Source: Rhizoclosmatium globosum (taxonomy: Eukaryota > Chytridiomycota > Chytridiomycetes > Chytridiales > Chytriomycetaceae). From it: 64,000 bases of DNA. The notes under the pieces were generated by a model. It worked only from the letters and a program-made list of their open reading frames with translations, searched no databases and was not told the DNA's origin. This document shows, piece after piece, positions 1 through 64,000 of the stretch (position 1 is its first letter; each line of letters begins with the position of its first letter). The position numbers were made by a program, and so were the translations under genes. The stretch is taken from positions 371,431 to 435,430 of the forward strand of contig MCGO01000035.1 in assembly GCA_002104985.1 (NCBI GenBank), given 5' to 3'.

Positions 1-902
1 TCACTACCACCACTCACACTACTCGTAACACTTTCCCTCAAACTGGACCGTCGAGACTGAACACTGCCTCCACTAGCAGCACGACTCTTCAAATGGGTCT
101 CGTAATATTTCTTGGCGCGTTTCGTGTTGGACGCGCCGGTCCTACGTGACTTTCCTTTTTCTGGTTGGAGGGTTTCTTGGTGGTGGTGGTGGTTGTGGTG
201 TAATTCAGGGTCTATGGGGGGTTGAGATGTTGATTCAGGGTGGGGGTTTTGGGTGTGGATGGAGTGGGTGGATTGTGTGCGGGACATTGATTGGAGGGTG
301 TTGTTTATTGAGGGTTCTTGTGCGTTTGAGGGATTAGGGTTGATGGTGGTGGTGGAAGGGATGCGGGAGACAACTGCTGCGATTCGGATGTAGTCTGTCG
401 GTGAAGCAATACCATGTTCAACGGCTTTTAGGAAGGGAGTTAGTGTTGGATCGAGGGTTGAGTGTGTTGGAGGAGAGGGTTGTGAATGAATAGGTTGAAT
501 TGGTGGTGGCTGGATTGATGGTTCTGTTGCTGATATAGTCGATGGTGGTGGCTGATTCGGAGTCAAAAGTGAAGTAGGACACTCATAAGATACGTGGATA
601 ATATCGCATTTGACTGGCGGACTTTCCATACTTTCAATGTCTTTTGAGGGATACTCTGCCAGCCTGGTCCTAGGCCGCATTCGACGGAGAAGAACAAGGT
701 ACACTGCAACAACTAGGCCTGTCACGATCGCACAGCTGATGAATGAGATTACACTGATCAAGCCAGTGCTGAGTTCGGTCATGTTTGGAATTCGCACCAA
801 ACAGTTGGTTTCAGTTAGACAGTGATGATGGTTGTGATGCTTGGTCCTTTTGGAAAGACTTTGTGTGTCTAAAAAGGTCCTTACCTTCTCGCCGCGAACC
901 AT
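1..902 (-). CDS. Single-pass membrane protein, 3' end outside the window
   Basis: Open reading frame on the minus strand running off the left edge, so the C-terminus is missing; about 300 residues are visible. Translation from the ATG at 902 (alternative ATG at 782) gives a short His/Cys-containing N-terminus, then one hydrophobic segment (SVISFISCAIVTGLVVAVYL) followed by basic residues RRMRPR, as expected for a membrane anchor with a cytoplasmic tail. The tail is Pro/Ser/Thr/His-rich with a poly-His run and an Arg/Ser-rich patch near the edge. No signal peptide is evident. The overall design matches the other single-pass genes of this window but none of their cytoplasmic boxes is visible. 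Function unknown; a surface receptor or adhesin is only an inference. Confidence 0.6.
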   Translation of the reverse strand, partial: MVRGEKVRTFLDTQSLSKRTKHHNHHHCLTETNCLVRIPNMTELSTGLISVISFISCAIVTGLVVAVYLVLLRRMRPRTRLAEYPSKDIESMESPPVKCDIIHVSYECPTSLLTPNQPPPSTISATEPSIQPPPIQPIHSQPSPPTHSTLDPTLTPFLKAVEHGIASPTDYIRIAAVVSRIPSTTTINPNPSNAQEPSINNTLQSMSRTQSTHSIHTQNPHPESTSQPPIDPELHHNHHHHQETLQPEKGKSRRTGASNTKRAKKYYETHLKSRAASGGSVQSRRSSLRESVTSSVSGGS

Positions 903-1212
903 CGGCTACTATCATTCAAACTGAAATGCAACAGAGCAGATAACCCAAAAATTGCAAAAACAAAATGAGGCATTTCATTTTTCAATACATCACTTAGACA
1001 CACATAGAAGTTTTAACGTAACATTTAGTGTGTGTACTATAGTAAAATGATGTATGGAGAAAAGGAAGAGGGAAGCAACAAGAAACAAAAACAAAACAAC
1101 AATAACCTGTCAATCAAGGACACTGTGAACAAACACAAAATCAACCAACATTCAATGAACTGAAAAACAACCAAACAAGAAAGGCACTACCCCTAATTAA
1201 CGAAGGTCAAGC
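903..1212. other. Intergenic, AT-rich, no gene seen
   Basis: About 310 bases between two minus-strand genes. It holds A-rich stretches consistent with UTRs of the flanking genes; no credible ORF, tRNA or repeat was seen. Confidence 0.5.
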
Positions 1213-2857
1213 TTACTTGGTAGAGTATCTAGGAACTTCATCTCCAGCAGTGTACCCAGGAACATCCTCCTCCTGCTGTTGTTGGCTCTGCTGCTGCTGA
1301 TCCTTAATATACTCAGCCTCCTTCGCCAACTTTCTCTTCATCTTCTCTTCATGCTCCAACTCTTCCTGCGTCAACCCCTCATTTCCACCCTGCTCCGCAC
1401 GTTGGTACGCCATTGTGGAGGCACCCACAACGACAACAGGGGCTTCGTAGGCAGCGATGGCGGGCGTGATGGATGCGGCTTGTGCTTGTTGGGCTTCCAC
1501 GAACTCTTCGTATGTTTCAAAGTCGGCGGCGTTGAGGGTTCCGACGCGGATGGATTGGGTGCGGCCGTTGGAGACTGCTACGTATTCTTCGGTTTCGGTC
1601 ATGTTTGTGACGACGGCGCCGTTGCTGTTGCCGTTGCTGGAGGATTGGAGGGGGATTTGGGGTTGGGGTTGTTGGTAGTATTGTTGTTGGAGTTGTTGTT
1701 GTTGGGCGACGTAGGCTTCGTAGGCGCCTGGGTTCTCGGCAAAGTATTGTTGCCATTGGGCAGAGTAGTCTGGTTGGCCGTTGGCATCAACTGGAACTTG
1801 TTGTTGTCCCTGTTGTTGCTGGTAGTATTGGGAGTAGTCCGCTTGTTGTTGGTAGTATTGTTGTGGCGGGTAGGTGTATTGTTGTTGCTGCTGCTGTTGT
1901 TGTTGTTGGTACTGAGTGATCGAAGCGGCTCCGATGGCGGCAGCTCCGACAACTGGAGCGGCACCTGCAGTAACGTAACCTTGTTGTTGAACTTGTTGCT
2001 GTTGTTGGAGTTCAGTTGAAGCAGCAGCGTAGGCAGCTTCTGTGGTTGGAGTGTTGGTAGCAGAGCGACCCAACTTTTGAGCCTATTCATAATTTAATGT
2101 TAGTGTTATTGGTATGGAAAAATGAATTGTTGATCAGGGTCCTTGATGAGTGGCTGTTGCAACTTTGGTACTTGACATGGCATCACTTCCATCTAGCGGT
2201 TACACTCTGCCATCTTTCGCCCACTGGCACTCAATCCATTCTATTTGATCACTTTGCATTCATCTTTTGGTGGTTCTGACAGTTGCCGCCAAGCAGTGTT
2301 CATTGCTGCCAATCAATCTGAGAAAGCGGCATGCCCCAATAACAACAACCCTTATCGTCGACTTCCGCCACAGCCGCACAGCCACTACCGGCTCCATCCA
2401 CCACCACCTACTACTAACCAATGCACTGCTAACTAACTAACTAACTAACCTGGACTCTCGGGGCACTCACAGGACCCTGGCCGTACACCTGATCGAATGC
2501 ATCTGGATTTGCGGCTCTGCGTCTTGTCTTTGTGCACCAGGAAATGAGGCCGATGATGACGATGGCACCGACGACACCGCCCGCAATTCCCGCAATCAAA
2601 CCGACGTTGACGCTTGCCCCGGAGTCGTTTGAGGCAGACGCCGTTGTTGTTGCGGCGGACGACGTTGCGGTGGCGGTGGCGGTTGTTCTGATGAGCGATG
2701 TCGTTGTTGTTGATTGGGCGGCGGCCGTCGTTGTTGTTTGGATGGCGGCGGCGGTGGTGGTGGTTGTGGTGGTGGTGGTCGTCGTCGTTGGGACGATGGC
2801 TGCGAGTGTGGTCGTTGTCGTCGAGGTCGTTGTCGTCAGTTTCGTGAGTGTGGACAT
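1213..2857 (-). CDS. Thr-rich single-pass membrane protein with Gln-rich tail and W-x-x-Y-F box (family B)
   Basis: Two exons on the minus strand: 2857-2450 and 2082-1213, intron 2083-2449 with donor CCAG/GTTAGT and acceptor AATAG. The intron (367 nt) is much longer than others here. The spliced protein is about 425 aa. The N-terminus is a Thr-rich low-complexity region with a TTTTTTTTTTTT run (mucin-like, probably O-glycosylated), then one TM segment (GLIAGIAGGVVGAIVIIGLI) and basic residues KTRRR. The cytoplasmic part is Gln/Tyr-rich with many QQQ and YYQQ repeats and contains DYSAQWQQYFAENPGAYEAY, a box repeated in neighbours at 27.5, 28.9, 30.6, 32.9 and 34.2 kb. No signal peptide is visible, so an N-out type III topology is inferred. 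Function unknown; a surface sensor or adhesin whose tail recruits cytoplasmic partners is plausible. Confidence 0.75.
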
Positions 2858-3079
2858 GGTGGTGCTGTTTTGGATGGGTTGTTAGTTGTCTGTCGATTGG
2901 AAGGGAGACAGTCTTGGGGGACAACGAACGTTTCAACTCAAATATAAAGGTTCAAATTAATACATGAAAACGAATAAGAAATTAAAGAAGAAGAAAAAAG
3001 AATTGAAATTACTTGCTTTATTTCTTCTTTTTGCCAAAATTAATTAGCAAGGAAAAGGAGTGTCTATATTTCGAATCAA

Positions 3080-3856
3080 ATGCGACCTTTAATTGCAGTA
3101 ACGGCAACAAGAACTCTCCGAAGCAGCTTGAGGATCAGTAACAATGCTGCAAATGAAGTTGCAGCCATTACAAAGCCAAAGAAGAGGGCTCAATCAAAGA
3201 CTTCATCAAAGAAGTCCTCACCAAGTCCTCAATCTGCTCAGGTCGTTCCAATGAAAACTGCGACTGATTCAAATGGTATTACCCGCTGTTCCTGGTGCAC
3301 AAACGATCCAATCTATCAGTTCTATCACGACAACGAATGGGGAAACTCGCCAATCACAGACGACCGTCTTCTATTTGAACTTCTGTGTCTCGAAGGGGCT
3401 CAAGCTGGTCTCTCCTGGATAACTATCCTCAAACGAAGGCAAAACTACAAGGATGCTTTCGACGACTTTGATCCTTCCATTGTGGCAAAGTACACTGCTG
3501 ACAAAATCAATCAACTCATACAGAATGACGGCATCATTCGCAACAAACTAAAGATTCAGTCTGCCGTGACAAACGCGAACGCTTTTTTGAAGGTCCAGAA
3601 AGAGTTTGGGACATTCTCGGAATACTTGTGGGGGTTTGCTCCGGAAGGTGGTCCTACTGCTCATTTGAATGAAGGAAACAAGTGTCGTGCTGTGAGTCCG
3701 GAATCTGAAGCCATGAGTAAAGATTTGAAGAAGCGTGGGTTCATGTTTGTGGGTCCTACCATCTGTTATGCGTACATGCAATCTATTGGTATGGTGAATG
3801 ATCATCACGTTGATTGCTTCTTGTATCCCAACAAAGAAAAAAGTCAGAGTGACTGA
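3080..3856 (+). CDS. DNA-3-methyladenine glycosylase I (TagA family)
   Basis: Intact single-exon gene, 258 aa. The family removes 3-methyladenine from alkylated DNA as the first step of base excision repair. Residues from about 72 match the whole family domain: RCSWCTNDP at the start, YHDNEWG, LLFELLCLEGAQAGLSWITI with the catalytic-site Glu, a RNKLKIQS segment, and NDHHVDCF near the C-terminus. The first Cys, the His of YHDNEWG and the HH..C pair are the expected zinc ligands of bacterial Tag enzymes. The ~70-residue N-terminal extension is rich in Arg, Ser, Lys and Ala and could be an organelle-targeting or nuclear sequence, which is inference. The gene lies between a minus-strand membrane protein and a plus-strand permease; nothing suggests co-regulation. 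Confidence 0.93.
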   Translation: MRPLIAVTATRTLRSSLRISNNAANEVAAITKPKKRAQSKTSSKKSSPSPQSAQVVPMKTATDSNGITRCSWCTNDPIYQFYHDNEWGNSPITDDRLLFELLCLEGAQAGLSWITILKRRQNYKDAFDDFDPSIVAKYTADKINQLIQNDGIIRNKLKIQSAVTNANAFLKVQKEFGTFSEYLWGFAPEGGPTAHLNEGNKCRAVSPESEAMSKDLKKRGFMFVGPTICYAYMQSIGMVNDHHVDCFLYPNKEKSQSD

Positions 3857-4020
3857 GAATTAAGAATAAAAAAGTGGAGTAGTGTACCGCAAGATTTTCC
3901 CTTCATTGGATTTACAAAAATGGTCATGCTTTCGTTCTCCCGCAAGCAGATTCAGTTACGCCCACCTCCCATCCACTCCACATTTTCAACACCCTTCCTT
4001 GACTAATCTCTTTAAAAAAA

Positions 4021-5880
4021 CCACGCGCGCACAGACTCTCCAAAGAAGAAGACGAAATCCAATCAAACCCAAACATCCTCCCGAAACTCGGATCAACGCT
4101 CTTTCTCTGGTCAATCATGTTTTCCATCATCATGAACGCAGACTGGAGTGAAGAGTTGCGACTCGGGTACGGATCGCTTGTTGTCGGGTGCGCGATGGGA
4201 TGTGTTCTGTTTTGGTGTTTGACGGTTGTGTTGGTGGAACTTATGGCTGCGTTTCCGTTTACTGTATGGACTCCCTTTTCCCTTTAAAAATGTTTTTGAG
4301 GTTCAAAGTAACTTACTGGTAGGGGGAGGAATTTTAGGGTGGGACGGCGTTGTACACGCGTGCTGCGTTTGGGAAGGTGATGGGGCATATTGCGGCTCAG
4401 TGTCAGATTTGGGAATTGGAACTTAACTGTGTGTCGTCTTTGATTAATTTGGTGGGGAATATTACGTCTCCGGTTTGGTCGACGATGGGGACAAAGTATG
4501 ATGGGTTGTGGTGGGCGGTGTGTATGGTTGGATGTCTGGCTTTCATTGGGATTTCTACGCGTTGGTTTATAAGAGTGATATGCTTACTTGCCGTCTTGGA
4601 AGCCGCGGTAATTATCGACGAAGGAGGGTATCTGTCAAACTACTAATAACCCATCAAAAAACCAGGCCTTCACACTCGCCCCATTAATATTGATCCCAAA
4701 AGTAGACATTCAATGGGGTGTTGCAAACGCCAGCAACACACCCATCGACCAGTTTACAGGTGTCTCTACAAAAACACTATTCCCCACCGGAATTCAAGGT
4801 ATCCTCCAAGTCCTACCCATCGCAGTTTGGGTCTTCCTCGGCATCGACGGAATCACTCTCCTCTCCCAAGAAACACACAACTTTCCCAAATCAGGTCCGC
4901 GTGCAATTGTACAGTTCATGGCAACTTCCACAATCATATATTTCTTGCAGATCATTATATGTCCACTTGTTTCTCCTGGTGTGTCGAAAGTCGGGTTTGG
5001 CTCGTCGCAGACGATTTTGACACAGAGTTTGATGAATCAGTTTCCGAATAGTCAGACACTGATCATCTGTGTTTATTCTTTGATCCAGAATGTTATTGGG
5101 CTTTGGGCGAGTGTGCATTTGTTGTCACGGCAGATGATTAGCGTTGAGTTGTTTTAGTATTTGGAGAATTTAGCTGATGACTGAAATAGTTGGGATACAT
5201 CCGATATTGGCCGTCTTTTGTTATAACGACAAAATATCACATGCCAAGAAGCGGTCGTCTCATATCTCGCGAAGTGCCTTGGTTCGCGCTCTTGATTGAA
5301 TCTGGATGGATCTTAATCACAGCTGCCATCCAGAGCGCCCTCCCATTCACACCCATCTCTGTGTTTATCGTCACAGGAGCAAGTTTGTATAGCATCGCCG
5401 TGAGCATATTCCTCTTTCTTGCATGTAAGGGAACGCCTCAGAAACAATATATATATTTTTTTTGTTTAAAGACTCTCGTAAATAACAGATATTCGCCTTC
5501 GATACGTTGGCCTCCACCGTCCCATCAAATACACGTTCACATTACCTTGTGCGATCCTCGGCCTCATCATCGCAGGAATCACAGTCGTAGTTATGGCCGG
5601 GAATGCCGATTACCGAACCGCGTTTTGGATCTGTATCGCCAAATTATGTGTGGAAGTTGCGATATATCTTGCTGTGCAGTGGTGGCTTCGGAAACGTGTA
5701 AAGAGGGTCAAGACTGTTGTTCCGATTCTGCTATTCTCAAGCGACAATGTTCTTGACGTTGGGGAACGCGAGCGTCGAAAGGATGATGAGGTTTTGGAAG
5801 AGGCATATGATATTTGTGACACCGGAATGGATCCAGAGAAAAGCGATAGTTTTCAAAAGCATGTATTGAACTTAGAATGA
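4021..5880 (+). CDS. APC-superfamily amino-acid/ethanolamine-type permease
   Basis: Multi-exon gene. Introns inferred at 4264-4337, 4608-4665 (branch TACTAATAAC), 5143-5189 and 5425-5488; each restores the frame. Exons encode about a dozen hydrophobic segments. Family hallmarks are a first TM region around LWSIMFSIIMNADW, then LMAAFPFTGGTALYTRAAFG typical of TM3 of APC transporters, IQGILQVLPIAVWVFLGIDG, and ETHNFPKSGPRAI in the loop after TM6. These fit the ethanolamine permease/GABA permease-like branch of proton-coupled amine or amino-acid uptake at the plasma membrane; substrate is inferred only. The 5' end is uncertain: the frame is open upstream of the ATG at 4117 to about 4012 and homology begins before that ATG, so a short first exon is probably missing. 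The C-terminal tail is acidic and cytoplasmic. Confidence 0.82.
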
Positions 5881-5913
5881 AGCATTAAAACGAATTTAAA
5901 GAAATTGAATTTG

Positions 5914-7650
5914 TCATTGTCCGTCAGTGGTACTTCCTGCTTCTGCCATTATGGAATCGGGATCTGATGCGCTCACAGTTGGCCTACTTCTCGAAATGCG
6001 AGGTGTCGGATTGAGGCTGGAAAGTCGAGGCGTTATAGGAAGTGGTTTGTTTCTTACAGCAGGTTGAGGAGCGACAATGACAGGCTCGGAAGCTTCTTGT
6101 GTCGGTTGGTTCGCAGAGAAGTCAGGTGGAGGGCCCGGAGGTGGAGCAGGGTTAACGTATTGAATTTGAGCTCCTGTAATCGGTGGAGGCGGTTGAGTAA
6201 ACAACACTGGTGGAGGAATATTGTGGTGATGATGATCGTAAACGTTAAATATAGGCGCCGGCCCCATGGGTGGGAGCGGCTGGTGTAATTGCTCTGTTGT
6301 AACAACTTCTTCCGGAAGCGTTTGTTCATATCCAGGCTGAGGTTGCTGCATGACCGGCATTAATGGCGGTGGCTGATTTGGATCTTGGGCCACCATCCCA
6401 GACGCTAAGGCTTGATCCCTTTCCATGGTGTCAACTTTGTTCATCATATCAAGCCAGTCCAAGTTATGTTTTGTAGGAGATCCTGCAGCTTCAGGGCTCC
6501 CGGCTGCACCAGGCGGTGACTTTGGGGTTACACCTCCAACCTCTTCATCCGAATCTCTTCGTTTAGGTTGAGGTAAGAAAGCTGCAACAGCAGCTCCCAT
6601 GGTGGTACCTTTTCTCTTGGAATAAACAAATAGTCCAATAAGAGCACAAGTAAGCGCGACAGCAATGGTTGAGCCGGCAATGAGACCTGCGTTTGATCCG
6701 TTATCAACAGGAGTTGCATTTTCGTTGCTCAAATCGGATGATCCTGCCGTTGTTTGTATGGTCTTTACAAATGTCGTTGGCGCCACTGTCAGAAGTGCTG
6801 GCATAGATGATGTCACAGAGGAAGACACAGTTTGTTGAAGGGAATTTGAAGTTGACGACGACGTTGATAGTGATGACATACTTTGCACAAATGTTGTTGG
6901 ACTGGAAACGAGCCGCGAAGAAGAAATCAATGACGAAATTGAAGCAAAAGAAGTTGTTTGCCCAACTGTTGAGCTTAGTGTTGTCAAAGGGTTATAGGTT
7001 TTACTGGTTATTGCAAGCTGACTTGTCACAGATGACATAATCGTCGTCAAAGGTAAAGTCGTGGTTGAAGTGGTGGTTGATGTGGTCGAAGTAGTGGTTG
7101 AAGTAGTACTTGTTGAAGTTGTTGTAGTGCTAGTAGTTGAAGTTGTGCTCGTGGTTGTGGTACTTGACGTTGTGGTCTTTTCAAGTTTTGCTGGACTCGT
7201 TATTGCTGTCAGGCTAGAAATGCTGGTGTTGATGGTTGTTATTGCTGGAGTATTTGGAGATGTGGAAATTGAACTTAGAACAGAGGAACTGAGAGCTAAG
7301 CTACGTGAAGTTATCAAAATACTCGTTGAAAGGACACCACAGACATTGGTTGCAAGTCCTGGAAAGCATCCAGGACGGCTCGGATTTGTGCAATCATACG
7401 CGTCGTTACAATATTCATAACAGTTATTATTTGCATCCGGAATAGAGGCACCGCAACGTTGTGAGGGATCCTTTTGTCCTTTACTTGACGAAGTTGTTGT
7501 CAAAATGGACGACGATGGTGAACAGCTTGGTAACGACGCATAACAAGAAGGTCTTGACGAAGTCTTGCAATCAGAGTTGGTTTTACAAGTCTCATAGCAG
7601 TTATTCGCCGCATCGGTCCACGAAGACCCGCAGCGAACTGTGTTGGACAT
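5914..7650 (-). CDS. Cys-rich repeat, mucin-like single-pass membrane protein
   Basis: Intact single exon, about 578 aa from the ATG at 7650 (the frame is open a few codons further). The N-terminus carries two Cys-rich repeats with the pattern RCG-x-S-x2-DA-x-NNCYE-x-C-x4-DC-x5-SRP-x-C-F/Y, the first beginning MSNTVRCGSSWTDAANNCYE. Short modules starting CG-x-SW-x-DA occur in surface proteins of oomycetes and zoosporic fungi and may bind carbohydrate; that assignment is inference. A ~200-residue Ser/Thr mucin-like stalk follows, then one TM segment (AGLIAGSTIAVALTCALIGL) with a SKRKG stop-transfer sequence, then a ~230-residue Pro-rich cytoplasmic tail with PPPP runs that could bind SH3 or WW domains. 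No signal peptide is seen. The 3' end faces the permease gene (convergent, 33 nt apart). Confidence 0.78.
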   Translation of the reverse strand: MSNTVRCGSSWTDAANNCYETCKTNSDCKTSSRPSCYASLPSCSPSSSILTTTSSSKGQKDPSQRCGASIPDANNNCYEYCNDAYDCTNPSRPGCFPGLATNVCGVLSTSILITSRSLALSSSVLSSISTSPNTPAITTINTSISSLTAITSPAKLEKTTTSSTTTTSTTSTTSTTTTSTSTTSTTTSTTSTTTSTTTLPLTTIMSSVTSQLAITSKTYNPLTTLSSTVGQTTSFASISSLISSSRLVSSPTTFVQSMSSLSTSSSTSNSLQQTVSSSVTSSMPALLTVAPTTFVKTIQTTAGSSDLSNENATPVDNGSNAGLIAGSTIAVALTCALIGLFVYSKRKGTTMGAAVAAFLPQPKRRDSDEEVGGVTPKSPPGAAGSPEAAGSPTKHNLDWLDMMNKVDTMERDQALASGMVAQDPNQPPPLMPVMQQPQPGYEQTLPEEVVTTEQLHQPLPPMGPAPIFNVYDHHHHNIPPPVLFTQPPPPITGAQIQYVNPAPPPGPPPDFSANQPTQEASEPVIVAPQPAVRNKPLPITPRLSSLNPTPRISRSRPTVSASDPDSIMAEAGSTTDGQ

Positions 7651-7730
7651 TTTTGAAGGCCAAATTGAGAACAATGAAGGAGAAACAATGAACTTTGAAC
7701 AATGAGCTTAAAATATCTTTAAGCAATTTA

Positions 7731-10700
7731 TTAATAATTATCCATTTGGCTCGGCCGCCTATCCATAAATAATCGTGCTGTTTGCTCCATGCGGACTTTA
7801 GCCATTCGGGCTTCATAGATTTTATCTATTCGGAGTTTCATATCATCAAACTCGAGAAGAATCGCATTAAAATCTTTTGCTGAAAGTGTGTACATTTTGC
7901 AGACGGTTGCAGCAACTACCGACGCAGTTCGAGGAATATTCGCGATCAGAGCGACCTCTGAAATATCGTTTAACTTTGACGGATAATTAGTCTTACTTAA
8001 ACTTACCTCCAAAGAATCCACCATCTGAAAACGATGAAACTTGCTGGTTGTTTACCAATATATCAACTTTCCCTGTGAGTATAAAATACATTTCCGTAGC
8101 TTGCTCCCCCTGACTTATTATCACATCTCCGGGGATGAAATAAACAGGAACCAATGCAGTGGAAATTTTCCCAATATAAAGTGCGTCACGACCATCACCA
8201 CGCTCTCGCTTCAAGAATGGTACTTTTTCAATCAACTGCTTGCAGTTGATAGCGGCGAGTTCCTGGCATTTTTTATGAGTCGATTCAAGCCGAATTAACG
8301 CCAACTTACACGACGTAATGAATGATTCAAATCCGCCAACAGATTCATTTCTTCGAAGTATTTACCCTTGTACTTAAATTCATAGTAATTGAGTAATCTT
8401 CGCTTGGTATCGTTGTCAATATTTTTCCAAGTCAGATATTCAGTCAGTTCGTCGACTTTTTGCCGATAAAGGCTTCCAGATGCATCGTAACTGATTGCAG
8501 CACTTGAAATTAGTCCGACCAATGTTGCATACTAACAATTGTTAGAGCAGAAACTGCGAGAAGGGGAAAACCTTACCAATAGCGCTCCGATAACAATGAA
8601 AACCATTGTCGCCGCTTGTTCAAGCAGAGTTTCTGGCTTAAAAGTTAGCTGGAAAATATTTCCAATCGACTGAGTCAACATCCAAGTATAACGTTCTGAA
8701 ATCGGTGCAGCATTGATTCCTCCGGGATAAAATTGCCAATGTGAAAACTGCGAGTCCCACGTTTGAAAATTGTATATCTTTCCGAGATAATACAAAATGC
8801 ATGTTTGGAGATGTACAAAGTAGAGAACCGCTGCACCGACTGGAAGCATACGTGTTAAAATATTTCCGATACCAAGGATGGAATTTAGTTTCCGATTGAG
8901 GACTATAAGCATCGGGGCTCTTGCCAACATATGAGGGAAGTGTATCATGCGGATTAAATGAATCAAGGTGAATGGAAGGTTGTCTTGCCCAAGTGGAAGA
9001 AATATCGCAAACGGAATCAATGAGATTATATCAAGCAGTAAATATCGTTTCATGTATTCCCAAGCCCATATGTTGCACTGCGGACGCTTGACTTTGTTAC
9101 GAGTATCTGTCTTTTGTGGTGGTAATGGAGTTATGGCGCAAATGATTGTATCTAAACAGAAAACGCCAAAAATAATAAATTCTTGCGCCATAATGGTATC
9201 TACAGTGTCATTGTACGCGATTTGATAAGGAATCACTATCAATATTACCGCATAGAAACCTGGAAATGATAGTTAAACCAACAAAAGCACAACAGATAAA
9301 CTCACAAATCAAGAAGAAATTTAAAATAACGCAAAATAGGGACATTGGGTGGAATCCATCTGTCCATAAATTGTGTGGCCTGAAATCGGTTTGGTGGTAC
9401 AACTCCATTGAAATAAAACGACCATCGTCGCCAAACGCTGGACACAGAAATATCCAATGTAGCTTGTATTTTATCGTATTATAAGACTCTACAGTAGGTA
9501 ATTGTGGGGAAGGAGGCGATTGTGCTTCGAGTTTTTGATTCAATTGCTCAATATCAGGTAGAGCTGTGATAGCAAGCGAGGAAATAATCTCAAATCTACC
9601 AGGTGTCCTGTCCGATTGAAGCACAGTTTTTTTAACCTTGTTCCATTGTTGCCGAGCCTTTGCCTTTTTCTCTTCAGGTGTTGTCTGGAGTTCCGGAAAC
9701 GCTGCAGTAACAATGCTTGAGAATCCGGGATCTAATGCTTGAGATTGTCGTCTGATAGTTTCTGCACGAAGTTGTTCCCACTTTTTGCCAACTTGTAACT
9801 TTGGAACTTTTAGTTGGACCGCTAAGGAGTCACGGCGCTCGTCATCATATGGTTCCACTTTTCGACTCGCCGCCTTAAAGGTACCTAACCCAGCCTTCGA
9901 AGAACTTTCATATTGAGCATGCTTTTCTTCCGACCCATGTTGTTGAACGTCATTATTGGAATACATGGGCAAACTCTCTGTGCTCTTTGCGCCAACACTG
10001 AAAGCCTTGCTCAACCAAAGACCCAAGTTATTCGCTGATTTTTTTACAATCGATGGACGACGTTTTCTTTCATCAGTTACTGAAACTGTTGGAACTACAG
10101 ATGTGTCATTCGCACCTGGAAGCGTCGGATCACTGAAAACTGCAAGGTTTCTTCGTTCAATAGAACTTGGCTCTCGTTTAGACGCGAGAATATAATCCGT
10201 ACTATCCCATTTCAAACCCATCGTTAAATGCGAATCGGCTGTGCTCACAGTACTCTGAACCCGCTGTGTAAGTCCAATTGAAACCCCAGACGCGGTTGAA
10301 AGAGTATTTTTTGGGCCAGTTTGTGCGAGTGTCAATAAATCTGGGTGATATTGATACCGTGAATGGATGTTGGCTTCAGCGAAGCTAAAACGCCGCGGAG
10401 TCTTTTGTTTCTGACTTGAAATGTCTAATGAAGAGGGAATAACGCTGGGACTTCCGATCGTGGAAACTGCTCTTCCAGTTGGTATAGCAGAATGTGCTCT
10501 TTCTTTTTGAACAATTATCGTCTTATCATCCATATCAGGCTGCTTCTCTTTTCCATCGCTTTTTGATGTTGTTGAAGTAGGTGTATCGTTTGAAAGGGAA
10601 TCAAGTATGTGTGCGATGGTTGTGAGACCCATTTGCATCTGTTTCGACAGCTGGACTACATTTGCTTGTAGCTGATTCTGAATAGATATCAAAGTTTGCT

Positions 10701-10755
10701 GAAGCTCTAGCGCATCTGATAATAGTAGAGCGCGTTGAGCAGTGGGATTGTCCAT
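7731..10755 (-). CDS. Cyclic-nucleotide-gated channel (CNG/HCN-like), atypical pore
   Basis: Five exons on the minus strand with introns at 9260-9305, 8532-8576, 8263-8309 and 7958-8006, all GT-AG and frame-restoring; about 945 aa from the ATG at 10755. Order: long cytosolic N-terminus (~1-440, Ser/Thr-rich with a predicted coil near the start), six TM segments (~480-720), a C-linker (YLTWKNIDNDTKRRLLNYYE) and a cyclic-nucleotide-binding domain. The latter has FIPGDVIISQGE, a phosphate-binding cassette GEVALIANIPRTASV with its conserved Arg, and a final helix. S4 (IHLIRMIHFPHML) has few basic residues. The pore reads SIGNIFQLTFKPE, lacking the GYG of K+ channels and the GET of animal CNG channels. 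The likely role is a cAMP/cGMP-responsive cation channel, relevant to zoospore signalling; ion selectivity cannot be predicted. Confidence 0.88.
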
Positions 10756-11069
10756 TGAAAGAAGGAAGTGATTTACCAAAGACGACACGTTCAGGCGGAA
10801 GATTTACAGCCAACAACTCAATAACTAATTCCCGGAAGGATGATTTAAGGGTTCATGATGTGGTAGACACAAGTTTTTCTACGGCCTATATCACAACACT
10901 GGATCCACGGAGACTTTTGAATCAGCCTTAAGTAACTCACGGCAAGCTAGCAAGTAGGTAATCAAGTAATATAAAGCTCCAACTCACCCAGAAAAATACT
11001 CAAATTGTGAGACGCAATTTCTTGATCAACGCTGTCAAAAAAAAATTTGCAGGTTTCCACCTTCCAATT
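10756..11069. other. Divergent intergenic region
   Basis: About 310 bases between the start of the minus-strand channel gene and the first gene of the plus-strand DDFFDD array. It should hold both promoters. No repeat, RNA gene or recognised operator was seen. Confidence 0.45.
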
Positions 11070-11981
11070 ATGTCTCTTTCGTGGATGATGGCCTGCGTGG
11101 GACCAGACGAAACTGAAGCTACTTGTGATCAAGAAGTTTGTGTCGACAGTCTCCCCTGCAAGAATGCAACGACAGTGTGTCGAGCAGTTAATACACCACG
11201 TGGTGGCTGTGTTGACCCACACCACTTTGACGTTTCCGTCTCTACAACGACGTCTACTCTTGAAAACACTGTCAATATTCATATGCCTCCAATTGAGAAG
11301 CATCCGGGTCCTCCTCTCGTCGCTTCACAGGGAGCTTTGGGGTTAGACACAGATGGTGTGGACTCGAATCCTGTTGTCACTTCCGTGGTTTCTTCCGTGT
11401 TGGCGAATGCAGCTGGTTCTGCAGCCGTCGTTCCTGCGAATACTTCAATTTTCTCGTCGGTCAATGTCCCTGTGCTTCAAGGGATTGGAGGGTTTTTTGG
11501 GTTGGCTTTTGTTGTTATTGGCATTATCGCCTTCAAGTACCGTCGCCACTTCAGATCTTGCGAGAAAGTGTCAGATATTTCTGCTATTGTCGTTGTTGAT
11601 GAGTCCAAGGGCAAGGAGGACCCAACAATTTCGAAAGGGTTGCCTCATGTGACCATTCCGGGTCTGCCGCCACCACAATATTCAAAACGCAACCGCGGAT
11701 TCCGCATTGATGACTTTTTTGATGACTCGTCTAGTCGAACTGGGCAGGACAGTGCAAGTGTTTTGGAAACTCCGAATTATCAAACGTACCCACCATTAGA
11801 AGCTCTGGGATCCCCACGAAAAGTCGCTAAAGGATTGATTGAATTAGATGGTGCGATCAAGAAATTGAATAATCCGATTGATGACCCAGGAATGTTAACG
11901 GATCATTGGGAGGAAGAATCGGTTAATACTACCTCGAAAAGTGTTGGCGAGGCAACTATCAAACTGTACAATCTTAGATGA
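11070..11981 (+). CDS. Family A single-pass protein 1 (Cys-rich ectodomain, DDFFDD tail)
   Basis: Intact single exon, 303 aa. The N-terminus is a compact six-Cys module starting CVGPDETEATC, shared with the genes at 12.0, 13.1, 14.1 and 15.3 kb. A low-complexity stalk and one TM segment (GIGGFFGLAFVVIGIIAF) with KYRRHFR follow. The cytoplasmic tail has all family boxes in order: RIDDFFDDSSSR, a SASVLETPNYQTYPPLE segment, the amphipathic helix KGLIELDGAIKKLN, WEEESVNT and the C-terminal KLYNLR. No cleavable signal peptide; with the Cys module starting at residue ~9, an N-out type III orientation is inferred. First gene of a tandem same-strand array, so it probably arose by local duplication. 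Molecular function unknown. Confidence 0.82.
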   Translation: MSLSWMMACVGPDETEATCDQEVCVDSLPCKNATTVCRAVNTPRGGCVDPHHFDVSVSTTTSTLENTVNIHMPPIEKHPGPPLVASQGALGLDTDGVDSNPVVTSVVSSVLANAAGSAAVVPANTSIFSSVNVPVLQGIGGFFGLAFVVIGIIAFKYRRHFRSCEKVSDISAIVVVDESKGKEDPTISKGLPHVTIPGLPPPQYSKRNRGFRIDDFFDDSSSRTGQDSASVLETPNYQTYPPLEALGSPRKVAKGLIELDGAIKKLNNPIDDPGMLTDHWEEESVNTTSKSVGEATIKLYNLR

Positions 11982-12044
11982 GTGCTTCTTCCTTCTTCTA
12001 TCTCATTTCGTGATAAGCAATAAAAGCAATACCAAAGAATCAAC

Positions 12045-12898
12045 ATGCCTGGCAAGCATCCACCATTTCCGCCTCCACAGGTCTTTGCATGCATAGGAGT
12101 TGGTGAAACGGCTGCGACTTGTGCGAAGGAAGCATGCTGGAACGGACTTGGTTGCCAGGATCCCAACACATCCTGCCAATATGTAACTGCCCTTTCCCGC
12201 CATGCGACGACCACCGCTTTGAGCCTGTTGAGGATCACGATGCAGACGTTGACGACGATGATACGGTCCAAGTGAAGGCTGTGCCGGTAACGCCAGTGGT
12301 TCAAACGTCTGCTGTTCAACCAATTATCCCACAATTGATCCCACAAACTACAGCGTTAATTGGTCCACCACAAACAGCACAAACAGGCCCCATCTTCTCC
12401 ACGGGGAATTATGTGATTGGATCTTTCGGGGCACTTACACTGATTGCTGTCCTTGTTGCTGCATTTATCGCAATTCAACACAAGCGTCGTCAATGTCGTG
12501 CGGAATCAGAAACATCCTCAGAGAAACCCCTGGACATCGAATCCTATGCAAAAGATGCGTCGACGGATTTGGAGCAGATGCCTCAACCTCGTGGAAGCCT
12601 GAGATTTGGTGGATTTGTTGATGATTTCTTTGATGATGTCTCGAGTACCAGAATATCCAGCGCCAACGGGAGAGACAGTGTTGCTATATCGGATTCCCCT
12701 TGTAGCAATGGATATCCGGCTTTGGTACCTTTGGACGGGTCACAGCAACGAGTTGTGTGTGGAATTTTAGAGTTGGAGGCTGCGATAAAGAGACTGAATG
12801 ATAACACGACACCGATTACAGCTGGCTGGGATGAGGAGTCTGTGAATACTGGAGTCAGTGTGGGGACAGAGACTGTGAACCTGTATAACCTGCGATAG
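12045..12898 (+). CDS. Family A single-pass protein 2 (one frameshift)
   Basis: Starts at ATG 12045 only 63 nt after the previous gene. The N-terminus is Pro-rich followed by the family Cys module (ACIGVGETAATC, then CQDPNTSCQYV). At about 12185-12195 the coding content moves from one frame to another, as if a base were missing; the rest (CPFPPCDDH, a poly-Asp stretch, TM segment VIGSFGALTLIAVLVAAFIA and tail) is intact to 12898. Tail boxes: GGFVDDFFDDVSS, GILELEAAIKRLN, WDEESVNT and LYNLR at the C-terminus. Either a recent pseudogene or a one-base assembly error; the intact tail favours the latter. Same inferred topology as its neighbours. Confidence 0.75.
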
Positions 12899-13079
12899 AC
12901 TTGATTGATTTCTGATTATGTTGATTACGTGGGACATGCAACCAATACATGCTTGAATAACAAAGTATTTCTATGGGTCAAAGGATTAATTGCTGTAGTC
13001 ATCGTTAGTAAAAAATCAAGAGAAATTCGATTTGCTCAAATCAAAGACACCAAACAAGCCCAGAGGCAGTTGACCAATT

Positions 13080-13967
13080 ATGTCTTTCCCAGGACCACCA
13101 GCAGTTGGGAATCAACCACCGCCACCTCCAGTTTGGGCATGTATGATAGAACCCAGTGCCTATGCCAAATGCACATGGCAAGCATGCGATTTGACACCAT
13201 GCTCAGACTCATCAGCAACCTGTTTTCTCCTTCCACCACCTAAGCCACCCTGTGCAAACAATAACTTCTTGCCACCAATTGGAAGTAACTGGAATGGAAC
13301 ACCTTCGTCCTGGCAATTCCTCCCGTCCGTTCAACCTGGCACGACAGTGTACCCTAAACAGCTTCAACCATCTCCAAGTGCACCCTCGACCCTGTCAACT
13401 ACGATCACAAACGTTGCAACTACTACCTCCCAAGTAACTACGCCAGCAGATACTAACAGCTCCATGGCTCCGGGAGTCGTCTTTGGCCTGGGAGTCACTG
13501 GTGGCGTTGTTGCTATCACCATCATTGGACTCGCCTTTTATCTGACGAAATACAGGAAAGGCACACTGAATCAAGTAGACGTATCTGCTATAGGCTCTAC
13601 CGAGGTTGAGGCAGATAAAGATGCGATACCCAAAGAAACACACGCCTTCCATCACCCTTTGCCGAAATCGGGGGGACAAAGACCCGGATTCAATATCGAC
13701 TACTTTTTCGATGACGATGGGTCCAGTCGGATTGGGGAAAGTGTTCTTGAGACGCCCAATTTCCAGACATATCCTGTGCTTGAAAACTTTGGGGCTCCGA
13801 AACCGAGGAAGGTTGCGACGGGGATTTTGGAGCTTGAAGGGGCGCTGCAGAAATTGAATCATGGCGCTACAACAGTTGATGTTGGTGCACCCATGGAGGA
13901 ATTGAAGGCGTGGGAGGAGGAGTCTGTGAGAACTAAGCTAACGGTGGTGAGAGATGATGAACGGTAG
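13080..13967 (+). CDS. Family A single-pass protein 3
   Basis: Intact single exon, 295 aa. The N-terminus MSFPGPPAVGN leads into a PPPPP run, then a Cys module (WACMIEPSAYAKCTWQAC, later CSDSSATC). A Ser/Thr/Pro stalk precedes one TM segment (VVFGLGVTGGVVAITIIGL) and a KYRKG stop-transfer. The tail has the family boxes in slightly divergent form: NIDYFFDDDGSSR, SVLETPNFQTYPVLE, GILELEGALQKLN, and WEEESVRT near the end; the C-terminal LYNLR is replaced by VRDDER. Part of the tandem array; function unknown. Confidence 0.82.
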   Translation: MSFPGPPAVGNQPPPPPVWACMIEPSAYAKCTWQACDLTPCSDSSATCFLLPPPKPPCANNNFLPPIGSNWNGTPSSWQFLPSVQPGTTVYPKQLQPSPSAPSTLSTTITNVATTTSQVTTPADTNSSMAPGVVFGLGVTGGVVAITIIGLAFYLTKYRKGTLNQVDVSAIGSTEVEADKDAIPKETHAFHHPLPKSGGQRPGFNIDYFFDDDGSSRIGESVLETPNFQTYPVLENFGAPKPRKVATGILELEGALQKLNHGATTVDVGAPMEELKAWEEESVRTKLTVVRDDER

Positions 13968-14081
13968 TATAGATGGCTTTAGTTTTGTTTATAGAGTCTT
14001 AAATGTTCAGTTAAAGTTGCCTTGCTTCATGAGTGTGAGACACACAAGCCCTACTTTTTCCTCAAATCAGCAACACGCGAT

Positions 14082-14990
14082 ATGACTGCACCTTTTCCTG
14101 TACCTCCTCCAGTGGGTGCACCGCCTCCTCCTCCCATATGGATCTGTGGCAGTCCAGGACAACGAATTGCGTATTGCGGCCAGATAGGATGCTCTGAATC
14201 TGTGAAATGCACTGATCCAACTCTGACCTGCCAATATGTACCACCTCCCCTTCAGAACCCAACACCCTGCACCGGAGCTCCCTTTGGCTATCCAAACTAC
14301 GAATATGCATTGATTGCAGCTTCAGTACCGTCTCCGTTGCCGTCTCCAGTGGGTACCCGAAATGACACTGGCGTGGTTATGATGCACAGTCCCGTCCCAA
14401 CAAATGCATCAAATGGAACCTCAGCAGCCGGCCCATCGCTGTCGTCGCCACAAGCAAACAATATGTCAACAGGCAGCGTATTTGCACTAGGCCTTGTCGG
14501 TGGAATCGCATCGATTGTGATCGTGTTTGCAGCCGTATTTGCAATCAAGTATCGAAATGGCAGTCATCGAGTCTTTGCAAAAGGAAGCGATGAAGAATGC
14601 GTTGTGGGTCGTCAAGAGACAAAGGTGTCAAAAGTGGAGTCCACAGATCCATCTCCAACTGTTCAAATTAGGGGGCCGCCGATTCGCGCGGTTGTTCGGT
14701 ATGATGTCGATGACTTTTTTGATGATTCTTCTAGCCGGTATGGTGAAAGTGTCATGGATGTTCCATATGGCCATACACACACTGCTCCTGCTTTGAACAA
14801 TATGGAGACGCCAAGAGGGGTTGCTAGTGGGATTTTAGAATTAGAAGGTGTGTTGCGGAGGTTGCACCAGCAACATTCAGGTGATGCTGGCGAATTATCG
14901 GCTCGACAATTGGATGGGTGGGATGAAGAATCTGTGAATACTGGAATGAGCGTTGGCGATGCTACTCTGAAGCGATACGACCTTCGTTAG
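14082..14990 (+). CDS. Family A single-pass protein 4
   Basis: Intact single exon, 302 aa from the ATG at 14082 (MTAPFPVPPP). A Pro-rich N-terminus is followed by a Cys module (WICGSPGQRIAYCGQIGC, then CTDPTLTCQYV), a Ser/Pro/Asn stalk, and one TM segment (VFALGLVGGIASIVIVFAAV) with KYRNG. The tail has VDDFFDDSSSRYGESVMDVP, GILELEGVLRRL, WDEESVNTGMSVGDATL and the C-terminal RYDLR, so every family box is present. The shared CQYV in the ectodomain and DATL-x-RYDLR / EAT-IKLYNLR at the C-terminus show that both halves of the protein are under constraint. Function unknown. Confidence 0.83.
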   Translation: MTAPFPVPPPVGAPPPPPIWICGSPGQRIAYCGQIGCSESVKCTDPTLTCQYVPPPLQNPTPCTGAPFGYPNYEYALIAASVPSPLPSPVGTRNDTGVVMMHSPVPTNASNGTSAAGPSLSSPQANNMSTGSVFALGLVGGIASIVIVFAAVFAIKYRNGSHRVFAKGSDEECVVGRQETKVSKVESTDPSPTVQIRGPPIRAVVRYDVDDFFDDSSSRYGESVMDVPYGHTHTAPALNNMETPRGVASGILELEGVLRRLHQQHSGDAGELSARQLDGWDEESVNTGMSVGDATLKRYDLR

Positions 14991-15300
14991 ACTGTGCTGG
15001 TATTTGTGTGGGGTTTCTTGGTTTAGATTATTTGGAATAGAGAAGAAAATAGATTTCTGATACCATATCGTTTTTTCCATCTCCATTTTCGATTTGGAGA
15101 AATGTGTCTTAATCCTGAAAAATTGCTGACCAATCCTTCACGCTTCCATGTTGAGCCGGAAATGAGAGCCTCAACACTGGGGTTCTGTGGTTGAGATGTT
15201 AGAAACGGTGTGATTACATAAGTTGATAGATTTAATTGAAGGAAGTGTGAAGAAGCCCAACTGAACAGGCTTTGTTTTTTCTTCAAAAAATCGAGAGCAA

Positions 15301-16266
15301 ATGAGCCAAGAGCAGCATCTTATTAAAGCCTGCCTTGGACCAGGCGAGACGGTTGCCACTTGCCAGAATCAACTGTGTTTACGTCAACCATGTGCCGACT
15401 TGAACACCACTTGCCAATATGTGCAGGCCCCATCTCCATGGTGTGATAACTGGAAGCACAACGACACCGATGATCACGACAATGATGGTCATGGCGGTGG
15501 AGGCGGCCAAGACGGCAGGCATGATGGTGCATTCAAACTAAGACAGGGAGGCACTGTTGCCGTTCCTTCATCCACGCAAGAAGTCCCAGTGCCCCCAAGT
15601 TCAACCATCATTGCCACCACCACCATCACCAACATCACCAACCCAGACACGCCAAGCACAGCTTCTCCACCACGCCAAGTACCTGCTCCAGCCCAATCGA
15701 ATCCATCCATCTTCTCCAGTGTCAATGCAACAGCAGCCTTCTCAGTAGTCGGCACCGTCCTCGTGATCGCAGTGATGGGCATCGCACTCGTCGCCGTCCG
15801 CCGCAGATTCACCTCAAAACCAACTACCTCATCACCCACAACCACATCACCAACCGAAAAGAGCCTTGCCCAAGAATCAGAGTTCCACACAACAACCGAC
15901 CCGCAACAACTGTTCTACACCCACCAGAGACAACCCCGAATCGGCGGATTCAACATCGACGACTTCTTCGATGACGCGTCGAGTCCGGGTGGTGGGCGGG
16001 ATAGTGCTAGTGTTCTTGCCACACCGCATTATATGGTTGGGATGCCGCCGTTGGAAAGGCTTGAGGCGCCTAGGTTGGGTGTGCATGGGATTTTGGAGTT
16101 GGAAGCTGCATTGGAGAAGCTGAATCAGGCGGATGATGTTGGTGGATTTATGGAGGGGGAGGAGTGGGAGGAGGAGTCTGTGAATACTGGGATGGGTAGT
16201 GCGGATAGTAGGCGTAGTAGTAGTAGGGGCTTGATTAGACGTGGGAGTTTCTTTCAACGAGAATAG
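15301..16266 (+). CDS. Family A single-pass protein 5
   Basis: Intact single exon, 321 aa. The Cys module (ACLGPGETVATC, CADLNTTCQYV) is followed by a His/Asp/Gly-rich acidic stretch that could bind metal (inference), a Thr/Pro stalk, TM segment SVVGTVLVIAVMGIALVAV and RRRF. Tail: GGFNIDDFFDDASS, SASVLATPHYMVGMPPLE, GILELEAALEKLN, WEEESVNTGM, then a distinct Arg/Ser-rich C-terminus (RRSSSRGLIRRGS) in place of LYNLR, which looks like a basophilic kinase target. The ectodomain resembles members 1 and 2 most closely. Tandem array member, function unknown. Confidence 0.82.
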   Translation: MSQEQHLIKACLGPGETVATCQNQLCLRQPCADLNTTCQYVQAPSPWCDNWKHNDTDDHDNDGHGGGGGQDGRHDGAFKLRQGGTVAVPSSTQEVPVPPSSTIIATTTITNITNPDTPSTASPPRQVPAPAQSNPSIFSSVNATAAFSVVGTVLVIAVMGIALVAVRRRFTSKPTTSSPTTTSPTEKSLAQESEFHTTTDPQQLFYTHQRQPRIGGFNIDDFFDDASSPGGGRDSASVLATPHYMVGMPPLERLEAPRLGVHGILELEAALEKLNQADDVGGFMEGEEWEEESVNTGMGSADSRRSSSRGLIRRGSFFQRE

Positions 16267-16521
16267 GCGGAGAGAATAGAGTACTTATTGGTGATTTTGC
16301 AAAAAAAAACAGCAGCCTCAATCTCTTTCGCTCGTTTGGGTCCACTGTCGATCAAGATTCAACAGGCAAGGTACCCATTGATCATTGTGTTGTAGGTAGT
16401 CAAGAGGTAGCTGATGACGTGATACTGCAGGAACAGGGACGCATAGATTTACAAATAGATAGATAGAAGAGACTACAAGCTACTGCCACCCTCGATTGCC
16501 GTATACCCACATAGTCCCCCA

Positions 16522-17282
16522 ATGTCTACAACCGTCACAATCATTGTCGTACTAGCAATCCTCGCACTAGTCATCAGCATACTCGTCTACATATACCGTT
16601 GCCGTCGCCGAAACCAATTATCCCACGTTCTCCCAACAACAACCACTACACCCATCTGCCCCCTCCAACAACAAACCCGCCAAATAACACCACCACTCCC
16701 ATCCTTCCAATGCCCATCCCAAAAACAACAACACCCTCCTCACAAATCAACCCATTATGCAACATCCCCACCAAACCCGAATTCATCAACACACCCACAC
16801 ACAGATCAACACCCACAAACACAACAACATCCCAATCCCTCACAAAACCGGCACGTATACCCTCCCGCACACTCCTCCAACACGCTGGCTTCACAGACCC
16901 TACACCCGCACCACCGCCAATCGGCCTCCGTTCCCACGCGACGACTCGAATCGGGAAACGCGGGTTCTTGGACGACTTTTTCGACGACGATGAGAACGGG
17001 CATGATGATTCCGCCGGGGGTGTTGGAGGCGGTGGTGGTGGGGGGCTGGAAAGTGAGCAGACGACGTTTGTGAGTGAACATAGTGTGCGTGCTTTTTCGG
17101 GGTGGTTTGGGAGTGTTTCTGTTAGAGGGGGTTGAGTGGACGGGGGAGTCGCGGGAGTGGGAGTGAGGTTGGTGGTGGTGGTGGTGGGTTTGGAGGGAAT
17201 GGAGGGAATGTGGGGAATAATGGGAGTGGGACGAGGTTGGGGATGCCGTTGCCGAAGAGTGGGAGTGATGGGTATTTAGGGT
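16522..17282 (+). CDS. Family A single-pass protein 6 (no ectodomain, two frameshifts)
   Basis: Starts MSTTVTIIVVLAILALVIS, so the membrane segment is at the N-terminus and there is no Cys module. RCRRR follows the TM. Coding then shifts frame at about 16600-16660 into a Pro/Thr/Gln-rich region ending RGFLDDFFDDDENGHDDS, the family box, and a Gly-rich stretch. At the G-run near 17130 the frame shifts again; downstream a Gly/Ser/Asn-rich C-terminus ending KSGSDGYLG runs to a stop at about 17282. GILELE and EEESVNT boxes were not found. Either a decaying copy or one with indels in homopolymers. Confidence 0.55.
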
Positions 17283-17736
17283 GATATTTGGGGTGTAGAG
17301 AAGGAGGGGAGGGTGGGGACTTTGGGAGGGGGTGGTGATGTAAAGGTGGTTGTGGTAAGATCTATAGAAAGTGGGAATTGAGTGGTGGAAATTCGTTTAT
17401 TTTTTGGAAATAAATGTCTATGTGTACACAGTACCAAAGATATGTTGCAAGATAGGAGTGTGGCTGAGATGGCAGATGATGGATGGTACAATCATGTGGC
17501 TAATAACTCATTGAAGAGTTTTGTCTGTGTATAACGGTAGGAGATCTCTACACAAGTACACCTCAAAGCATCTCTCGGAATTCTTTGAAGTGGGATATGA
17601 CGTCACTGGTGCGTGTGTTTGTGTGTGCGCAAAAGCAGGGGAACTTGAGGCTTGGTGGATCTCATCAAAAAAAGTTGTTTGAGCACGCGGCCTTCGCACA
17701 AAACCCTCGCTCAACCAAAAGATCCCCTTATCGTTT
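17283..17736. other. Intergenic, no gene seen
   Basis: About 450 bases between two members of the tandem array. A G-rich stretch lies at the left and a GTGTGTGTT-type low-complexity patch near 17615. No credible coding or RNA gene was seen on either strand. Confidence 0.4.
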
Positions 17737-18630
17737 ATGGCTGCTTTGAGGGGTTCCGCCACCACTATCACTGGCAGTGCTGGTATACTTGCAGGTGCAG
17801 GGGGAGAGGGCTGTGTAGGAGCATGTAATCGATTGGGGCGCCTGGCAAAGTGGATATCTTCAACTTCAAGGAGCCTTATCAAGTCAAGTGAGGCTGTGCA
17901 GCCACTTCTACTGAGTGCTAGAGACACCATGAACCAACCAAGCAATGCAGTGCTTGTGATTACACTGTGTTCAATTGCAGGTGTAGTCTGTGTGGTTGTA
18001 GTGTTCCTAGTGGTTGTCCAATTCAAACTCCGACACAAGCGCCAACAAAGTCTCACTGAACAAGGCATCGAATCAAATGCATCAAACAACAATCGAAAGT
18101 CAATGTCACCGCCATTTGTGTACGATGTGGACGACTCTCTTCCGGCCACAAGGAAGAACACTTCCGAATCTTCACACAAGAGTTCTCCAAGTGACGCTAC
18201 TAGACCCAATACGCTTCTTTCGCCGCGTTTGTCGAATGCACTTCGGATTGCGGCAAGTCAAAGCATTCCTCGGTTCTTTTACAAGGACGATTTCTTTGAC
18301 GATGAAGTGTCGACAAGGAATCCAAGCTCGAATAATTTGAATTTGAGTGGCAGTGGAGTGGGAGGAGGAGGAGGAGGAGTAGGAGGGATTGTTATTGAAC
18401 GGCCAGGTGATGTCAAGCGACGGGATACAAAACGGAGTAGTAGTACAGTGATTAGTGTGGATGTAGTGAATGTGATGGATTTGAGTGCAGGACACGATGA
18501 CCATGAATTCCCTTTAAATGCAAAAGAGGCGGTAGAGTTGCGGCGGTTACAAGAGGTAGTACGGCTGCAGAGTGCCCGAGCTGAGGAAGACGATGGATAC
18601 GAAGAGGAGAGTGTGCGATCGCAAGTGTAG
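17737..18630 (+). CDS. Family A single-pass protein 7 (divergent)
   Basis: Intact ORF of 297 aa from the ATG at 17737; an in-frame ATG at 17929 directly before the TM is an alternative. The 64-residue N-terminal part has GCVGAC but not the full Cys module. One TM segment (VLVITLCSIAGVVCVVVVFL) is followed by KLRHKRQQ. The tail carries FYKDDFFDDEVSTR and ends in YEEESVRSQV, the family boxes in divergent form. The region between has a Gly run (GGGGGG), a basic Ser patch and a helix rich in Glu/Arg (AVELRRLQEVVRLQ) where other members have GILELE. Oldest or fastest diverging of the array together with the next gene. Confidence 0.72.
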   Translation: MAALRGSATTITGSAGILAGAGGEGCVGACNRLGRLAKWISSTSRSLIKSSEAVQPLLLSARDTMNQPSNAVLVITLCSIAGVVCVVVVFLVVVQFKLRHKRQQSLTEQGIESNASNNNRKSMSPPFVYDVDDSLPATRKNTSESSHKSSPSDATRPNTLLSPRLSNALRIAASQSIPRFFYKDDFFDDEVSTRNPSSNNLNLSGSGVGGGGGGVGGIVIERPGDVKRRDTKRSSSTVISVDVVNVMDLSAGHDDHEFPLNAKEAVELRRLQEVVRLQSARAEEDDGYEEESVRSQV

Positions 18631-18676
18631 AATATCACTATTTTTATTTTGTTTGTTTGAATTAAACAAACAACAA

Positions 18677-19759
18677 ATGGCACCTTCCTTATTCTGCCAC
18701 GCCCCAACAACGCCCGTGACAGTGATCGCCGAATGCGGGGCTCTCGAGTGTGGCGTGTCAGCCAAGGCGGGCAGTCGGTGTGGGTTCGCGGGTCTTGGGT
18801 GGACGTGTGTTGCGCAGGCGCCTGCGTCGAACTGCACACCGGCCGTTGTTCAAGTTGTTGTTGCTGCTGCTTTTGATCCGCCAAAGAAGACATCGTTTAC
18901 TCTGTCGTTGTACCCTTCGCTGTACCCATCGCAACAGATCCCAACAAACTCCCAACAAGACTCTCTCGCAAACACTCTCAAACAACCGGCGGTTATCGCT
19001 GTCATTTCAATTGCCGCAGTCGCAATCCTGGCTATCGTCGGACTTCTCAACTACACTTCCCGTCAAAGAACATCATCACATTCAAAATCACTCAACAAGG
19101 ACGACATCAACTGTCCTCCACCACCTCCCCTCTTTGATATCCTTCCTACCCCCGCAGACCCAAACCACTTCCTCAACAGACCTCCTTCAATGCGTTCCCT
19201 CCCGGACCCAAACCGTATCCCCGCTTTCTACTACAAGGACGACTTTTATGACTTGGACCTTCTTTCTCTCGATTCTATGGAGTCGAAGAGATCTTTTAGT
19301 ACTGCTCACACTCAACATCGGTTCATGCTTGACCGTGCTGCTCAACAACTCCATGACCCTACTACTACTGCTACTAGCACATCTCCTATCCGTCTTCGAC
19401 CTCCTACCGATTCTCTTGACCTTGTCGTTAACATGCCGCGTGCTCTTGCTAGACGTGTGAAACTTGAACGCAGTCGTGATGTTCTGATGGATCCCTCCGC
19501 TTTGATCTTGATGGACTCTGGTGGTGCCCGTGTCCGTCTTGGAAATCATCATGAGGATGGAGGTCTTGATGATGATGTTGTTGTTGTCATGCGGGAGGAA
19601 GAGAGACAGGTTGCGATCAAGGAAAATGAGAGGGAGATTAAGGAATTGCATTTGTTGATTATGAGGCATCAGGGGCGGTTGATGGGTGGCGTTGTTGAGG
19701 TAAGGAGGAATGAGTGTGAAAGCGATAGAGGTATGAGTGTGAAAGCGAGAGAGGCGTGA
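18677..19759 (+). CDS. Family A-related single-pass protein 8
   Basis: Intact single exon, 360 aa from the ATG at 18677. The N-terminus has a Cys-rich module (ECGALECGVSAKAGSRCGF and a later NC) similar in spacing to chytrid surface repeats. One TM segment (VIAVISIAAVAILAIVGLL) is followed by SRQR. The tail has a PPPPP run, then PAFYYKDDFYDLDLL, a variant of the DDFFDD box that most resembles member 7. A long Glu/Arg coiled segment (REEERQVAIKENEREIKEL) follows. EEESVNT is absent. Ends with a short Arg/Glu tail just upstream of a small tandem repeat. Function unknown. Confidence 0.75.
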   Translation: MAPSLFCHAPTTPVTVIAECGALECGVSAKAGSRCGFAGLGWTCVAQAPASNCTPAVVQVVVAAAFDPPKKTSFTLSLYPSLYPSQQIPTNSQQDSLANTLKQPAVIAVISIAAVAILAIVGLLNYTSRQRTSSHSKSLNKDDINCPPPPPLFDILPTPADPNHFLNRPPSMRSLPDPNRIPAFYYKDDFYDLDLLSLDSMESKRSFSTAHTQHRFMLDRAAQQLHDPTTTATSTSPIRLRPPTDSLDLVVNMPRALARRVKLERSRDVLMDPSALILMDSGGARVRLGNHHEDGGLDDDVVVVMREEERQVAIKENEREIKELHLLIMRHQGRLMGGVVEVRRNECESDRGMSVKAREA

Positions 19760-19798
19760 GTGTGAAGTGAGGCATGAGTGTGAAGTGAGGCACGAGCG
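19745..19798 (+). repeat. Short tandem repeat, ~22-bp unit
   Basis: The unit GTGTGAAGTGAGGCATGA and variants occurs about 2.5 times across the stop codon of the preceding gene and just after it, so it may have contributed to a shifting C-terminus. Direct visual observation. Confidence 0.6.
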
Positions 19799-20232
19799 GA
19801 ACTTTGTTAACCACACAGCGAAATATTGTGAGCGAAGCGAACCTTTTCTCGCGAAATATGCACCGATATCAGGGGATGCAGGGAAAATATGCACCACCCT
19901 TTTCCATATATATATACTGATATGTCATATCCTAATAGCAATACAAGAAGGAGTGGTGCGACTACGTCAATGCAGAAGAATACGAGGAACAACGAGGGGA
20001 AAGCCCGTAAAAACACACGATATAGAACATCATATACAAAGCAATATTCAGCCTCATTATCCAACACAGTTCGTTGTGTACATCAGCTTCAGTCTATTAT
20101 CATTACCTCATGAAAAACTCCCAAGAATAAAGTACCTCTCTGTTTCTTCATCTTTGCATAAATTCGATTACGGGGGCACAAATTGAATCCCTTCCGTTTT
20201 CAAAAATCTGCCCGAAAACAAAACTTGCCAAA
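19799..20232. other. Intergenic, no gene seen
   Basis: About 430 bases with a TATATATA tract near 19908. No coding or RNA gene supported; presumably the promoter of the first DOPA-dioxygenase-like gene. Confidence 0.4.
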
Positions 20233-20824
20233 ATGACGACCGCCACCGGAACACCCATCGAGGAAATCAAAGAGTTCCACTTCCACCTATACTGTAAGTT
20301 ACAATCCCATCCTCTTCGTTCCCTGATATCACAACTAACCCTCCATATGAACTTGCACGCAGGGATGACGCAATCAAAAACCGCCCGTGCAAACGCAGAG
20401 TCCCTCCTCGACCTCATCCACCTCAAAAACAAGAAGGCTACTTCATCGCCAAAGCACTCCGCATCAACGAAGGTCCCGTTGGAGTACGTATTATCCCCCC
20501 CCCCCCCCCCCCAATCGCAAGGGCTTAACACAACCCGATTATTTTTTTTTGTATTAGCCGCACCCAATGAGCAGCTGCGAAGTCTGGGTCCCTATTGAGA
20601 GTTTCGGGCGCTTCTACGGATGGGTTTCGCAGGTCCGGCCTGCTGACGTTACACTCATGATTCATCCGTTGAGTAGGATGCAGGTGTTGGACCATACGGA
20701 GCGGATTGCGTTCATGGGGGCGGCTGCGCCTTTGTATATTGAGGCGTTGGGGGAGGCCGTGTTGAGTGAGGCTCCTGCGCAGTATCCGGAGCTTGGGGTT
20801 GGGTATAGTAAGAGGGAGGATTGA
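20233..20824 (+). CDS. DOPA 4,5-dioxygenase-like protein, copy 1 (one frameshift)
   Basis: Three exons: 20233-20293, 20363-20483 and 20558-20824, with introns GTAAGT...CGCAG (branch ACTAAC) and GTACGT...TTAG. The second intron contains an 18-base C run. Signature residues: IKEFHFHLYW at the start (metal-ligand His) and, in exon 3, PHPMSSCEVWVP and VTLMIHPLSR. The family opens the ring of DOPA extradiolly (betalain/muscaflavin chemistry in plants and Amanita); substrate here is unknown. In exon 2, at KNKK (about 20434), the homologous content GYFIAKALRINEGPVG is in another frame, consistent with loss of one G from a G run. About 140 aa, the usual small size. Tandem with copy 2. Confidence 0.82.
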
Positions 20825-21240
20825 GGTTGGGTAATCATCAATTTATTCTTTGGGGGGGGAAGGCAAGGGGAAGGGTATTATGTAGATAGATGAAATAAAG
20901 GAGGTATATATACATGTGTATTGTGCTTTGGTTTGGAGGTCTTGGATGGGTGGAGATAATGAGGCTGAGATCTTTGCCGCACTCCCTTAATTACGGCTGG
21001 CCTGTAATGCATCTCAACGTTCTCTATTGGCAACAATGTTCCCGAACGTCTTCCCTTTGTTTGACGGAAGCCCTGGCGGCCAATCAAAACTTGGGGTCGG
21101 AAAATTTTCTCAACGGTCTGAACAACAGAGATGGTGCAATCGCCATGCCCCTCTTTCTTTTTCAACTGGATTCGTGTGTTTTCTGCGAACCCCATCAGTG
21201 TGAACGCCACTTTCAAAGATTCTAACAAACACCAAAGACG

Positions 21241-22080
21241 ATGCCACTCCGAAGCGATAATGAAGTTGATTTGATCAAGGAGTATCATTTCCACTTGTAT
21301 TGGCTGGTATGGTTTCATGTTTTCTTTCTGTTACAACTGGTTGTTTGGCTGACGCCATCTGAATAGACTCAATCCAAAGACGCCCGCACAAACGCACAGG
21401 AACTACTTGACTACATCCAAAAGAAGAACGACGAAGGATTCTTTGTCGCCAAGCCGCTTCGTGTCAATGAAGGGCCAGTTGGTGTGAGTTCTGCCTTTTT
21501 TTTTTGTTAATAGGGTTCTTTGAGGTGGCTCAGTTTATTGATATGTGTGCCCCCCATTTAGCCCCATCCAATGAGCAGCTGTGAGGTCTGGGTTCCTATT
21601 GAATATTTTGCAAAGTTTTATGGATGGATTGCACAAGTTCGACCTGCGAATGTTACTGTGATGATCCATCCTTTGTCAAGAGAGGAACGATTGGGTGAGT
21701 TTAAACCTTTCGTAGCTGTATATTTACTGAATACTATAATTATTATAGATCACACTCATCGTATTGCATTTATGGGTCCTAGTGCGCCTTTGGCTGTTGA
21801 GGATTGGCCAGAGGAAAAGTCGGATGCTTTCCCGGCTCAGTACCCTGAGCTTGGTTTAGGATACAGTAAGAAGACGGATGACATTGAAGTTTTGAGTACG
21901 AGTGGGAATGGATACAAATTCAAGGATGTTGAATTGCCGTCTTCGCGATTTGGAGCGGGAAGCGGTCTAGGGCTGGTCCTGGCATATGGCGAAAGAAAGC
22001 TGGAAGTATCGAGCAGTGTTTTGGCTGTTATGGTTGGGTTTGCGTTGTTGGTACAGATCTTAATGGTTCTTTATCGATGA
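21241..22080 (+). CDS. DOPA 4,5-dioxygenase-like protein, copy 2, with C-terminal membrane anchor
   Basis: Four exons: 21241-21306, 21367-21483, 21562-21694 and 21749-22080; all introns GT-AG and frame-restoring. Intact. The domain matches copy 1: IKEYHFHLYW, GPVGPHPMSSCEVWVP, VTVMIHPLSR, HRIAFMGPSAPL and PAQYPELGLGYSKK. Unlike copy 1 it continues ~70 residues to a hydrophobic C-terminal segment (SVLAVMVGFALLVQILMVLY), a tail anchor. Copy 1 lacks both this tail and the third intron, so the pair diverged after duplication. If the anchor works the enzyme would face the cytosol on an internal membrane (inference). Substrate unknown; catechol metabolism or pigment formation are possible. Confidence 0.87.
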
Positions 22081-22341
22081 CCGTGTATTTTCCCATCAAT
22101 AAAGATCTTGACCGCAGCGATAAAAGCAGACACAATCTGAAATGAAACTGAATGAAGCCGCCAAAGTGGAGTTAAGCAGTCAACAAACCGTCAACTCGAA
22201 ATGAAATTTTCGTTAATTGACCCCTCATTTTGGTTTCGAAGACACCTCCCGTCCAGAACAAACAAGTTTTTTTTTCGCAGCCGCCACGTAGCTACAGATC
22301 CTTACAAGAAAAGACTCATTCTTAAGACCTGAATTCGAAGG

Positions 22342-22962
22342 ATGGAAAGCATAGGAACTACCGCACAGACAATCAATATGGAGGCTACCATCACAGCAAC
22401 TGCCGTGCCACTCTCTCTCACTACTCACTCAACGTACACCCCGCTCTTTGTGCCTAATCTTGCTGCTGCTGCCATTGTCACTGAAGCTGGTCAACCGGAA
22501 CAAGCACAAGACACTGTGAAATTGCCTCTTGTTGGGCTTGTTGCTGGTGCTGCAATCGTATTCATTGTTGTTGCTGGGGTCGTTGGTGTTCTATTGGATC
22601 GAAGGAGGAAACGGAAGGTTGAAAGCTCTAGTTCAGAGGTACAAGTCGATGTGGGGAAAGACTTGGAAGCTGGGTTGAAGGTGGAATCAGTCGAGGTGGT
22701 TGCCTGTCCGCTGGCACGGACGCCGTCACCTGTTCGAGCGCCGGTGTATCAAGTCATGTCTCCGAAAGGGAGGAAGAGTCCGGTGGCGGTGGAGGAGGGA
22801 ATGGTTGTGCCTGAACTGTATTCTGGTAGTCGGAGGGGGAGTGATAGTGGGGGTGAGCAAGAGGAAGAGGTGGGAAAACGGGGGAGTGCGAATACTGTCA
22901 GGAGTTTGGGGGCGAGGGATACGGATGATGCTGATACTGTCAAGGACTTTGATATGAGTTGA
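22342..22962 (+). CDS. Small single-pass membrane protein
   Basis: Intact, 206 aa. The N-terminus is Thr-rich with several N- or O-glycosylation-type residues and no cleavable signal. One TM segment (LVGLVAGAAIVFIVVAGVVG) is followed by RRRKRK. The tail is acidic and Ser-rich with SPVRAPVYQVMSPKGRKSP, a proline-directed kinase-like patch, and ends TDDADTVKDFDMS. It shares the general design of the surrounding membrane protein families but none of their named boxes. Function unknown. Confidence 0.72.
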   Translation: MESIGTTAQTINMEATITATAVPLSLTTHSTYTPLFVPNLAAAAIVTEAGQPEQAQDTVKLPLVGLVAGAAIVFIVVAGVVGVLLDRRRKRKVESSSSEVQVDVGKDLEAGLKVESVEVVACPLARTPSPVRAPVYQVMSPKGRKSPVAVEEGMVVPELYSGSRRGSDSGGEQEEEVGKRGSANTVRSLGARDTDDADTVKDFDMS

Positions 22963-23387
22963 TCTACAAGCACAACGGGCATCAATCCATTTTCTATCTA
23001 TGCATCATCACTGTACCAACCTGTTTATAAGCAATACATTATTTCATGCATTTTTATATCATCTGTTTTTGGGCCAGAAATCATCGAGAATCACATCCAA
23101 CGAAAGAGGAAGGACTTAATCATTTCGCATAACAAACTTTACTGTCACAATATTCTGGTGGATAAGTTTGGATCGGCTCTGATGAAACACTGTCTTCAAC
23201 GTATTGAGTGTTCTTGCAATAATGCTTTAATCGATTCAAGCTCAAAAAGTTAGCGGAATGACCTTTGTTGCACTGTGTTAGAAGCTTTGCGAGAGATGAA
23301 AGCGATAAAAAGTTGACTTCCTTCTCGAACTTGTGTCTGAATAACTCCAAGCACCAACTTCATCTGAACTGTGACTACACTTTCAGA
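22963..23387. other. Intergenic, no gene seen
   Basis: About 425 bases between a membrane protein and a transporter gene; AT-rich, no gene or repeat supported. Confidence 0.4.
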
Positions 23388-26319
23388 ATGGCTCCGTTTG
23401 CTTCAATTACAACTAGACAGGCGAAGGACTGCCTCAAAGCCATCCTGGCAGTATGTGCTTCTCGTTTTCTTACTTGAAGCTCCTGTCAACCTTCTTAAAC
23501 AACAGTACGTCATTGCATTTGCCTTCGTCTTTTCGCCTTGGTCAGCTTGGATTCAGTCTCGAACGTTACCAAATGTAGTTCTCATAACAACAATCATGAA
23601 CCCGTGAGCGCGATGATTCATTCCTTCTGTTTTTGAAACTCTAAATCAGCCCCCAGAGCCAAGACTGTTGGAAATTTCGTCAGTCCATATCTGGCTCTCC
23701 TTATAACGCTATGCACTGCGAGTTTATTATGGTCGTTTATGCAAGCAATCTGTGCCTCATCGAATACAGGAATGGCTGTGGTCTCTTTTGCGTTTGTCTA
23801 CGCGCTTGCCATTCTTCGATCAATCTCACACCCAAAATATTACGTCTCTGCATACGTTGGTACAAGTATGATGGTTATGTGTATAGCGTCGGTCCTTGGC
23901 ACTGCAGGCGTCCGAAATTACACTCTGTCAGACGGCGATTTCTTCGACAAAGTGTATCTGCGAGACGTTGTGGCTAGCTACCTGATAGGATCTCTTATTT
24001 GCTTATTGGTTAATATCATCGTGTTTCCTGACATTGCAGAGCACAACTTGAAGCACATTTGGTTGAAGTGCTGCCAAAACTGTCCACACTTTCGAGCTCA
24101 ATTATATCGTGCCTGGGTGGTCTTGAGCGAACAGAACAAGAATGCAATGAGGGTAACGCACATCGAGCTGCTCTAGTCTCGGAGATTCAGAAAGTTCTTG
24201 GACTCATTGATTCAGAAATTTCTCAAGCATCCTGTGAGATCAGCTATTCTCGGTTCTCCATTAAAGACTATGCTCAAATTACAAGACGTATCAAGAACAT
24301 TGCCGTTGTTCTGTTCAGCATACAGACGACGTTATCTTCTAAAGACTCCGTTGTTTTATTCACGTCAGCCGACTTTCATGATTCTGTGACGGACAAAATG
24401 AGAGACAGCTGGAACAAATTCTCTCAAAGCTGTGACGATATATTCGCTGGTGTGGAGGGATATCTCAAGGGCGATTTCAGTTACAAGCTAGATATTGAAG
24501 CGTCCGCCAAGTCTCTCTCGAAGTAGAAGTGGTTGGTCATGAAGCTTTGATGGAGTTTGAACGCCATCAGCCTAATATGCTGGCTCGTATCTTTGACGAT
24601 GCAGCAAACGGAACTTTGTCTGCACTCTCTGCGGAGTCCATGGATAGTTGGGAAAAAGTGTTGCAAGTCAATTTCTATATACTTGCGTCCAGGAGGTCAG
24701 TTGAATTAGGTTGAATTTGATGAACTGAATCTCTCGCAGTTCGCGACGGAGTTGTCCGCACTCCATTCTCAAACAAAAAGCCTCATCGGAAAGCCAAAGA
24801 AGCTCCGAATTCACATCGACCAGTTCATTTCGTTCAAAAGCATCTACTTACTGTTCCATCGCTTCAAAAATTCTCTGAGTTTGGATTTAGCTAATATTCG
24901 ATACAATCTTGCTCACCTTAAGGACCTCATGCAATCCCCAAGATCAATTTATGCTTTAAAGTCGCGACTGCTATTCTCTGCCTTCAACTGATCATGTTTA
25001 TACGTCCGTAAGTCATTTTATGAAATGCCTTCGTAGCTCACCAAATAATAGCGATGCATTTAAAGCATGGTATATGTTAGGAGCGACAGGAACAATTGTT
25101 GTCACGTTGAATCCTTCGCTTGGACAAACCTATATTGCGTTTTTCTACACGTTTTGTGGCGCTCTAACTGGTGCCGCCTTGGGATTCTGTAGCGTTTCAT
25201 CATTTGGAAAGACCTCATATGCCAACGTTGGTATGGCAGCTCTCGTTTCCATTCCATACACATACTTTATGCTTGTCAGTCCCAGAACGACAATTATGGG
25301 AGTTTTGGGACTGTTGGCGTTTTCTAATGTAAGTGTATTTTATTCTCTCCACCTCAATGGTCTAACGACAAATAGTACATTTGTAATTCACTTGCCAATG
25401 TCTCAAACGCGGCCTTTGATCTTCCGGGAACTTATCTTTACAAAGTCGAAACCGTCATTTCCTGTGCACTCGCGTTTTCTGCAATCCTGTCCTTGCTTAT
25501 ATCCCTCTTTCGCACGACGCATACTTCGCAAGCAAATTGCCGCTATATTCCTGAATCTGAATATTTTCTATGCAAGATCGCGGGAAGTACATATGTGGAG
25601 TCTGACTCGATAGAAGATTCGGAGCTCAAGACTTGAGAAACACCATTTCTCTCAACTATTGGCTTTGGATCCACTCATGACGTTTGCCACTGCCGAGCCA
25701 CGCCTAAAGCCCCATTTGAAACAGCGAAATACCATGCGTTGATAACACATATGTATCGACTCTTGGATCGATTGGAGTGCTTAAGACTTAGCACTGGAGA
25801 AAAACAATTCCAAGGAGAAGTATTGAATCTTGTCAAAGCATCCGCCGTTGCGCAAAGTCGGCCCATTTAATCGAAACGGTTAGATTACTGCTATATATTT
25901 ACTCTTCAGCAATAGCAACACGTCAAAAATTATTGCCAAGCTTACCGAACGCCTCCGCAGCAAGAGAAAGCGTAGTTCGCGACTTTGTCGTGACGCTGGT
26001 GAAGCATGTTCGTCATGGAGATGGAGATCCATTGGCTGGAGACATGCCATACTCTAAAGAGGAAATGCTTGAACGTTGAATAGCGAGAAGTGGGTGCGAT
26101 TCTTCAGTTACTATGCTGCAGTACGGAAGTGTCCGAGGAAGTAGATTGTATCGCACTTCACATCAAAGGAATATTTGGAGAATACGCTCACGTATTTGAC
26201 AAGAGTGTGGAGACGTTCTTGTCAAGTTTTCATCATCACCGTCAATCAACAGTCGAAACGAATGCAATGCAAACGACAGTGGTTTTATCATTTCATAGAA
26301 ATAAATTAACCCATGAATA
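23388..26319 (+). pseudogene. FUSC/aromatic-acid-exporter-like transporter, several frameshifts
   Basis: Begins MAPFASITTRQAKDCLKAIL, then multiple TM segments (YVIAFAFVFSPWSAW, MQAICASSNTGMAVVSFAFV and SYLIGSLICLLVNIIVFP), a cytosolic helical region, and a second TM bundle from about 25.05 kb (ATGTIVVTLNPSLGQTYIAF and so on), then a cytosolic C-terminal region to ~26.32 kb. This two-bundle layout matches fungal FUSC-type proteins (fusaric acid resistance, Brefeldin-sensitivity related). Introns seen include 23451-23505, one starting at 23604, and one starting near 25328. Frame breaks occur near 23650 (extra C in a C run), 24055, 24510, 25500, 25600 and 25900. The coding content survives across them, so the gene is either a young pseudogene or a functional gene with assembly indels. 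Predicted role: efflux of organic acids at the plasma membrane. Confidence 0.7.
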
Positions 26320-26444
26320 ATGCAAGAAAAGTATTGTAGGCTTACATATTTTGTCATACCCCAAAAGTTTCAAATCTTCCAGAACAAGGTCATCAAAACT
26401 TCTCGAAGAAAACACGCGAACAATTCTAAATATCCAAACAGTGA

Positions 26445-27981
26445 ATGTCCACGACTAATACACAAGCTGCCGCTGTGGTTACTACTACTACTGCTGCTGC
26501 TGCCGTGCCGCAAGTGACAACCACGACTGCTGTTGTTGTGGTTCCGACTACAACAGCAGAGATTAAAGTAACAACTACGGCTGTTATTGTTCCAACTACG
26601 ACTGCTGCAATTATAATTCCTACTACTACGACGGCGGCTGTTGTGCTTCCAACCACAACGACTGCTGCCTTGATTCCCACCACAACTACGGCGGCTGCTA
26701 TTGTCATCCCCAGCTCGACTACTACATCTGCAGTATTTCGAACTTCTGCGGGTGGTATTTCGACTACAACTGGGTTGATTACGACAACGACTGCTGTTAG
26801 ACCAACTACTACTACAGCTGCGACAACTACGACCACTGCTAATTCTGGGACGAGTAACGGAGGCGGAGGATCAGGTGGAAGTAATACGGGGATAATTATT
26901 GGAGGTGCTGTTGGAGGTGGAGTTGCAGTTCTTGCTGTTGCAGGAATTATTTGGTGGATGTGCACGAATAGAAAGAAGGCAAAACCTGTTGGGTAAGTTG
27001 ATTTTTAAACTGAATTAGATTTTGAGATTGAATTGATTCATTCGATGTTTGGATAGATTGGATACGCTTGGACGTGTGACTGCTCAATCGGGGCCAGTGA
27101 CAGCTGCTCCAATTATTCGAAGTGGAGGTCCAGTGAATACGGCGAGCAAAAATCCCAATTTGCCGAGTGCACAACTGAGGAACACAGCGACCGGTTTGCA
27201 AAACGGTGCTGATGTGTGCAACAACGCCCTGTTTCTTCGACCAGTGCCGCGAGCTTGAGAGAAATGCAGCAGATTCAACAGCATCACCAATACGCTCAAA
27301 TGCAAATTCAGAGAGAGGAGGAGATAAAGAGGCAGCACAGTGAACAGTACATGGCTTATCAGCATCAGCAATACCAGCAGTGGCTGCTTGGCAGCAACAG
27401 CATCATGAAATGCAGCAAATACACGGCCAAATGCCACAGGAAGGGTATTATGGTGGATTCCATCCTGGCGTTCACCCAGAGGCATATCAAGGACAACAGT
27501 TTCCACTGTCGATCAAGGACAGGTACAGGGACAAGGGCAGGAAGAAGGTCCAAGAGATTACACGCGTGAATGGCAAGAATATTTTGCGCAGAATCCGGAT
27601 GCCTATGCGCAGTATCTTGCAAGCCAGAGAGCAGCAGAAGAGCAAGCGAATTATGAAGGTGGAATGGGGCTGGGGAACAAATGAGACACTTCCCATTGAA
27701 TCCATTGAGAATTTGAATGACCCTGTGGCTCCAACTTCTGTTCCGCGCCAGTTGAAAGATCGTCGAGAGCTGCGAGTATTACTCCAGAAAGTCGACAGTC
27801 AAGAGGAGCTTCACTTGCAGCATCACGAGGCCCATCACCAGCTCCTCCAATGGTTCCTTCAAAAGCTGAATCAAGTAATGAAGACCTTTCAGAGGTTCAT
27901 TCTCCTTCACATCAGCCACCACCGCCACCAGGACCCCACCAAAGGATTAACACGAAACCAACTTTCAATCTTTCTTTTTAA
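26445..27981 (+). CDS. Thr-rich single-pass protein with W-Q-x-Y-F box (family B), frameshifted
   Basis: Exon 1 from 26445, intron 26993-27056. A long Thr/Ala/Val repeat ectodomain (units like VVVPTTTA and IIIPTTTTA), a Gly-rich spacer, TM segment IIGGAVGGGVAVLAVAGIIW and basic NRKKAK. The cytoplasmic Gln-rich part is spread over three frames (breaks at ~27375, ~27515, ~27680 and ~27760) but remains recognisable: QQIQQHHQYAQMQIQ, then YTREWQEYFAQNPDAYAQYL, then a Ser/Pro-rich C-terminus (SSRAASITPESRQSRGAS) ending at 27981. The same box lies in the next gene and in the gene at 1.2 kb. Function unknown. Confidence 0.65.
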
Positions 27982-28089
27982 ATTGATATCAAAGAGTTCT
28001 TTTGCAGTAAAGTTATCAGTTACTAAAAAAAGCGGCAAACAAGGTTCGTTCCCGGTTAAAGCTTCTTTTTGTTCTTTGATTGATTAGCA

Positions 28090-29050
28090 ATGAGCGATAC
28101 AACCACAACGGCCGCAGCGGCTGCCAAAGAAACAACGACAGCTAATGCACCTGTGGTTCCGACAACAACTGCGAATGTTCCGGTTGTGCCAACAACGACA
28201 GCCGCAATTGTTGTTCCAGTGACAACTTCAGCTGTGGTTCTGCCGCCAGTGAAGACTACCACAACCTCGACAACCACCACTACCAACTACTACAACTACT
28301 ACTACAACTACATCAAAGGGTGATGTACCTCAGCCACAGCCAACTACAACCACTGCCCAACAAGTCGCACCCTTGTCATCTTCAACCACGTCAACTACAA
28401 CCTTAACTACGACAACAACTGCCGGCACTAGCACGCGAACAGCCCAGGCAGACAACGACTCCGGCCCAGCCTCAATGGGCGTCATCTTTGGATCGATTGT
28501 CGGAGTCTTTGCATTCCTTGTTCTTCTCGCAATCGCCCTCTTCTTCAGGAATCAATACAGAACACGGAAAATGCGCGATGCTGAACGTGCGCGTGACCTT
28601 CTTCCACACGCGCCGTCACATCCGGCTGTGACTGTTAGCCCCACATCGCGTGGTGCTCTGAAGGAAGCACTTAGAGGCGGGGATAACGATGCTCCTGGGT
28701 TTTTGGTTAGTGGACGGCCAAAGAGTGGTGCATATGGGGGAAGCGCGAGTGGAAGTTCGGAGTCGGGTGGGTCTGTGGCGGAGCGACCGAGAAGTGAAAG
28801 GGCGAGAAGTGGGTCATATGGTGTTGGTGATCCGAATTCGTCGTTTCAAATTCAGTATCCGCCGTCGCAGCAGTATCCTCCTGGACTGTATCAACCACCG
28901 TCGCTGCAGGGGAGTAGAAGGCCAAGTGAGCAGAGGGATTACTCAAAAGAGTGGCAGGAATACTTTGCGGCGAATCCGGAAGCGTATGCACAGTATTTGG
29001 CTAATCAAAGTACTTCGGCGAATAATAGTTTCAAGACTCAGCAACATTAA
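28090..29050 (+). CDS. Thr-rich single-pass protein with W-Q-E-Y-F box (family B), one frameshift
   Basis: Starts MSDTTTTAAAAAKETTTAN. The Thr-rich ectodomain (ACN repeats) changes frame at about 28270-28300 inside the Thr microsatellite, then continues through KGDVPQPQPTTTT, TM segment GVIFGSIVGVFAFLVLLAIA, FFRNQYRTRK and a Ser/Gly/Arg-rich tail to SKEWQEYFAANPEAYAQYLA near the C-terminus. The frame break within a repeat could be an assembly slip or a repeat-length switch. About 320 aa if repaired. Confidence 0.7.
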
Positions 29051-29544
29051 TGCATGTGTCGTTGTATTTGTAATGGGAGGAAAGTGGATCGTAGACTATC
29101 GTTATTATTATTCAACCATTTTTTATTAGTGTGGGGTATCATATGAAGCTATATATATGCGATTCGTTGTATGTTTGTTGTGCAAATGCTGATGCGTCAT
29201 TGACTCTAGTGATTGAACCTTCAAACCTGAATTCAGACAAAAGCAAGGGCATACGAGTTCTATAATTAGTTCAACCCCTTTGTTTCTTTTGAGTCAGAGA
29301 TGGGCGGGCTCACCAGAATTGAAGTAAAGTTGAAAAACAGAACATTCCTTTTCACGCATTTGAAACTCTCTTTTGTTCAGCCCTTTTGAACAAGCTTGAC
29401 CTAACCCCTCAACCCTTTGAACACAGTTCACCCTTGAGGTTTGTTCCCGCTGAGATTTTCCATCGGTGGGCTTGACTAAAAAATTCTGTTCTGACAACTG
29501 ATCTTCAAACAGCCAATAACACACGCAGCATCAATCAGAGCACA
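29051..29544. other. Intergenic, no gene seen
   Basis: About 490 bases; pyrimidine-rich in places with a TATATATA stretch near 29150. No gene supported on either strand. Confidence 0.4.
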
Positions 29545-30729
29545 ATGGCGACTTCAGGAGGTGGACTCAGAGCCACTACAACAGTAAATGCAGGCCCCGC
29601 GGACTCGGCATCTGTCTTGGGACCAAGTCTCGCTGGCGCCACATCAACAACAGCTGCCCAAGCTCAACCTTCTCGCTTGATACAGCAACAACCACTGCCA
29701 ACAACCATTCAAATCGTACCAGTTGTACCCGCCCTCCAAACTACCACAACTGCAGACACACCCCTGGTCGTGGTTTCGAGTTCAACCCTTTCGAATGTGT
29801 CTCCCTCAGAACTATCCCTTCCATCCCCTTCCACATCTTTGAATGTGGACTCGACTCAGCTTCATGACGCTGGGATCGTGTCTATTGCTACGCCGGCGGT
29901 GTTTGGGACTATGATTGCGTTGAGTGTCGTGGTTGTTTGTGGAATGGTGTATTGGGTTGTTCGATGGGACTCGAGGAGAAGGAGGAGAGGGAGTAAAGAG
30001 TTTTCTGAGTTGTTTTCGGGGGTTGGTGGGGGTATTGGTGGTGGGGGGTTGGGTGGACAGGTTGGGAGCTTGAAGGGGTTGAGGAGTGGGAGTACGGGGA
30101 CGACACCTACGCCTACGGTGGGAAGCTTTGAGAAGGATAAAGTCGAGTTGAATGGTGGGGCTTTCTTGGTTGTGGTTGAGGAGGAGGAACCGAAGCGGAC
30201 GACGGAGCTTACTCAGATTGTCAGGGATGTGTTTGATGATCGCGTTTTGGATGTTCGGAGGGCGGGGAGTCTTGTGCTTGATGGACCAAGGCGGAGTAGC
30301 AGTGAGGTGTCGATTTCGCCAGGAAGAGTTGCAGGTGTTGAATATGCGGCCAAGTTTTATCAAAGATATGCGAATACTGGTGGAACTGGGTCTCCTGCGG
30401 GAAGTGAATCTGGGATGAGTTTTTCTGGCAGTGAGGAAGGGGCTTTGGGAAGAAGTGATAGTTTTATCAAACGTGGGCATGTGAGAGGCAGTTATGGATC
30501 GGTGGAGTTCAGGAATCCATTGCGTGCTGCTTCACCACCTTTGCCACCGCAGTCTGTGGTGGTTGGGGTCAACTATTCGGCGGAATGGGATGCCTTCTTT
30601 GAACAGAATCCTGGAGCGTTGACGTTTTCGGAGGAATGGATGCCTTTTTACAGTATTTATCCAGGGGCGAGGGAGTATGCCGCTTTGTACTTGAAGAGAA
30701 GGACTACGCTTGAAGCTACTTCGCTGTAA
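29545..30729 (+). CDS. Single-pass protein with two W/Y boxes at the C-terminus (family B)
   Basis: Intact, 394 aa. The N-terminal half is Thr/Ala/Gln-rich (ectodomain) with no signal peptide; one TM segment (FGTMIALSVVVVCGMVYWVV) is followed by SRRRRRG. The tail is Gly/Ser-rich with VRDVFDDRVLDVRRAG, a weak echo of the family A acidic-Phe box. The C-terminus contains NYSAEWDAFFEQNPGA and then FSEEWMPFYSIYPGAREY, i.e. two successive copies of the W-x-x-F/Y-F/Y-x-x-x-P box that occurs once in its neighbours. The intact frame of this gene between frameshifted neighbours argues against a uniformly bad sequence. Confidence 0.77.
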   Translation: MATSGGGLRATTTVNAGPADSASVLGPSLAGATSTTAAQAQPSRLIQQQPLPTTIQIVPVVPALQTTTTADTPLVVVSSSTLSNVSPSELSLPSPSTSLNVDSTQLHDAGIVSIATPAVFGTMIALSVVVVCGMVYWVVRWDSRRRRRGSKEFSELFSGVGGGIGGGGLGGQVGSLKGLRSGSTGTTPTPTVGSFEKDKVELNGGAFLVVVEEEEPKRTTELTQIVRDVFDDRVLDVRRAGSLVLDGPRRSSSEVSISPGRVAGVEYAAKFYQRYANTGGTGSPAGSESGMSFSGSEEGALGRSDSFIKRGHVRGSYGSVEFRNPLRAASPPLPPQSVVVGVNYSAEWDAFFEQNPGALTFSEEWMPFYSIYPGAREYAALYLKRRTTLEATSL

Positions 30730-30942
30730 TCATTCAGAATGCTCGGCACCTATCGGTCGGTATCCTTATTTCATTTCATCATTTTTATTTGCTGCCATGT
30801 TTATTCACGTAATTATCCTGAGATTCAATAAGTTAATCTTGCATTATTTTTATTATCGGTTCCACTCTTATCGGCAAAACACAAAAAAAGTTCGTTCTCA
30901 CTTTTGCAGCCTCAGAGTTTAACGACCATTTCAGGTTGATCG

Positions 30943-33013
30943 ATGGAGCAAATCACGAAGGCGTTCAGGTTGCTTCCGCGAGCGCCCCAAGTTGCAGCGA
31001 CTCGGGCAGGACTAACAGCACAGCCAGTCACAACTCAAATTGCCCAAGCAACAACAACTGAAGCGATTACAACGGTCGCTGTTGTGCCAATTCAGACAAC
31101 TTCGGTGCTTGTTCTGCCACCTTCGAAGACGACAACTGCCCAAACTACTTCGATTGCTGTTGTTACCACTGCCCCGGCACCAGCGCCGACCACTACTACT
31201 AGTGCACCCCCACCTCCTCCACCTCCTGTGCCTACTACGACTACGACTACTACCACAACCACTACTACTACCACTACCACTACAACAACCACGACCGCTG
31301 ATAATAATGAACTAACAAGTGATGTCCAACAGCCGCAACAGCCCCAATCACCACCAACAACATCAAACGAGCCTCCTCAACAAACAACTGCCGCCACACT
31401 CCTCATTCAACCTTTGTCAACCTTCACAGCAGATACCACATCTTCATCAACATCCACAGCTGCCTCTCTCCCAAACACAAACTCGTCAACCTCAACTTCG
31501 AATACCCCTCTCATCGCAGGTCTCTGTCGGGTCTCTCTGATGCTCGTCGCAATCGGGATTGTTGTTTGTGTTGTCGTGCGAAAACAGAGACGCGAAAGCG
31601 GGAGAAGGATATTGTCGATGCTGCAAAGATGCGTCACAGTGAGGCGCGTGGAAGTGGTGGTGGTGTTGGTGGAACTGGAACTGGGGATCTGGACGGGCCT
31701 GGTGGTGGTCCGATGAGTCATGGCGACGGGTATACAGAGATCCGTTTTTGGTGAGTACGAGAGGTGTGGCTCCGCCTGTGCTTGTTATGCCAATTTATAC
31801 TCCGCCGCCTTTTATGGGTGTGGGTATGGTGGGGAGAATGGAGGGATCGCGGCTCGTGTGTTGGGTTCGCAGCCTGTTGTGGAGTCACCAGAGTTATGGA
31901 TGATTTGGGAATGAAGATGTTGGCGTGGCTGTGGCGGCGATTAATGGAACATTCAGCGTGGACTATTTCGCGGAATGAAACTGTGCCATCGCCTTCTTCA
32001 ACTGGTGGAACTGTTCCAAGAATCGAGAACGGGGCGGGAACGACGACTACGCCTGTGGACACGTATGGTCGGCCACTGAAAAGTGCAATGAAGAAGCAAA
32101 GAGATGCCACTGGGGGGATGTGGCGACTGAGGATTCTGGGTCGAATTCTTCCTCAACTGGTGACTTACTGGCGCCTCCTGTTCCCGCAAAGACTGTAACG
32201 ATTCATGAGGACGTTCTGGTGGATGGAGAGAAATCGGGAAGTGCTTCAGGCTCTGTGGGAAGAAAAGGAAGGTGGTCTCCAACTATGGAAGTGGTGAAAG
32301 GCGACGCGATTCCAATGGCAACGTTCAATGGAACAGGCGAACAACTTCGACGCAGTCAATCTATGGTTGACATGTCCTCTTCAACAGCCTCTTCGACATT
32401 GTCTCTCAAAAAGAAAGGGGGTGCGAAAAAGAAGAAGGCGGGAACAACAGGGAGGAGCCGAGCTTGCCAAGGAGAGGACAAAGTGAAAGCGGAAGTGTGG
32501 CTGGGAGTGCAATTGACAGTGATTCTGGAGGCTTCAGCTTTCGTAGTGGGATTTCTCAGGCTTATATGAGTCATCAAGCCGCTTTGATTCAGGGCAATTA
32601 CAGCAACAGCAGCTGCAACAACAATAACCCCAACAGCACAACAACAAAACAACAACAACAACAGCAATATTATTTGACTCCCCAGCAACAACAAGCAATG
32701 TATAATCCATCGATGCAGCAACAACAGCAACAGATGTATTATCAACAGCAACCCCATGATCAGCAGAATGTTGCGTATCAACAACAAATGGCACATCAAA
32801 TTCGATGCACATATGCCGCCTGGACAGCCCGTCACGCAAGAATATGTGAATGCATGGTGGCAAGCGTATTTCCAGCAAAATCCAGAAGCTGCTTACGCAC
32901 ATTATTACGCACTGACGGGACAATATCCTCAACAGGGGCAGTTTCCCGATCAACCAATGCAACAGTACCCTGGTTCGCAACAGAATGGACCATATCCTCC
33001 AACTCAGCAGTAA
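30943..33013 (+). pseudogene. Family B single-pass protein with Gln-rich tail, many frameshifts
   Basis: Starts MEQITKAFRLLPRAPQV; Thr/Pro-rich ectodomain with PPPPPPPVP and a run of about 20 Thr; TM around SLMLVAIGIVVCVVV. After the TM the coding content hops frames about seven times (near 31570, 31745, 31860, 31960, 32110, 32460, 32580 and 32790). Coding-like pieces in order include TRGVAPPVLVMPIYTPPPF, RNETVPSPSSTGGTVP, TVTIHEDVLVDGE, SESGSVAGSAIDSDSGGFSF, a Gln/Tyr/Met-rich stretch and, finally, QEYVNAWWQAYFQQNPEAAY. The box is therefore preserved even though no single ORF spans the gene. Degraded copy or dense assembly indels. Confidence 0.6.
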
Positions 33014-33427
33014 ATGTTAATGGATTTGTTTGTTCACCGCTCTGTATTGTAAAGAAATACTCAGAAATAAAGTAAATGATGGGATTTACCTTGGCTCTAC
33101 TCTTTCAAAAAGGATGAACTGAAGAACTTTTAACTTTTAAGTTCAGCTTACCTTTTTCTTCCCCTTTTCTCTTCTAGTTGAAGAACTGTAAGCAAATTGC
33201 AATTACTGTAGTCAGGTTGTCACTGTTGGTCGTTCACTGCCTAAGTTACATATGGGAGAAGTTGTCAGCATTGACCATCGATTAATGTAATGGAAGTCGC
33301 TTGTAGCTTGACCAGATTGATGCAAAGCATCAAAAAGAGGTTCACATGCTTTGACACTGTTTGGGAGAGTTTCGTCAGCAAAAAATCTGCCCCCATCTCC
33401 ACTGCTGTGTCTCGTCATCCACCATTG

Positions 33428-34354
33428 ATGCCATCCAACAACCAACCAACTACGACCTCAGCGCAACTGATACCTAGCAACCTAGTGACGGGATTAGGAG
33501 CAGGACTAGGCACAAGCAGCACCTCTCTCACAACAGAGAAAGAGTCTGGGTCGCAGCAGGTGTCAACTGGGGCAATTGTAGGGATTGTGCTTGCCTTTGT
33601 CATTGCTGCGGTGCTTGGCATGTGCTTGTTTGGCAGGTGGAAGAAGCAGCGGCGGAGTTTGAATTCGCAAGACGAGGACGACGAGGCCAATCTCGAATCT
33701 GGGAAAGACAAGGACAAGGACGAAGTTGCGAGTGGAAGCGGAAGCAGCGCCGGTCTCGGATCGGACTCGGTCGCCGTTGAAGACTCGATTTCGGTGTCGG
33801 GCGAACGGGTGCGCAACTTGAGCAGCAACGGAAAGGTGCCAAATATTGTGCATTCGTATGTGGATTTGTCACGGGGTGCTCGCATGGGAAGCGTGAATGG
33901 AAGCAGGCGTGCGGGCAGGCATGCTTCTTACTCGGATTCTCTTTCGTCGGATGCGGGGAGCAGTGGCTATCTTGTTGCGGGAGGAGCTGGAGGACAAGGC
34001 TTGTACTATCCTCAACAACACAGCCCGTTACATCAGTCCCAGTCATATATGCCACCGCAAATATTTTCACCTCCTTCTTCAGTCTTTGGAGGTTCTAGCG
34101 ATGCTCCAGGGATGGATGCGTTGAAACAGCAAAGGAGGTTGTCGCAGGGATTCATCGATGCATGGTGGCAAGCTTATTTCAAATACAACCCACAAGGTGC
34201 TCAATTGGCAGTTCAACAAGCTTATTATGCGCAACATCAAGCACAAAATCCTTTTGCAACATTACCCCATCCCCCAAGCGCACCTGTTGCCGGTATGGGA
34301 GGTGTCGCGAAATCTGCCGAAATTGTAGCAACCCCTGTGCCTACAAAACTTTGA
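33428..34354 (+). CDS. Single-pass protein with W-W-Q-x-Y-F box (family B)
   Basis: Intact; the frame is open from 33290, but the ATG at 33428 (MPSNNQPTTTSAQLIPSN) gives the family-typical Thr/Asn N-terminus (308 aa). TM segment GAIVGIVLAFVIAAVLGMCL, then GRWKKQRR. The tail is acidic then Gly/Ser-rich (SDSLSSDAGSSGYLVAGG), with Gln/Pro and Tyr, ending with FIDAWWQAYFKYNPQGAQ and a Gln/Ala helix. The box is closest to that of the preceding gene (VNAWWQAYFQQNPEA), indicating tandem duplication. Function unknown. Confidence 0.78.
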   Translation: MPSNNQPTTTSAQLIPSNLVTGLGAGLGTSSTSLTTEKESGSQQVSTGAIVGIVLAFVIAAVLGMCLFGRWKKQRRSLNSQDEDDEANLESGKDKDKDEVASGSGSSAGLGSDSVAVEDSISVSGERVRNLSSNGKVPNIVHSYVDLSRGARMGSVNGSRRAGRHASYSDSLSSDAGSSGYLVAGGAGGQGLYYPQQHSPLHQSQSYMPPQIFSPPSSVFGGSSDAPGMDALKQQRRLSQGFIDAWWQAYFKYNPQGAQLAVQQAYYAQHQAQNPFATLPHPPSAPVAGMGGVAKSAEIVATPVPTKL

Positions 34355-34644
34355 CCACTGAATAGAATTCAAATGCGTCAGAATGAGGGACGTTTCAGTA
34401 TTTATGACCGAGTGTATTCTTATCTGCAATCCAATAAAATTATTATCTTTATTGATTAATTTGATATAATGTACATTACATGGGTAGCAGTGTTTATGTC
34501 TCAACAGATCAGTCGTCAAATAATATTAATTAATTGCCGAAGAAATCTTTACATTAATCGAACGTGATTGGTTGCTAACAGTAAGTAATAGAGAGGATAC
34601 ATTCATGAGAGAGTAGTCCACCCGTCCTTTTCCTTTTTTGGATC

Positions 34645-36068
34645 ATGTCAAGTTTGTTGGCCCCAACATCTCCTTCTCCTTCAGGTACCAGTTACAATGG
34701 CCTCACTCGGACCAACGCAGCACTGCTTCAAACAACGACATCAGCGAATGCGCAACCAGCAACAACGACGGCTGTTGTGATTGTCCAACAACCACGGCCA
34801 CCCGCCACCACCACCTCCTCCAACAACGACAACCACATCAACGACAACTACAACTACAACGACTCAGGATGCTGTGCCGCCTCCACAGCCAACTACAACT
34901 ACCTCGACTACTACAACCACTACTACTACACAACTACATCTGCTAATGCCCCAGATCCTACACAGGGCAATTGCAGCCACAAACGACAACGACCGCAAAC
35001 GACATTGCCATTCCGTCAACTCAACAACTACGACCAAGTCACTTTCGTTGACTGTCTCGTCATCTGCAACGGGCACGACATCTTCCTCCTCCGACTCCTC
35101 TTCGGGATCGTCAACAAACACTGTCCCAATTATTGCTGGTGTTGCATCGTTTGTTGTCCTGCTTCTGATTGTTGCGTTTGTCGTCTGGTTCAGAAAGCGC
35201 ACGAGTGATGCGAGTCGTGGAAAGCGGCTGAGTGCTGCTTTTGCTGATGTTGCTCGTGGATTTACTATTGGTGGGAGAAATGCGGGTGGTGGTGGTGCTG
35301 GAGGCGCTGCTGTGGCCGGAGGAGCTGCTGGAGCTGTTGTTGGTACTGGTGCTGCTGGAAGACAAAGTCCGTTTATTGTTGCGACTGGGAACAGAGCTGG
35401 ACAGCAAGATCAACCTGTTGAATTGAGGGCGACTATGCCAAGAAGTGGTTCTTATCCACTTCCTCCTTTGCAACAGCAACAATATGCGTGAGTTTTTTGA
35501 GATAGCTTTCAATATTGATTACACCTGATGCATATAGGATTCCACAACAACAACAGCAGCAGCAATATTATCAACACGATCAATATTACCAGCAACAGCA
35601 ACAACAACAGCAGTACTATCAAGACCAGTATACCAACTCCACCAACAACAAGCCCAATATCTCGCAGCCACAGGTGCTGGTGCTCTATCCGTCCAACAAT
35701 ACCAAGACGATGGCGGCAACAATTATAACAACGCCTCTTACCCACAACAGCAAACACAACAACCAGCACAGTCTTACCAACAACAACAGCAGCAGCAGGT
35801 ACCTCTTAATCGCATGAGCACTACAAACAGCAGTAGTGTAGGAAGCACGGACCTCGTTTACGATACCAGTCTGGAGCGACAAGTTGTCAGCGACAGAATT
35901 GCAGCCAAGAAGGCGGAATTGAACAATCGTTTGAGTATTTATTCTGTCGAGTCTGATGGAAATGGTGAGAATGGATCTGGAGGACGGAATAGGTTTGGGT
36001 CTGGGGACGATGAAAGCGTTGTTTTCATTTTTGTGTTGGGGGGGTTGAACTTTGGGTGCGGGTTTTGA
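34645..36068 (+). pseudogene. Family C single-pass protein with C-terminal DRIA...SIY box, frameshifted
   Basis: Starts MSSLLAPTSPSPSGTSYNG. The Thr/Pro ectodomain (PPPPPP and TTTT runs) is spread over more than one frame between 34770 and 35050. TM segment IIAGVASFVVLLLIVAFVVW, then FRKRTSDASRGKR and a Gly/Ala-rich linker. An intron from ~35490 to ~35537 joins to a Gln/Tyr-rich segment (QQYYQHDQYYQQQQ), another frame break near 35700, then SLERQVVSDRIAAKKAEL and RLSIYSVES near the C-terminus. That last box recurs in the next two genes. Function unknown. Confidence 0.62.
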
Positions 36069-36179
36069 CGTTCTTTGATATTATTAAGTAAGGTGGATAT
36101 TATTTTTGAGGGGAAGGGAATTGTTCAATAAAATCAGTATTGCTCGTTTAAGGTGTGGGTGTAAAAAGAAAGTGATGTG

Positions 36180-37299
36180 ATGCGAAGTGATACGGAAAGT
36201 GAAGTTGTGTCTGTTGAATGCTTTGCTTCAAATTCATCTGAAACTGAAACACACTTTTTGATGACAAACGACCGGAGAGACCCACCCGTCTGCCTTGACA
36301 AGTGTGTCGCAGGCAATGTGTACACCGAGGGAATGAAGTGCAGCTTCGATGGACAGAACTGGCTTGCGCAGTGGTGGACAAACACTCTCCCTCAGCCGAC
36401 CAGAAAGTGTGGGCGAATCAGGGCTCCTGTTCTTCTTCTGGAAGTGTGGCTGGATCGAACGGCTCTTCTTCGGGTGGAGGCGTCAGTTCAACTGGTGGCA
36501 GTGGCAGTAACAGTGGTGCTGCGGCAACTACTTCTGTTGCTGCTGCGGGTGCAATCAGTGACGGGAATACGAATGGTGGCAGTACATCTAATACAGGTGC
36601 TGTCGTTGGAGGTGTTGTTGGTGCGCTGTGTGCGGTTCTGATTATCGGTGGAGCTTTGATTTGGACTCGAAGGAGAAAGGCAAAGGAATTACGAGAGTTT
36701 AACGAAACGAGACACTTTGGAAGTCCGATTTCGGCAGTTGGACGGAATCTTGATGGCCCGAGACCTATGGATCGTGAGTTTATGGTCGCAAGGAGGGTGA
36801 CTGTGAGGGGGAATCGGGGAGGCGAGGCTATTGTCATCAATGTTATTCCGCCGATTCCAGATGAAAATTCGACACCTTCTGCTGCGCCTGAATTGAATGT
36901 TTTGGGACCAGACAGGAAAGACGGCTGGGTGTTGAGGATGGACGAGTTTATCCAGACGATTCTGATGATGAAGACTATTCTCAAGACCGAATTAATACGA
37001 CTGCACAAGATATAAGTGAAGTTCAGGATATCAGCGGTTATCACAAAGAAGGAAGCATTGTTGTTGTCGAGGGCGATAAAGCACACGCTTTGGCAGGTCA
37101 CAGTGCAGTCAGCAAGGAAGTAGATGATTTGGCGTTCTTGGACGATAGGGAGACGCGACACACTCTTGATCGCGTCGCAAGCAAGCGGGCACGACTGAAC
37201 ACGCGATTGTTTAGTATCTATTCAGAGGACTCTGGGGCGACAAGAGAGGACCCACATCCAACATCCTCGGACGATTCAGATTTGGATGATGAGCGTTAA
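36180..37299 (+). CDS. Family C single-pass protein with CBM5/12-like chitin-binding ectodomain, two frameshifts
   Basis: ATG at 36180 or, more in line with the families here, 36261 (MTNDRRDPPVCLDKC). The ectodomain AGNVYTEGMKC, SFDGQNWLAQWWTNTLP and, after a frame break at ~36403, VWANQGSC matches the layout of carbohydrate-binding module 5/12: Y-x-G...W-x-A-x-WWT...P...W. Such modules bind chitin in chitinases. A Gly/Ser stalk leads to TM segment TGAVVGGVVGALCAVLIIGG and WTRRRKAKE. The tail shifts frame at ~36940 and continues acidic (YPDDSDDEDYSQDR) to TLDRVASKRARLNTRLFSIY and SEDSG. A chitin-binding surface sensor is a reasonable inference for a chitinous-wall fungus. Confidence 0.68.
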
Positions 37300-37384
37300 A
37301 AGCAATATGAGTCAAATAAAGCGAAAACCAGTCAGCAATTGAATTGAGTTTTTCTTCCTTGCTTGTCCATCCAACCACCAAACA

Positions 37385-38920
37385 ATGTCTGCGATAAGCA
37401 GTGATCCACAACCAACCTCGAATTGGGAGTTGCGACACAGGAACCAACTTCGGCGAATATCCAACAACGCAGCCTGGTCAGCCAACTTCGCAAATCCAAC
37501 AACCACCAACATCATCACAAATCCAAATCCAACCTACAACCGCGATCTTGCAACAAGCGCAATTGTAGTACCTCCAACTACAGCTGGACGTCGGATCGGC
37601 CACTGCCACCTACGACTGCGACAACTGCTTCATTGGCTCCAACAACAACTAGCAGTGAACAAGCCAGCCTACTACTACCATCCCGCTCCTCCTCCACCCC
37701 CTCCTCCACCTTCACAGTCTCCGCTTCTTCCAGCGCCTCTACCTACTACTACAACCTCAACTACTACCACAACCACTACGACTACCACGACTACAACAGA
37801 CGCGCCAGCCATAACAACAACTACAAGTGTTATTCAAGGAATTGTAAATGTTAACCCCGCACCGATCGTCGGCCCACCTACCGCTCCCACATCATTTTCG
37901 TCTGTTGTGACCTCATCGGCGAAAGGGGCGGCAGTCCCTATCGCTCCAACTGCCGGAATTCAGGCAGAAAATAATTCGGGAGGCGGTGGTGGTGGTTCGT
38001 CCGTCACTGGCCCTCTTGTGGGAGGCATTGCAGGTTGTGTCGCCGCGTTATTGGCGATTGCGTTTGTCGTTTGGTTTAGAAACAGGACCAAGGAAGGAAA
38101 TGATAAGAAAAAGAAGCGGGAAAGTATGGTCTTGGAGGCCGCGACTCTTCCACGAGGCTTTGATGGAGCTGGAAACGATGATGGTTTTTGGTTGCAGCGA
38201 ATACGGAAAGAAATGCGGTTGTTATTGATGTGAATGGTAAGAGTGATTTTTTCGTAATTTTGAGTATTGATTGGTCTTGAACCTTTGACACACAAACAGC
38301 TCAACAACAGCAACAACAATATGCCACCATACAAAGACAATATTCTGTGCATGCTCAGGCATACCAACCTTACAGTGTTCCTCAACCCATTGGATACCCA
38401 GTCTACAACCATTTAGCGGTCCCTCCCTTAGAGCCATTACCACAACCACCAGTTGGTGTTCCATGGCAGTGGAATTATTTTGTCCCGGCCACCCCTGTCA
38501 CTGCCGCATATGAAGCCATTCCCACACAGATGATCATGTCAATGAACCTCCAATCCTCAGGACAAACACTGCATCCCGTGAAGGATTGCGACTCTGTCTG
38601 TACATCCTGAAGCGATGGAACCCAAGACTGATGATGAATTGGAGATCTCTGCAGTGAAAAAAGACTCAATCGAAGATATCCTCGATCTTGAACTGCTGGC
38701 TGGTACTGGACCTGCTAAAGAAACAACAGGAGATCGAATTGCGAATAGAAAGGCGATGTTGAGTCGATTTAGTATTTACACTGATGATCTGGGAGAAGTG
38801 AAGAGGATTCTGATGCTGGATCGCATGAAGTTGAGTTGGAGAATGTAGATGATATAGTTAAGGAAAGAAGTAAGGTGATTTTTGTTCTGTATGATTCTAT
38901 CGGTTTTCGTGGGGCTTTCG
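37385..38920 (+). pseudogene. Family C single-pass protein with DRIA...SIY box, frameshifted
   Basis: Starts MSAISSDPQPTSNWELR; the first ~90 codons look like a Gln/Thr/Pro-rich ectodomain split over frames. PPPPPPPP and a Thr run follow, then GSSVTGPLVGGIAGCVAALL, a TM segment, FRNRTKEGNDKKKKRE, an intron starting near 38238 (AATG/GTAAGAG...ACAG) and a Gln/Tyr/Pro tail (QAYQPYSVPQPIGYPVYNH). After a break near 38600 comes ETTGDRIANRKAMLSRFSIY, the family C box, then an acidic end reaching about 38.92 kb. Coding content is conserved across frames. Function unknown. Confidence 0.6.
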
Positions 38921-38984
38921 GTTTCTAGTATATGTACTTCTATTCTTCCCCTTTTCTCTTTGACGGACCTCCTGTAAATCTTGT

Positions 38985-40076
38985 ATGTATAAGGGTTTTT
39001 ATCAATGTGCTTGTCCCCAAGAAATGCCACGTTGGAATTGTCGAGCCCAAAAAATTCCGACGCAAATGGTAACGGGGGCACTGGAAGCACTCATTGGATT
39101 CTTCGTCCTTGAGCTTTCGCGAGCTATCCTCACTGAAGGGATGTATCAGTCCACGAACCGTATACCCGTTTTACACCCACAGCTGACCATCTTTATCGTG
39201 GAATTGGTACGGTTTCTCATAGCCATTATATGTGTGATTCGGAACCGAGGAAAGGTCTCCTTCACGAATCTTGAGTATATGGCAGTACAGGCTGTGATGT
39301 GGTTCGTAAACAACGTTCTGTACTTTGCAACACTCAAGTGAGTTGGGTCCGATTGCGTCATTGTCTTCAATCCCTGCATACTAACGCCCTTTGTCCATAG
39401 ACATGCTTCCGTCGCAACATATCTATCCTTCTTCAGCTGCGATTACCTATCACCGGCATATTACATCATTTCTTGGTTCGAAACAGGAAAATTGGAGAGT
39501 CTGGGCTGCTCTCGGTGTTATTTACGTTGGAGTCGTCTGTGCACAATGGACCGGCCACTTTTCACTCACGGATATGTGGACTATTTATATGACCTTCTGT
39601 TGTCATTGATTTCATCCGTCGCGTCTATCGTGAGTGAAAAGATGATGAAGTCCCTGACGCTTCCGTTCTGGGAACAGCAAGTTCGTGTCACTCTGTTGGG
39701 AATCGTCTCGAGCACTATCTTTTTGGCATTTTCAAATGGTGCATTTGTGAATCATGACTCGATCAGTGTTACTTCAGTTCTTTTTACTATTGGAAGTATT
39801 CTTGCCGCTGCTGGAACGGGGCTCTTCACCGGGATGGTTGTTCGACGATTAGACAGTGTTGTGAAGCTCATTGCACAAGCTGTCGCTGCTATTTGTACCA
39901 CTTGGGTCGTGTATATCGTGTTTGGAAGCTTCAAGGCTGTCTATGGGTTCTTCCTCTTGGGCTCTTTCTTGCTAATTGTTGGCACTCTCGTATATGGCCT
40001 TGAAACAACCGTTAACCCTGCGTACACAAAGTATAGAAAGCTATATCGGTGGGACTCGGGAAAAAGGAGGAGCTAA
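38985..40076 (+). CDS. Nucleotide-sugar transporter (UDP-sugar type), frameshifted
   Basis: Exon 1 to ~39340, intron ~39341-39400 with a perfect TACTAAC branch site, exon 2 to 40076. Family features: YMAVQAVMWFVNNVLYFATLKHASVATY, a classical N-N-x-L-x-F-x-x-L...P/S-A-T-Y segment read as two pieces; KQENWRVWAALGVIYVGVV; SLISSVASIVSEKMMK with the conserved E-K-x-x-K; and NGAFVNHDSISV through VVKLIAQAVAAICTT. These proteins move UDP-sugars into the Golgi for glycosylation. Between 39425 and 39600 the homologous sequence runs through three frames in succession and returns to the first, as if three bases were missing. Likely functional if those are assembly errors. Ends YRKLYRWDSGKRRS. Confidence 0.8.
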
Positions 40077-40357
40077 AACAGGAATAATCGAAACGATATG
40101 TTGATGAATCTCTTATGAATACCCGCTTGCATATTGTTCAATAAACTGCAACCCTCCTGAAACCAAGTTGCGTTTGTAATCGCATTCATTTCGACCACTA
40201 TGACTCACAAGGCGTACCCACATTTGTAAGGGAAGATAACGAGGCACCCATGTGGTGTTTCAGCCTGAAACGTGACTCACATTAGACTCACATTTATGCT
40301 CAAGATTGAGATCAGTGTAGCATTAAAAACAAAAAACAAAAGCTGTTTCAAGTCGCT

Positions 40358-41366
40358 ATGAACTCCACGAGTACTCCAAGACCAGCGCTGCCCCCAGGAA
40401 TGTTTCCGCCTGGCTATGTTCCAAACTATGCGAAACTGGCATCATGGGACTCATCGACAACAGCTTTCATTTTTCTGAGCATAGCTGCCGTATGACACTT
40501 TTTCTGATTCGGAACTTCATATTCTTTGCAAAAACCAAACACACGAAGCTTGTGTATTTGACCTTACTCCTATGGTCTGTTCTGCGCTTAATTTCTTTTG
40601 CAATGCGTGGGCATACTCTGCTTGACAACAATGGTCAAGATCTTTACCTGTACAAGTGGTCTCAAATTATAGTGTCTATTGGATTCATGCCTCTTGCAGA
40701 AGTTTCATTGTTAAATGTCATTGAAGGGTGAGTTGGTCTACGTTTCATTGATGTAACTGACGTTCATTCATTGAAGAACTCAGCTCATCTACAACATGTC
40801 ACCAAAGACACGAGGTCGCATCAATTTTGGTGTTCGACTTCTTTTCATTCTATTTGTTGCGTCAATTGTTGCCTTTGTTATCGACTTCACCTGGAACAAG
40901 CCATTCGGAACAAAAGTGAGGGACGAAACTCTGGATTTAGTTTTCCGTGAGATTGGATTCAATGGACTTTTCGCCATCACGGTTTATACTGGTGTTGGAG
41001 CATTTCGAAATATGGTGATGAGCTCAAGACGGGAAAATATCGCCGATGAGTTCGTCTTTCGGCTTAAGTACACCATGGGTGTTGTTTTTGTTCAATCTGT
41101 CCTCATGATAATCAAATTAAGCTGTGAGTGCGCTTGTTATTGTGATATTCTCGACTAACTTTTTTCAGATATCACATATCGTAATTGGAAACCTGAGGAG
41201 TTTGTAGATGAAAAGTATTGGTATATACTCAGCATTGCACCAGAGATACTGTTTGTTATGTTCTTCTGTCACCCTTATTTATTGTCTGTTTTTGATGACA
41301 TTGAAACGCACCCAACCAAGGGCCAAACAAACAAGGCAAAAACCTCTCTCTTATCTCTTGCGTAAA
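40358..41366 (+). CDS. Seven-transmembrane protein (GPCR/RTA1-like layout), one frameshift
   Basis: ATG 40358 (MNSTSTPRPALPPGMFPPG, short N-terminus with an N-glycosylation sequon). A frame break at ~40490 lies inside TM1. Seven hydrophobic segments follow: TM1 around FIFLSIAAV, TM2 VYLTLLLWSVLRLISF, TM3 IIVSIGFMPLAEVSLLNVI, TM4 RLLFILFVASIVAFVIDF, TM5 GLFAITVYTGVGAF, TM6 GVVFVQSVLMIIKL and TM7 ILSIAPEILFVMFFCHPYL. Introns begin near 40729 (acceptor before ACTCAG) and at ~41125 (TTTTTCAG acceptor). Topology is that of fungal 7-TM receptor or lipid-response proteins (RTA1/GPCR-like), but no diagnostic motif was recognised, so function is open. Confidence 0.65.
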
Positions 41367-41399
41367 TGAAATAAAACTTTTTATCATATCTTTATATTA

Positions 41400-42290
41400 T
41401 GGGTTTGCGAGACAAGGTCTGCGTGGAGTTGTGGTTCATGATGTATATGTGCTATTCAAGAATGAAAGCGTTGCTCAAGTTAGAGCACCGTCGCATGGAC
41501 AGAGTGTGCCAATCAGTGAACATGATTTACCGCATTAATTGAACGTGCGTTCGACGAAGCCAAATGTACCAACAAACCTGAGTTGTCGCAAAGTAAAAGT
41601 GTTGGGACGCGGTCTCGGAGCCACCGCAGTATCCTGACGTGTCGAATGGCGTTGAGAGTCAGATTCCAGAGCCATTAGCAATTAGTAATTCTCGGTTGGA
41701 AGCTCCAGCACTTCCTCTTAAAAGGGATCATCAATCGCCGGTTCAGTACATTGAAGTTCACGGTGTTTATGGACTATCACAGGATGTGAGGGCTTGGGAT
41801 GTTGAGGAGGTTGCGAGATGGGTTGTGATTGAGGCTGGTATGGATGATCACACTGCTTCAAATGTCACCAGTAAGATTAAATTTTCCTGTTTGGGTTTAT
41901 CGCTCATCACGTTTTGTACAGAACACAAAATTAATGGCCATATTCTGATAGAAGCATCTGTTGATGATATTGTCAATGCAGCGCATATAGATATTTTGGG
42001 AGACCGATTTGCTTTCAAGGTCGCTGTGACTGAACTATGAGAGCAATGACCATGTGCTTTATTACCTCGCGCTATTGGCTTTTTGAGGGTGACTTTATAA
42101 ATGTGTCTCGTTGGATTCAAGACAAGAGTAGGCCAAGAATATTTGGCACTGAATATTCTGGTCACAAGGCTGACCTTATTTCTGATCAAGCCTGGAATAT
42201 GATTGAATGTTGTTTGAGTCAAGAGCCAAGATTTGGGCGTACGCCCCAAGTTTTCTGATATCTGCTCAGAACTTCAAAGTTACAGTATAT
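41400..42290 (+). pseudogene. SAM-domain plus protein-kinase remnant
   Basis: From about 41636 the sequence encodes a linker and then a SAM domain: VRAWDVEEVARWVVIEAGM, an intron ~41872-41922, HKINGHILIEASVDDI and ILGDRFAFKVAVTEL, the expected five-helix pattern with I-N-G-x-x-L. Immediately after a stop at 42038 lies what looks like the C-terminal end of a kinase domain (SDQAWNMIECCLSQEPRFGR), again with a frameshift before FSDICSEL. The catalytic core that should sit between them is missing. SAM-kinase fusions are common in zoosporic fungi. This appears to be a gene with a large internal deletion; it marks the boundary with the subtelomeric mosaic. Confidence 0.6.
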
Positions 42291-42320
42291 TTTTTAACAG
42301 TTACGATAAACTCAGATGAC

Positions 42321-42833
42321 CTACTGGGCCTGTCCTAGTGGAAACAAGAGTTTGTTTCCCAACAAATGACCCTTGATCTCCCCGAGGAGGTTTTTGGCCT
42401 GGTTTTGGGTGACAATATAGTCAGGAAAGTGGGCATGGACTTTGGTGCGCCGAACAGCCAGGACAATTTTCGTTTCAACTCGACTGTCTGTCATGAATGA
42501 TGCCAGTGAAGTGGCAATCAACCGCCAAAATTCCTGAACGTCGTCTCTAGTCAGGTGTTGGAACGATTTGCCGTGGAATGTTGACTCCCAAGGGAAGTCA
42601 AAGTCGATGAAGAACGCGAATCCGTCCTTCGCCACACGTTCAGTCATATACGATGGTTGGATGGCTTGGAATGCACGAACATATTCTTCAAGATACGGTT
42701 TGTATATCGTCCAATCTGTGCGACAGTTGGGAAGGTTGACAAGTCGAGTAGATGTGTCCCCTGCAACAGAAGTGTGTGTATGAGGAGATTTTGGAACGAC
42801 GACACACGTCGTCCAAACGCTTTCTTTGACCAT
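42321..42833 (-). CDS. D5-type (NCLDV-like) primase domain fragment
   Basis: 170 aa on the minus strand from an ATG at 42833. Features of the archaeo-eukaryotic primase half of large-DNA-virus D5-like primase-helicases: N-terminal THTSVAGD, a region ending in MTER, then FAFFIDFDFPW with the catalytic acidic pair, followed ~50 residues later by a basic strand and KVHAHFPDYIVT, the conserved K-x-H-x-x-FP segment. It ends soon after this, so the primase-C part and helicase are absent. A helicase half of the same type lies at 62.6 kb on the opposite strand. A host-genome copy of a virus gene is inferred; the virus lineage cannot be named from this. Confidence 0.72.
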   Translation of the reverse strand: MVKESVWTTCVVVPKSPHTHTSVAGDTSTRLVNLPNCRTDWTIYKPYLEEYVRAFQAIQPSYMTERVAKDGFAFFIDFDFPWESTFHGKSFQHLTRDDVQEFWRLIATSLASFMTDSRVETKIVLAVRRTKVHAHFPDYIVTQNQAKNLLGEIKGHLLGNKLLFPLGQAQ

Positions 42834-43500
42834 ACAAGTAGTAAATCTATTATTTGTGGTAAGTAAGTATGTGATCAGAAGAAGAAAATTGACTCACGAC
42901 TCTTGTGAAGAGGTGGTTTTGTGGTTCCCTTTTGCAACAGTTACCAAACCTGCAAGAGTGATGAATATGTTCTGGTAAGAAAGTGAGGTGGGGGATCATT
43001 TATTCAAAATCTGTATTGTTTCTACGAAAAAACAAAACACTCATTAATTTCCAAGCACTCATTCCTCGTACTCACTGAAGGAGTTGAATTTGTCAGGCGC
43101 AAATTCAGTTGATCGTAGAACAATGAGACATTGTTGGCGTTATCCAAAACTCGTCCTTTTATGGCAAGGTGTGGAAGGACAAGAACGTCAGTCATCACAG
43201 CCAGTATGGTTGAGGAAATTTAAGGTGAGGGATCGACACAAAAATATGAATGTCGTTCGACAGGCAAAAGGAATTTTGAATTGGAACACGTAATCCAATT
43301 ATTGCACCGAGTGTTTTCGTATATCCTCCAACCTATGGAAAGGTGTCAGTGTGATTGAGAATCATGACCCTCCGTTTACCTTTCTCAATCCACAAATTCC
43401 AGAACATGTCAAGTTTAACAACTCATACTTTGCAATACTAGAGCGTAGTCTGTTTATTAAAGAAATTCTGTGGTTTTCTGATGCTCAAGGCTTTATTATT
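42834..43500. other. Region without a supported gene
   Basis: About 670 bases upstream of the primase fragment. Short ORFs exist on both strands but none shows a domain, paralogue or composition that supports it. Confidence 0.4.
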
Positions 43501-43818
43501 CTAGGAACCACCCAGACCATTCTCAAAAGTAAAGTAGTCAAATTCAAATTTGTCATTAAAATGCGGTCTCAACTTTTCCCTGCAGTGATTAATAAAAGCT
43601 GATTTACCAGGACTTGTTTCCAATCTCAATATCAGTACCACTGCACTATGATCGGCACATACTGGAGTGGGCTCCGAGTCTCCAGCAAAGTGGTACATTG
43701 AATATTCAAGTTTGTTATGATCAAAAGGTATGCTCAGACGCCTGCATTCCAGCAATACGTTCACATAATAAGTTGAAAGTTTCTGCAGATACTCAGCTAT
43801 TATACAAGTGGTGTCCAT
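43501..43818 (-). CDS. Unknown protein, paralogue of the 44.4-kb gene
   Basis: 105 aa from the ATG at 43818. No known domain recognised. It aligns over nearly its full length with the next minus-strand gene: EYLQKLSTYYVNVLLECRR against AFLEKVAVEYVGDLLRCR, then INHCREKLRPHFNDKFEF against RQRCRRKLAPYFEDSTEF, both ending in F-x4-GL. The shared pattern CR-x-KL-x-P-x-F-x-D-x2-EF suggests a small helical domain. A diverged copy of the 85-bp element lies ~165 nt upstream in the same orientation. Since neighbours are virus-like, a viral origin is possible but not shown. Confidence 0.6.
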   Translation of the reverse strand: MDTTCIIAEYLQKLSTYYVNVLLECRRLSIPFDHNKLEYSMYHFAGDSEPTPVCADHSAVVLILRLETSPGKSAFINHCREKLRPHFNDKFEFDYFTFENGLGGS

Positions 43819-43980
43819 TTTGATTGACTTGCTGTGTAGGAAATGAACGGTTTAATAAGCTTGTCGTGATAAATATTCGATTAAATGATGCCGATTCGTT
43901 TCTACAAATACTTGCTCCATTTCTTCAAGTGCAAATAACATCTGGTCCATGCGCTCGCGGTGGGGTTCGTGTGCAATTGA

Positions 43981-44029
43981 GGTTTGATGAGGGGTAAGAC
44001 TGCATTGTTCGAGTGTAAAAACCATAGTT
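43981..44029 (-). promoter_or_regulatory. Diverged copy E of the 85-bp repeated element
   Basis: On the minus strand this reads ATGGTTTTTACACTCGAAC followed by AATGCAGT and CATCAAACCTCA, matching the core of the element found at 47.8 and 62.5 kb with about one mismatch in four. It points toward the 43.5-kb gene. Confidence 0.55.
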
Positions 44030-44402
44030 GAGTGACCTTTACAAAACCTCAATTGCACACCAAATGCTTCGACAAATTGGATTTCATAAAATTTGTCAAC
44101 TCTATCGGATGAAAGTATTGCAAACTATGGGTACAGTTAGTTTCAGACCTATCCAATTGAAGGACAATCCCACAGCGGCCCGCAAAAAAGGGAAAATCCT
44201 GAAAGCAAAAGAGTATTGCCATCTGCAATCATTCCACGGGTGGTCATCAGATGAGGGTAAGTTATGCGGACTGCAATCTAATTGAGAGCCTTTCTTGTGT
44301 TTCTTGTTATTCAGGAAAGCTTTTTGTGTGTAAAATGCAATATTATTTGCACTATTATCACATTTTGTATTAAGGCTGAAAATCAGTTCTAGATCTGCCA
44401 AT

Positions 44403-44738
44403 TTACAGGCCTTGTTGAATGACAAAACGTGCAAATTCAGTGGAGTCCTCAAAATATGGTGCAAGTTTTCTACGACACCGTTGACGAAAGCTGATACTCT
44501 GCTGTGATGGCATAGACAGAATAATTCGCGCTGTATCTCGAAAATCAACAAGAGGTGTATTTGCCGACTCTTCTGAGAAAGTGGATGTACTGACATGGCC
44601 CCATTGTCGTGGGTTTGTTCCAGTGTATCGACAGCGTAGGAGGTCCCCAACATATTCTACAGCCACCTTTTCCAAAAAGGCCTCACTTGCCATTTGGGGG
44701 GACAATGAACTATCTTGAACTCTTTTCTTGTTGTTCAT
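44403..44738 (-). CDS. Unknown protein, paralogue of the 43.5-kb gene
   Basis: 111 aa from the ATG at 44738 (alternative internal Met in QMASEAF). No known domain. Shares CR-x-KL-x-P-x-F-x-D-x2-EF-x2-F with the gene at 43.5 kb, same strand and about 0.6 kb apart, indicating tandem duplication. Composition resembles the primase and SET genes nearby rather than the membrane-protein arrays. Confidence 0.6.
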   Translation of the reverse strand: MNNKKRVQDSSLSPQMASEAFLEKVAVEYVGDLLRCRYTGTNPRQWGHVSTSTFSEESANTPLVDFRDTARIILSMPSQQSISFRQRCRRKLAPYFEDSTEFARFVIQQGL

Positions 44739-45026
44739 TTGTGCTTTTCCAATGCAGAAGTATTTATTTTTTTGTGAATGGAACGCACTTGTATGAAAGG
44801 TAAAGATCCTCCACCATTTCCCAAAGGTTATCTGCTTGTTGGTTTACGAGCTTGCGGTTCAGCAAGCACTAAGACGCTTTTTGAAAACAGGGGCGTGAAA
44901 CAGGAAAGATAAGACGTGGCATTGCACACAATTCAATTACCCCACAAAAATACATCTCCCAATTTCACTTTCCGTCTCTCCACGAAATGAAAGGTCCTCG
45001 TCCACCTTTTGTCTCCCCATACTGAT

Positions 45027-45311
45027 ATGCTTAAATCTGCAGAGTGTAATGGATGTGGCCGATCAATTCTCACATTCTGTTTGAAATGCACATGCAAGAT
45101 CTGTGAGACAAGTTGTAAAAAGACACTTTCACCACTCCAACAATGTGGAGTATGCGGCGATCTTGTCTGTGAAAGAGATTCTTACAAACGTGCCACCGGT
45201 GTTGCACATTTTGTACAGGAGCATGATTCTGATTGTGAGAATGAAGAGTGTTACAAGTGGATCTGTGAGTGGTGCGACGCCAATGACAGAAACGGATTTA
45301 ATGATGAATAG
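45027..45311 (+). CDS. Small Cys-rich, probably zinc-binding protein
   Basis: About 94 aa from MLKSAECNGCG (the frame also opens at 45009). Cys pairs: ECNGCG, FCLKCTCKICETSC, CGVCGDLVC, then H...H, C-x4-C and CEWC. This spacing is like a multi-zinc treble-clef/RING-type fold, but no named family was recognised. Plus strand, upstream of a zinc-finger gene. Function unknown. Confidence 0.55.
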   Translation: MLKSAECNGCGRSILTFCLKCTCKICETSCKKTLSPLQQCGVCGDLVCERDSYKRATGVAHFVQEHDSDCENEECYKWICEWCDANDRNGFNDE

Positions 45312-45569
45312 AGTGATTGCAAATAAACTGTTATCTTTCCCCTGTTGTTCAAACTGTTGCGTTGAGTCTTTGATGGTCGGGCTAATATGAGCATATATCT
45401 CGCATGTGTTCAGGCAAAGTCTTCCTGCCGATGTACGCAAGGAAGAAGTGCAACCAGTATATTGGATCTCATTCGTCACCTGAATTACTTGTTTCATTGG
45501 AAAGACTTTAATGGTTTGTAGATGATCGAGCGTGTCCACGATTTGCTCTTTTTTTTGCTTTAGGGCAGG

Positions 45570-46710
45570 ATGTCCTCCACCCAGTACTGGCAAGTACCCT
45601 CGCTCCAAGAACGACACCAGCAACCAATTGTTATGTGTCCCGTCGTTGGGTGCGGAGTAAAGTACAACTGTACAAGCAACACAGACAAGATGAAGAAGCA
45701 TGTCACCAAGACGCATCCGGCGATCACAATTCTCCATCGCAAAAGGAAAAGTACTCCGAAGAAGGCTGAATTGAAACGAGATCGAAGTCGGAGGTGGATT
45801 TCTTTTCTATTGCTCTTGCATTCCCTGATTTGTTTACTCTCCATTGCAGATACAAAAACCACGCATCCGATATTTCTACAAAAGGATACGAAAAGAGATG
45901 GCTGCAGAAATGTATTGATTTCGTGAGTTCTGAGCAAGACCAGTTGTTGAAGGAATATCGGAAATCGCTCGCGGCTTACGACTGTGCATACTCTCCACGA
46001 CCACCGAGACCATTATTCACGTATACACGTTGTTTTATAAAGTTCTACTTTGCATGTTGATGAAAACTAATAGTCAGGACCAGCAATTCAACCTTCGTTC
46101 TGTCGCGTTTACATACGATCGTCTCCGTTTTGCTGCCCATTATGATTTTGGACAGGACGAATTGCTGGACAAAAGCTGTCTTTCGGGAGGAGCTTGGAAA
46201 AAACGTTGGATGCATATTACCTTGCTCGGACATCAAGATCGACAACAACCCACAAACGAGCGTCTGAAAGCAATCCCGCAATTTTCCGCAGAAGAATTTG
46301 AACTTGCTGAATCCATGGATGACCATGGAAATGTGACAGCAGTTGCATATGTTCCGTATACTGTTATCCAAAATGCGATTGAACACTGGAGGTCACTCAA
46401 CGAATCTGAACGTGAAGAGGAATTCTTTTGTAAAATGTCTGAAGTTTATCGGTTGGAACTGAAACGCCATCTGGAACATCAAACACCACCGCGTCCCATG
46501 TTCAAAAGCCTCACACCAACTGAAATCGAGATGGAGGCGCGTTCAATCTGTGACAGGATGCGGCGGTTCTACAGCAAAGGAAAAACGCCACAAGTTTCTC
46601 GTATCACAGAAAAACAAATTGTAGAAAAGGTAATGGAGGAAGCAAACTTGGATGGTGTTGTTTATGAGGAATCAGATTTTTCGGACATATCTGTGAATAA
46701 AATCAAATAA
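45570..46710 (+). CDS. C2H2-like zinc-finger protein of unknown function
   Basis: Three exons: 45570 to ~45790, ~45850 to ~46019 and ~46074 to 46710. Introns inferred from GGAG/GTGGAT...TTGCAG and TTCAC/GTATAC...TAATAG, both frame-restoring. The N-terminus has MCPVVGCGVKYNC followed by KKHVTKTH, i.e. C-x4-C...H-x4-H, a C2H2 finger suited to nucleic-acid binding, then a basic stretch (RKRKSTPKKAELKR). The rest is helical and charged (ATYDRLRFAAH-type segments) with no recognised domain; the C-terminus is acidic. About 340 aa. Might be a transcription regulator of viral or host origin. Confidence 0.62.
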
Positions 46711-46882
46711 GGGTTTTGCAGAACAATAACATTTTACACTGTTTTGATGTTATGCCACAGTCTTGCAGACAGAAGATGTGAGTTACTCCGCTTCTAACAT
46801 GCTTTCAAGTTGGTAGTCTCACAGATACATGCAACTTTAACAATAAGAATGGTTTTATTTCGGAAAAAGTAAAAAAGGGAAA

Positions 46883-47809
46883 TCAAGAAGCAACGTGTTT
46901 CATGGCAGCAACAATTTGCTTTCGTTGTGTGAGCCTTTCTGCAGTGTCAGAGTTGATTTTGTTCCAGTACACTCCATGACCCTTTGCAGTAAACCTATAC
47001 ACCAACAGGAATTCACATCCAACAGGAACTTTTTGGGTTGTTTCAACAGAAACGGTTTGAGATTTCCTATTAACAACGAACCGGCAATTCACAAGGCTGC
47101 TGTTGGGAGCATTGTTGATGTAGCGTAAAATTCCCGATTCTTCGCCAAAACCATCAATGAAGGTATCTTTGGATAATTCCATTAGATACGCCATTCGGGC
47201 TTGTTGCAGTGGGTCGGTTGATGCTTCAATTGCATCCTTCTCTGCACGGGAAATAAGCCATTTTCCATACGTCACTGGGAGACGTTCTTTTGCTGCGAAG
47301 TCCTTTGTTGCAACCAGTCCAAAACCACCACCTGGAATCAAAGATCCGACAACACTGAGTCCAAGTTGTTGAGACGAACACCTCGAACATATTGGATGCG
47401 TCAACACACACAGGTCCTTGCATCCAATGGTCGAACATTTGCCGCGGAAAGTGTACATTAAAGGGTTTCCTGAATGAACCCATGAGTCTAAACGCAGCAA
47501 CTTTGATACGTCTGGTTCTCCCGCGAAAGCAGCAATGACTTTGATGGACTGCTCCATATAGTACTTGCGATTGTAGCATTCTCGGCATCTTCCAGTGAGG
47601 TAAGCTACTTTCACACATGGAACGGGAACCATCGTGGAGCAATAAGCGACTGGTTTGGGGTTTGCTCGTTTTCCCAACTTCTTTGACCATGCAGATTTGA
47701 TGCGAACCCAATCTCGGGCTTTGACTCCTACAGGTTTGTGATCTGCGTTGATGTCGGCAATGTCGACGTTGATGCGCTGTTTGGTTCCAAAGACGAATGT
47801 TTCGTCCAT
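46883..47809 (-). CDS. SET-domain protein (putative lysine methyltransferase)
   Basis: Intact single exon, 308 aa, ATG 47809. The N-terminal half has a Cys-rich zinc-binding-like region (GRCRECYNRKYY, later CSTIGCKDLC and CSRCS). The SET domain occupies ~165-290: GGGFGLVATKDFAAKERLPV (SET-N), LRYINNAPNSSLVNCRF (the R-x-I-N-x-x...N-C pseudoknot strand) and VPVGCEFLLVYRF (SET-C, E-L-x-x-x-Y-like). It lacks a long host-type regulatory architecture, as in viral SET proteins such as those of chloroviruses. The 85-bp element sits 13 nt upstream of the start codon in the same orientation, so it includes or abuts the promoter/5' UTR. Substrate unknown (histone methylation is inferred). Confidence 0.78.
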   Translation of the reverse strand: MDETFVFGTKQRINVDIADINADHKPVGVKARDWVRIKSAWSKKLGKRANPKPVAYCSTMVPVPCVKVAYLTGRCRECYNRKYYMEQSIKVIAAFAGEPDVSKLLRLDSWVHSGNPLMYTFRGKCSTIGCKDLCVLTHPICSRCSSQQLGLSVVGSLIPGGGFGLVATKDFAAKERLPVTYGKWLISRAEKDAIEASTDPLQQARMAYLMELSKDTFIDGFGEESGILRYINNAPNSSLVNCRFVVNRKSQTVSVETTQKVPVGCEFLLVYRFTAKGHGVYWNKINSDTAERLTQRKQIVAAMKHVAS

Positions 47810-47821
47810 TTGTTGCCTCCG

Positions 47822-47906
47822 TGACAGCGAGGCCTTTCCAGTTTTATCTCAAAATGAGGTTCTATGAGGGTCAAACTGCATTGTTTTGTCTAAAAACCAT
47901 ACTGAC
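47822..47906 (-). promoter_or_regulatory. 85-bp repeated element, copy B (identical to copy A, inverted)
   Basis: Reverse complement is identical over 85 bp to 62500-62584. Core on the minus strand: GTCAGTATGGTTTTTAGAC, then AACAATGCAGTTTGACCC and CATAGAACCTCATTTTGAG. It ends 13 nt before the SET-gene ATG. Perfect identity between copies 14.6 kb apart implies recent duplication, gene conversion or mobility. Confidence 0.85.
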
Positions 47907-48093
47907 GCATCCAACAGGTGGATGCCATGGGACGGTTCGAAGAGCCACCCGGAAAAACTACCCCCACGAGTTTACCCGGTCAGAGTGACTCACAATTTAT
48001 CCGGAAAAGACCCGCTAACCCTAATTTGTACTCTGAAATCCTTAAAAAGGGCCTTGCCCGCCTTCGTTAATAAATACTCTTCCTTAATTAGAT

Positions 48094-48687
48094 ATGGCTG
48101 ATGTTATCTTTCCACATGCTGACCAGACTGACTGGAGTTTATCGAATGAAATACTCCACAATATTGCCTTAAAGAGCATCGGAGTTATCCACATTGCCCA
48201 AGGCCACAGCCATAGTCTGGAAGACGGTGTGTTTGTTATTACAGCCCATAAAAAAGGCTATGATACAAGAGTAGGACCAAAGACGTCTGAAATGGTTCCT
48301 ATTGCTTGGGGCTTCAAGAATGGCCAATGGACCCCATGCGAGTTCACTAACAATGTCTCAGACTTCCATCTCGTCCCAACTCCATCAGTTGAAAACACCA
48401 AGAAGATTGTTGAGCAGCTTGGATTTGACAATATTGTGGTTCGTTCTTGGCTCCCTTCACTTGATGGTTCTGATGGCTGCCACATATTGTTGGAGGAACA
48501 GTTTTATGACGCCAATTCTTGGGTTGGGGAAACACGTTGGGTGCAAACAAGAAGCCCTTCCAGTGTCACTACTGCCATTATTCGCGATGCCAACGGTGAA
48601 GTGTTGTATGCTGGGTGTGAGGTACAAACAACCTGTTCATCAAATGGACATTACCATGTTCGCCACATGAGTCACAGACGTGCTTAA
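48094..48687 (+). CDS. Unknown protein, 197 aa
   Basis: Intact single exon. No domain recognised. Mixed alpha/beta composition with GVIHIAQGHSHSLEDGVF, VVRSWLPSLDGSDGCHILLE and ANSWVGETRWVQTRSPSS; five His in the C-terminal GHYHVRHMSHRRA. No signal peptide or TM. Divergent from the SET gene, with copy B of the repeated element between them. Function unknown. Confidence 0.6.
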   Translation: MADVIFPHADQTDWSLSNEILHNIALKSIGVIHIAQGHSHSLEDGVFVITAHKKGYDTRVGPKTSEMVPIAWGFKNGQWTPCEFTNNVSDFHLVPTPSVENTKKIVEQLGFDNIVVRSWLPSLDGSDGCHILLEEQFYDANSWVGETRWVQTRSPSSVTTAIIRDANGEVLYAGCEVQTTCSSNGHYHVRHMSHRRA

Positions 48688-49004
48688 CTTCATATTGTTC
48701 CAGACATGTCTTTTTTTTCAACATACATGAGTGATGGATTACGACATTACCAGACAGAGGATAGGGCAATATTATTTTTTTTTAATGGAAACTTTCAATA
48801 AAACACCAAGGGTCTATACTGATGGGTTAGGAGAGTTATGGTTAGACGTTAGCGGTTCTATACCGTTGGGTAAGGAGGGTAAGGATTGATCCCTTATAAT
48901 TTCGAGTTAGCACTTTATATTGCGTTGCCCTTCTCAAACACTCTCTTATGGCCTAACTCGTAAGTGGCCCCTTATATTGGTGATAGCATTGTGTCTATTG
49001 GAGA
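48688..49004. other. Intergenic, no gene seen
   Basis: About 320 bases; contains a T run, an AATAAA near 48797 and one GGGTTAGG string near 48824. No gene supported. Confidence 0.4.
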
Positions 49005-49885
49005 ATATTGGCTGACGAACGTTCTGATAGCACCATTGTTGCTGGAATGACCAATGCAACTATTCAAGCTAATCCTACTGGTATTGCAATGTGCCATCCT
49101 CGTTCCGACCCTGTCTACTTGAGCTCAATGATCAAGTGGCAAGGAAACGTTATTGCCAATTACACTGATGTCGTTCAGATGTCCAAGAATGGAAAAAAGC
49201 TCTTGGTTTTCAGTGGAGATGTCCTCGATGTGTCTCCATTCTACAACCCTCGTTACAATGCCTCTCTTTTCGGTATTTATTCCCCCTTCATCACTTTTTT
49301 GCTCATCACTCATTCTCTACCTTTTCAATCAAGGCCCTGAACTTGAAGCAATCATCAAATCCCACAACGGAAAAGACGCTACTCGTGCTTTTGCAAATGC
49401 TGGAATCCTCAACGTTGGTTCTTGTCTCTCTGAATACCTCAAAATCGCTGTTGTTTGACTCAGTCTCTCCAAACTGTTTCACCGCCTCCGTTGTCGTCTG
49501 GATTTCTACCATGATCATCTTGCTCGTTGTATTGGCGCAATTCTTCCTCGCCTTGTATTTCAAGTACGTAATTGGTTGGACGCTTGGAAACAATAAGGCG
49601 TACCGTCGTGCAATGGACGACTTGAAAAAGCGTCGACGTGAATATGGACGTAACGCTAAGACGGAGGAGACGTTGGGCAGATCGGGAGGAAAGAACCGTC
49701 CAGTCCCAGACTTAGAAGGAGATATTGTTCCTTATAACCCACACAGTGGTGGTGTGTTTGGACTTACTCCCGAAGTACCATCCGTGTCATCGAGCCGCGA
49801 GTCTGATGACAAGAGGCTTACTGTTTTGAGCGGTCCCAACGGTCGTGAACTCGCCAACTTTGCCCGACTCTCTACATGTTTTACA
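49005..49885 (+). pseudogene. Chitin synthase fragment (regulatory/cytochrome b5-like part only)
   Basis: Matches the part of class IV/V-type chitin synthases that precedes the GT2 catalytic domain: ADERSDSTIVAGMTN, YLSSMIKWQGNVIANYTDVV, then a cytochrome b5-like segment (LVFSGDVLDVSPFY), an intron ~49276-49334, SHNGKDATRAFANAG, a one-base frame break near 49455, a TM segment (WISTMIILLVVLAQFFLALYF) and WTLGNNKAYRRAMDDLKKRR. It stops inside a Ser/Asp-rich linker at ~49885. No catalytic (QxxEY/QRRRW) motifs are present. There is no proper start codon at the 5' end. Either a host gene fragment moved here or a gene broken by the Fanzor element that begins at the same place. Confidence 0.7.
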
Positions 49886-51590
49886 TGAACAGACGGATTC
49901 AAGAGTTGGGTGGAAGTATGTTCCAACCGTTTCCCCAGCAAACTACATTTATCCCGAGACATATCCAAATCGACACCAAGACCTTGATTGTACTCCTTGG
50001 TGGACCTGGAAAGACGCGGCTACTTAGTGACATTTCAGGCAACAAGGATTACATTTGGAATAAGTGTTTTCGGCTTACTGAAGGAATCGGCAGCGGTGAC
50101 GATGAAGTGAATGCTGATAAACGCGGAAGTCGGCATGGTGGTGGTCGGGGTCGCGGGCGTCGACATCGCAAACGGCACCGCCAAAAACTCAAAGGATATC
50201 AAGGCCATTCCTTTGACCATACGATAGTGACGGATGGCTTGGTGGCATCGCTCCGGTACATTCATAATGATGACCGAGCTGGTCAAGTGGTGAAGAACGA
50301 GAGGAAGAAGGCGGGGAAGGAAAGGATGAAGCGACAGCGGTTTGAAGGGTCTCTTCCAGCATCCCAGCGAGGTTAGAATTTTGACAACACATTGTTGGAC
50401 TCACTCACTCACTTACTCCACCCATTTCAATCCATTCAAAAATAGATCCCGATCCTGGATACAGTGTCTTCAACGTCAATTGGAACCCACGCACTTTCCT
50501 CCCGCCACCGCCTTTCGACCCAGACCCTATTTTCAAACTTCCGAAAAAACGAAAAACACGCGATGAATCGGATACTGGATCACCTCCCAAATCCCCCAAA
50601 CCACCGACCGAGTTCCCCTACTTTGACGAACCCGACGACAGAGAATTGCGTGAAAAACTGAGACTGGCGCCGAACCACATCTTCATTGACCCTGGCAAAC
50701 GCAGTCTATTGACTATGATGGACGACTCGGGCAAGTTTCTGAGTTACACAAGCCGACAGAGACTACATGAGACCAAACAGGCTCCATATACCAGGTTACT
50801 GACGAAAGCGCGAAAGAAACTTGGGATTCTGGACCTCGAAGAGTTGGTGACACAAGCTCAAGTGTCTCCACGCACATGTTTTTCCCTTCTGTTTCGTGAA
50901 TATGTGATTGTCAAGTTGCGTGTGGAAGCAGACATGTGGGAAAAGTATGCCGACACTCGGTTTCGGCAGTACAAATGGTACGGATTCATCAACCGAAAAA
51001 AGTCAGAGTCTTGGTTGGTGGAACGGATGGCGCGTGAATTTGGGAAAGACGCTGCGGTCATTATTGGTGATTGGAGTATAAGCAAGCACCTTCGAGGCTT
51101 CATTCCAACTCCAGGGATTGGGTTGAAGCGTCGGTTGGCTGAGAAGTTCTCTGTGTACAGTATTGACGAGTTCCGGACTTCGATCATTCACCATAAAACT
51201 GAGGAACGTTGTTCCAACCTCAAGCTTCGTTTTGGCGGGAAGTTGCGAAAACTACATGCTGTCCTTGTGTATAAAACACATAGGACGGGTTGTATCAATC
51301 GCGACAAGAACAGGTACTGTACCACATCTTTGTTTTTTTTCTTGTCTTGTTTTCCTGTTTGTAATGACTCACTCACCCTTCCTTTCTTCTATTCTATTTG
51401 CCGAAACATGGCCAAAATCTTTCATCACATGTTGAATCATGATGGACTACGTCCTCCCGTTTACCGTCGGGGCACGAGAGTCTCTAATCTGGGTGGTGAT
51501 GAAGATGAATTACTAGAAAGACTCATTGTGGAAGTCGCTGATCCTTCAGCGACTCTGCAGCCAACCCCGGGTAGTTCCGGCGCCGAGTGA
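49876..51590 (+). CDS. Fanzor (eukaryotic TnpB-like, RNA-guided nuclease family)
   Basis: Exon 1 49876-50371, intron 50372-50445 (GTTAGA...AATAG), exon 2 to 51590; about 546 aa. The N-terminus has MFQPFPQQTTFIPRHIQID and, at ~118, HTIVTDGLVASLRY, both typical of Fanzor proteins. The RuvC-like nuclease is complete in key acidic residues: RuvC-I IFIDPGKRSLL (~245), RuvC-II VYSIDEFRTS (~404), RuvC-III INRDKN (~449) with CRNM. The zinc-ribbon between II and III has lost most of its Cys (TSIIHHKTEERCSN). A 28-codon in-frame, pyrimidine-rich, intron-like stretch (51314-51397) splits RuvC-III from CRNM; it starts GTACTG but lacks a usual AG acceptor. Fanzors are known in chytrids and giant viruses and spread with transposons. 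Overlap with the chitin synthase fragment is notable. Confidence 0.85.
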
Positions 51591-51640
51591 GAGTCAGGTT
51601 GTTGGGGCGTGGCGCCCTGGGACTACAACACTTCCTTCAA
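51591..51640 (+). ncRNA. Candidate Fanzor guide-RNA scaffold (3' flank)
   Basis: Directly after the Fanzor stop is a G-rich stretch that can fold: TTGTTGGGGCGTGGCGCCC with the palindromic GGCGCC. In this family the guide (omega) RNA commonly overlaps or follows the 3' end of the gene. Position and foldability are the only evidence. Confidence 0.3.
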
Positions 51641-52005
51641 AATTACTTTTATACTTTCTTTTTTTCAGTTAGTGTGTCATTTTGATTGTGAATAGTGTAA
51701 AACAAGAATAAGGAAAGAAGGAGGACGGCCAATGGGATTTATATCTCTTTTTCTGCCAGCAGCTTTGCACAATGTCTACTGACAATCTCTAATATTGTGG
51801 GGGGGTGCTATCGACAAAAAAACATTTCTCTCTTATCGATCCTAAAACTAATGTTTTCAACAACATTTATTGATCAATTAAGCAGATTCCATAGATTTCC
51901 CAACAGAAATCATTTCCTTTCCAAACAAAACCCATATCCAAACATTCACATATCCACTAAAATTCCATGTCACTTTAAAACCAAACACTCTATGATTTGA
52001 GATGC
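51641..52005. other. Intergenic, no gene seen
   Basis: About 365 bases, with a G7 run at 51799 and A/T-rich flanks. If the Fanzor element has a right end it should lie here, but no terminal repeat was recognised. Confidence 0.35.
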
Positions 52006-52257
52006 CTACAAAATCAAAGAAGCTGGAATTGTTGGTGCACACGTGGCAGCACAAGTTGCGATGTATGATGCATAACGGGCTGGGGTAGTTACACTAGCTA
52101 CTGCACCTCCAGCACCCATTGTCACAGTTGACAAAACAGCAACTGCCACAGTGTCAGTTAACCCTAAACCAGTTAAACATGTTGTCATACAGGCACCATA
52201 GATCAACCCAGTTGCATGACAAGTGCCTGTCATCAAGAGGAGGGCTGAAACTTTCAT
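52006..52257 (-). CDS. Small secreted Cys-containing protein
   Basis: 83 aa from the ATG at 52257. MKVSALLLMTGTCHATG is a signal peptide; the mature part has C-x3-C (YGACMTTC) and, 43 residues on, CAATC, with a hydrophobic Gly/Ala/Thr/Val middle. The overall design resembles a widespread group of small secreted fungal proteins with GAC...C and CxxxC pairs; no function is known for them. Divergent from the next ORF with only a few bases between the starts. Confidence 0.55.
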   Translation of the reverse strand: MKVSALLLMTGTCHATGLIYGACMTTCLTGLGLTDTVAVAVLSTVTMGAGGAVASVTTPARYASYIATCAATCAPTIPASLIL

Positions 52258-52272
52258 CGTGGGAAACAAAGA

Positions 52273-52784
52273 TGCCTAGAAAGACGCCTAGAAAGACAAA
52301 TGTTATTATGAAAGGATTGTCAGTTTCAAGGTCTCGTGTTGGTCAGCAAGGAAGATGGTTATGGTACCACATTCAACATCTAGTGTCGATTGCTTTTTGT
52401 GCAGGAAGTCTGTTCAATGCAATAGACACTGTGACGATGTTGGCTGATGGCCTTATTGAGGGGGAATGGGAGTTCGAAGATTGGGCGAAGGTGCTCACAG
52501 AAGCAGGCTTTGAGGGAGGTTTTTGGGGAAGTACACAAATCCTCATACCTTACCTCTGGCTTGAGGGGTCAACTTTCACTTGGTGCAAAAATACATTTTT
52601 GCACCAAGTGAAAGTTGACCCTCTGAAGGATTTAATCAAAAATGCGGGGGACTTGAACCCTAACGTTTCCTCCCTCCAGTTCCTGACGCAAAATGTTTCA
52701 AGTCATATCGCAAGCGTCGCTGACTACATCCACACAAACAAACCACGTAGAAGTGTTTGCATGGTGTACAAAACCAGTTCCTAA
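52273..52784 (+). CDS. Unknown protein containing a long palindrome
   Basis: 170 aa from MPRKTPRKTNVIMKG. A basic N-terminus, a hydrophobic stretch (HLVSIAFCAGSLFNAIDTV), an acidic middle and no recognised domain. The segment encoded by the 26-bp inverted repeat (TFTWCKN then HQVKVDP) looks accidental, so part of the frame may have been created by a palindromic insertion. Function unknown; possibly not a gene. Confidence 0.4.
52567..52620. repeat. Near-perfect palindrome, 26-bp arms, 2-nt loop
   Basis: Left arm GGTCAACTTTCACTTGGTGC plus AAAAAT (52567-52592), loop AC, right arm ATTTTTGCACC and so on (52595-52620), the exact reverse complement. It extends further with one bulge (GAGG/CCTC). 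It would form a cruciform in DNA or a hairpin in RNA. Confidence 0.9.
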
Positions 52785-53148
52785 GAGTTTCAGAGCGGGG
52801 GATGGAGCGAGCGAGGCAGGAGAGACTGGGGGAGTTGTGGAATCACGTTGAAAGGGGAGATTGAAACGGGAGCCGAACCGAAAATTGTTTCATCTCCCCT
52901 TTTTTGGCGCGGAACTCTGTCTGGTATCGTCTCAGGCCGATGTTGGCTACCCCCCTCGGATCGACGTAGATCGGACACTGTAGCCGTATGTATACATGTG
53001 ATATCTACCTCTCCCGTGAATCTTACGGCGGGCGGACGCCCCCAAGAGACAGGGGAAGCCTGAAACTGCGTGTTTCAGGTTCAGTGGTGCGAGTTCACGA
53101 AACGGTTTCAGAAAATTTTCATTCCCCCCAGTTTCTTGCATCAAGAAT
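52785..53148. other. Upstream region of the secreted protein gene, with inverted repeats
   Basis: About 360 bases without a gene. Contains CCTGAAACTGCGTGTTTCAG (8-bp arms, ~53058) and a 13-bp inverted repeat GAATGAAAATTTT/AAAATTTTCATTC (~53114-53160) whose right arm covers the start codon of the next gene. Confidence 0.5.
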
Positions 53149-54059
53149 GAAAATTTTGACCAGTTGCATGTTCTCGCTCGTCGCCGCTTCCGCCCTTCTC
53201 TCTACTGTGTTTGCAGCAACGGCTGTCAGTGACACTTCCGCATGTGGAGGTATCCAACTTCCCACTGCTTCCTTCCTTTCGTCTGTAGTTGTCCCGATCC
53301 CATCGTTCCGTCCAACTGGCGGCATGAACGTTCAGTTCTACTTGTACTCCAAGTCCTTGATCCAAGGCCAAGACTTTTCTCTCTCTTGTGGTCGTTTGGC
53401 GAGTCGGCCAAGTCTTGCTGCTGGACAGTGTGTATTCACGGTCGACTTTACTGGATGTCCTACATCGTAAGGATTACCCCCATTTCTGATCATAACAACT
53501 TATTTCATAACCGGTAGAATCAAGGTCGTCACTTCCGCTCATCTTGGAGACTTTGTCAACAAATCCACGTCCCAGTTTGACCTCACGCTCGTGATAACTG
53601 GGTCCGCCAGCACAGACATTTCAGCAACACTTCAGAACATTCAAATCTCGCTTGGGGATTTGTTTGGAGGAGATTTCAATATCGACGTTGGCGATGGCAC
53701 TGGGTCTGGAAACGGTGGAACTGGAGGAACAGATTCTGCCGATTGTCGCGCCTGTGGTTCCGCTGACCACGACTTCTGCACGTGTTCCTGGTTTGCAAAC
53801 TACAACGAGTAATGGGTTTCAAGTTCCTGGTGCCACGACTACACGTATTATTGTACCTGTTGTGACTGTTACTGATGGTTATGGATCTGTTGTTACTATT
53901 CCACAAACTACTACTACGGCGGCTTCTACAAAGGTTATTACTGTTACTGATTCGATTGGAAAGCCGTATACTACTGTTGTGGTTCTTGACAGTTCGGCGG
54001 TTACAAAGGTTTCGGGTCTCGTTGGGTTGTTTGGTTGGGTTCTTTTTGCTTTGGTTTGA
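53149..54059 (+). CDS. Secreted, probably GPI-anchored surface protein, one frameshift
   Basis: ATG 53149: MKILTSCMFSLVAASALLST, VFA, a clear signal peptide. Intron ~53469-53518 (ATC/GTAAGG...GGTAG). The mature part has paired Cys (ACGG, SCGR, QCVF, GCP) and an Asp/Gly-rich stretch (NIDVGDGTGSGNGGTGG). Near 53715-53740 coding moves to another frame and continues as a Thr/Val-rich stalk (VTVTDGYGSVVTIPQTTTT) to a C-terminal hydrophobic tail (GLVGLFGWVLFALV), the pattern of a GPI-attachment signal. About 285 aa if the break is repaired. Cell-wall or zoospore-surface role inferred. Confidence 0.62.
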
Positions 54060-54314
54060 GTTTCTACGTGTTTTTAAGAGAATACAATTCTCTTTTTAAT
54101 TTATATTTGTTGTTAAAGGACTCTCTAATGTCTCCCAAAGGAAGAAGGCTGGGGACGGTTCCTTTTGTGACAGTTTCATTGTTTTCGTTGACCTCCTTTG
54201 CTCCTTTGTTTCAGAATTGCACTTCTTACTGATTTTTTGCACCCTCTTGATTGTACTTCGTATGATTTGTACCTTGTCATAAAAAGAAGCGATTTTAGGA
54301 TTCCATAGAAGAAA

Positions 54315-54869
54315 ATGAACTCTCTCGTTGTCGCCTCCACTGTCCTTGCCGACGATTCATGCCACGCCCCTTGTCTTCAACTTCAAAAGTTATGGCCAGC
54401 TGCCTTTCCGGATTTCAACGCTTGCGAGGACTCTGGCCGAGGCTTGACGGGTAATTTGGTAGTCATCAGCAGTGTGTTCAAGACTGGCGATGGAGCATAC
54501 AATCAATGGTGAGTTGCCGGGGCAGAGAATTGAAAAACTCGCGTCACAACACAGTGACTTTTCCAACAACCATCTGATTGGTTGGATTCAACCCAAATTT
54601 ACAAAGCCGATCCAGCATCCAATAGGAAATGGGCCTGTCTTTGTCCAGGTTCTGGTCTCAAGACAGGACAACGCTTGGGATATCCAAGTGGAAAGGCCTT
54701 CTTGACCGTTCAAGTTATGAAAGTTATGAATATGCTTGATCCTTTAGAGCCGTATTACCAGGATAATTGCACAATCGCAATCTTCTTGGAAGGTCAGCTA
54801 GTCCGGGCTAACGTTTCGGAAGAATGCGCACACAAAGCGTTTCAAGGGATGGGACTCTGTATTTAATTT
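54315..54869 (+). pseudogene. Secreted LRR-type protein, frameshifted
   Basis: Begins MNSLVVASTVLADDSCHAPC, a short signal and Cys cap, with LQKLWPAAFPDFNACEDSGRG as expected for the N-cap of plant/fungal-type secreted LRR proteins. Further on, INGELPGQRIEKLASQ and FSNNHLIGWIQP fit an LRR of the L-x-G-x-L/I-P class in another frame, then a third frame runs to 54866. Too broken to be functional as given. Its 3' end (54850-54880) is duplicated at 60650-60685. Confidence 0.5.
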
Positions 54870-55017
54870 ATTTGGTTTTATTGATTGTTTTATTGAGAAA
54901 GTTGAGGTGTTAAAATGAAAGTTTTACAAAAATCCGGCAGCAGTGAACGATATTTGGAGAATATTGAGATATTGAGATATTGAGAGAAAAAAAAGAAATA
55001 TATATACACTAGAGAAA

Positions 55018-55935
55018 TCAAAAATCAAGGTGATTTGACTTCCACCAAACACCCCATTCAAGAGAACTTTCCTGAAAGAGCTTTGTTAACCGTTTCTTAT
55101 TTCCAGAAAAAACTTGTTTAACTTTGTACAATTCACGTGAAAAATACTGTTTGCTCTTGTCAAAAGGAGAAATGTTTCTGATTCTCATGCGAACTGTATC
55201 CCCTATCTGCAGTGTTGATTTATTGACAGAATTTGAGTCCAATTTATTCACAACTATTTTTGTTTCTCCTGTACTTGATTTTAATGGAGTTGTGTTTGTT
55301 GAACTATGTATTGTAGTTGGTGGTCAACTTTGGCAAGACATCCACCCAAATCTGTCTCCCAATAATAGTTTGGTATTTATACAACATTTGTTTTAATGTT
55401 CACCAAGATCGCTCAATGACTCTATTTGACCAAAGGGACCCTCTTTTGAGAATATCTGCTTAATCTTCTTTTCATGCAGTAATTGCTGAAATTCTCCTAA
55501 GAATTCAGAACCATTATCAGTTTGAATGACTGAAATAGACAACTTGTTGTCATTAATTATTTTCTGTAATGCATTTGCTGCTGACATTGCATATTTTGTT
55601 TTTAATGGAACAGTATAAAGCATCTTTGTATGAACATCAATTAATCCAAATATGTAATTATAACCACAATCACGTGTTAAAGGTCCTGTAAGGTCAACTT
55701 GGAAGTTTCTCAAAGGTTTTGTTATTTGAACTGAATTTGTTGGTAACCTTGGACCTGGCCTGTGATGAATCTGCCAAACAGATTGTTGCTTCAACCACTC
55801 CATCAAGTCTCTCCTTGATGGGCAATCATTAGGGTATTTTTCTGTAAGAAATTGGTACAAACGGTCACGACCAAATAAGTTTTTTTCTTGAAAGTAAACA
55901 TGATTCAAGAGTTGTAGTTGTTTCTTGGTTAGCAT
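55018..55935 (-). pseudogene. rve (DDE) integrase, broken
   Basis: Minus strand from the ATG at 55935. N-terminal part resembles an HHCC-like region; the catalytic core is recognisable by LRNFQVDLTGPLTRDCGYNY (first Asp), LIDVHTKMLYTVPLKTKYAM and SVIQTDNGSEFLGEFQQLL (second Asp). A frameshift and a stop at ~55393-55430 disrupt the region where the catalytic Glu should be; downstream pieces resemble LKQMLYKYQTI and IWVDVLPKLTTNYN. From ~55251 an SH3/chromo-like C-terminal domain is readable (LQIGDTVRMRIRN, SRELYKVKQVF). Such integrases occur in Polintons, some large DNA viruses and retroelements; here it may be the integrase of the virus-like material nearby. Non-functional as read. Confidence 0.72.
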
Positions 55936-57055
55936 ATATATCCTGCAAAAAAAATAACACTAACATGTAACATTGGAGACACAGATTTCAAATAATGCAC
56001 AGCAAGTATGATTTTTACATTCAAACAATGCAGTTTTACCTTCATAGAACCTCATTTTGGGATAAAATTGTTTGACGACTGTGTGTTGACTATGGTATTC
56101 AATTGAGCTAGGAAAGCCCTATTCAAGTCAGACTTTGAAGCCCTCACCTGATTTGATTCTTGCATATTCCATAATTTATTGATACGTGAGAAGTAAGCAC
56201 CCAACTGATTAAAGTAGGAGTTTAGTTAAAAGCATAGATTTAACAATAAATAGAACCCTTTGTCAAATATATTCTTGTGGCCAAATCTGGCCTTAATATT
56301 ATCATAGTTTGGGAATGGCCAATTGACCAGTTTTTTGTCAATGAAAGCATTTGCCTTTGTGTGTAATTTGGTCAGAAAGGACAGGGATTGGGATGTTTTG
56401 TCAATGTAGCAATCAAAGCTATTGTGCTGATGATGGTTTAAACTTTGAAAACATGAGTCAGTTCTGTCAGTTATATGTATATTTTATTCTTCTAGTTATA
56501 TATAGTTAGTGGCATGATGTTTTCATAACTTGATCAAATTTAGTAGATAATTGATCCCAAGAAAAAAGCTCATGATAGTAATTTTCTGACAGTTTGAATA
56601 TTATCTTCAATAGTCTTTGTCAAAAGGTTATTATTTCAGTTGGTTGAGTTTTGAGATTGTGTTGTTCAAGTTCGGCCATCCTGTTGTTTCAACTTCTTGC
56701 CTTTAGGCTAAATACATGGGCACTTTATGCCCTGCATTAGAGGGCCTTTTGAAATGGTTCTGATTGTGAACAGGAGTATCCAGAAGAATAGATTGTGCTG
56801 ATTATACTTATCCACTTTGAGACTTGGCATGTTGGATTTTCCGCAAAGGAAATATATTCTTCATTTCTTTATTTGTACTAATCTAGATTAGCTCTTACTA
56901 CAGGCATTGTTTGAACAGTGCCTGTCTTTAAAACAACCCTAACAAAATTTGCTAAGAAGGTACTCTTCCAGTGGGGTAGTGACAGGCACGCGTATGCAGC
57001 CATTGCTCAGCATTAACAATTTGGCATAAAACATTGGGAAATACTTGGATGCCTT
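55936..57055. other. AT-rich region with copy D of the repeated element
   Basis: About 1.1 kb, strongly AT-rich. Apart from the repeated element at 55999-56070 no gene, RNA or repeat is supported on either strand. Confidence 0.45.
55999..56070 (+). promoter_or_regulatory. Repeated element, copy D
   Basis: Reads CAGCAAGTATGATTTTTAC, then CAAACAATGCAGTTTTACC and CATAGAACCTCATTTTGGG. Plus orientation, as is the D5 fragment 1.1 kb downstream. Diverged from copies A and B but nearly identical to copy C in its first 60 bp. Confidence 0.75.
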
Positions 57056-57139
57056 TTGTTGAAGGTTGTAAACGTTTTTGTTCTATTTCCTGGAAATTTG
57101 TATTTAGAAGGCCCTCTATACAGGGAGACTAGGGCTATG

Positions 57140-57487
57140 TTTACATTCTCCAAACTACTGCTCAAATATTTCCCAGTGTATAAAGCTGAAGGCTTGAAAC
57201 CAACGTCAAAAATGGATTGCTTCTCTGAGTTTGTTCGTTGTCAAGCTGACCCGGTTTGTCTCTGGGTTGGTGAACCTCTTGTTCAAACCGAATCCAACAT
57301 CCATTGTGATGTGTTGTTTAAAGACTTCAAGGAATGGTTTGACAGGGAGTGGAAATTGGAAAGGAAGGAGAAGATCAAATTTGACTCTTTTGGCAAATTC
57401 AACAGAAGGCTTGAGGTCTTGAATTTTCTTCTCAAACCAGTTTACGTTGTGGGGGCCACATCAAACAAGATTGGAAAGGTCCAGTAG
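57140..57487 (+). pseudogene. C-terminal fragment of a D5-like helicase
   Basis: Encodes SKLLLKYFPVYKAEGLKPTS, CQADPVCLWVGEPLVQTESN and LFKDFKEWFDREWKLERK. Its first ~60 bp match, at DNA level, the sequence just after the stop codon of the helicase at 62.6-63.85 kb (from CCAAACTACTGCTC to ACCAACGTCA), so it is the missing continuation of that gene in a second copy. In D5-family proteins this C-terminal region follows the SF3 helicase core. The fragment ends at ~57476, where a LINE remnant in the opposite orientation begins. Confidence 0.75.
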
Positions 57488-59349
57488 CACGGCGAATGAC
57501 TCCTTAACACTGCTGAGTATCTCATGTAGCACCATGACTTGATCAAGAGTGGACCTACCAGGCTGAAATCCAGCTTGAGCATCATCAAGAGTAGCAACAG
57601 CAATCTTGACAAGTTCAGGAAGGAGCAGTTATTCATAGAGCTGGTGTGCAGTACAGGTCAAGGCAATAGGGCGGTGCATGGCAATGTATTTGTCGGAACC
57701 CTTGTTCTTGTAAACTGGGACAATAGTAGCTTCCCTCCATTGAGAAGGGATAGTAGACGTTTCATGCACAAGAGTTAGGAACAGGGTAAGGACTCTCACC
57801 ATTGCATTGCCACCATAGTAGAGCAGTTCAGCAGGGATATGATCCGGGCCAGATGCTTTACCGAGTGGCAGTTTGCCTAGAGTTGCAGTGATGACTTGAA
57901 CTCAAAGACCTGAGCTGGAACTCCCTGTGGCACAGTCCGGCTGTTGGGTAGACCACCGAAAGTAGACTTGAAGTACTGGGCATGGATGTCAATCTCGTCT
58001 GGGTCCAGTTTGCAGCCAGCCTTGGTTTGTCTGGCTCGAGCGTTTTTGGTCATGTGCAGGAAAGCAGAAGCATTCTGGGGTTCAGCAAGGTTGTCGACAG
58101 CATCCTCAAAGAGTTTGGTGCGACGTTGCTTGAGGGATGCCCAGTAGTTGCGCTGATTCTGGGTGAGGGCCTTGGCTCTTGCCTGGATTTGAGCTGGTGT
58201 CAGATTAGGTGAGGGGTCAGTGATAGAGTCCTGAAGGTCCTTGACAGCATCCAAAATGGCATCTCTCTCATCCTTCAGCTCCTCAGTCCAGAAATCAGCA
58301 TGCAGGCGGCCATTGACGACAAGTTCTCCATTGGTTTGTTTGGCAGCAGATTCAATCCAGGTGATGACAGACCAAGCAGTGTTCACTTGATGCTGAATGT
58401 GGTTAGCTGGTTGCTGAGAACTACCATTCAAAGAGAGAGACTCATCTGTCCCAGTGGGGGACACACTAAGCAAATTATCACTTGGGCCACCATTTGAGTG
58501 GCCCCCTACTGTACGCTCAGGCTGACGCCTGACAGAATCCAGAGCCTGTTGCACGGTAGAAAGAACTTAGTGGGCTCCTACTGCTAGTGCAGCAGCGCAC
58601 TCCTCAAGCTTTGTTAGACTACGGACATTCCAGCGAGAGAAAGACTTGGTGGATTCATCAGGAGCGGCATCTGGGATTGAGAAGGTGGCGACGGGTCAAT
58701 GATCAGAGCCTCCAAGAGTCTCCAGTTCATGAACTCTCATAGAATCCACTGGGAAGTTGGACAGAACAACATCTGGGATTCCACAGCCAGAATTGCTGAA
58801 TGACGTCCACTTCCCCTCTTGAGGGAGCTGGATTTCAAGCTGAGAGTCCACAAGTTGATCAAGAAGATAGTGGCCACGTGGGTTGACAATTGAGTCTCCA
58901 GTGGCAGCACCAAGACGAGCATTCAAGTCACCAAACACGACACAGCGCTTAGTGAATCCCTCAGAGAGTTCCTCAGCCTTGTCGAGGAGCTCCCTGAGTT
59001 TGGTGTCGGGGCGAGATGGGGCAATATAGGCAGCCAAGAGGATAGTGTCATTGGCCAGAAGAGCAGTAAAGCAGTGTTCCTTGTCCTCATAGATCAAGCG
59101 AATACTGTTTTGGGCTGTGGAGTGTGATGCAAATGTCAGCAACCCACCAGAGCTGCGACGTCCACCTGAGATGTGGTTGAGGTTTTCAGTCATGAGGTTA
59201 GAAATATAGGGTCTGAAGGGTACTGAGGATTGAGGAGACAACTATGTTTCCAGAATAAAAGCTAGATTAATTTGCTGCTGATTGTTGAAGCGACGGATTT
59301 CTTCGGCCTTTCCCGCCAGGCCGTTTACATTTGAACCTACAACCTCCAT
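57480..59349 (-). mobile_element. Non-LTR retrotransposon (LINE) remnant: endonuclease plus partial RT
   Basis: On the minus strand, ATG 59349 opens MEVVGSNVNGLAGKAEEIRR, the N-terminus of an exonuclease/endonuclease domain; a stop near 59241 interrupts it, then GGLLTFASHS and CVVFGDLNARLGAATGD with the D-x-N of the family, and a GGSDH end. After a further stop or two comes a linker (FWTEELKDERDAILDAVKDL) and the start of the reverse transcriptase: GKASGPDHIPAELLYY, SQWREATIVPVYKNKG and QAGFQPGRSTLDQVM. The RT stops there, before the catalytic YxDD, at the junction with the D5 fragment. Loss of the 3' part is unlike ordinary 5' truncation, so a later rearrangement removed it. Confidence 0.82.
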
Positions 59350-59351
59350 CA

Positions 59352-59700
59352 AATTCCTAGATCTCTTTATCTCTCTACAAGATGAATCTCTCACTACTTG
59401 CTGCTACCAAAAAACCCTCAACACCTATACATCAGCAACTCCTCACATCATCCAAAGTCTCTCAAATAGGATTCATCAAAGGCGAACTCATTCGCTACAC
59501 TCGCATCTCTTCAACGACTACCTACTACTTCGCTCAATTTTCTGCCAATGACACATCAAACAAGGCTACACCCCAGCCTTCCACAAATAGATCACTTGCT
59601 ATATCAACTACAACAACAGAAACGAATATCTACAGCCGGAAAACGAAAGAAGATAAGTTTTGTAGATATTCCGTCGATTTTTAGCACAGAATTCCTGTGG
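59352..59700 (+). other. Possible retroelement-tail fragment
   Basis: Plus-strand pieces in two frames: SSKVSQIGFIKGELIRYTRI and LPQIDHLLYQLQQQKRIS. The G-F-I-K-G-E-L-I-R-Y segment resembles the region after the palm of some eukaryotic reverse transcriptases. Too short and broken for a firm call. Confidence 0.3.
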
Positions 59701-59981
59701 AATCCGAGTTCTGTCGAAATTCTGTCGGAACGATGCTTCTGTGGTGCACTTGTTCACTCTTTTGGCTTGCTTGAACGTATGTGAATCGGCTTGTATGAAT
59801 AGCATGAAGTAAATTCAGTTCCCAATCTCTCTTCCATTCAACTTGTTAACTCCGATCTGTATTCCACAGGCTTGCCGCATGTTCACGTTTACGTTTTTAA
59901 AAATGATGTATCTTTATTATGAGGCACAAGTGTTTCTATAATGAGGAATATGGAGGAAAAGGAATCTCGTCCGATACAGTT

Positions 59982-60242
59982 TTAACCACTTTGCCAGCTA
60001 CGTCCAATCCAGTTCCCAGCCGGAGAATAATCACAAACCAATACAACACACCACCCATCAGATCCATATGCTGTCGCGCAACCGATTTGAGAAGTAGTCG
60101 CCCATGCTACTTGAGTAGCGTGATTATATCCTTCCAATGGTTCACGAGCCCACCCATTAAATAGGCCTTGCATTGTTGCACTGCCACCACCTTGCATCGC
60201 AAGATTTTGTCCATACGAACCCATTCCACCATGCTCCAGCAT
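59982..60242 (-). pseudogene. CAP (SCP/PR-1) domain 3' fragment
   Basis: 86 codons on the minus strand. [14 protein letters not shown] (G-x-N box), [20 protein letters not shown] (CAP1-type G-H-x-T-Q equivalent with N-H-A-T-Q-V), [20 protein letters not shown] and SPAGNWIG (CAP2-type Y-x-P-x-G-N). The N-terminal half of the domain and any signal peptide are missing and nothing upstream supplies them. CAP proteins are usually secreted and bind sterols or lipids. A host gene fragment caught in the subtelomeric mosaic. Confidence 0.72.
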
Positions 60243-60436
60243 GCATCCTTTTACGTATTATTCAGATAAATCGAGGGCACAAAGAAAAAAGCGCAATTTA
60301 CCACGAGAAGCTATTAAAAATCCATCCATTTCAGAGGATTCCATAGACTCTGCATCCCTGGATTCTAATGAAGAATCATCATTAATGACCGTGTTATTGT
60401 CAAAATCTGGGCGTAATCTGTGGCAAATTACCTGTC

Positions 60437-60509
60437 ACAGCAAGTATGGTTTTTATGCTCAAACAATGCAGTTTTACCCTCATAGAACCTCATTTTGAGA
60501 TAAAATTGG
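60437..60509 (+). promoter_or_regulatory. Repeated element, copy C
   Basis: CAGCAAGTATGGTTTTTATG, then CAAACAATGCAGTTTTACCC and CATAGAACCTCATTTTGAG. Plus orientation, directly followed by a D5 C-terminal fragment. Confidence 0.78.
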
Positions 60510-60514
60510 AACCC

Positions 60515-60645
60515 TCCTGACTCAAGGAATGGTTTGACAAGGAGTGGAAATTTGGAAAGGAAATTCAACAGAAGGCTTGCATGAGGTCTTGAATTTTGTT
60601 CTCAAACCAGTTTACGTTGCGGGGGCCACATCAAACAAGATTGGA
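60515..60645 (+). pseudogene. Degraded D5-like C-terminal fragment
   Basis: DNA matches 57336-57475 with an internal deletion: AAGGAATGGTTTGAC, GGAGTGGAAATT, AATTCAACAGAAGGCTTG and CAAACCAGTTTACGTTG are shared. It ends at the same ATCAAACAAGATTGGAA as the 57.4-kb copy. Clearly a second, more damaged copy. Confidence 0.75.
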
Positions 60646-60729
60646 ATTCAAGGGAGGGGACTCTGTATTTAATTTATTTGGTTTTATTCAAACTTCCAGG
60701 TAAATTTCCTCTCATATGAAATTACTTAA

Positions 60730-62018
60730 TTGTCAGTAGACTATGTTGTTTGGAATGGCCAAAATGTTGACTTGCTCGTTGAAACATGTTTGAAGGCCAT
60801 CACCAAGTTTGAGTCTCATGAGATTGCTTCAAGACGAAAAGAAGATAACTGGAAGCAAGAATTTGGAGTCAACTCATGGAGCTCTGACAGTTTTGCGGTA
60901 TCAAGCCCTCTAAACAGCAAAGAAATCGAATTGTTGTCAGAGTGCATCCCCCATAATAAGTATTGGACGGAGCTTCAATTAAGTAAGTTTTGTTCAAAAG
61001 TGCCTATGTTCAGTAATACTTGAAATCACAAGAATTCAATCACGATGGGTTGATCATGAATCTTTTCATGAATCTTGGTGAAAATATGGCTCTCTGTGAG
61101 AGCTTGGTATCATTGGATCTTGGAGGCCAAAATTTGAGTGATGACGTTATTTCAAACTTGGCTATTGGTCTCAGTCATCGACGTTCTCGGTCTCTGCGGA
61201 AGATTAATTTGTGCAAAAATGACATCACCAATGAAGGAGTCAAGGTCCTATTTGAGGTGCTTCAAGTCATCCCTGTTGAGAACCTTAATTTGAGCTTCAA
61301 CAACTTTGACGATATTGGCTCGACCTGGATTTCTGCATCTCTCGAACACACTTCTTTAACAACTCTGAATATTTCAAACAACCAGTTTGTTTTCATCAAT
61401 ACAGAATCAATTATGGATTCAAAGGTTACAACATTGTATGTCGGATACACAGGTTGTTTGAAGGGTGACAAATACATGGAATCTTTGACTGCAGGAAAAT
61501 TGAAGTCGCTGTCAGTCGAGACATGCAATGTTTCTGAGCTTGGTATTCATCATCTCGAGACAAACTCTGTCTTACAAGAACTCGACTTGAGCGAAAACAC
61601 TCTGCTTCAAAGTCACAGTACTATGGCATGCTTGAGCAAATCATTGAGTGTGGGGGCGACATCATTGTGTGTCTTGCGTTTGAATGGCATTCCTTTGAAC
61701 GGAACTGGAGTTTTTGCAATGCTTGTTGCTGGAATCTTGGGTGGTGCCAGACTTAAAGAATTGTACATCAGAACCTGTTCTCTGAATTCTGATGTCTTCA
61801 ATGTTGCAGGGCCTCTTATATTTCAAATCAGCACATTGGATGTCTCTGGGAACCCGCTTGGACGTTGTGGTGTGGAACAACTTCACGGCGTGCTTGTTCA
61901 AGCACAAAAATACTTTGAACTCTCTGCATCAAACTGTGGAGTCCAAAATGAGGCTGTGTGCAATTTGTTTGCAAATATACCTACAGTCAGCTTGTGGGGT
62001 ATGGATCTGCAATTTTGA
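60730..62018 (+). CDS. LRR (RNI-like) protein, 5' end uncertain
   Basis: Exon 1 to 60982, intron 60983-61032 (GTAAGT...CACAAG), exon 2 to 62018. About 410 aa. Exon 2 holds ribonuclease-inhibitor-type leucine-rich repeats: LVSLDLGGQNLSDDVISNLA, LRKINLCKNDITNEGVKVL, VENLNLSFNNFDDIG, LTTLNISNNQF, LQELDLSENTL, LCVLRLNGIPLNGTG and ISTLDVSGNPLGRCG. No signal peptide or TM, no NACHT or F-box seen. No in-frame ATG is found in exon 1 after the mosaic junction, so the true start was lost or lies in an upstream exon. Protein-protein interaction role, otherwise unknown. Confidence 0.7.
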
Positions 62019-62499
62019 CCTTCTGTGTCAACCTATATCTTAACATTTATCAATAAAACAAATTTGACTATTATTATTTACTGATGTTTCCAAGATAATC
62101 ATGCCGTTATTAGAAAACAAGTGTGGAGAGGGAATGCAAGTAAAACAAGAGAGCGCAACAAGTGTTTTAATGCAAAGGAAGTTTGTGTGGGCTCATGGAA
62201 GGGAGGGGGGCGAGTGTTGCGAGAGGGAGACGTATTTACCTTGCGTTTCTGTGATGTTTTTCGCAGTGTTTTTCGCTTTCAATTTCTCTTTGTTCTCTTC
62301 ATCATTCCTTTTGCATCCGATTGACATTGCTTCGAATGCGCGAAAGAGGAAATGAGCAAGACTTCTGTCACATCCATCGCATTGAAATAATAATCATCAC
62401 ATATGACAAATAACACAAAACAACAACCTTAAACATCATATAGTTTAGTGATCAGTGTTGATAAGTGATGTGAACACATCGTGTTACTGGCCTATGACA
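62019..62499. other. Intergenic, no supported gene
   Basis: About 480 bases between the LRR gene and copy A of the repeated element. Short ORFs without domain or homology; TTTAACATTTATCAATAAAA near 62041 is a likely poly(A) region. Confidence 0.4.
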
Positions 62500-62584
62500 G
62501 TCAGTATGGTTTTTAGACAAAACAATGCAGTTTGACCCTCATAGAACCTCATTTTGAGATAAAACTGGAAAGGCCTCGCTGTCA
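62500..62584 (+). promoter_or_regulatory. 85-bp repeated element, copy A
   Basis: Identical over 85 bp, in inverse orientation, to 47822-47906. It ends CGCTGTCA and is followed, with no start codon in between, by the open frame of the D5-like helicase. Confidence 0.85.
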
Positions 62585-63853
62585 AGTGTTCACGTCAATC
62601 TCCACCAGTTCATTGTTCAAGTCAACCATACAACCATCAATAATTATGGATTTGATTTACTACCACTGGACCCCAAATTTGATCGAGTTGAACCCATATT
62701 TGGGGATGACCTGCAGTTCAACCAGTTGATGTATAAAAGTTTCTGTGGGGACTCGGCACCAATTGCCGAGGCCATTTGTTACAAGGCAAAAGGGATGTTT
62801 GGATATTTTGGGAATGAGTGGTGGTCGTTTCTGGATGGTTTCTGGGTCCAGACGAAATTTCCAGTTGACAGTTTCTGCACTGGCCAGATGGTTGGTTTTT
62901 ATGAATTAGCCAAGGGATGGTACTCTTCCAACACGTCAGACTCAAAACTCAGAGACCAGCGGTTGGTTCGTCTCACAACCATTTTGGGGAAACTCAGAAA
63001 TGCCGACCAGCGGAGGCATGTTCTCGAGGAGATGAGTGTCATTTTCAGTAGCAGTCAACATGGAAAGGGTGGGAATCATTTTGGTGATCTTTTGAACAAC
63101 AAGAGGGGTCTGTTGGCGTTCAAAAGTGGAATCTACGACTTTGCAACTCAGTGCCTTCGCGAGTTTCAGAGTGGGGATTATATCTCTCTCAGTGTTGGTT
63201 ATGATTTGCCTGACGAGGTAGATACTGTTGTTCGTACAGATATCTTGAATTTCATCAAAAGTATCATGGCAACTGATGAGGATGTCCGCTATTTGTTGAA
63301 ATGGGGAGCATCCTGTTTGGTTGGTTATAACCACGATGAGTTGTTCACTGTGTGGACTGGGAAAGGACGCAACGGGAAAGGTGTGCTTGCTCAACTCTTT
63401 GAGGCTGCTTTGAACAACACAACTGGGGGTTATATGTCTACCCTCCAATCGACTCTGTTGAACACAGAGAGACCAGGCTCTGCTAGTCCGTCTCCTGACT
63501 TGCTGAACATGCGCGGCAAACGACTAGTGATGACGTCTGAACCTGAGAAGAGCAAGCCTATCAAGGGTGCAGTACTCAAATGGCTGTCTGGAAACGATGC
63601 CATTTCTGGTCGTGCAATGTACGGAAGAGAAATGGTGACATTCAAGCCTCAGTATCAACTGGTCTTGCAATGCAATGACATTCCTGAATTGGACGCAGAT
63701 GACGAAGCCATCTGGATGCGCTCCAGATTTATCCAGTTCCCTTTCCAGTTTGTAGACAGTCCTACCAAGGAGCATGAACGGCCCATCGACAAATCACTCA
63801 AAACAAAAGTCAGTATGTGGGGGCCACAATTTGCCAAACTACTGCTCGAATAG
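62558..63853 (+). CDS. D5-like SF3 helicase (virus-type), truncated at both ends
   Basis: The frame is open from 62558; first in-frame ATG 62729. Features of the D5_N and SF3 helicase parts: FGYFGNEWWSFLDGFWVQ, LLAFKSGIYDF, YLLKWGASCLVGYN, then Walker A VWTGKGRNGKGVLAQLF, the Walker B-like LNMRGKRLVMTSEPEKS, KWLSGNDAISGRAMY and the sensor-type QLVLQCNDIPELD, IWMRSRFIQFPF. This matches replicative primase-helicases of nucleocytoplasmic large DNA viruses and some plasmids. The primase half is missing (a candidate lies at 42.3 kb, opposite strand). A TAG stop at 63851 interrupts the C-terminal region, and 32 bp later the gene runs into telomere repeats. Non-functional as a full enzyme, though the ATPase core is intact. 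Confidence 0.85.
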   Translation, partial: DKTGKASLSSVHVNLHQFIVQVNHTTINNYGFDLLPLDPKFDRVEPIFGDDLQFNQLMYKSFCGDSAPIAEAICYKAKGMFGYFGNEWWSFLDGFWVQTKFPVDSFCTGQMVGFYELAKGWYSSNTSDSKLRDQRLVRLTTILGKLRNADQRRHVLEEMSVIFSSSQHGKGGNHFGDLLNNKRGLLAFKSGIYDFATQCLREFQSGDYISLSVGYDLPDEVDTVVRTDILNFIKSIMATDEDVRYLLKWGASCLVGYNHDELFTVWTGKGRNGKGVLAQLFEAALNNTTGGYMSTLQSTLLNTERPGSASPSPDLLNMRGKRLVMTSEPEKSKPIKGAVLKWLSGNDAISGRAMYGREMVTFKPQYQLVLQCNDIPELDADDEAIWMRSRFIQFPFQFVDSPTKEHERPIDKSLKTKVSMWGPQFAKLLLE

Positions 63854-63885
63854 TTCCCAGTGTATAAAGCTGAAGGCTTGAAACC

Positions 63886-64000
63886 AACGTCAGGGTTAGG
63901 GTTAGAGTTAGGGGTTAGAGTTAGGATTTAGGGTAGGGGTTAGGGTTAGGGTTAGGGGTTAGGGTTAGGATTATAGGTTAGGGTTAGGGTTAGAATTAGG
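63886..64000 (+). repeat. Telomeric repeats (TTAGGG type, degenerate)
   Basis: Starts directly after ACCAACGTCA with GGGTTAGGGTTAGAGTTAGG and continues to the window edge with variants (TTAGGGG, TTAGAG and TTAGGATT). G-rich strand runs 5' to 3' toward the right, the orientation of a right chromosome end. Confidence 0.93.

Follow-up and report, generated by a model that had tools for sequence, protein, structure and literature searches.

An array of eight single-pass membrane proteins with a conserved tail in Rhizoclosmatium globosum, a candidate family of surface sensors

What is the role of eight neighbouring genes in the chytrid Rhizoclosmatium globosum, all lying on the forward strand and each encoding a single-pass membrane protein? 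They occupy positions 11070-19759 of the stretch of 64,000 nucleotides analysed here (the window), and an earlier note, made from the sequence alone, had taken them for a surface sensor family in which a tail with three short boxes binds conserved partners while the ectodomains vary.

Results

As that note described, the array opens with the ATG of gene 1 at 11070 and closes with the stop codon of gene 8 ending at 19759 (Table 1). The frames of genes 2 and 6, broken in the window, are both open on the haplotype contig C302; gene 2 reads as 284 aa there and in protein P0003 of Rhizoclosmatium sp. JEL0117, and the end of gene 6 was set by comparison with its C302 frame of 258 aa. Judged by their sequences, genes 1-5 are clear paralogues, and not by chance resemblance, a search with gene 5 retrieving gene 1 at an E-value of 8e-28.

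Table 1. Genes of the array and the associated peak of haplotype divergence (positions in the window).
Feature	Position	Strand	Description
Gene 1	11070..11981	+	303 aa; six-Cys N-terminus, stalk, TM, tail with boxes 1-3, C-terminal KLYNLR
Gene 2	12045..12898	+	six-Cys N-terminus, TM, boxes 1-3, C-terminal NLYNLR; frame-shifted in the window
Gene 3	13080..13967	+	295 aa; six-Cys N-terminus, TM, boxes 1-3; fast-evolving ectodomain
Gene 4	14082..14990	+	302 aa; six-Cys N-terminus, TM, boxes 1-3, C-terminal KRYDLR
Gene 5	15301..16266	+	321 aa; six-Cys N-terminus, D/H/G-rich stalk, TM, boxes 1-3
Gene 6	16522..17284	+	N-terminal TM; an exact DDFFDD as the only box of the tail; frame broken in the window but not in C302
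Gene 7	17737..18630	+	297 aa; short N-terminus with 2 Cys, TM, exact DDFFDD, C-terminal YEEESVRS
Gene 8	18677..19759	+	360 aa; six Cys before TM; degenerate box 1 (KDDFYDL)
Haplotype-divergence peak	12899..13400		gene-3 upstream region and ectodomain

The single transmembrane segment (TM) claimed for each protein is borne out in all eight, each having one strong hydrophobic segment (best 19-residue mean hydropathy 2.26-3.29) that is followed by 15 residues of net charge +2 to +4 and preceded by a flank of charge 0 or -1; gene 2 was read here from P0003 and gene 6 from C302, where only 3 residues precede the segment. A further stretch of moderate hydrophobicity occurs in gene 1 (mean 1.59 at residue 103). 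By hydropathy, no N-terminal hydrophobic segment follows the chosen ATGs, and the cleavable signal peptide of a classical type I surface receptor is thus missing from these readings. The gaps of 63 bases between genes 1 and 2 and of 46 bases between genes 7 and 8 leave little space for an additional exon encoding a signal peptide in genes 2 and 8. Where the gaps are longer such an exon may exist upstream, and in genes 1, 4 and 8 the reading frame continues open for 30-40 codons before the chosen ATG, which allows alternative starts or an upstream exon.

A short, often Cys-rich N-terminus describes genes 1-5, across whose ectodomains six cysteines are invariant, and gene 8, which also keeps six; gene 7 has only 2 Cys before the TM, and gene 6 as read is almost without an ectodomain, which runs against a sensor model. 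Genes 1-5 also carry a stalk rich in S, T and P (fraction of the outer part 0.28-0.44). AlphaFold models the Cys domain of gene 5 alone with a mean pLDDT of 82, and the full protein with the Cys domain, a TM helix at residues 144-171 and most of the remainder below 50, so that the tail of this model is predicted to be mostly disordered, with a low-confidence helix at box 2 (residues 265-275, pLDDT about 52-54).

The tail of genes 1-5, of about 95 residues, holds DDFFDD (box 1), GILELE (box 2) and W(D/E)EESV(N/R)T (box 3) in the fixed order first described, gene 3 having the variants DYFFDD and WEEESVRT. In an alignment in which P0002 and P0003 stand for genes 1 and 2, 6/12, 4/14 and 6/9 ungapped columns of the three boxes are invariant. 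The linkers of the tail had been called diverged, which is true of the juxtamembrane linker (0/33 columns invariant) but not of the stretch between boxes 1 and 2 (5/28), whose conservation brings the tail nearer to one module of about 95 residues than to three islands. Three tails, those of genes 1, 2 and 4, do end in (L/R)Y(N/D)LR. The first box had also been thought degenerate in genes 6-8; it is exact in genes 6 and 7, as in genes 1, 2, 4 and 5, leaving gene 8 as the sole member with a degenerate box 1. Box 3 had likewise been overlooked in gene 7, and none was seen in gene 8.

No Pfam family reached the cut-off in the seven array ORFs scanned (all but gene 6) or in P0002 and P0003, in keeping with the view that the boxes match no described domain; sub-threshold rows appeared for genes 3, 5 and 7, the best being Protocadherin (E 0.0098) over the TM region of gene 7. 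In the same scan no kinase, cyclase, phosphatase or other catalytic domain was found, and the disordered tail of the gene-5 model is likewise not that of a receptor enzyme. The Cys spacing of the N-terminal domain resembles that of a hevein-like chitin-binding domain (CBM18, Pfam Chitin_bind_1). Six N-terminal pieces (genes 1-5 and 8) nevertheless matched neither this nor any other chitin- or sugar-binding profile at E up to 10, the one sub-threshold row being HJURP_C (E 0.17), and the hevein-like assignment was rejected. A PDB-sequence search with array query A3 gave no significant match; its weak rows, one to LYVE1 (0.042) spanning the stalk and the TM and two to PUT3 (1.1 and 1.3), were taken as composition and chance. 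Fold searches with Foldseek, including the six-Cys domain against the PDB, gave no significant match either, which does not imply a new fold. That no known ligand-binding or signalling domain emerged from the Pfam, PDB-sequence and fold searches counts against a sensor model. No paper on the family stands among those listed by the literature searches; of 627 papers holding at least one of the motif strings, the 20 listed contain only 'gilele' and neither of the other two.

Across the 56.9-Mb genome, 16 of 19 codon-pattern matches to DDFFDD fall in the three contig copies of the array (one match for the reversed-pattern control), as do 15 of 16 matches to W(D/E)EESV (control 0), which suggests a single genomic locus at the search sensitivity used. 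None of the off-array matches inspected was convincing as a family member: the ORFs around the DDFFDD sites on C44 and C224 look unrelated, the C223 site is the same 18-mer as that on C44, the W(D/E)EESV site on C50 lies within a low-complexity ORF, and weak matches to gene 5 (C181:36970 and C290) and gene 7 (C20) look unrelated. Outside this genome, a word-limited protein search matched three proteins of two other Rhizoclosmatium, close orthologues of gene 1 (HDU79_005367) and gene 2 (HDU79_005366) in sp. JEL0117 and of gene 3 (HDU99_000448) in R. hyalinum, which in their source are annotated only as 'hypothetical protein'. The consecutive numbering of the first two indicates that the neighbourhood of the array is likely kept in JEL0117. 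No homologues beyond the genus were found in protein searches requiring shared 5-residue words, one of which was confined in its scoring to the 7995 candidates with the most words in common, while another missed the known paralogues, genes 3-5; the array is perhaps genus-restricted, although searches so limited may have missed relatives elsewhere.

Sequence comparisons support strong purifying selection on the tail boxes, a point that the earlier note had wished to see tested: across 393 nonsynonymous (N) and 99 synonymous (S) sites they show 0 N and 6 S changes between the two haplotypes, and in the three orthologue comparisons 1 of 98 residues differs. The family has homologues outside this assembly, in other Rhizoclosmatium, and its boxes do not evolve at a dN/dS near 1. 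The expected diversifying selection on ectodomains fared less well. Between haplotypes, dN/dS is 0.15 for the tail and 0.56 for the ectodomain (Fisher p 0.0013 on rounded counts), but the contrast is not significant without gene 3 (p 0.12), and no region that has synonymous changes shows a dN/dS above 1. Variation is strong in gene 3, within and between species: its ectodomain has a dN of about 0.14-0.15 between haplotypes, and against R. hyalinum 28 of 93 ectodomain residues differ, compared with 8 of 198 in the rest of the protein, where the tail is almost identical. By contrast, the haplotypes are much alike in the ectodomains of genes 1, 2 and 4 (dN 0.007-0.010), and in gene 2 replacement changes are commoner in the tail linker (6 N) than in the ectodomain (2 N), two observations that do not favour a sensor model. 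In gene 5, residues 54-84 hold 22 N and 10 S changes over 29 codons, whereas residues 1-53 have 2 of each kind; because this peak sits in a low-complexity stalk repeat, we rejected it as a signal of diversifying selection.

Discussion

The reading that we prefer, at a probability of about 0.5, is that the array encodes a tandem, lineage-specific family of receptor-like plasma-membrane sensors of Rhizoclosmatium, of type III topology and with a common docking tail. The N-terminus would lie outside without a cleaved signal peptide, exposing a small six-cysteine domain of disulfide type on the S/T/P-rich stalk, which is probably O-glycosylated; inside, the disordered tail would offer an amphipathic helix besides three short motifs for docking. 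Contact with a ligand or surface would gather the array proteins, and the common tail would recruit one shared set of cytoplasmic partners, so that different outer domains may feed one pathway. The sequence data establish the family, the topology signals (one TM with positive charge on its tail side in all eight), the constraint on the boxes and the rapid change of the gene-3 ectodomain; surface location, ligand sensing, glycosylation and recruitment are what we infer from them. The constraint on the boxes fits the docking tail of the earlier note, the partner and the sensor role being presumed.

Yeast type III proteins such as Fus1 likewise expose an N-terminus that has no cleaved signal peptide, and they have a short glycosylated outer part and a long tail with docking sites. 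Fus1 is not known to have a Cys domain, and no SH3 domain was found in the array. Wall stress sensors of the Wsc/Mid2 type share the Cys-rich outer domain, the S/T-rich stalk, the single TM and short conserved tail motifs, but they carry signal peptides and recognised domains such as WSC, whereas the array has no Pfam family at cut-off.

The proteins may instead be adhesins or anchors to wall or substrate, the Cys domain and glycosylated stalk holding chitin, wall or cells and the tail reaching the cortical cytoskeleton or endocytic machinery without starting a signal. An outer part rich in S, T and P that bears a short Cys domain would suit them, as would the chitin-feeding habit of R. globosum (PMC12115818, PMC8778642), but the N-terminal pieces match no chitin- or sugar-binding profile and constraint is strongest on the tail boxes, which suggests a role beyond passive anchoring and makes this a possible but somewhat unlikely account. 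As cargo or trafficking receptors of internal membranes, they would have a luminal Cys domain and acidic-aromatic boxes serving as sorting signals for coat adaptors; short motifs of that kind in a disordered tail, the single TM and the lack of a signal peptide by hydropathy are all compatible with this, but a luminal domain evolving as fast as that of gene 3 is less expected, and we consider the idea unlikely.

Gene 3 could also be a self/non-self or mate-recognition receptor under balancing selection, with a variable signal-less ectodomain and a constant docking tail, its neighbours being constant co-receptors in a polymorphic recognition locus. Between haplotypes its residues 1-97 hold 30 N and 12 S changes with all six cysteines kept, and where the haplotypes differ the R. 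hyalinum protein agrees at some residues with one and at some with the other. In the 17.4 kb haplotype alignment the upstream region and ectodomain of gene 3 form the second-highest divergence peak, exceeded by the gene-5 stalk repeat; the gene-3 peak reaches about 13% per 250 bases, where the median is 2.8%, and the two alleles are 86% identical over a 500-bp piece. However, dN/dS is 0.72-0.93 and not above 1, two haplotypes and one orthologue are too few to show balancing selection, and a neighbouring gene upstream of the array (9.6-10.1 kb) has a deep peak with a higher local dS (0.274), so that high divergence by itself is not special to the array; we regard this reading as quite improbable.

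Docking of box 1 to VAP as an FFAT motif is hardly credible: DDFFDD shares with VAP binders an FF in an acidic tract, with F/Y at core position 2, an F-like residue at 3 and D/E/S/T at 4 (position 1 is Y in gene 3), and the genome encodes MSP-domain proteins (6 matches over cut-off, haplotype copies included), but at core position 5 genes 1-7 have D and gene 8 has L (DDFYDL), outside the A/C/S/T of a published FFAT-like search pattern; the same source reports that a change of S5, to E rather than to D, abolished ER targeting (PMC3261905).

The array looks like an undescribed family of surface sensors. In our judgement, surface sensing is poorly charted in chytrids, and a compact array with one conserved tail code would provide a small, testable set of receptors, its tail being a defined bait for finding the common partner. 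Should gene 3 prove to be under balancing selection, it would give the zoosporic fungi a rare candidate for a recognition locus.

Results

Every protein of the array (eight genes numbered in order along the window) has a single transmembrane (TM) segment with positive charge on its tail side. Genes 1–5 have in common six invariant cysteines and, in the tail, the three boxes DxFFDD, GxxEL and WxEESVxT (boxes 1–3), at an identity to gene 2 of 28–37%. Genes 6–8 were joined to them in hhalign through short motif matches only: box 1 of gene 6 (E 7e-5, probability 63%), box 3 of gene 7 (E 1e-4, probability 57%) and box 1 of gene 8 (E 2e-3, probability 15%). The earlier note had described eight genes with five complete tails, and the eight-gene observation stands; the family is somewhat wider than was drawn there, because DDFFDD and YEEESVRS are both present in gene 7 and six cysteines precede the TM segment of gene 8. 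Two gaps between these same-strand genes are very short (11982–12044, 63 bases; 18631–18676, 46 bases) and leave little room for separate promoters; a transcript shared across them is possible. The array and the other features located in the window are listed in the table.

Features located in the window
Feature	Position	Strand	Remarks
Methyladenine glycosylase gene	3080–3856	+	Pfam Adenine_glyco, E 6e-76
Neighbour gene	9208–10788	-	No Pfam match; haplotype divergence up to 11% around 9.7–9.9 kb
Array of eight open reading frames	11070–19759	same strand	
SET-domain protein	46883–47809	-	Pfam, E 1e-6
Leucine-rich-repeat protein	61020–62018	+	Pfam LRR_8, E 9e-8

Contig C279, which contains the window, belongs to a eukaryotic genome of 56.9 Mb in 420 contigs, in which the first 1.4 kb of the array has 99%-identical copies on two further contigs, C302 and C60. 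C302 shows the divergence from the window expected of a second haplotype: 582 mismatches across 17.4 kb (95.5% identity including gaps), together with indels that preserve the frame of genes 3 and 5; genes 2 and 6, frame-shifted in the window, are open there. C60 has many one-base indels and looks unpolished. A search of the genome found genes 7 and 8 on no contig beyond C279, since the match to C302 stops after window position 17392 and the C60 sequence runs out some 250 bases later. Past that position, between genes 6 and 7, C302 continues with approximately 716 unrelated bases containing an open frame (positions 1–716 of L047, a piece of this contig), which matched no Pfam family at cut-off and are perhaps, at a guess, a mobile-element insertion in that haplotype.

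The box motifs occur in the array more than by chance. Among the 19 genome sites of the DDFFDD codon pattern, 16 fall inside the three array copies, against a single genome site for the reversed control pattern, and 15 of the 16 sites of the W(D/E)EESV pattern are likewise inside array copies (control, 0). The genome was also searched at the protein level, the queries being genes 5, 7 and 8 and the cysteine domain of gene 5; no convincing member outside the array appeared, the weak hits having been read in part.

Haplotypes were compared between C279 and C302 over the gap-free codons of genes 1–5. The boxes carry six synonymous and no replacement changes (dN/dS 0), the linkers 25 and 16 (0.19), the TM segments three and one (0.13), and the ectodomains, i.e., the parts N-terminal to the TM segment, 34.7 and 60.3 (0.56). 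On rounded counts, boxes differ from ectodomains with p 0.0035 and whole tails from ectodomains with p 0.0013, the latter becoming 0.12 without gene 3, which bears most of the selection signal. In this gene, dN and dS are 0.151 and 0.209 over residues 1–97 and 0.020 and 0.064 over the remainder (another alignment gave 0.138 and 0.147 over the ectodomain as a whole).

Close orthologues of the array proteins come from Rhizoclosmatium sp. JEL0117 (genes 1 and 2) and R. hyalinum (gene 3), which makes a Rhizoclosmatium chytrid the most likely source of the window. Only one of 98 box residues differs across the three orthologue pairs. Within residues 1–97 of gene 3, the R. hyalinum protein differs from the window allele at 28 of 93 residues and from the C302 allele at 34 of 94; over the remainder of the protein, the differences are at 8 of 198 and 7 of 197 residues, respectively. 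Gene 1 and its JEL0117 orthologue differ alike in ectodomain (4/132) and linker (5/115).

An AlphaFold model of gene 5, built with six family sequences, has a confident N-terminal cysteine domain (blocks of 75–93) and TM helix (76–79) and a short low-confidence helix at box 2, everything else being disordered. The cysteine domain modelled alone reached a pLDDT of 82, and a fold search with it gave no significant match among solved structures.

Discussion

The proposal that the ectodomains vary over a constrained tail is well supported for gene 3 alone, by the haplotypes and by R. hyalinum; the ectodomains of genes 1, 2 and 4 are quiet between C279 and C302. A simple selection reading is opposed by these quiet ectodomains, by gene 2, with more replacements in its linker than in its ectodomain, by the parity of ectodomain and linker in gene 1, and by the high dS of gene 3, which says that its alleles are old or of outside origin; the gene upstream of the array also has a local dS of 0.274 (dN/dS 0.17, 9.6–10.1 kb).

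As to mechanism, the array proteins would be sensors with the N-terminus outside and no signal peptide, their outer domains being specialised and all using one docking tail in common, a design that fits both the topology and the constraint seen in the sequences. The sensor family envisaged in the earlier note is a plausible hypothesis. Conserved prolines following T or S lie between boxes 1 and 2 in four of the five genes, and these T/S-P sites may serve phosphorylation control. Box 1 was also considered as an FFAT motif and lies outside the published FFAT pattern.

The tail code was unmatched in the libraries searched, and no published description of the family was found in the literature searched. 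The receptor-like build is already known in kind; the array is a real family, possibly restricted to the genus.
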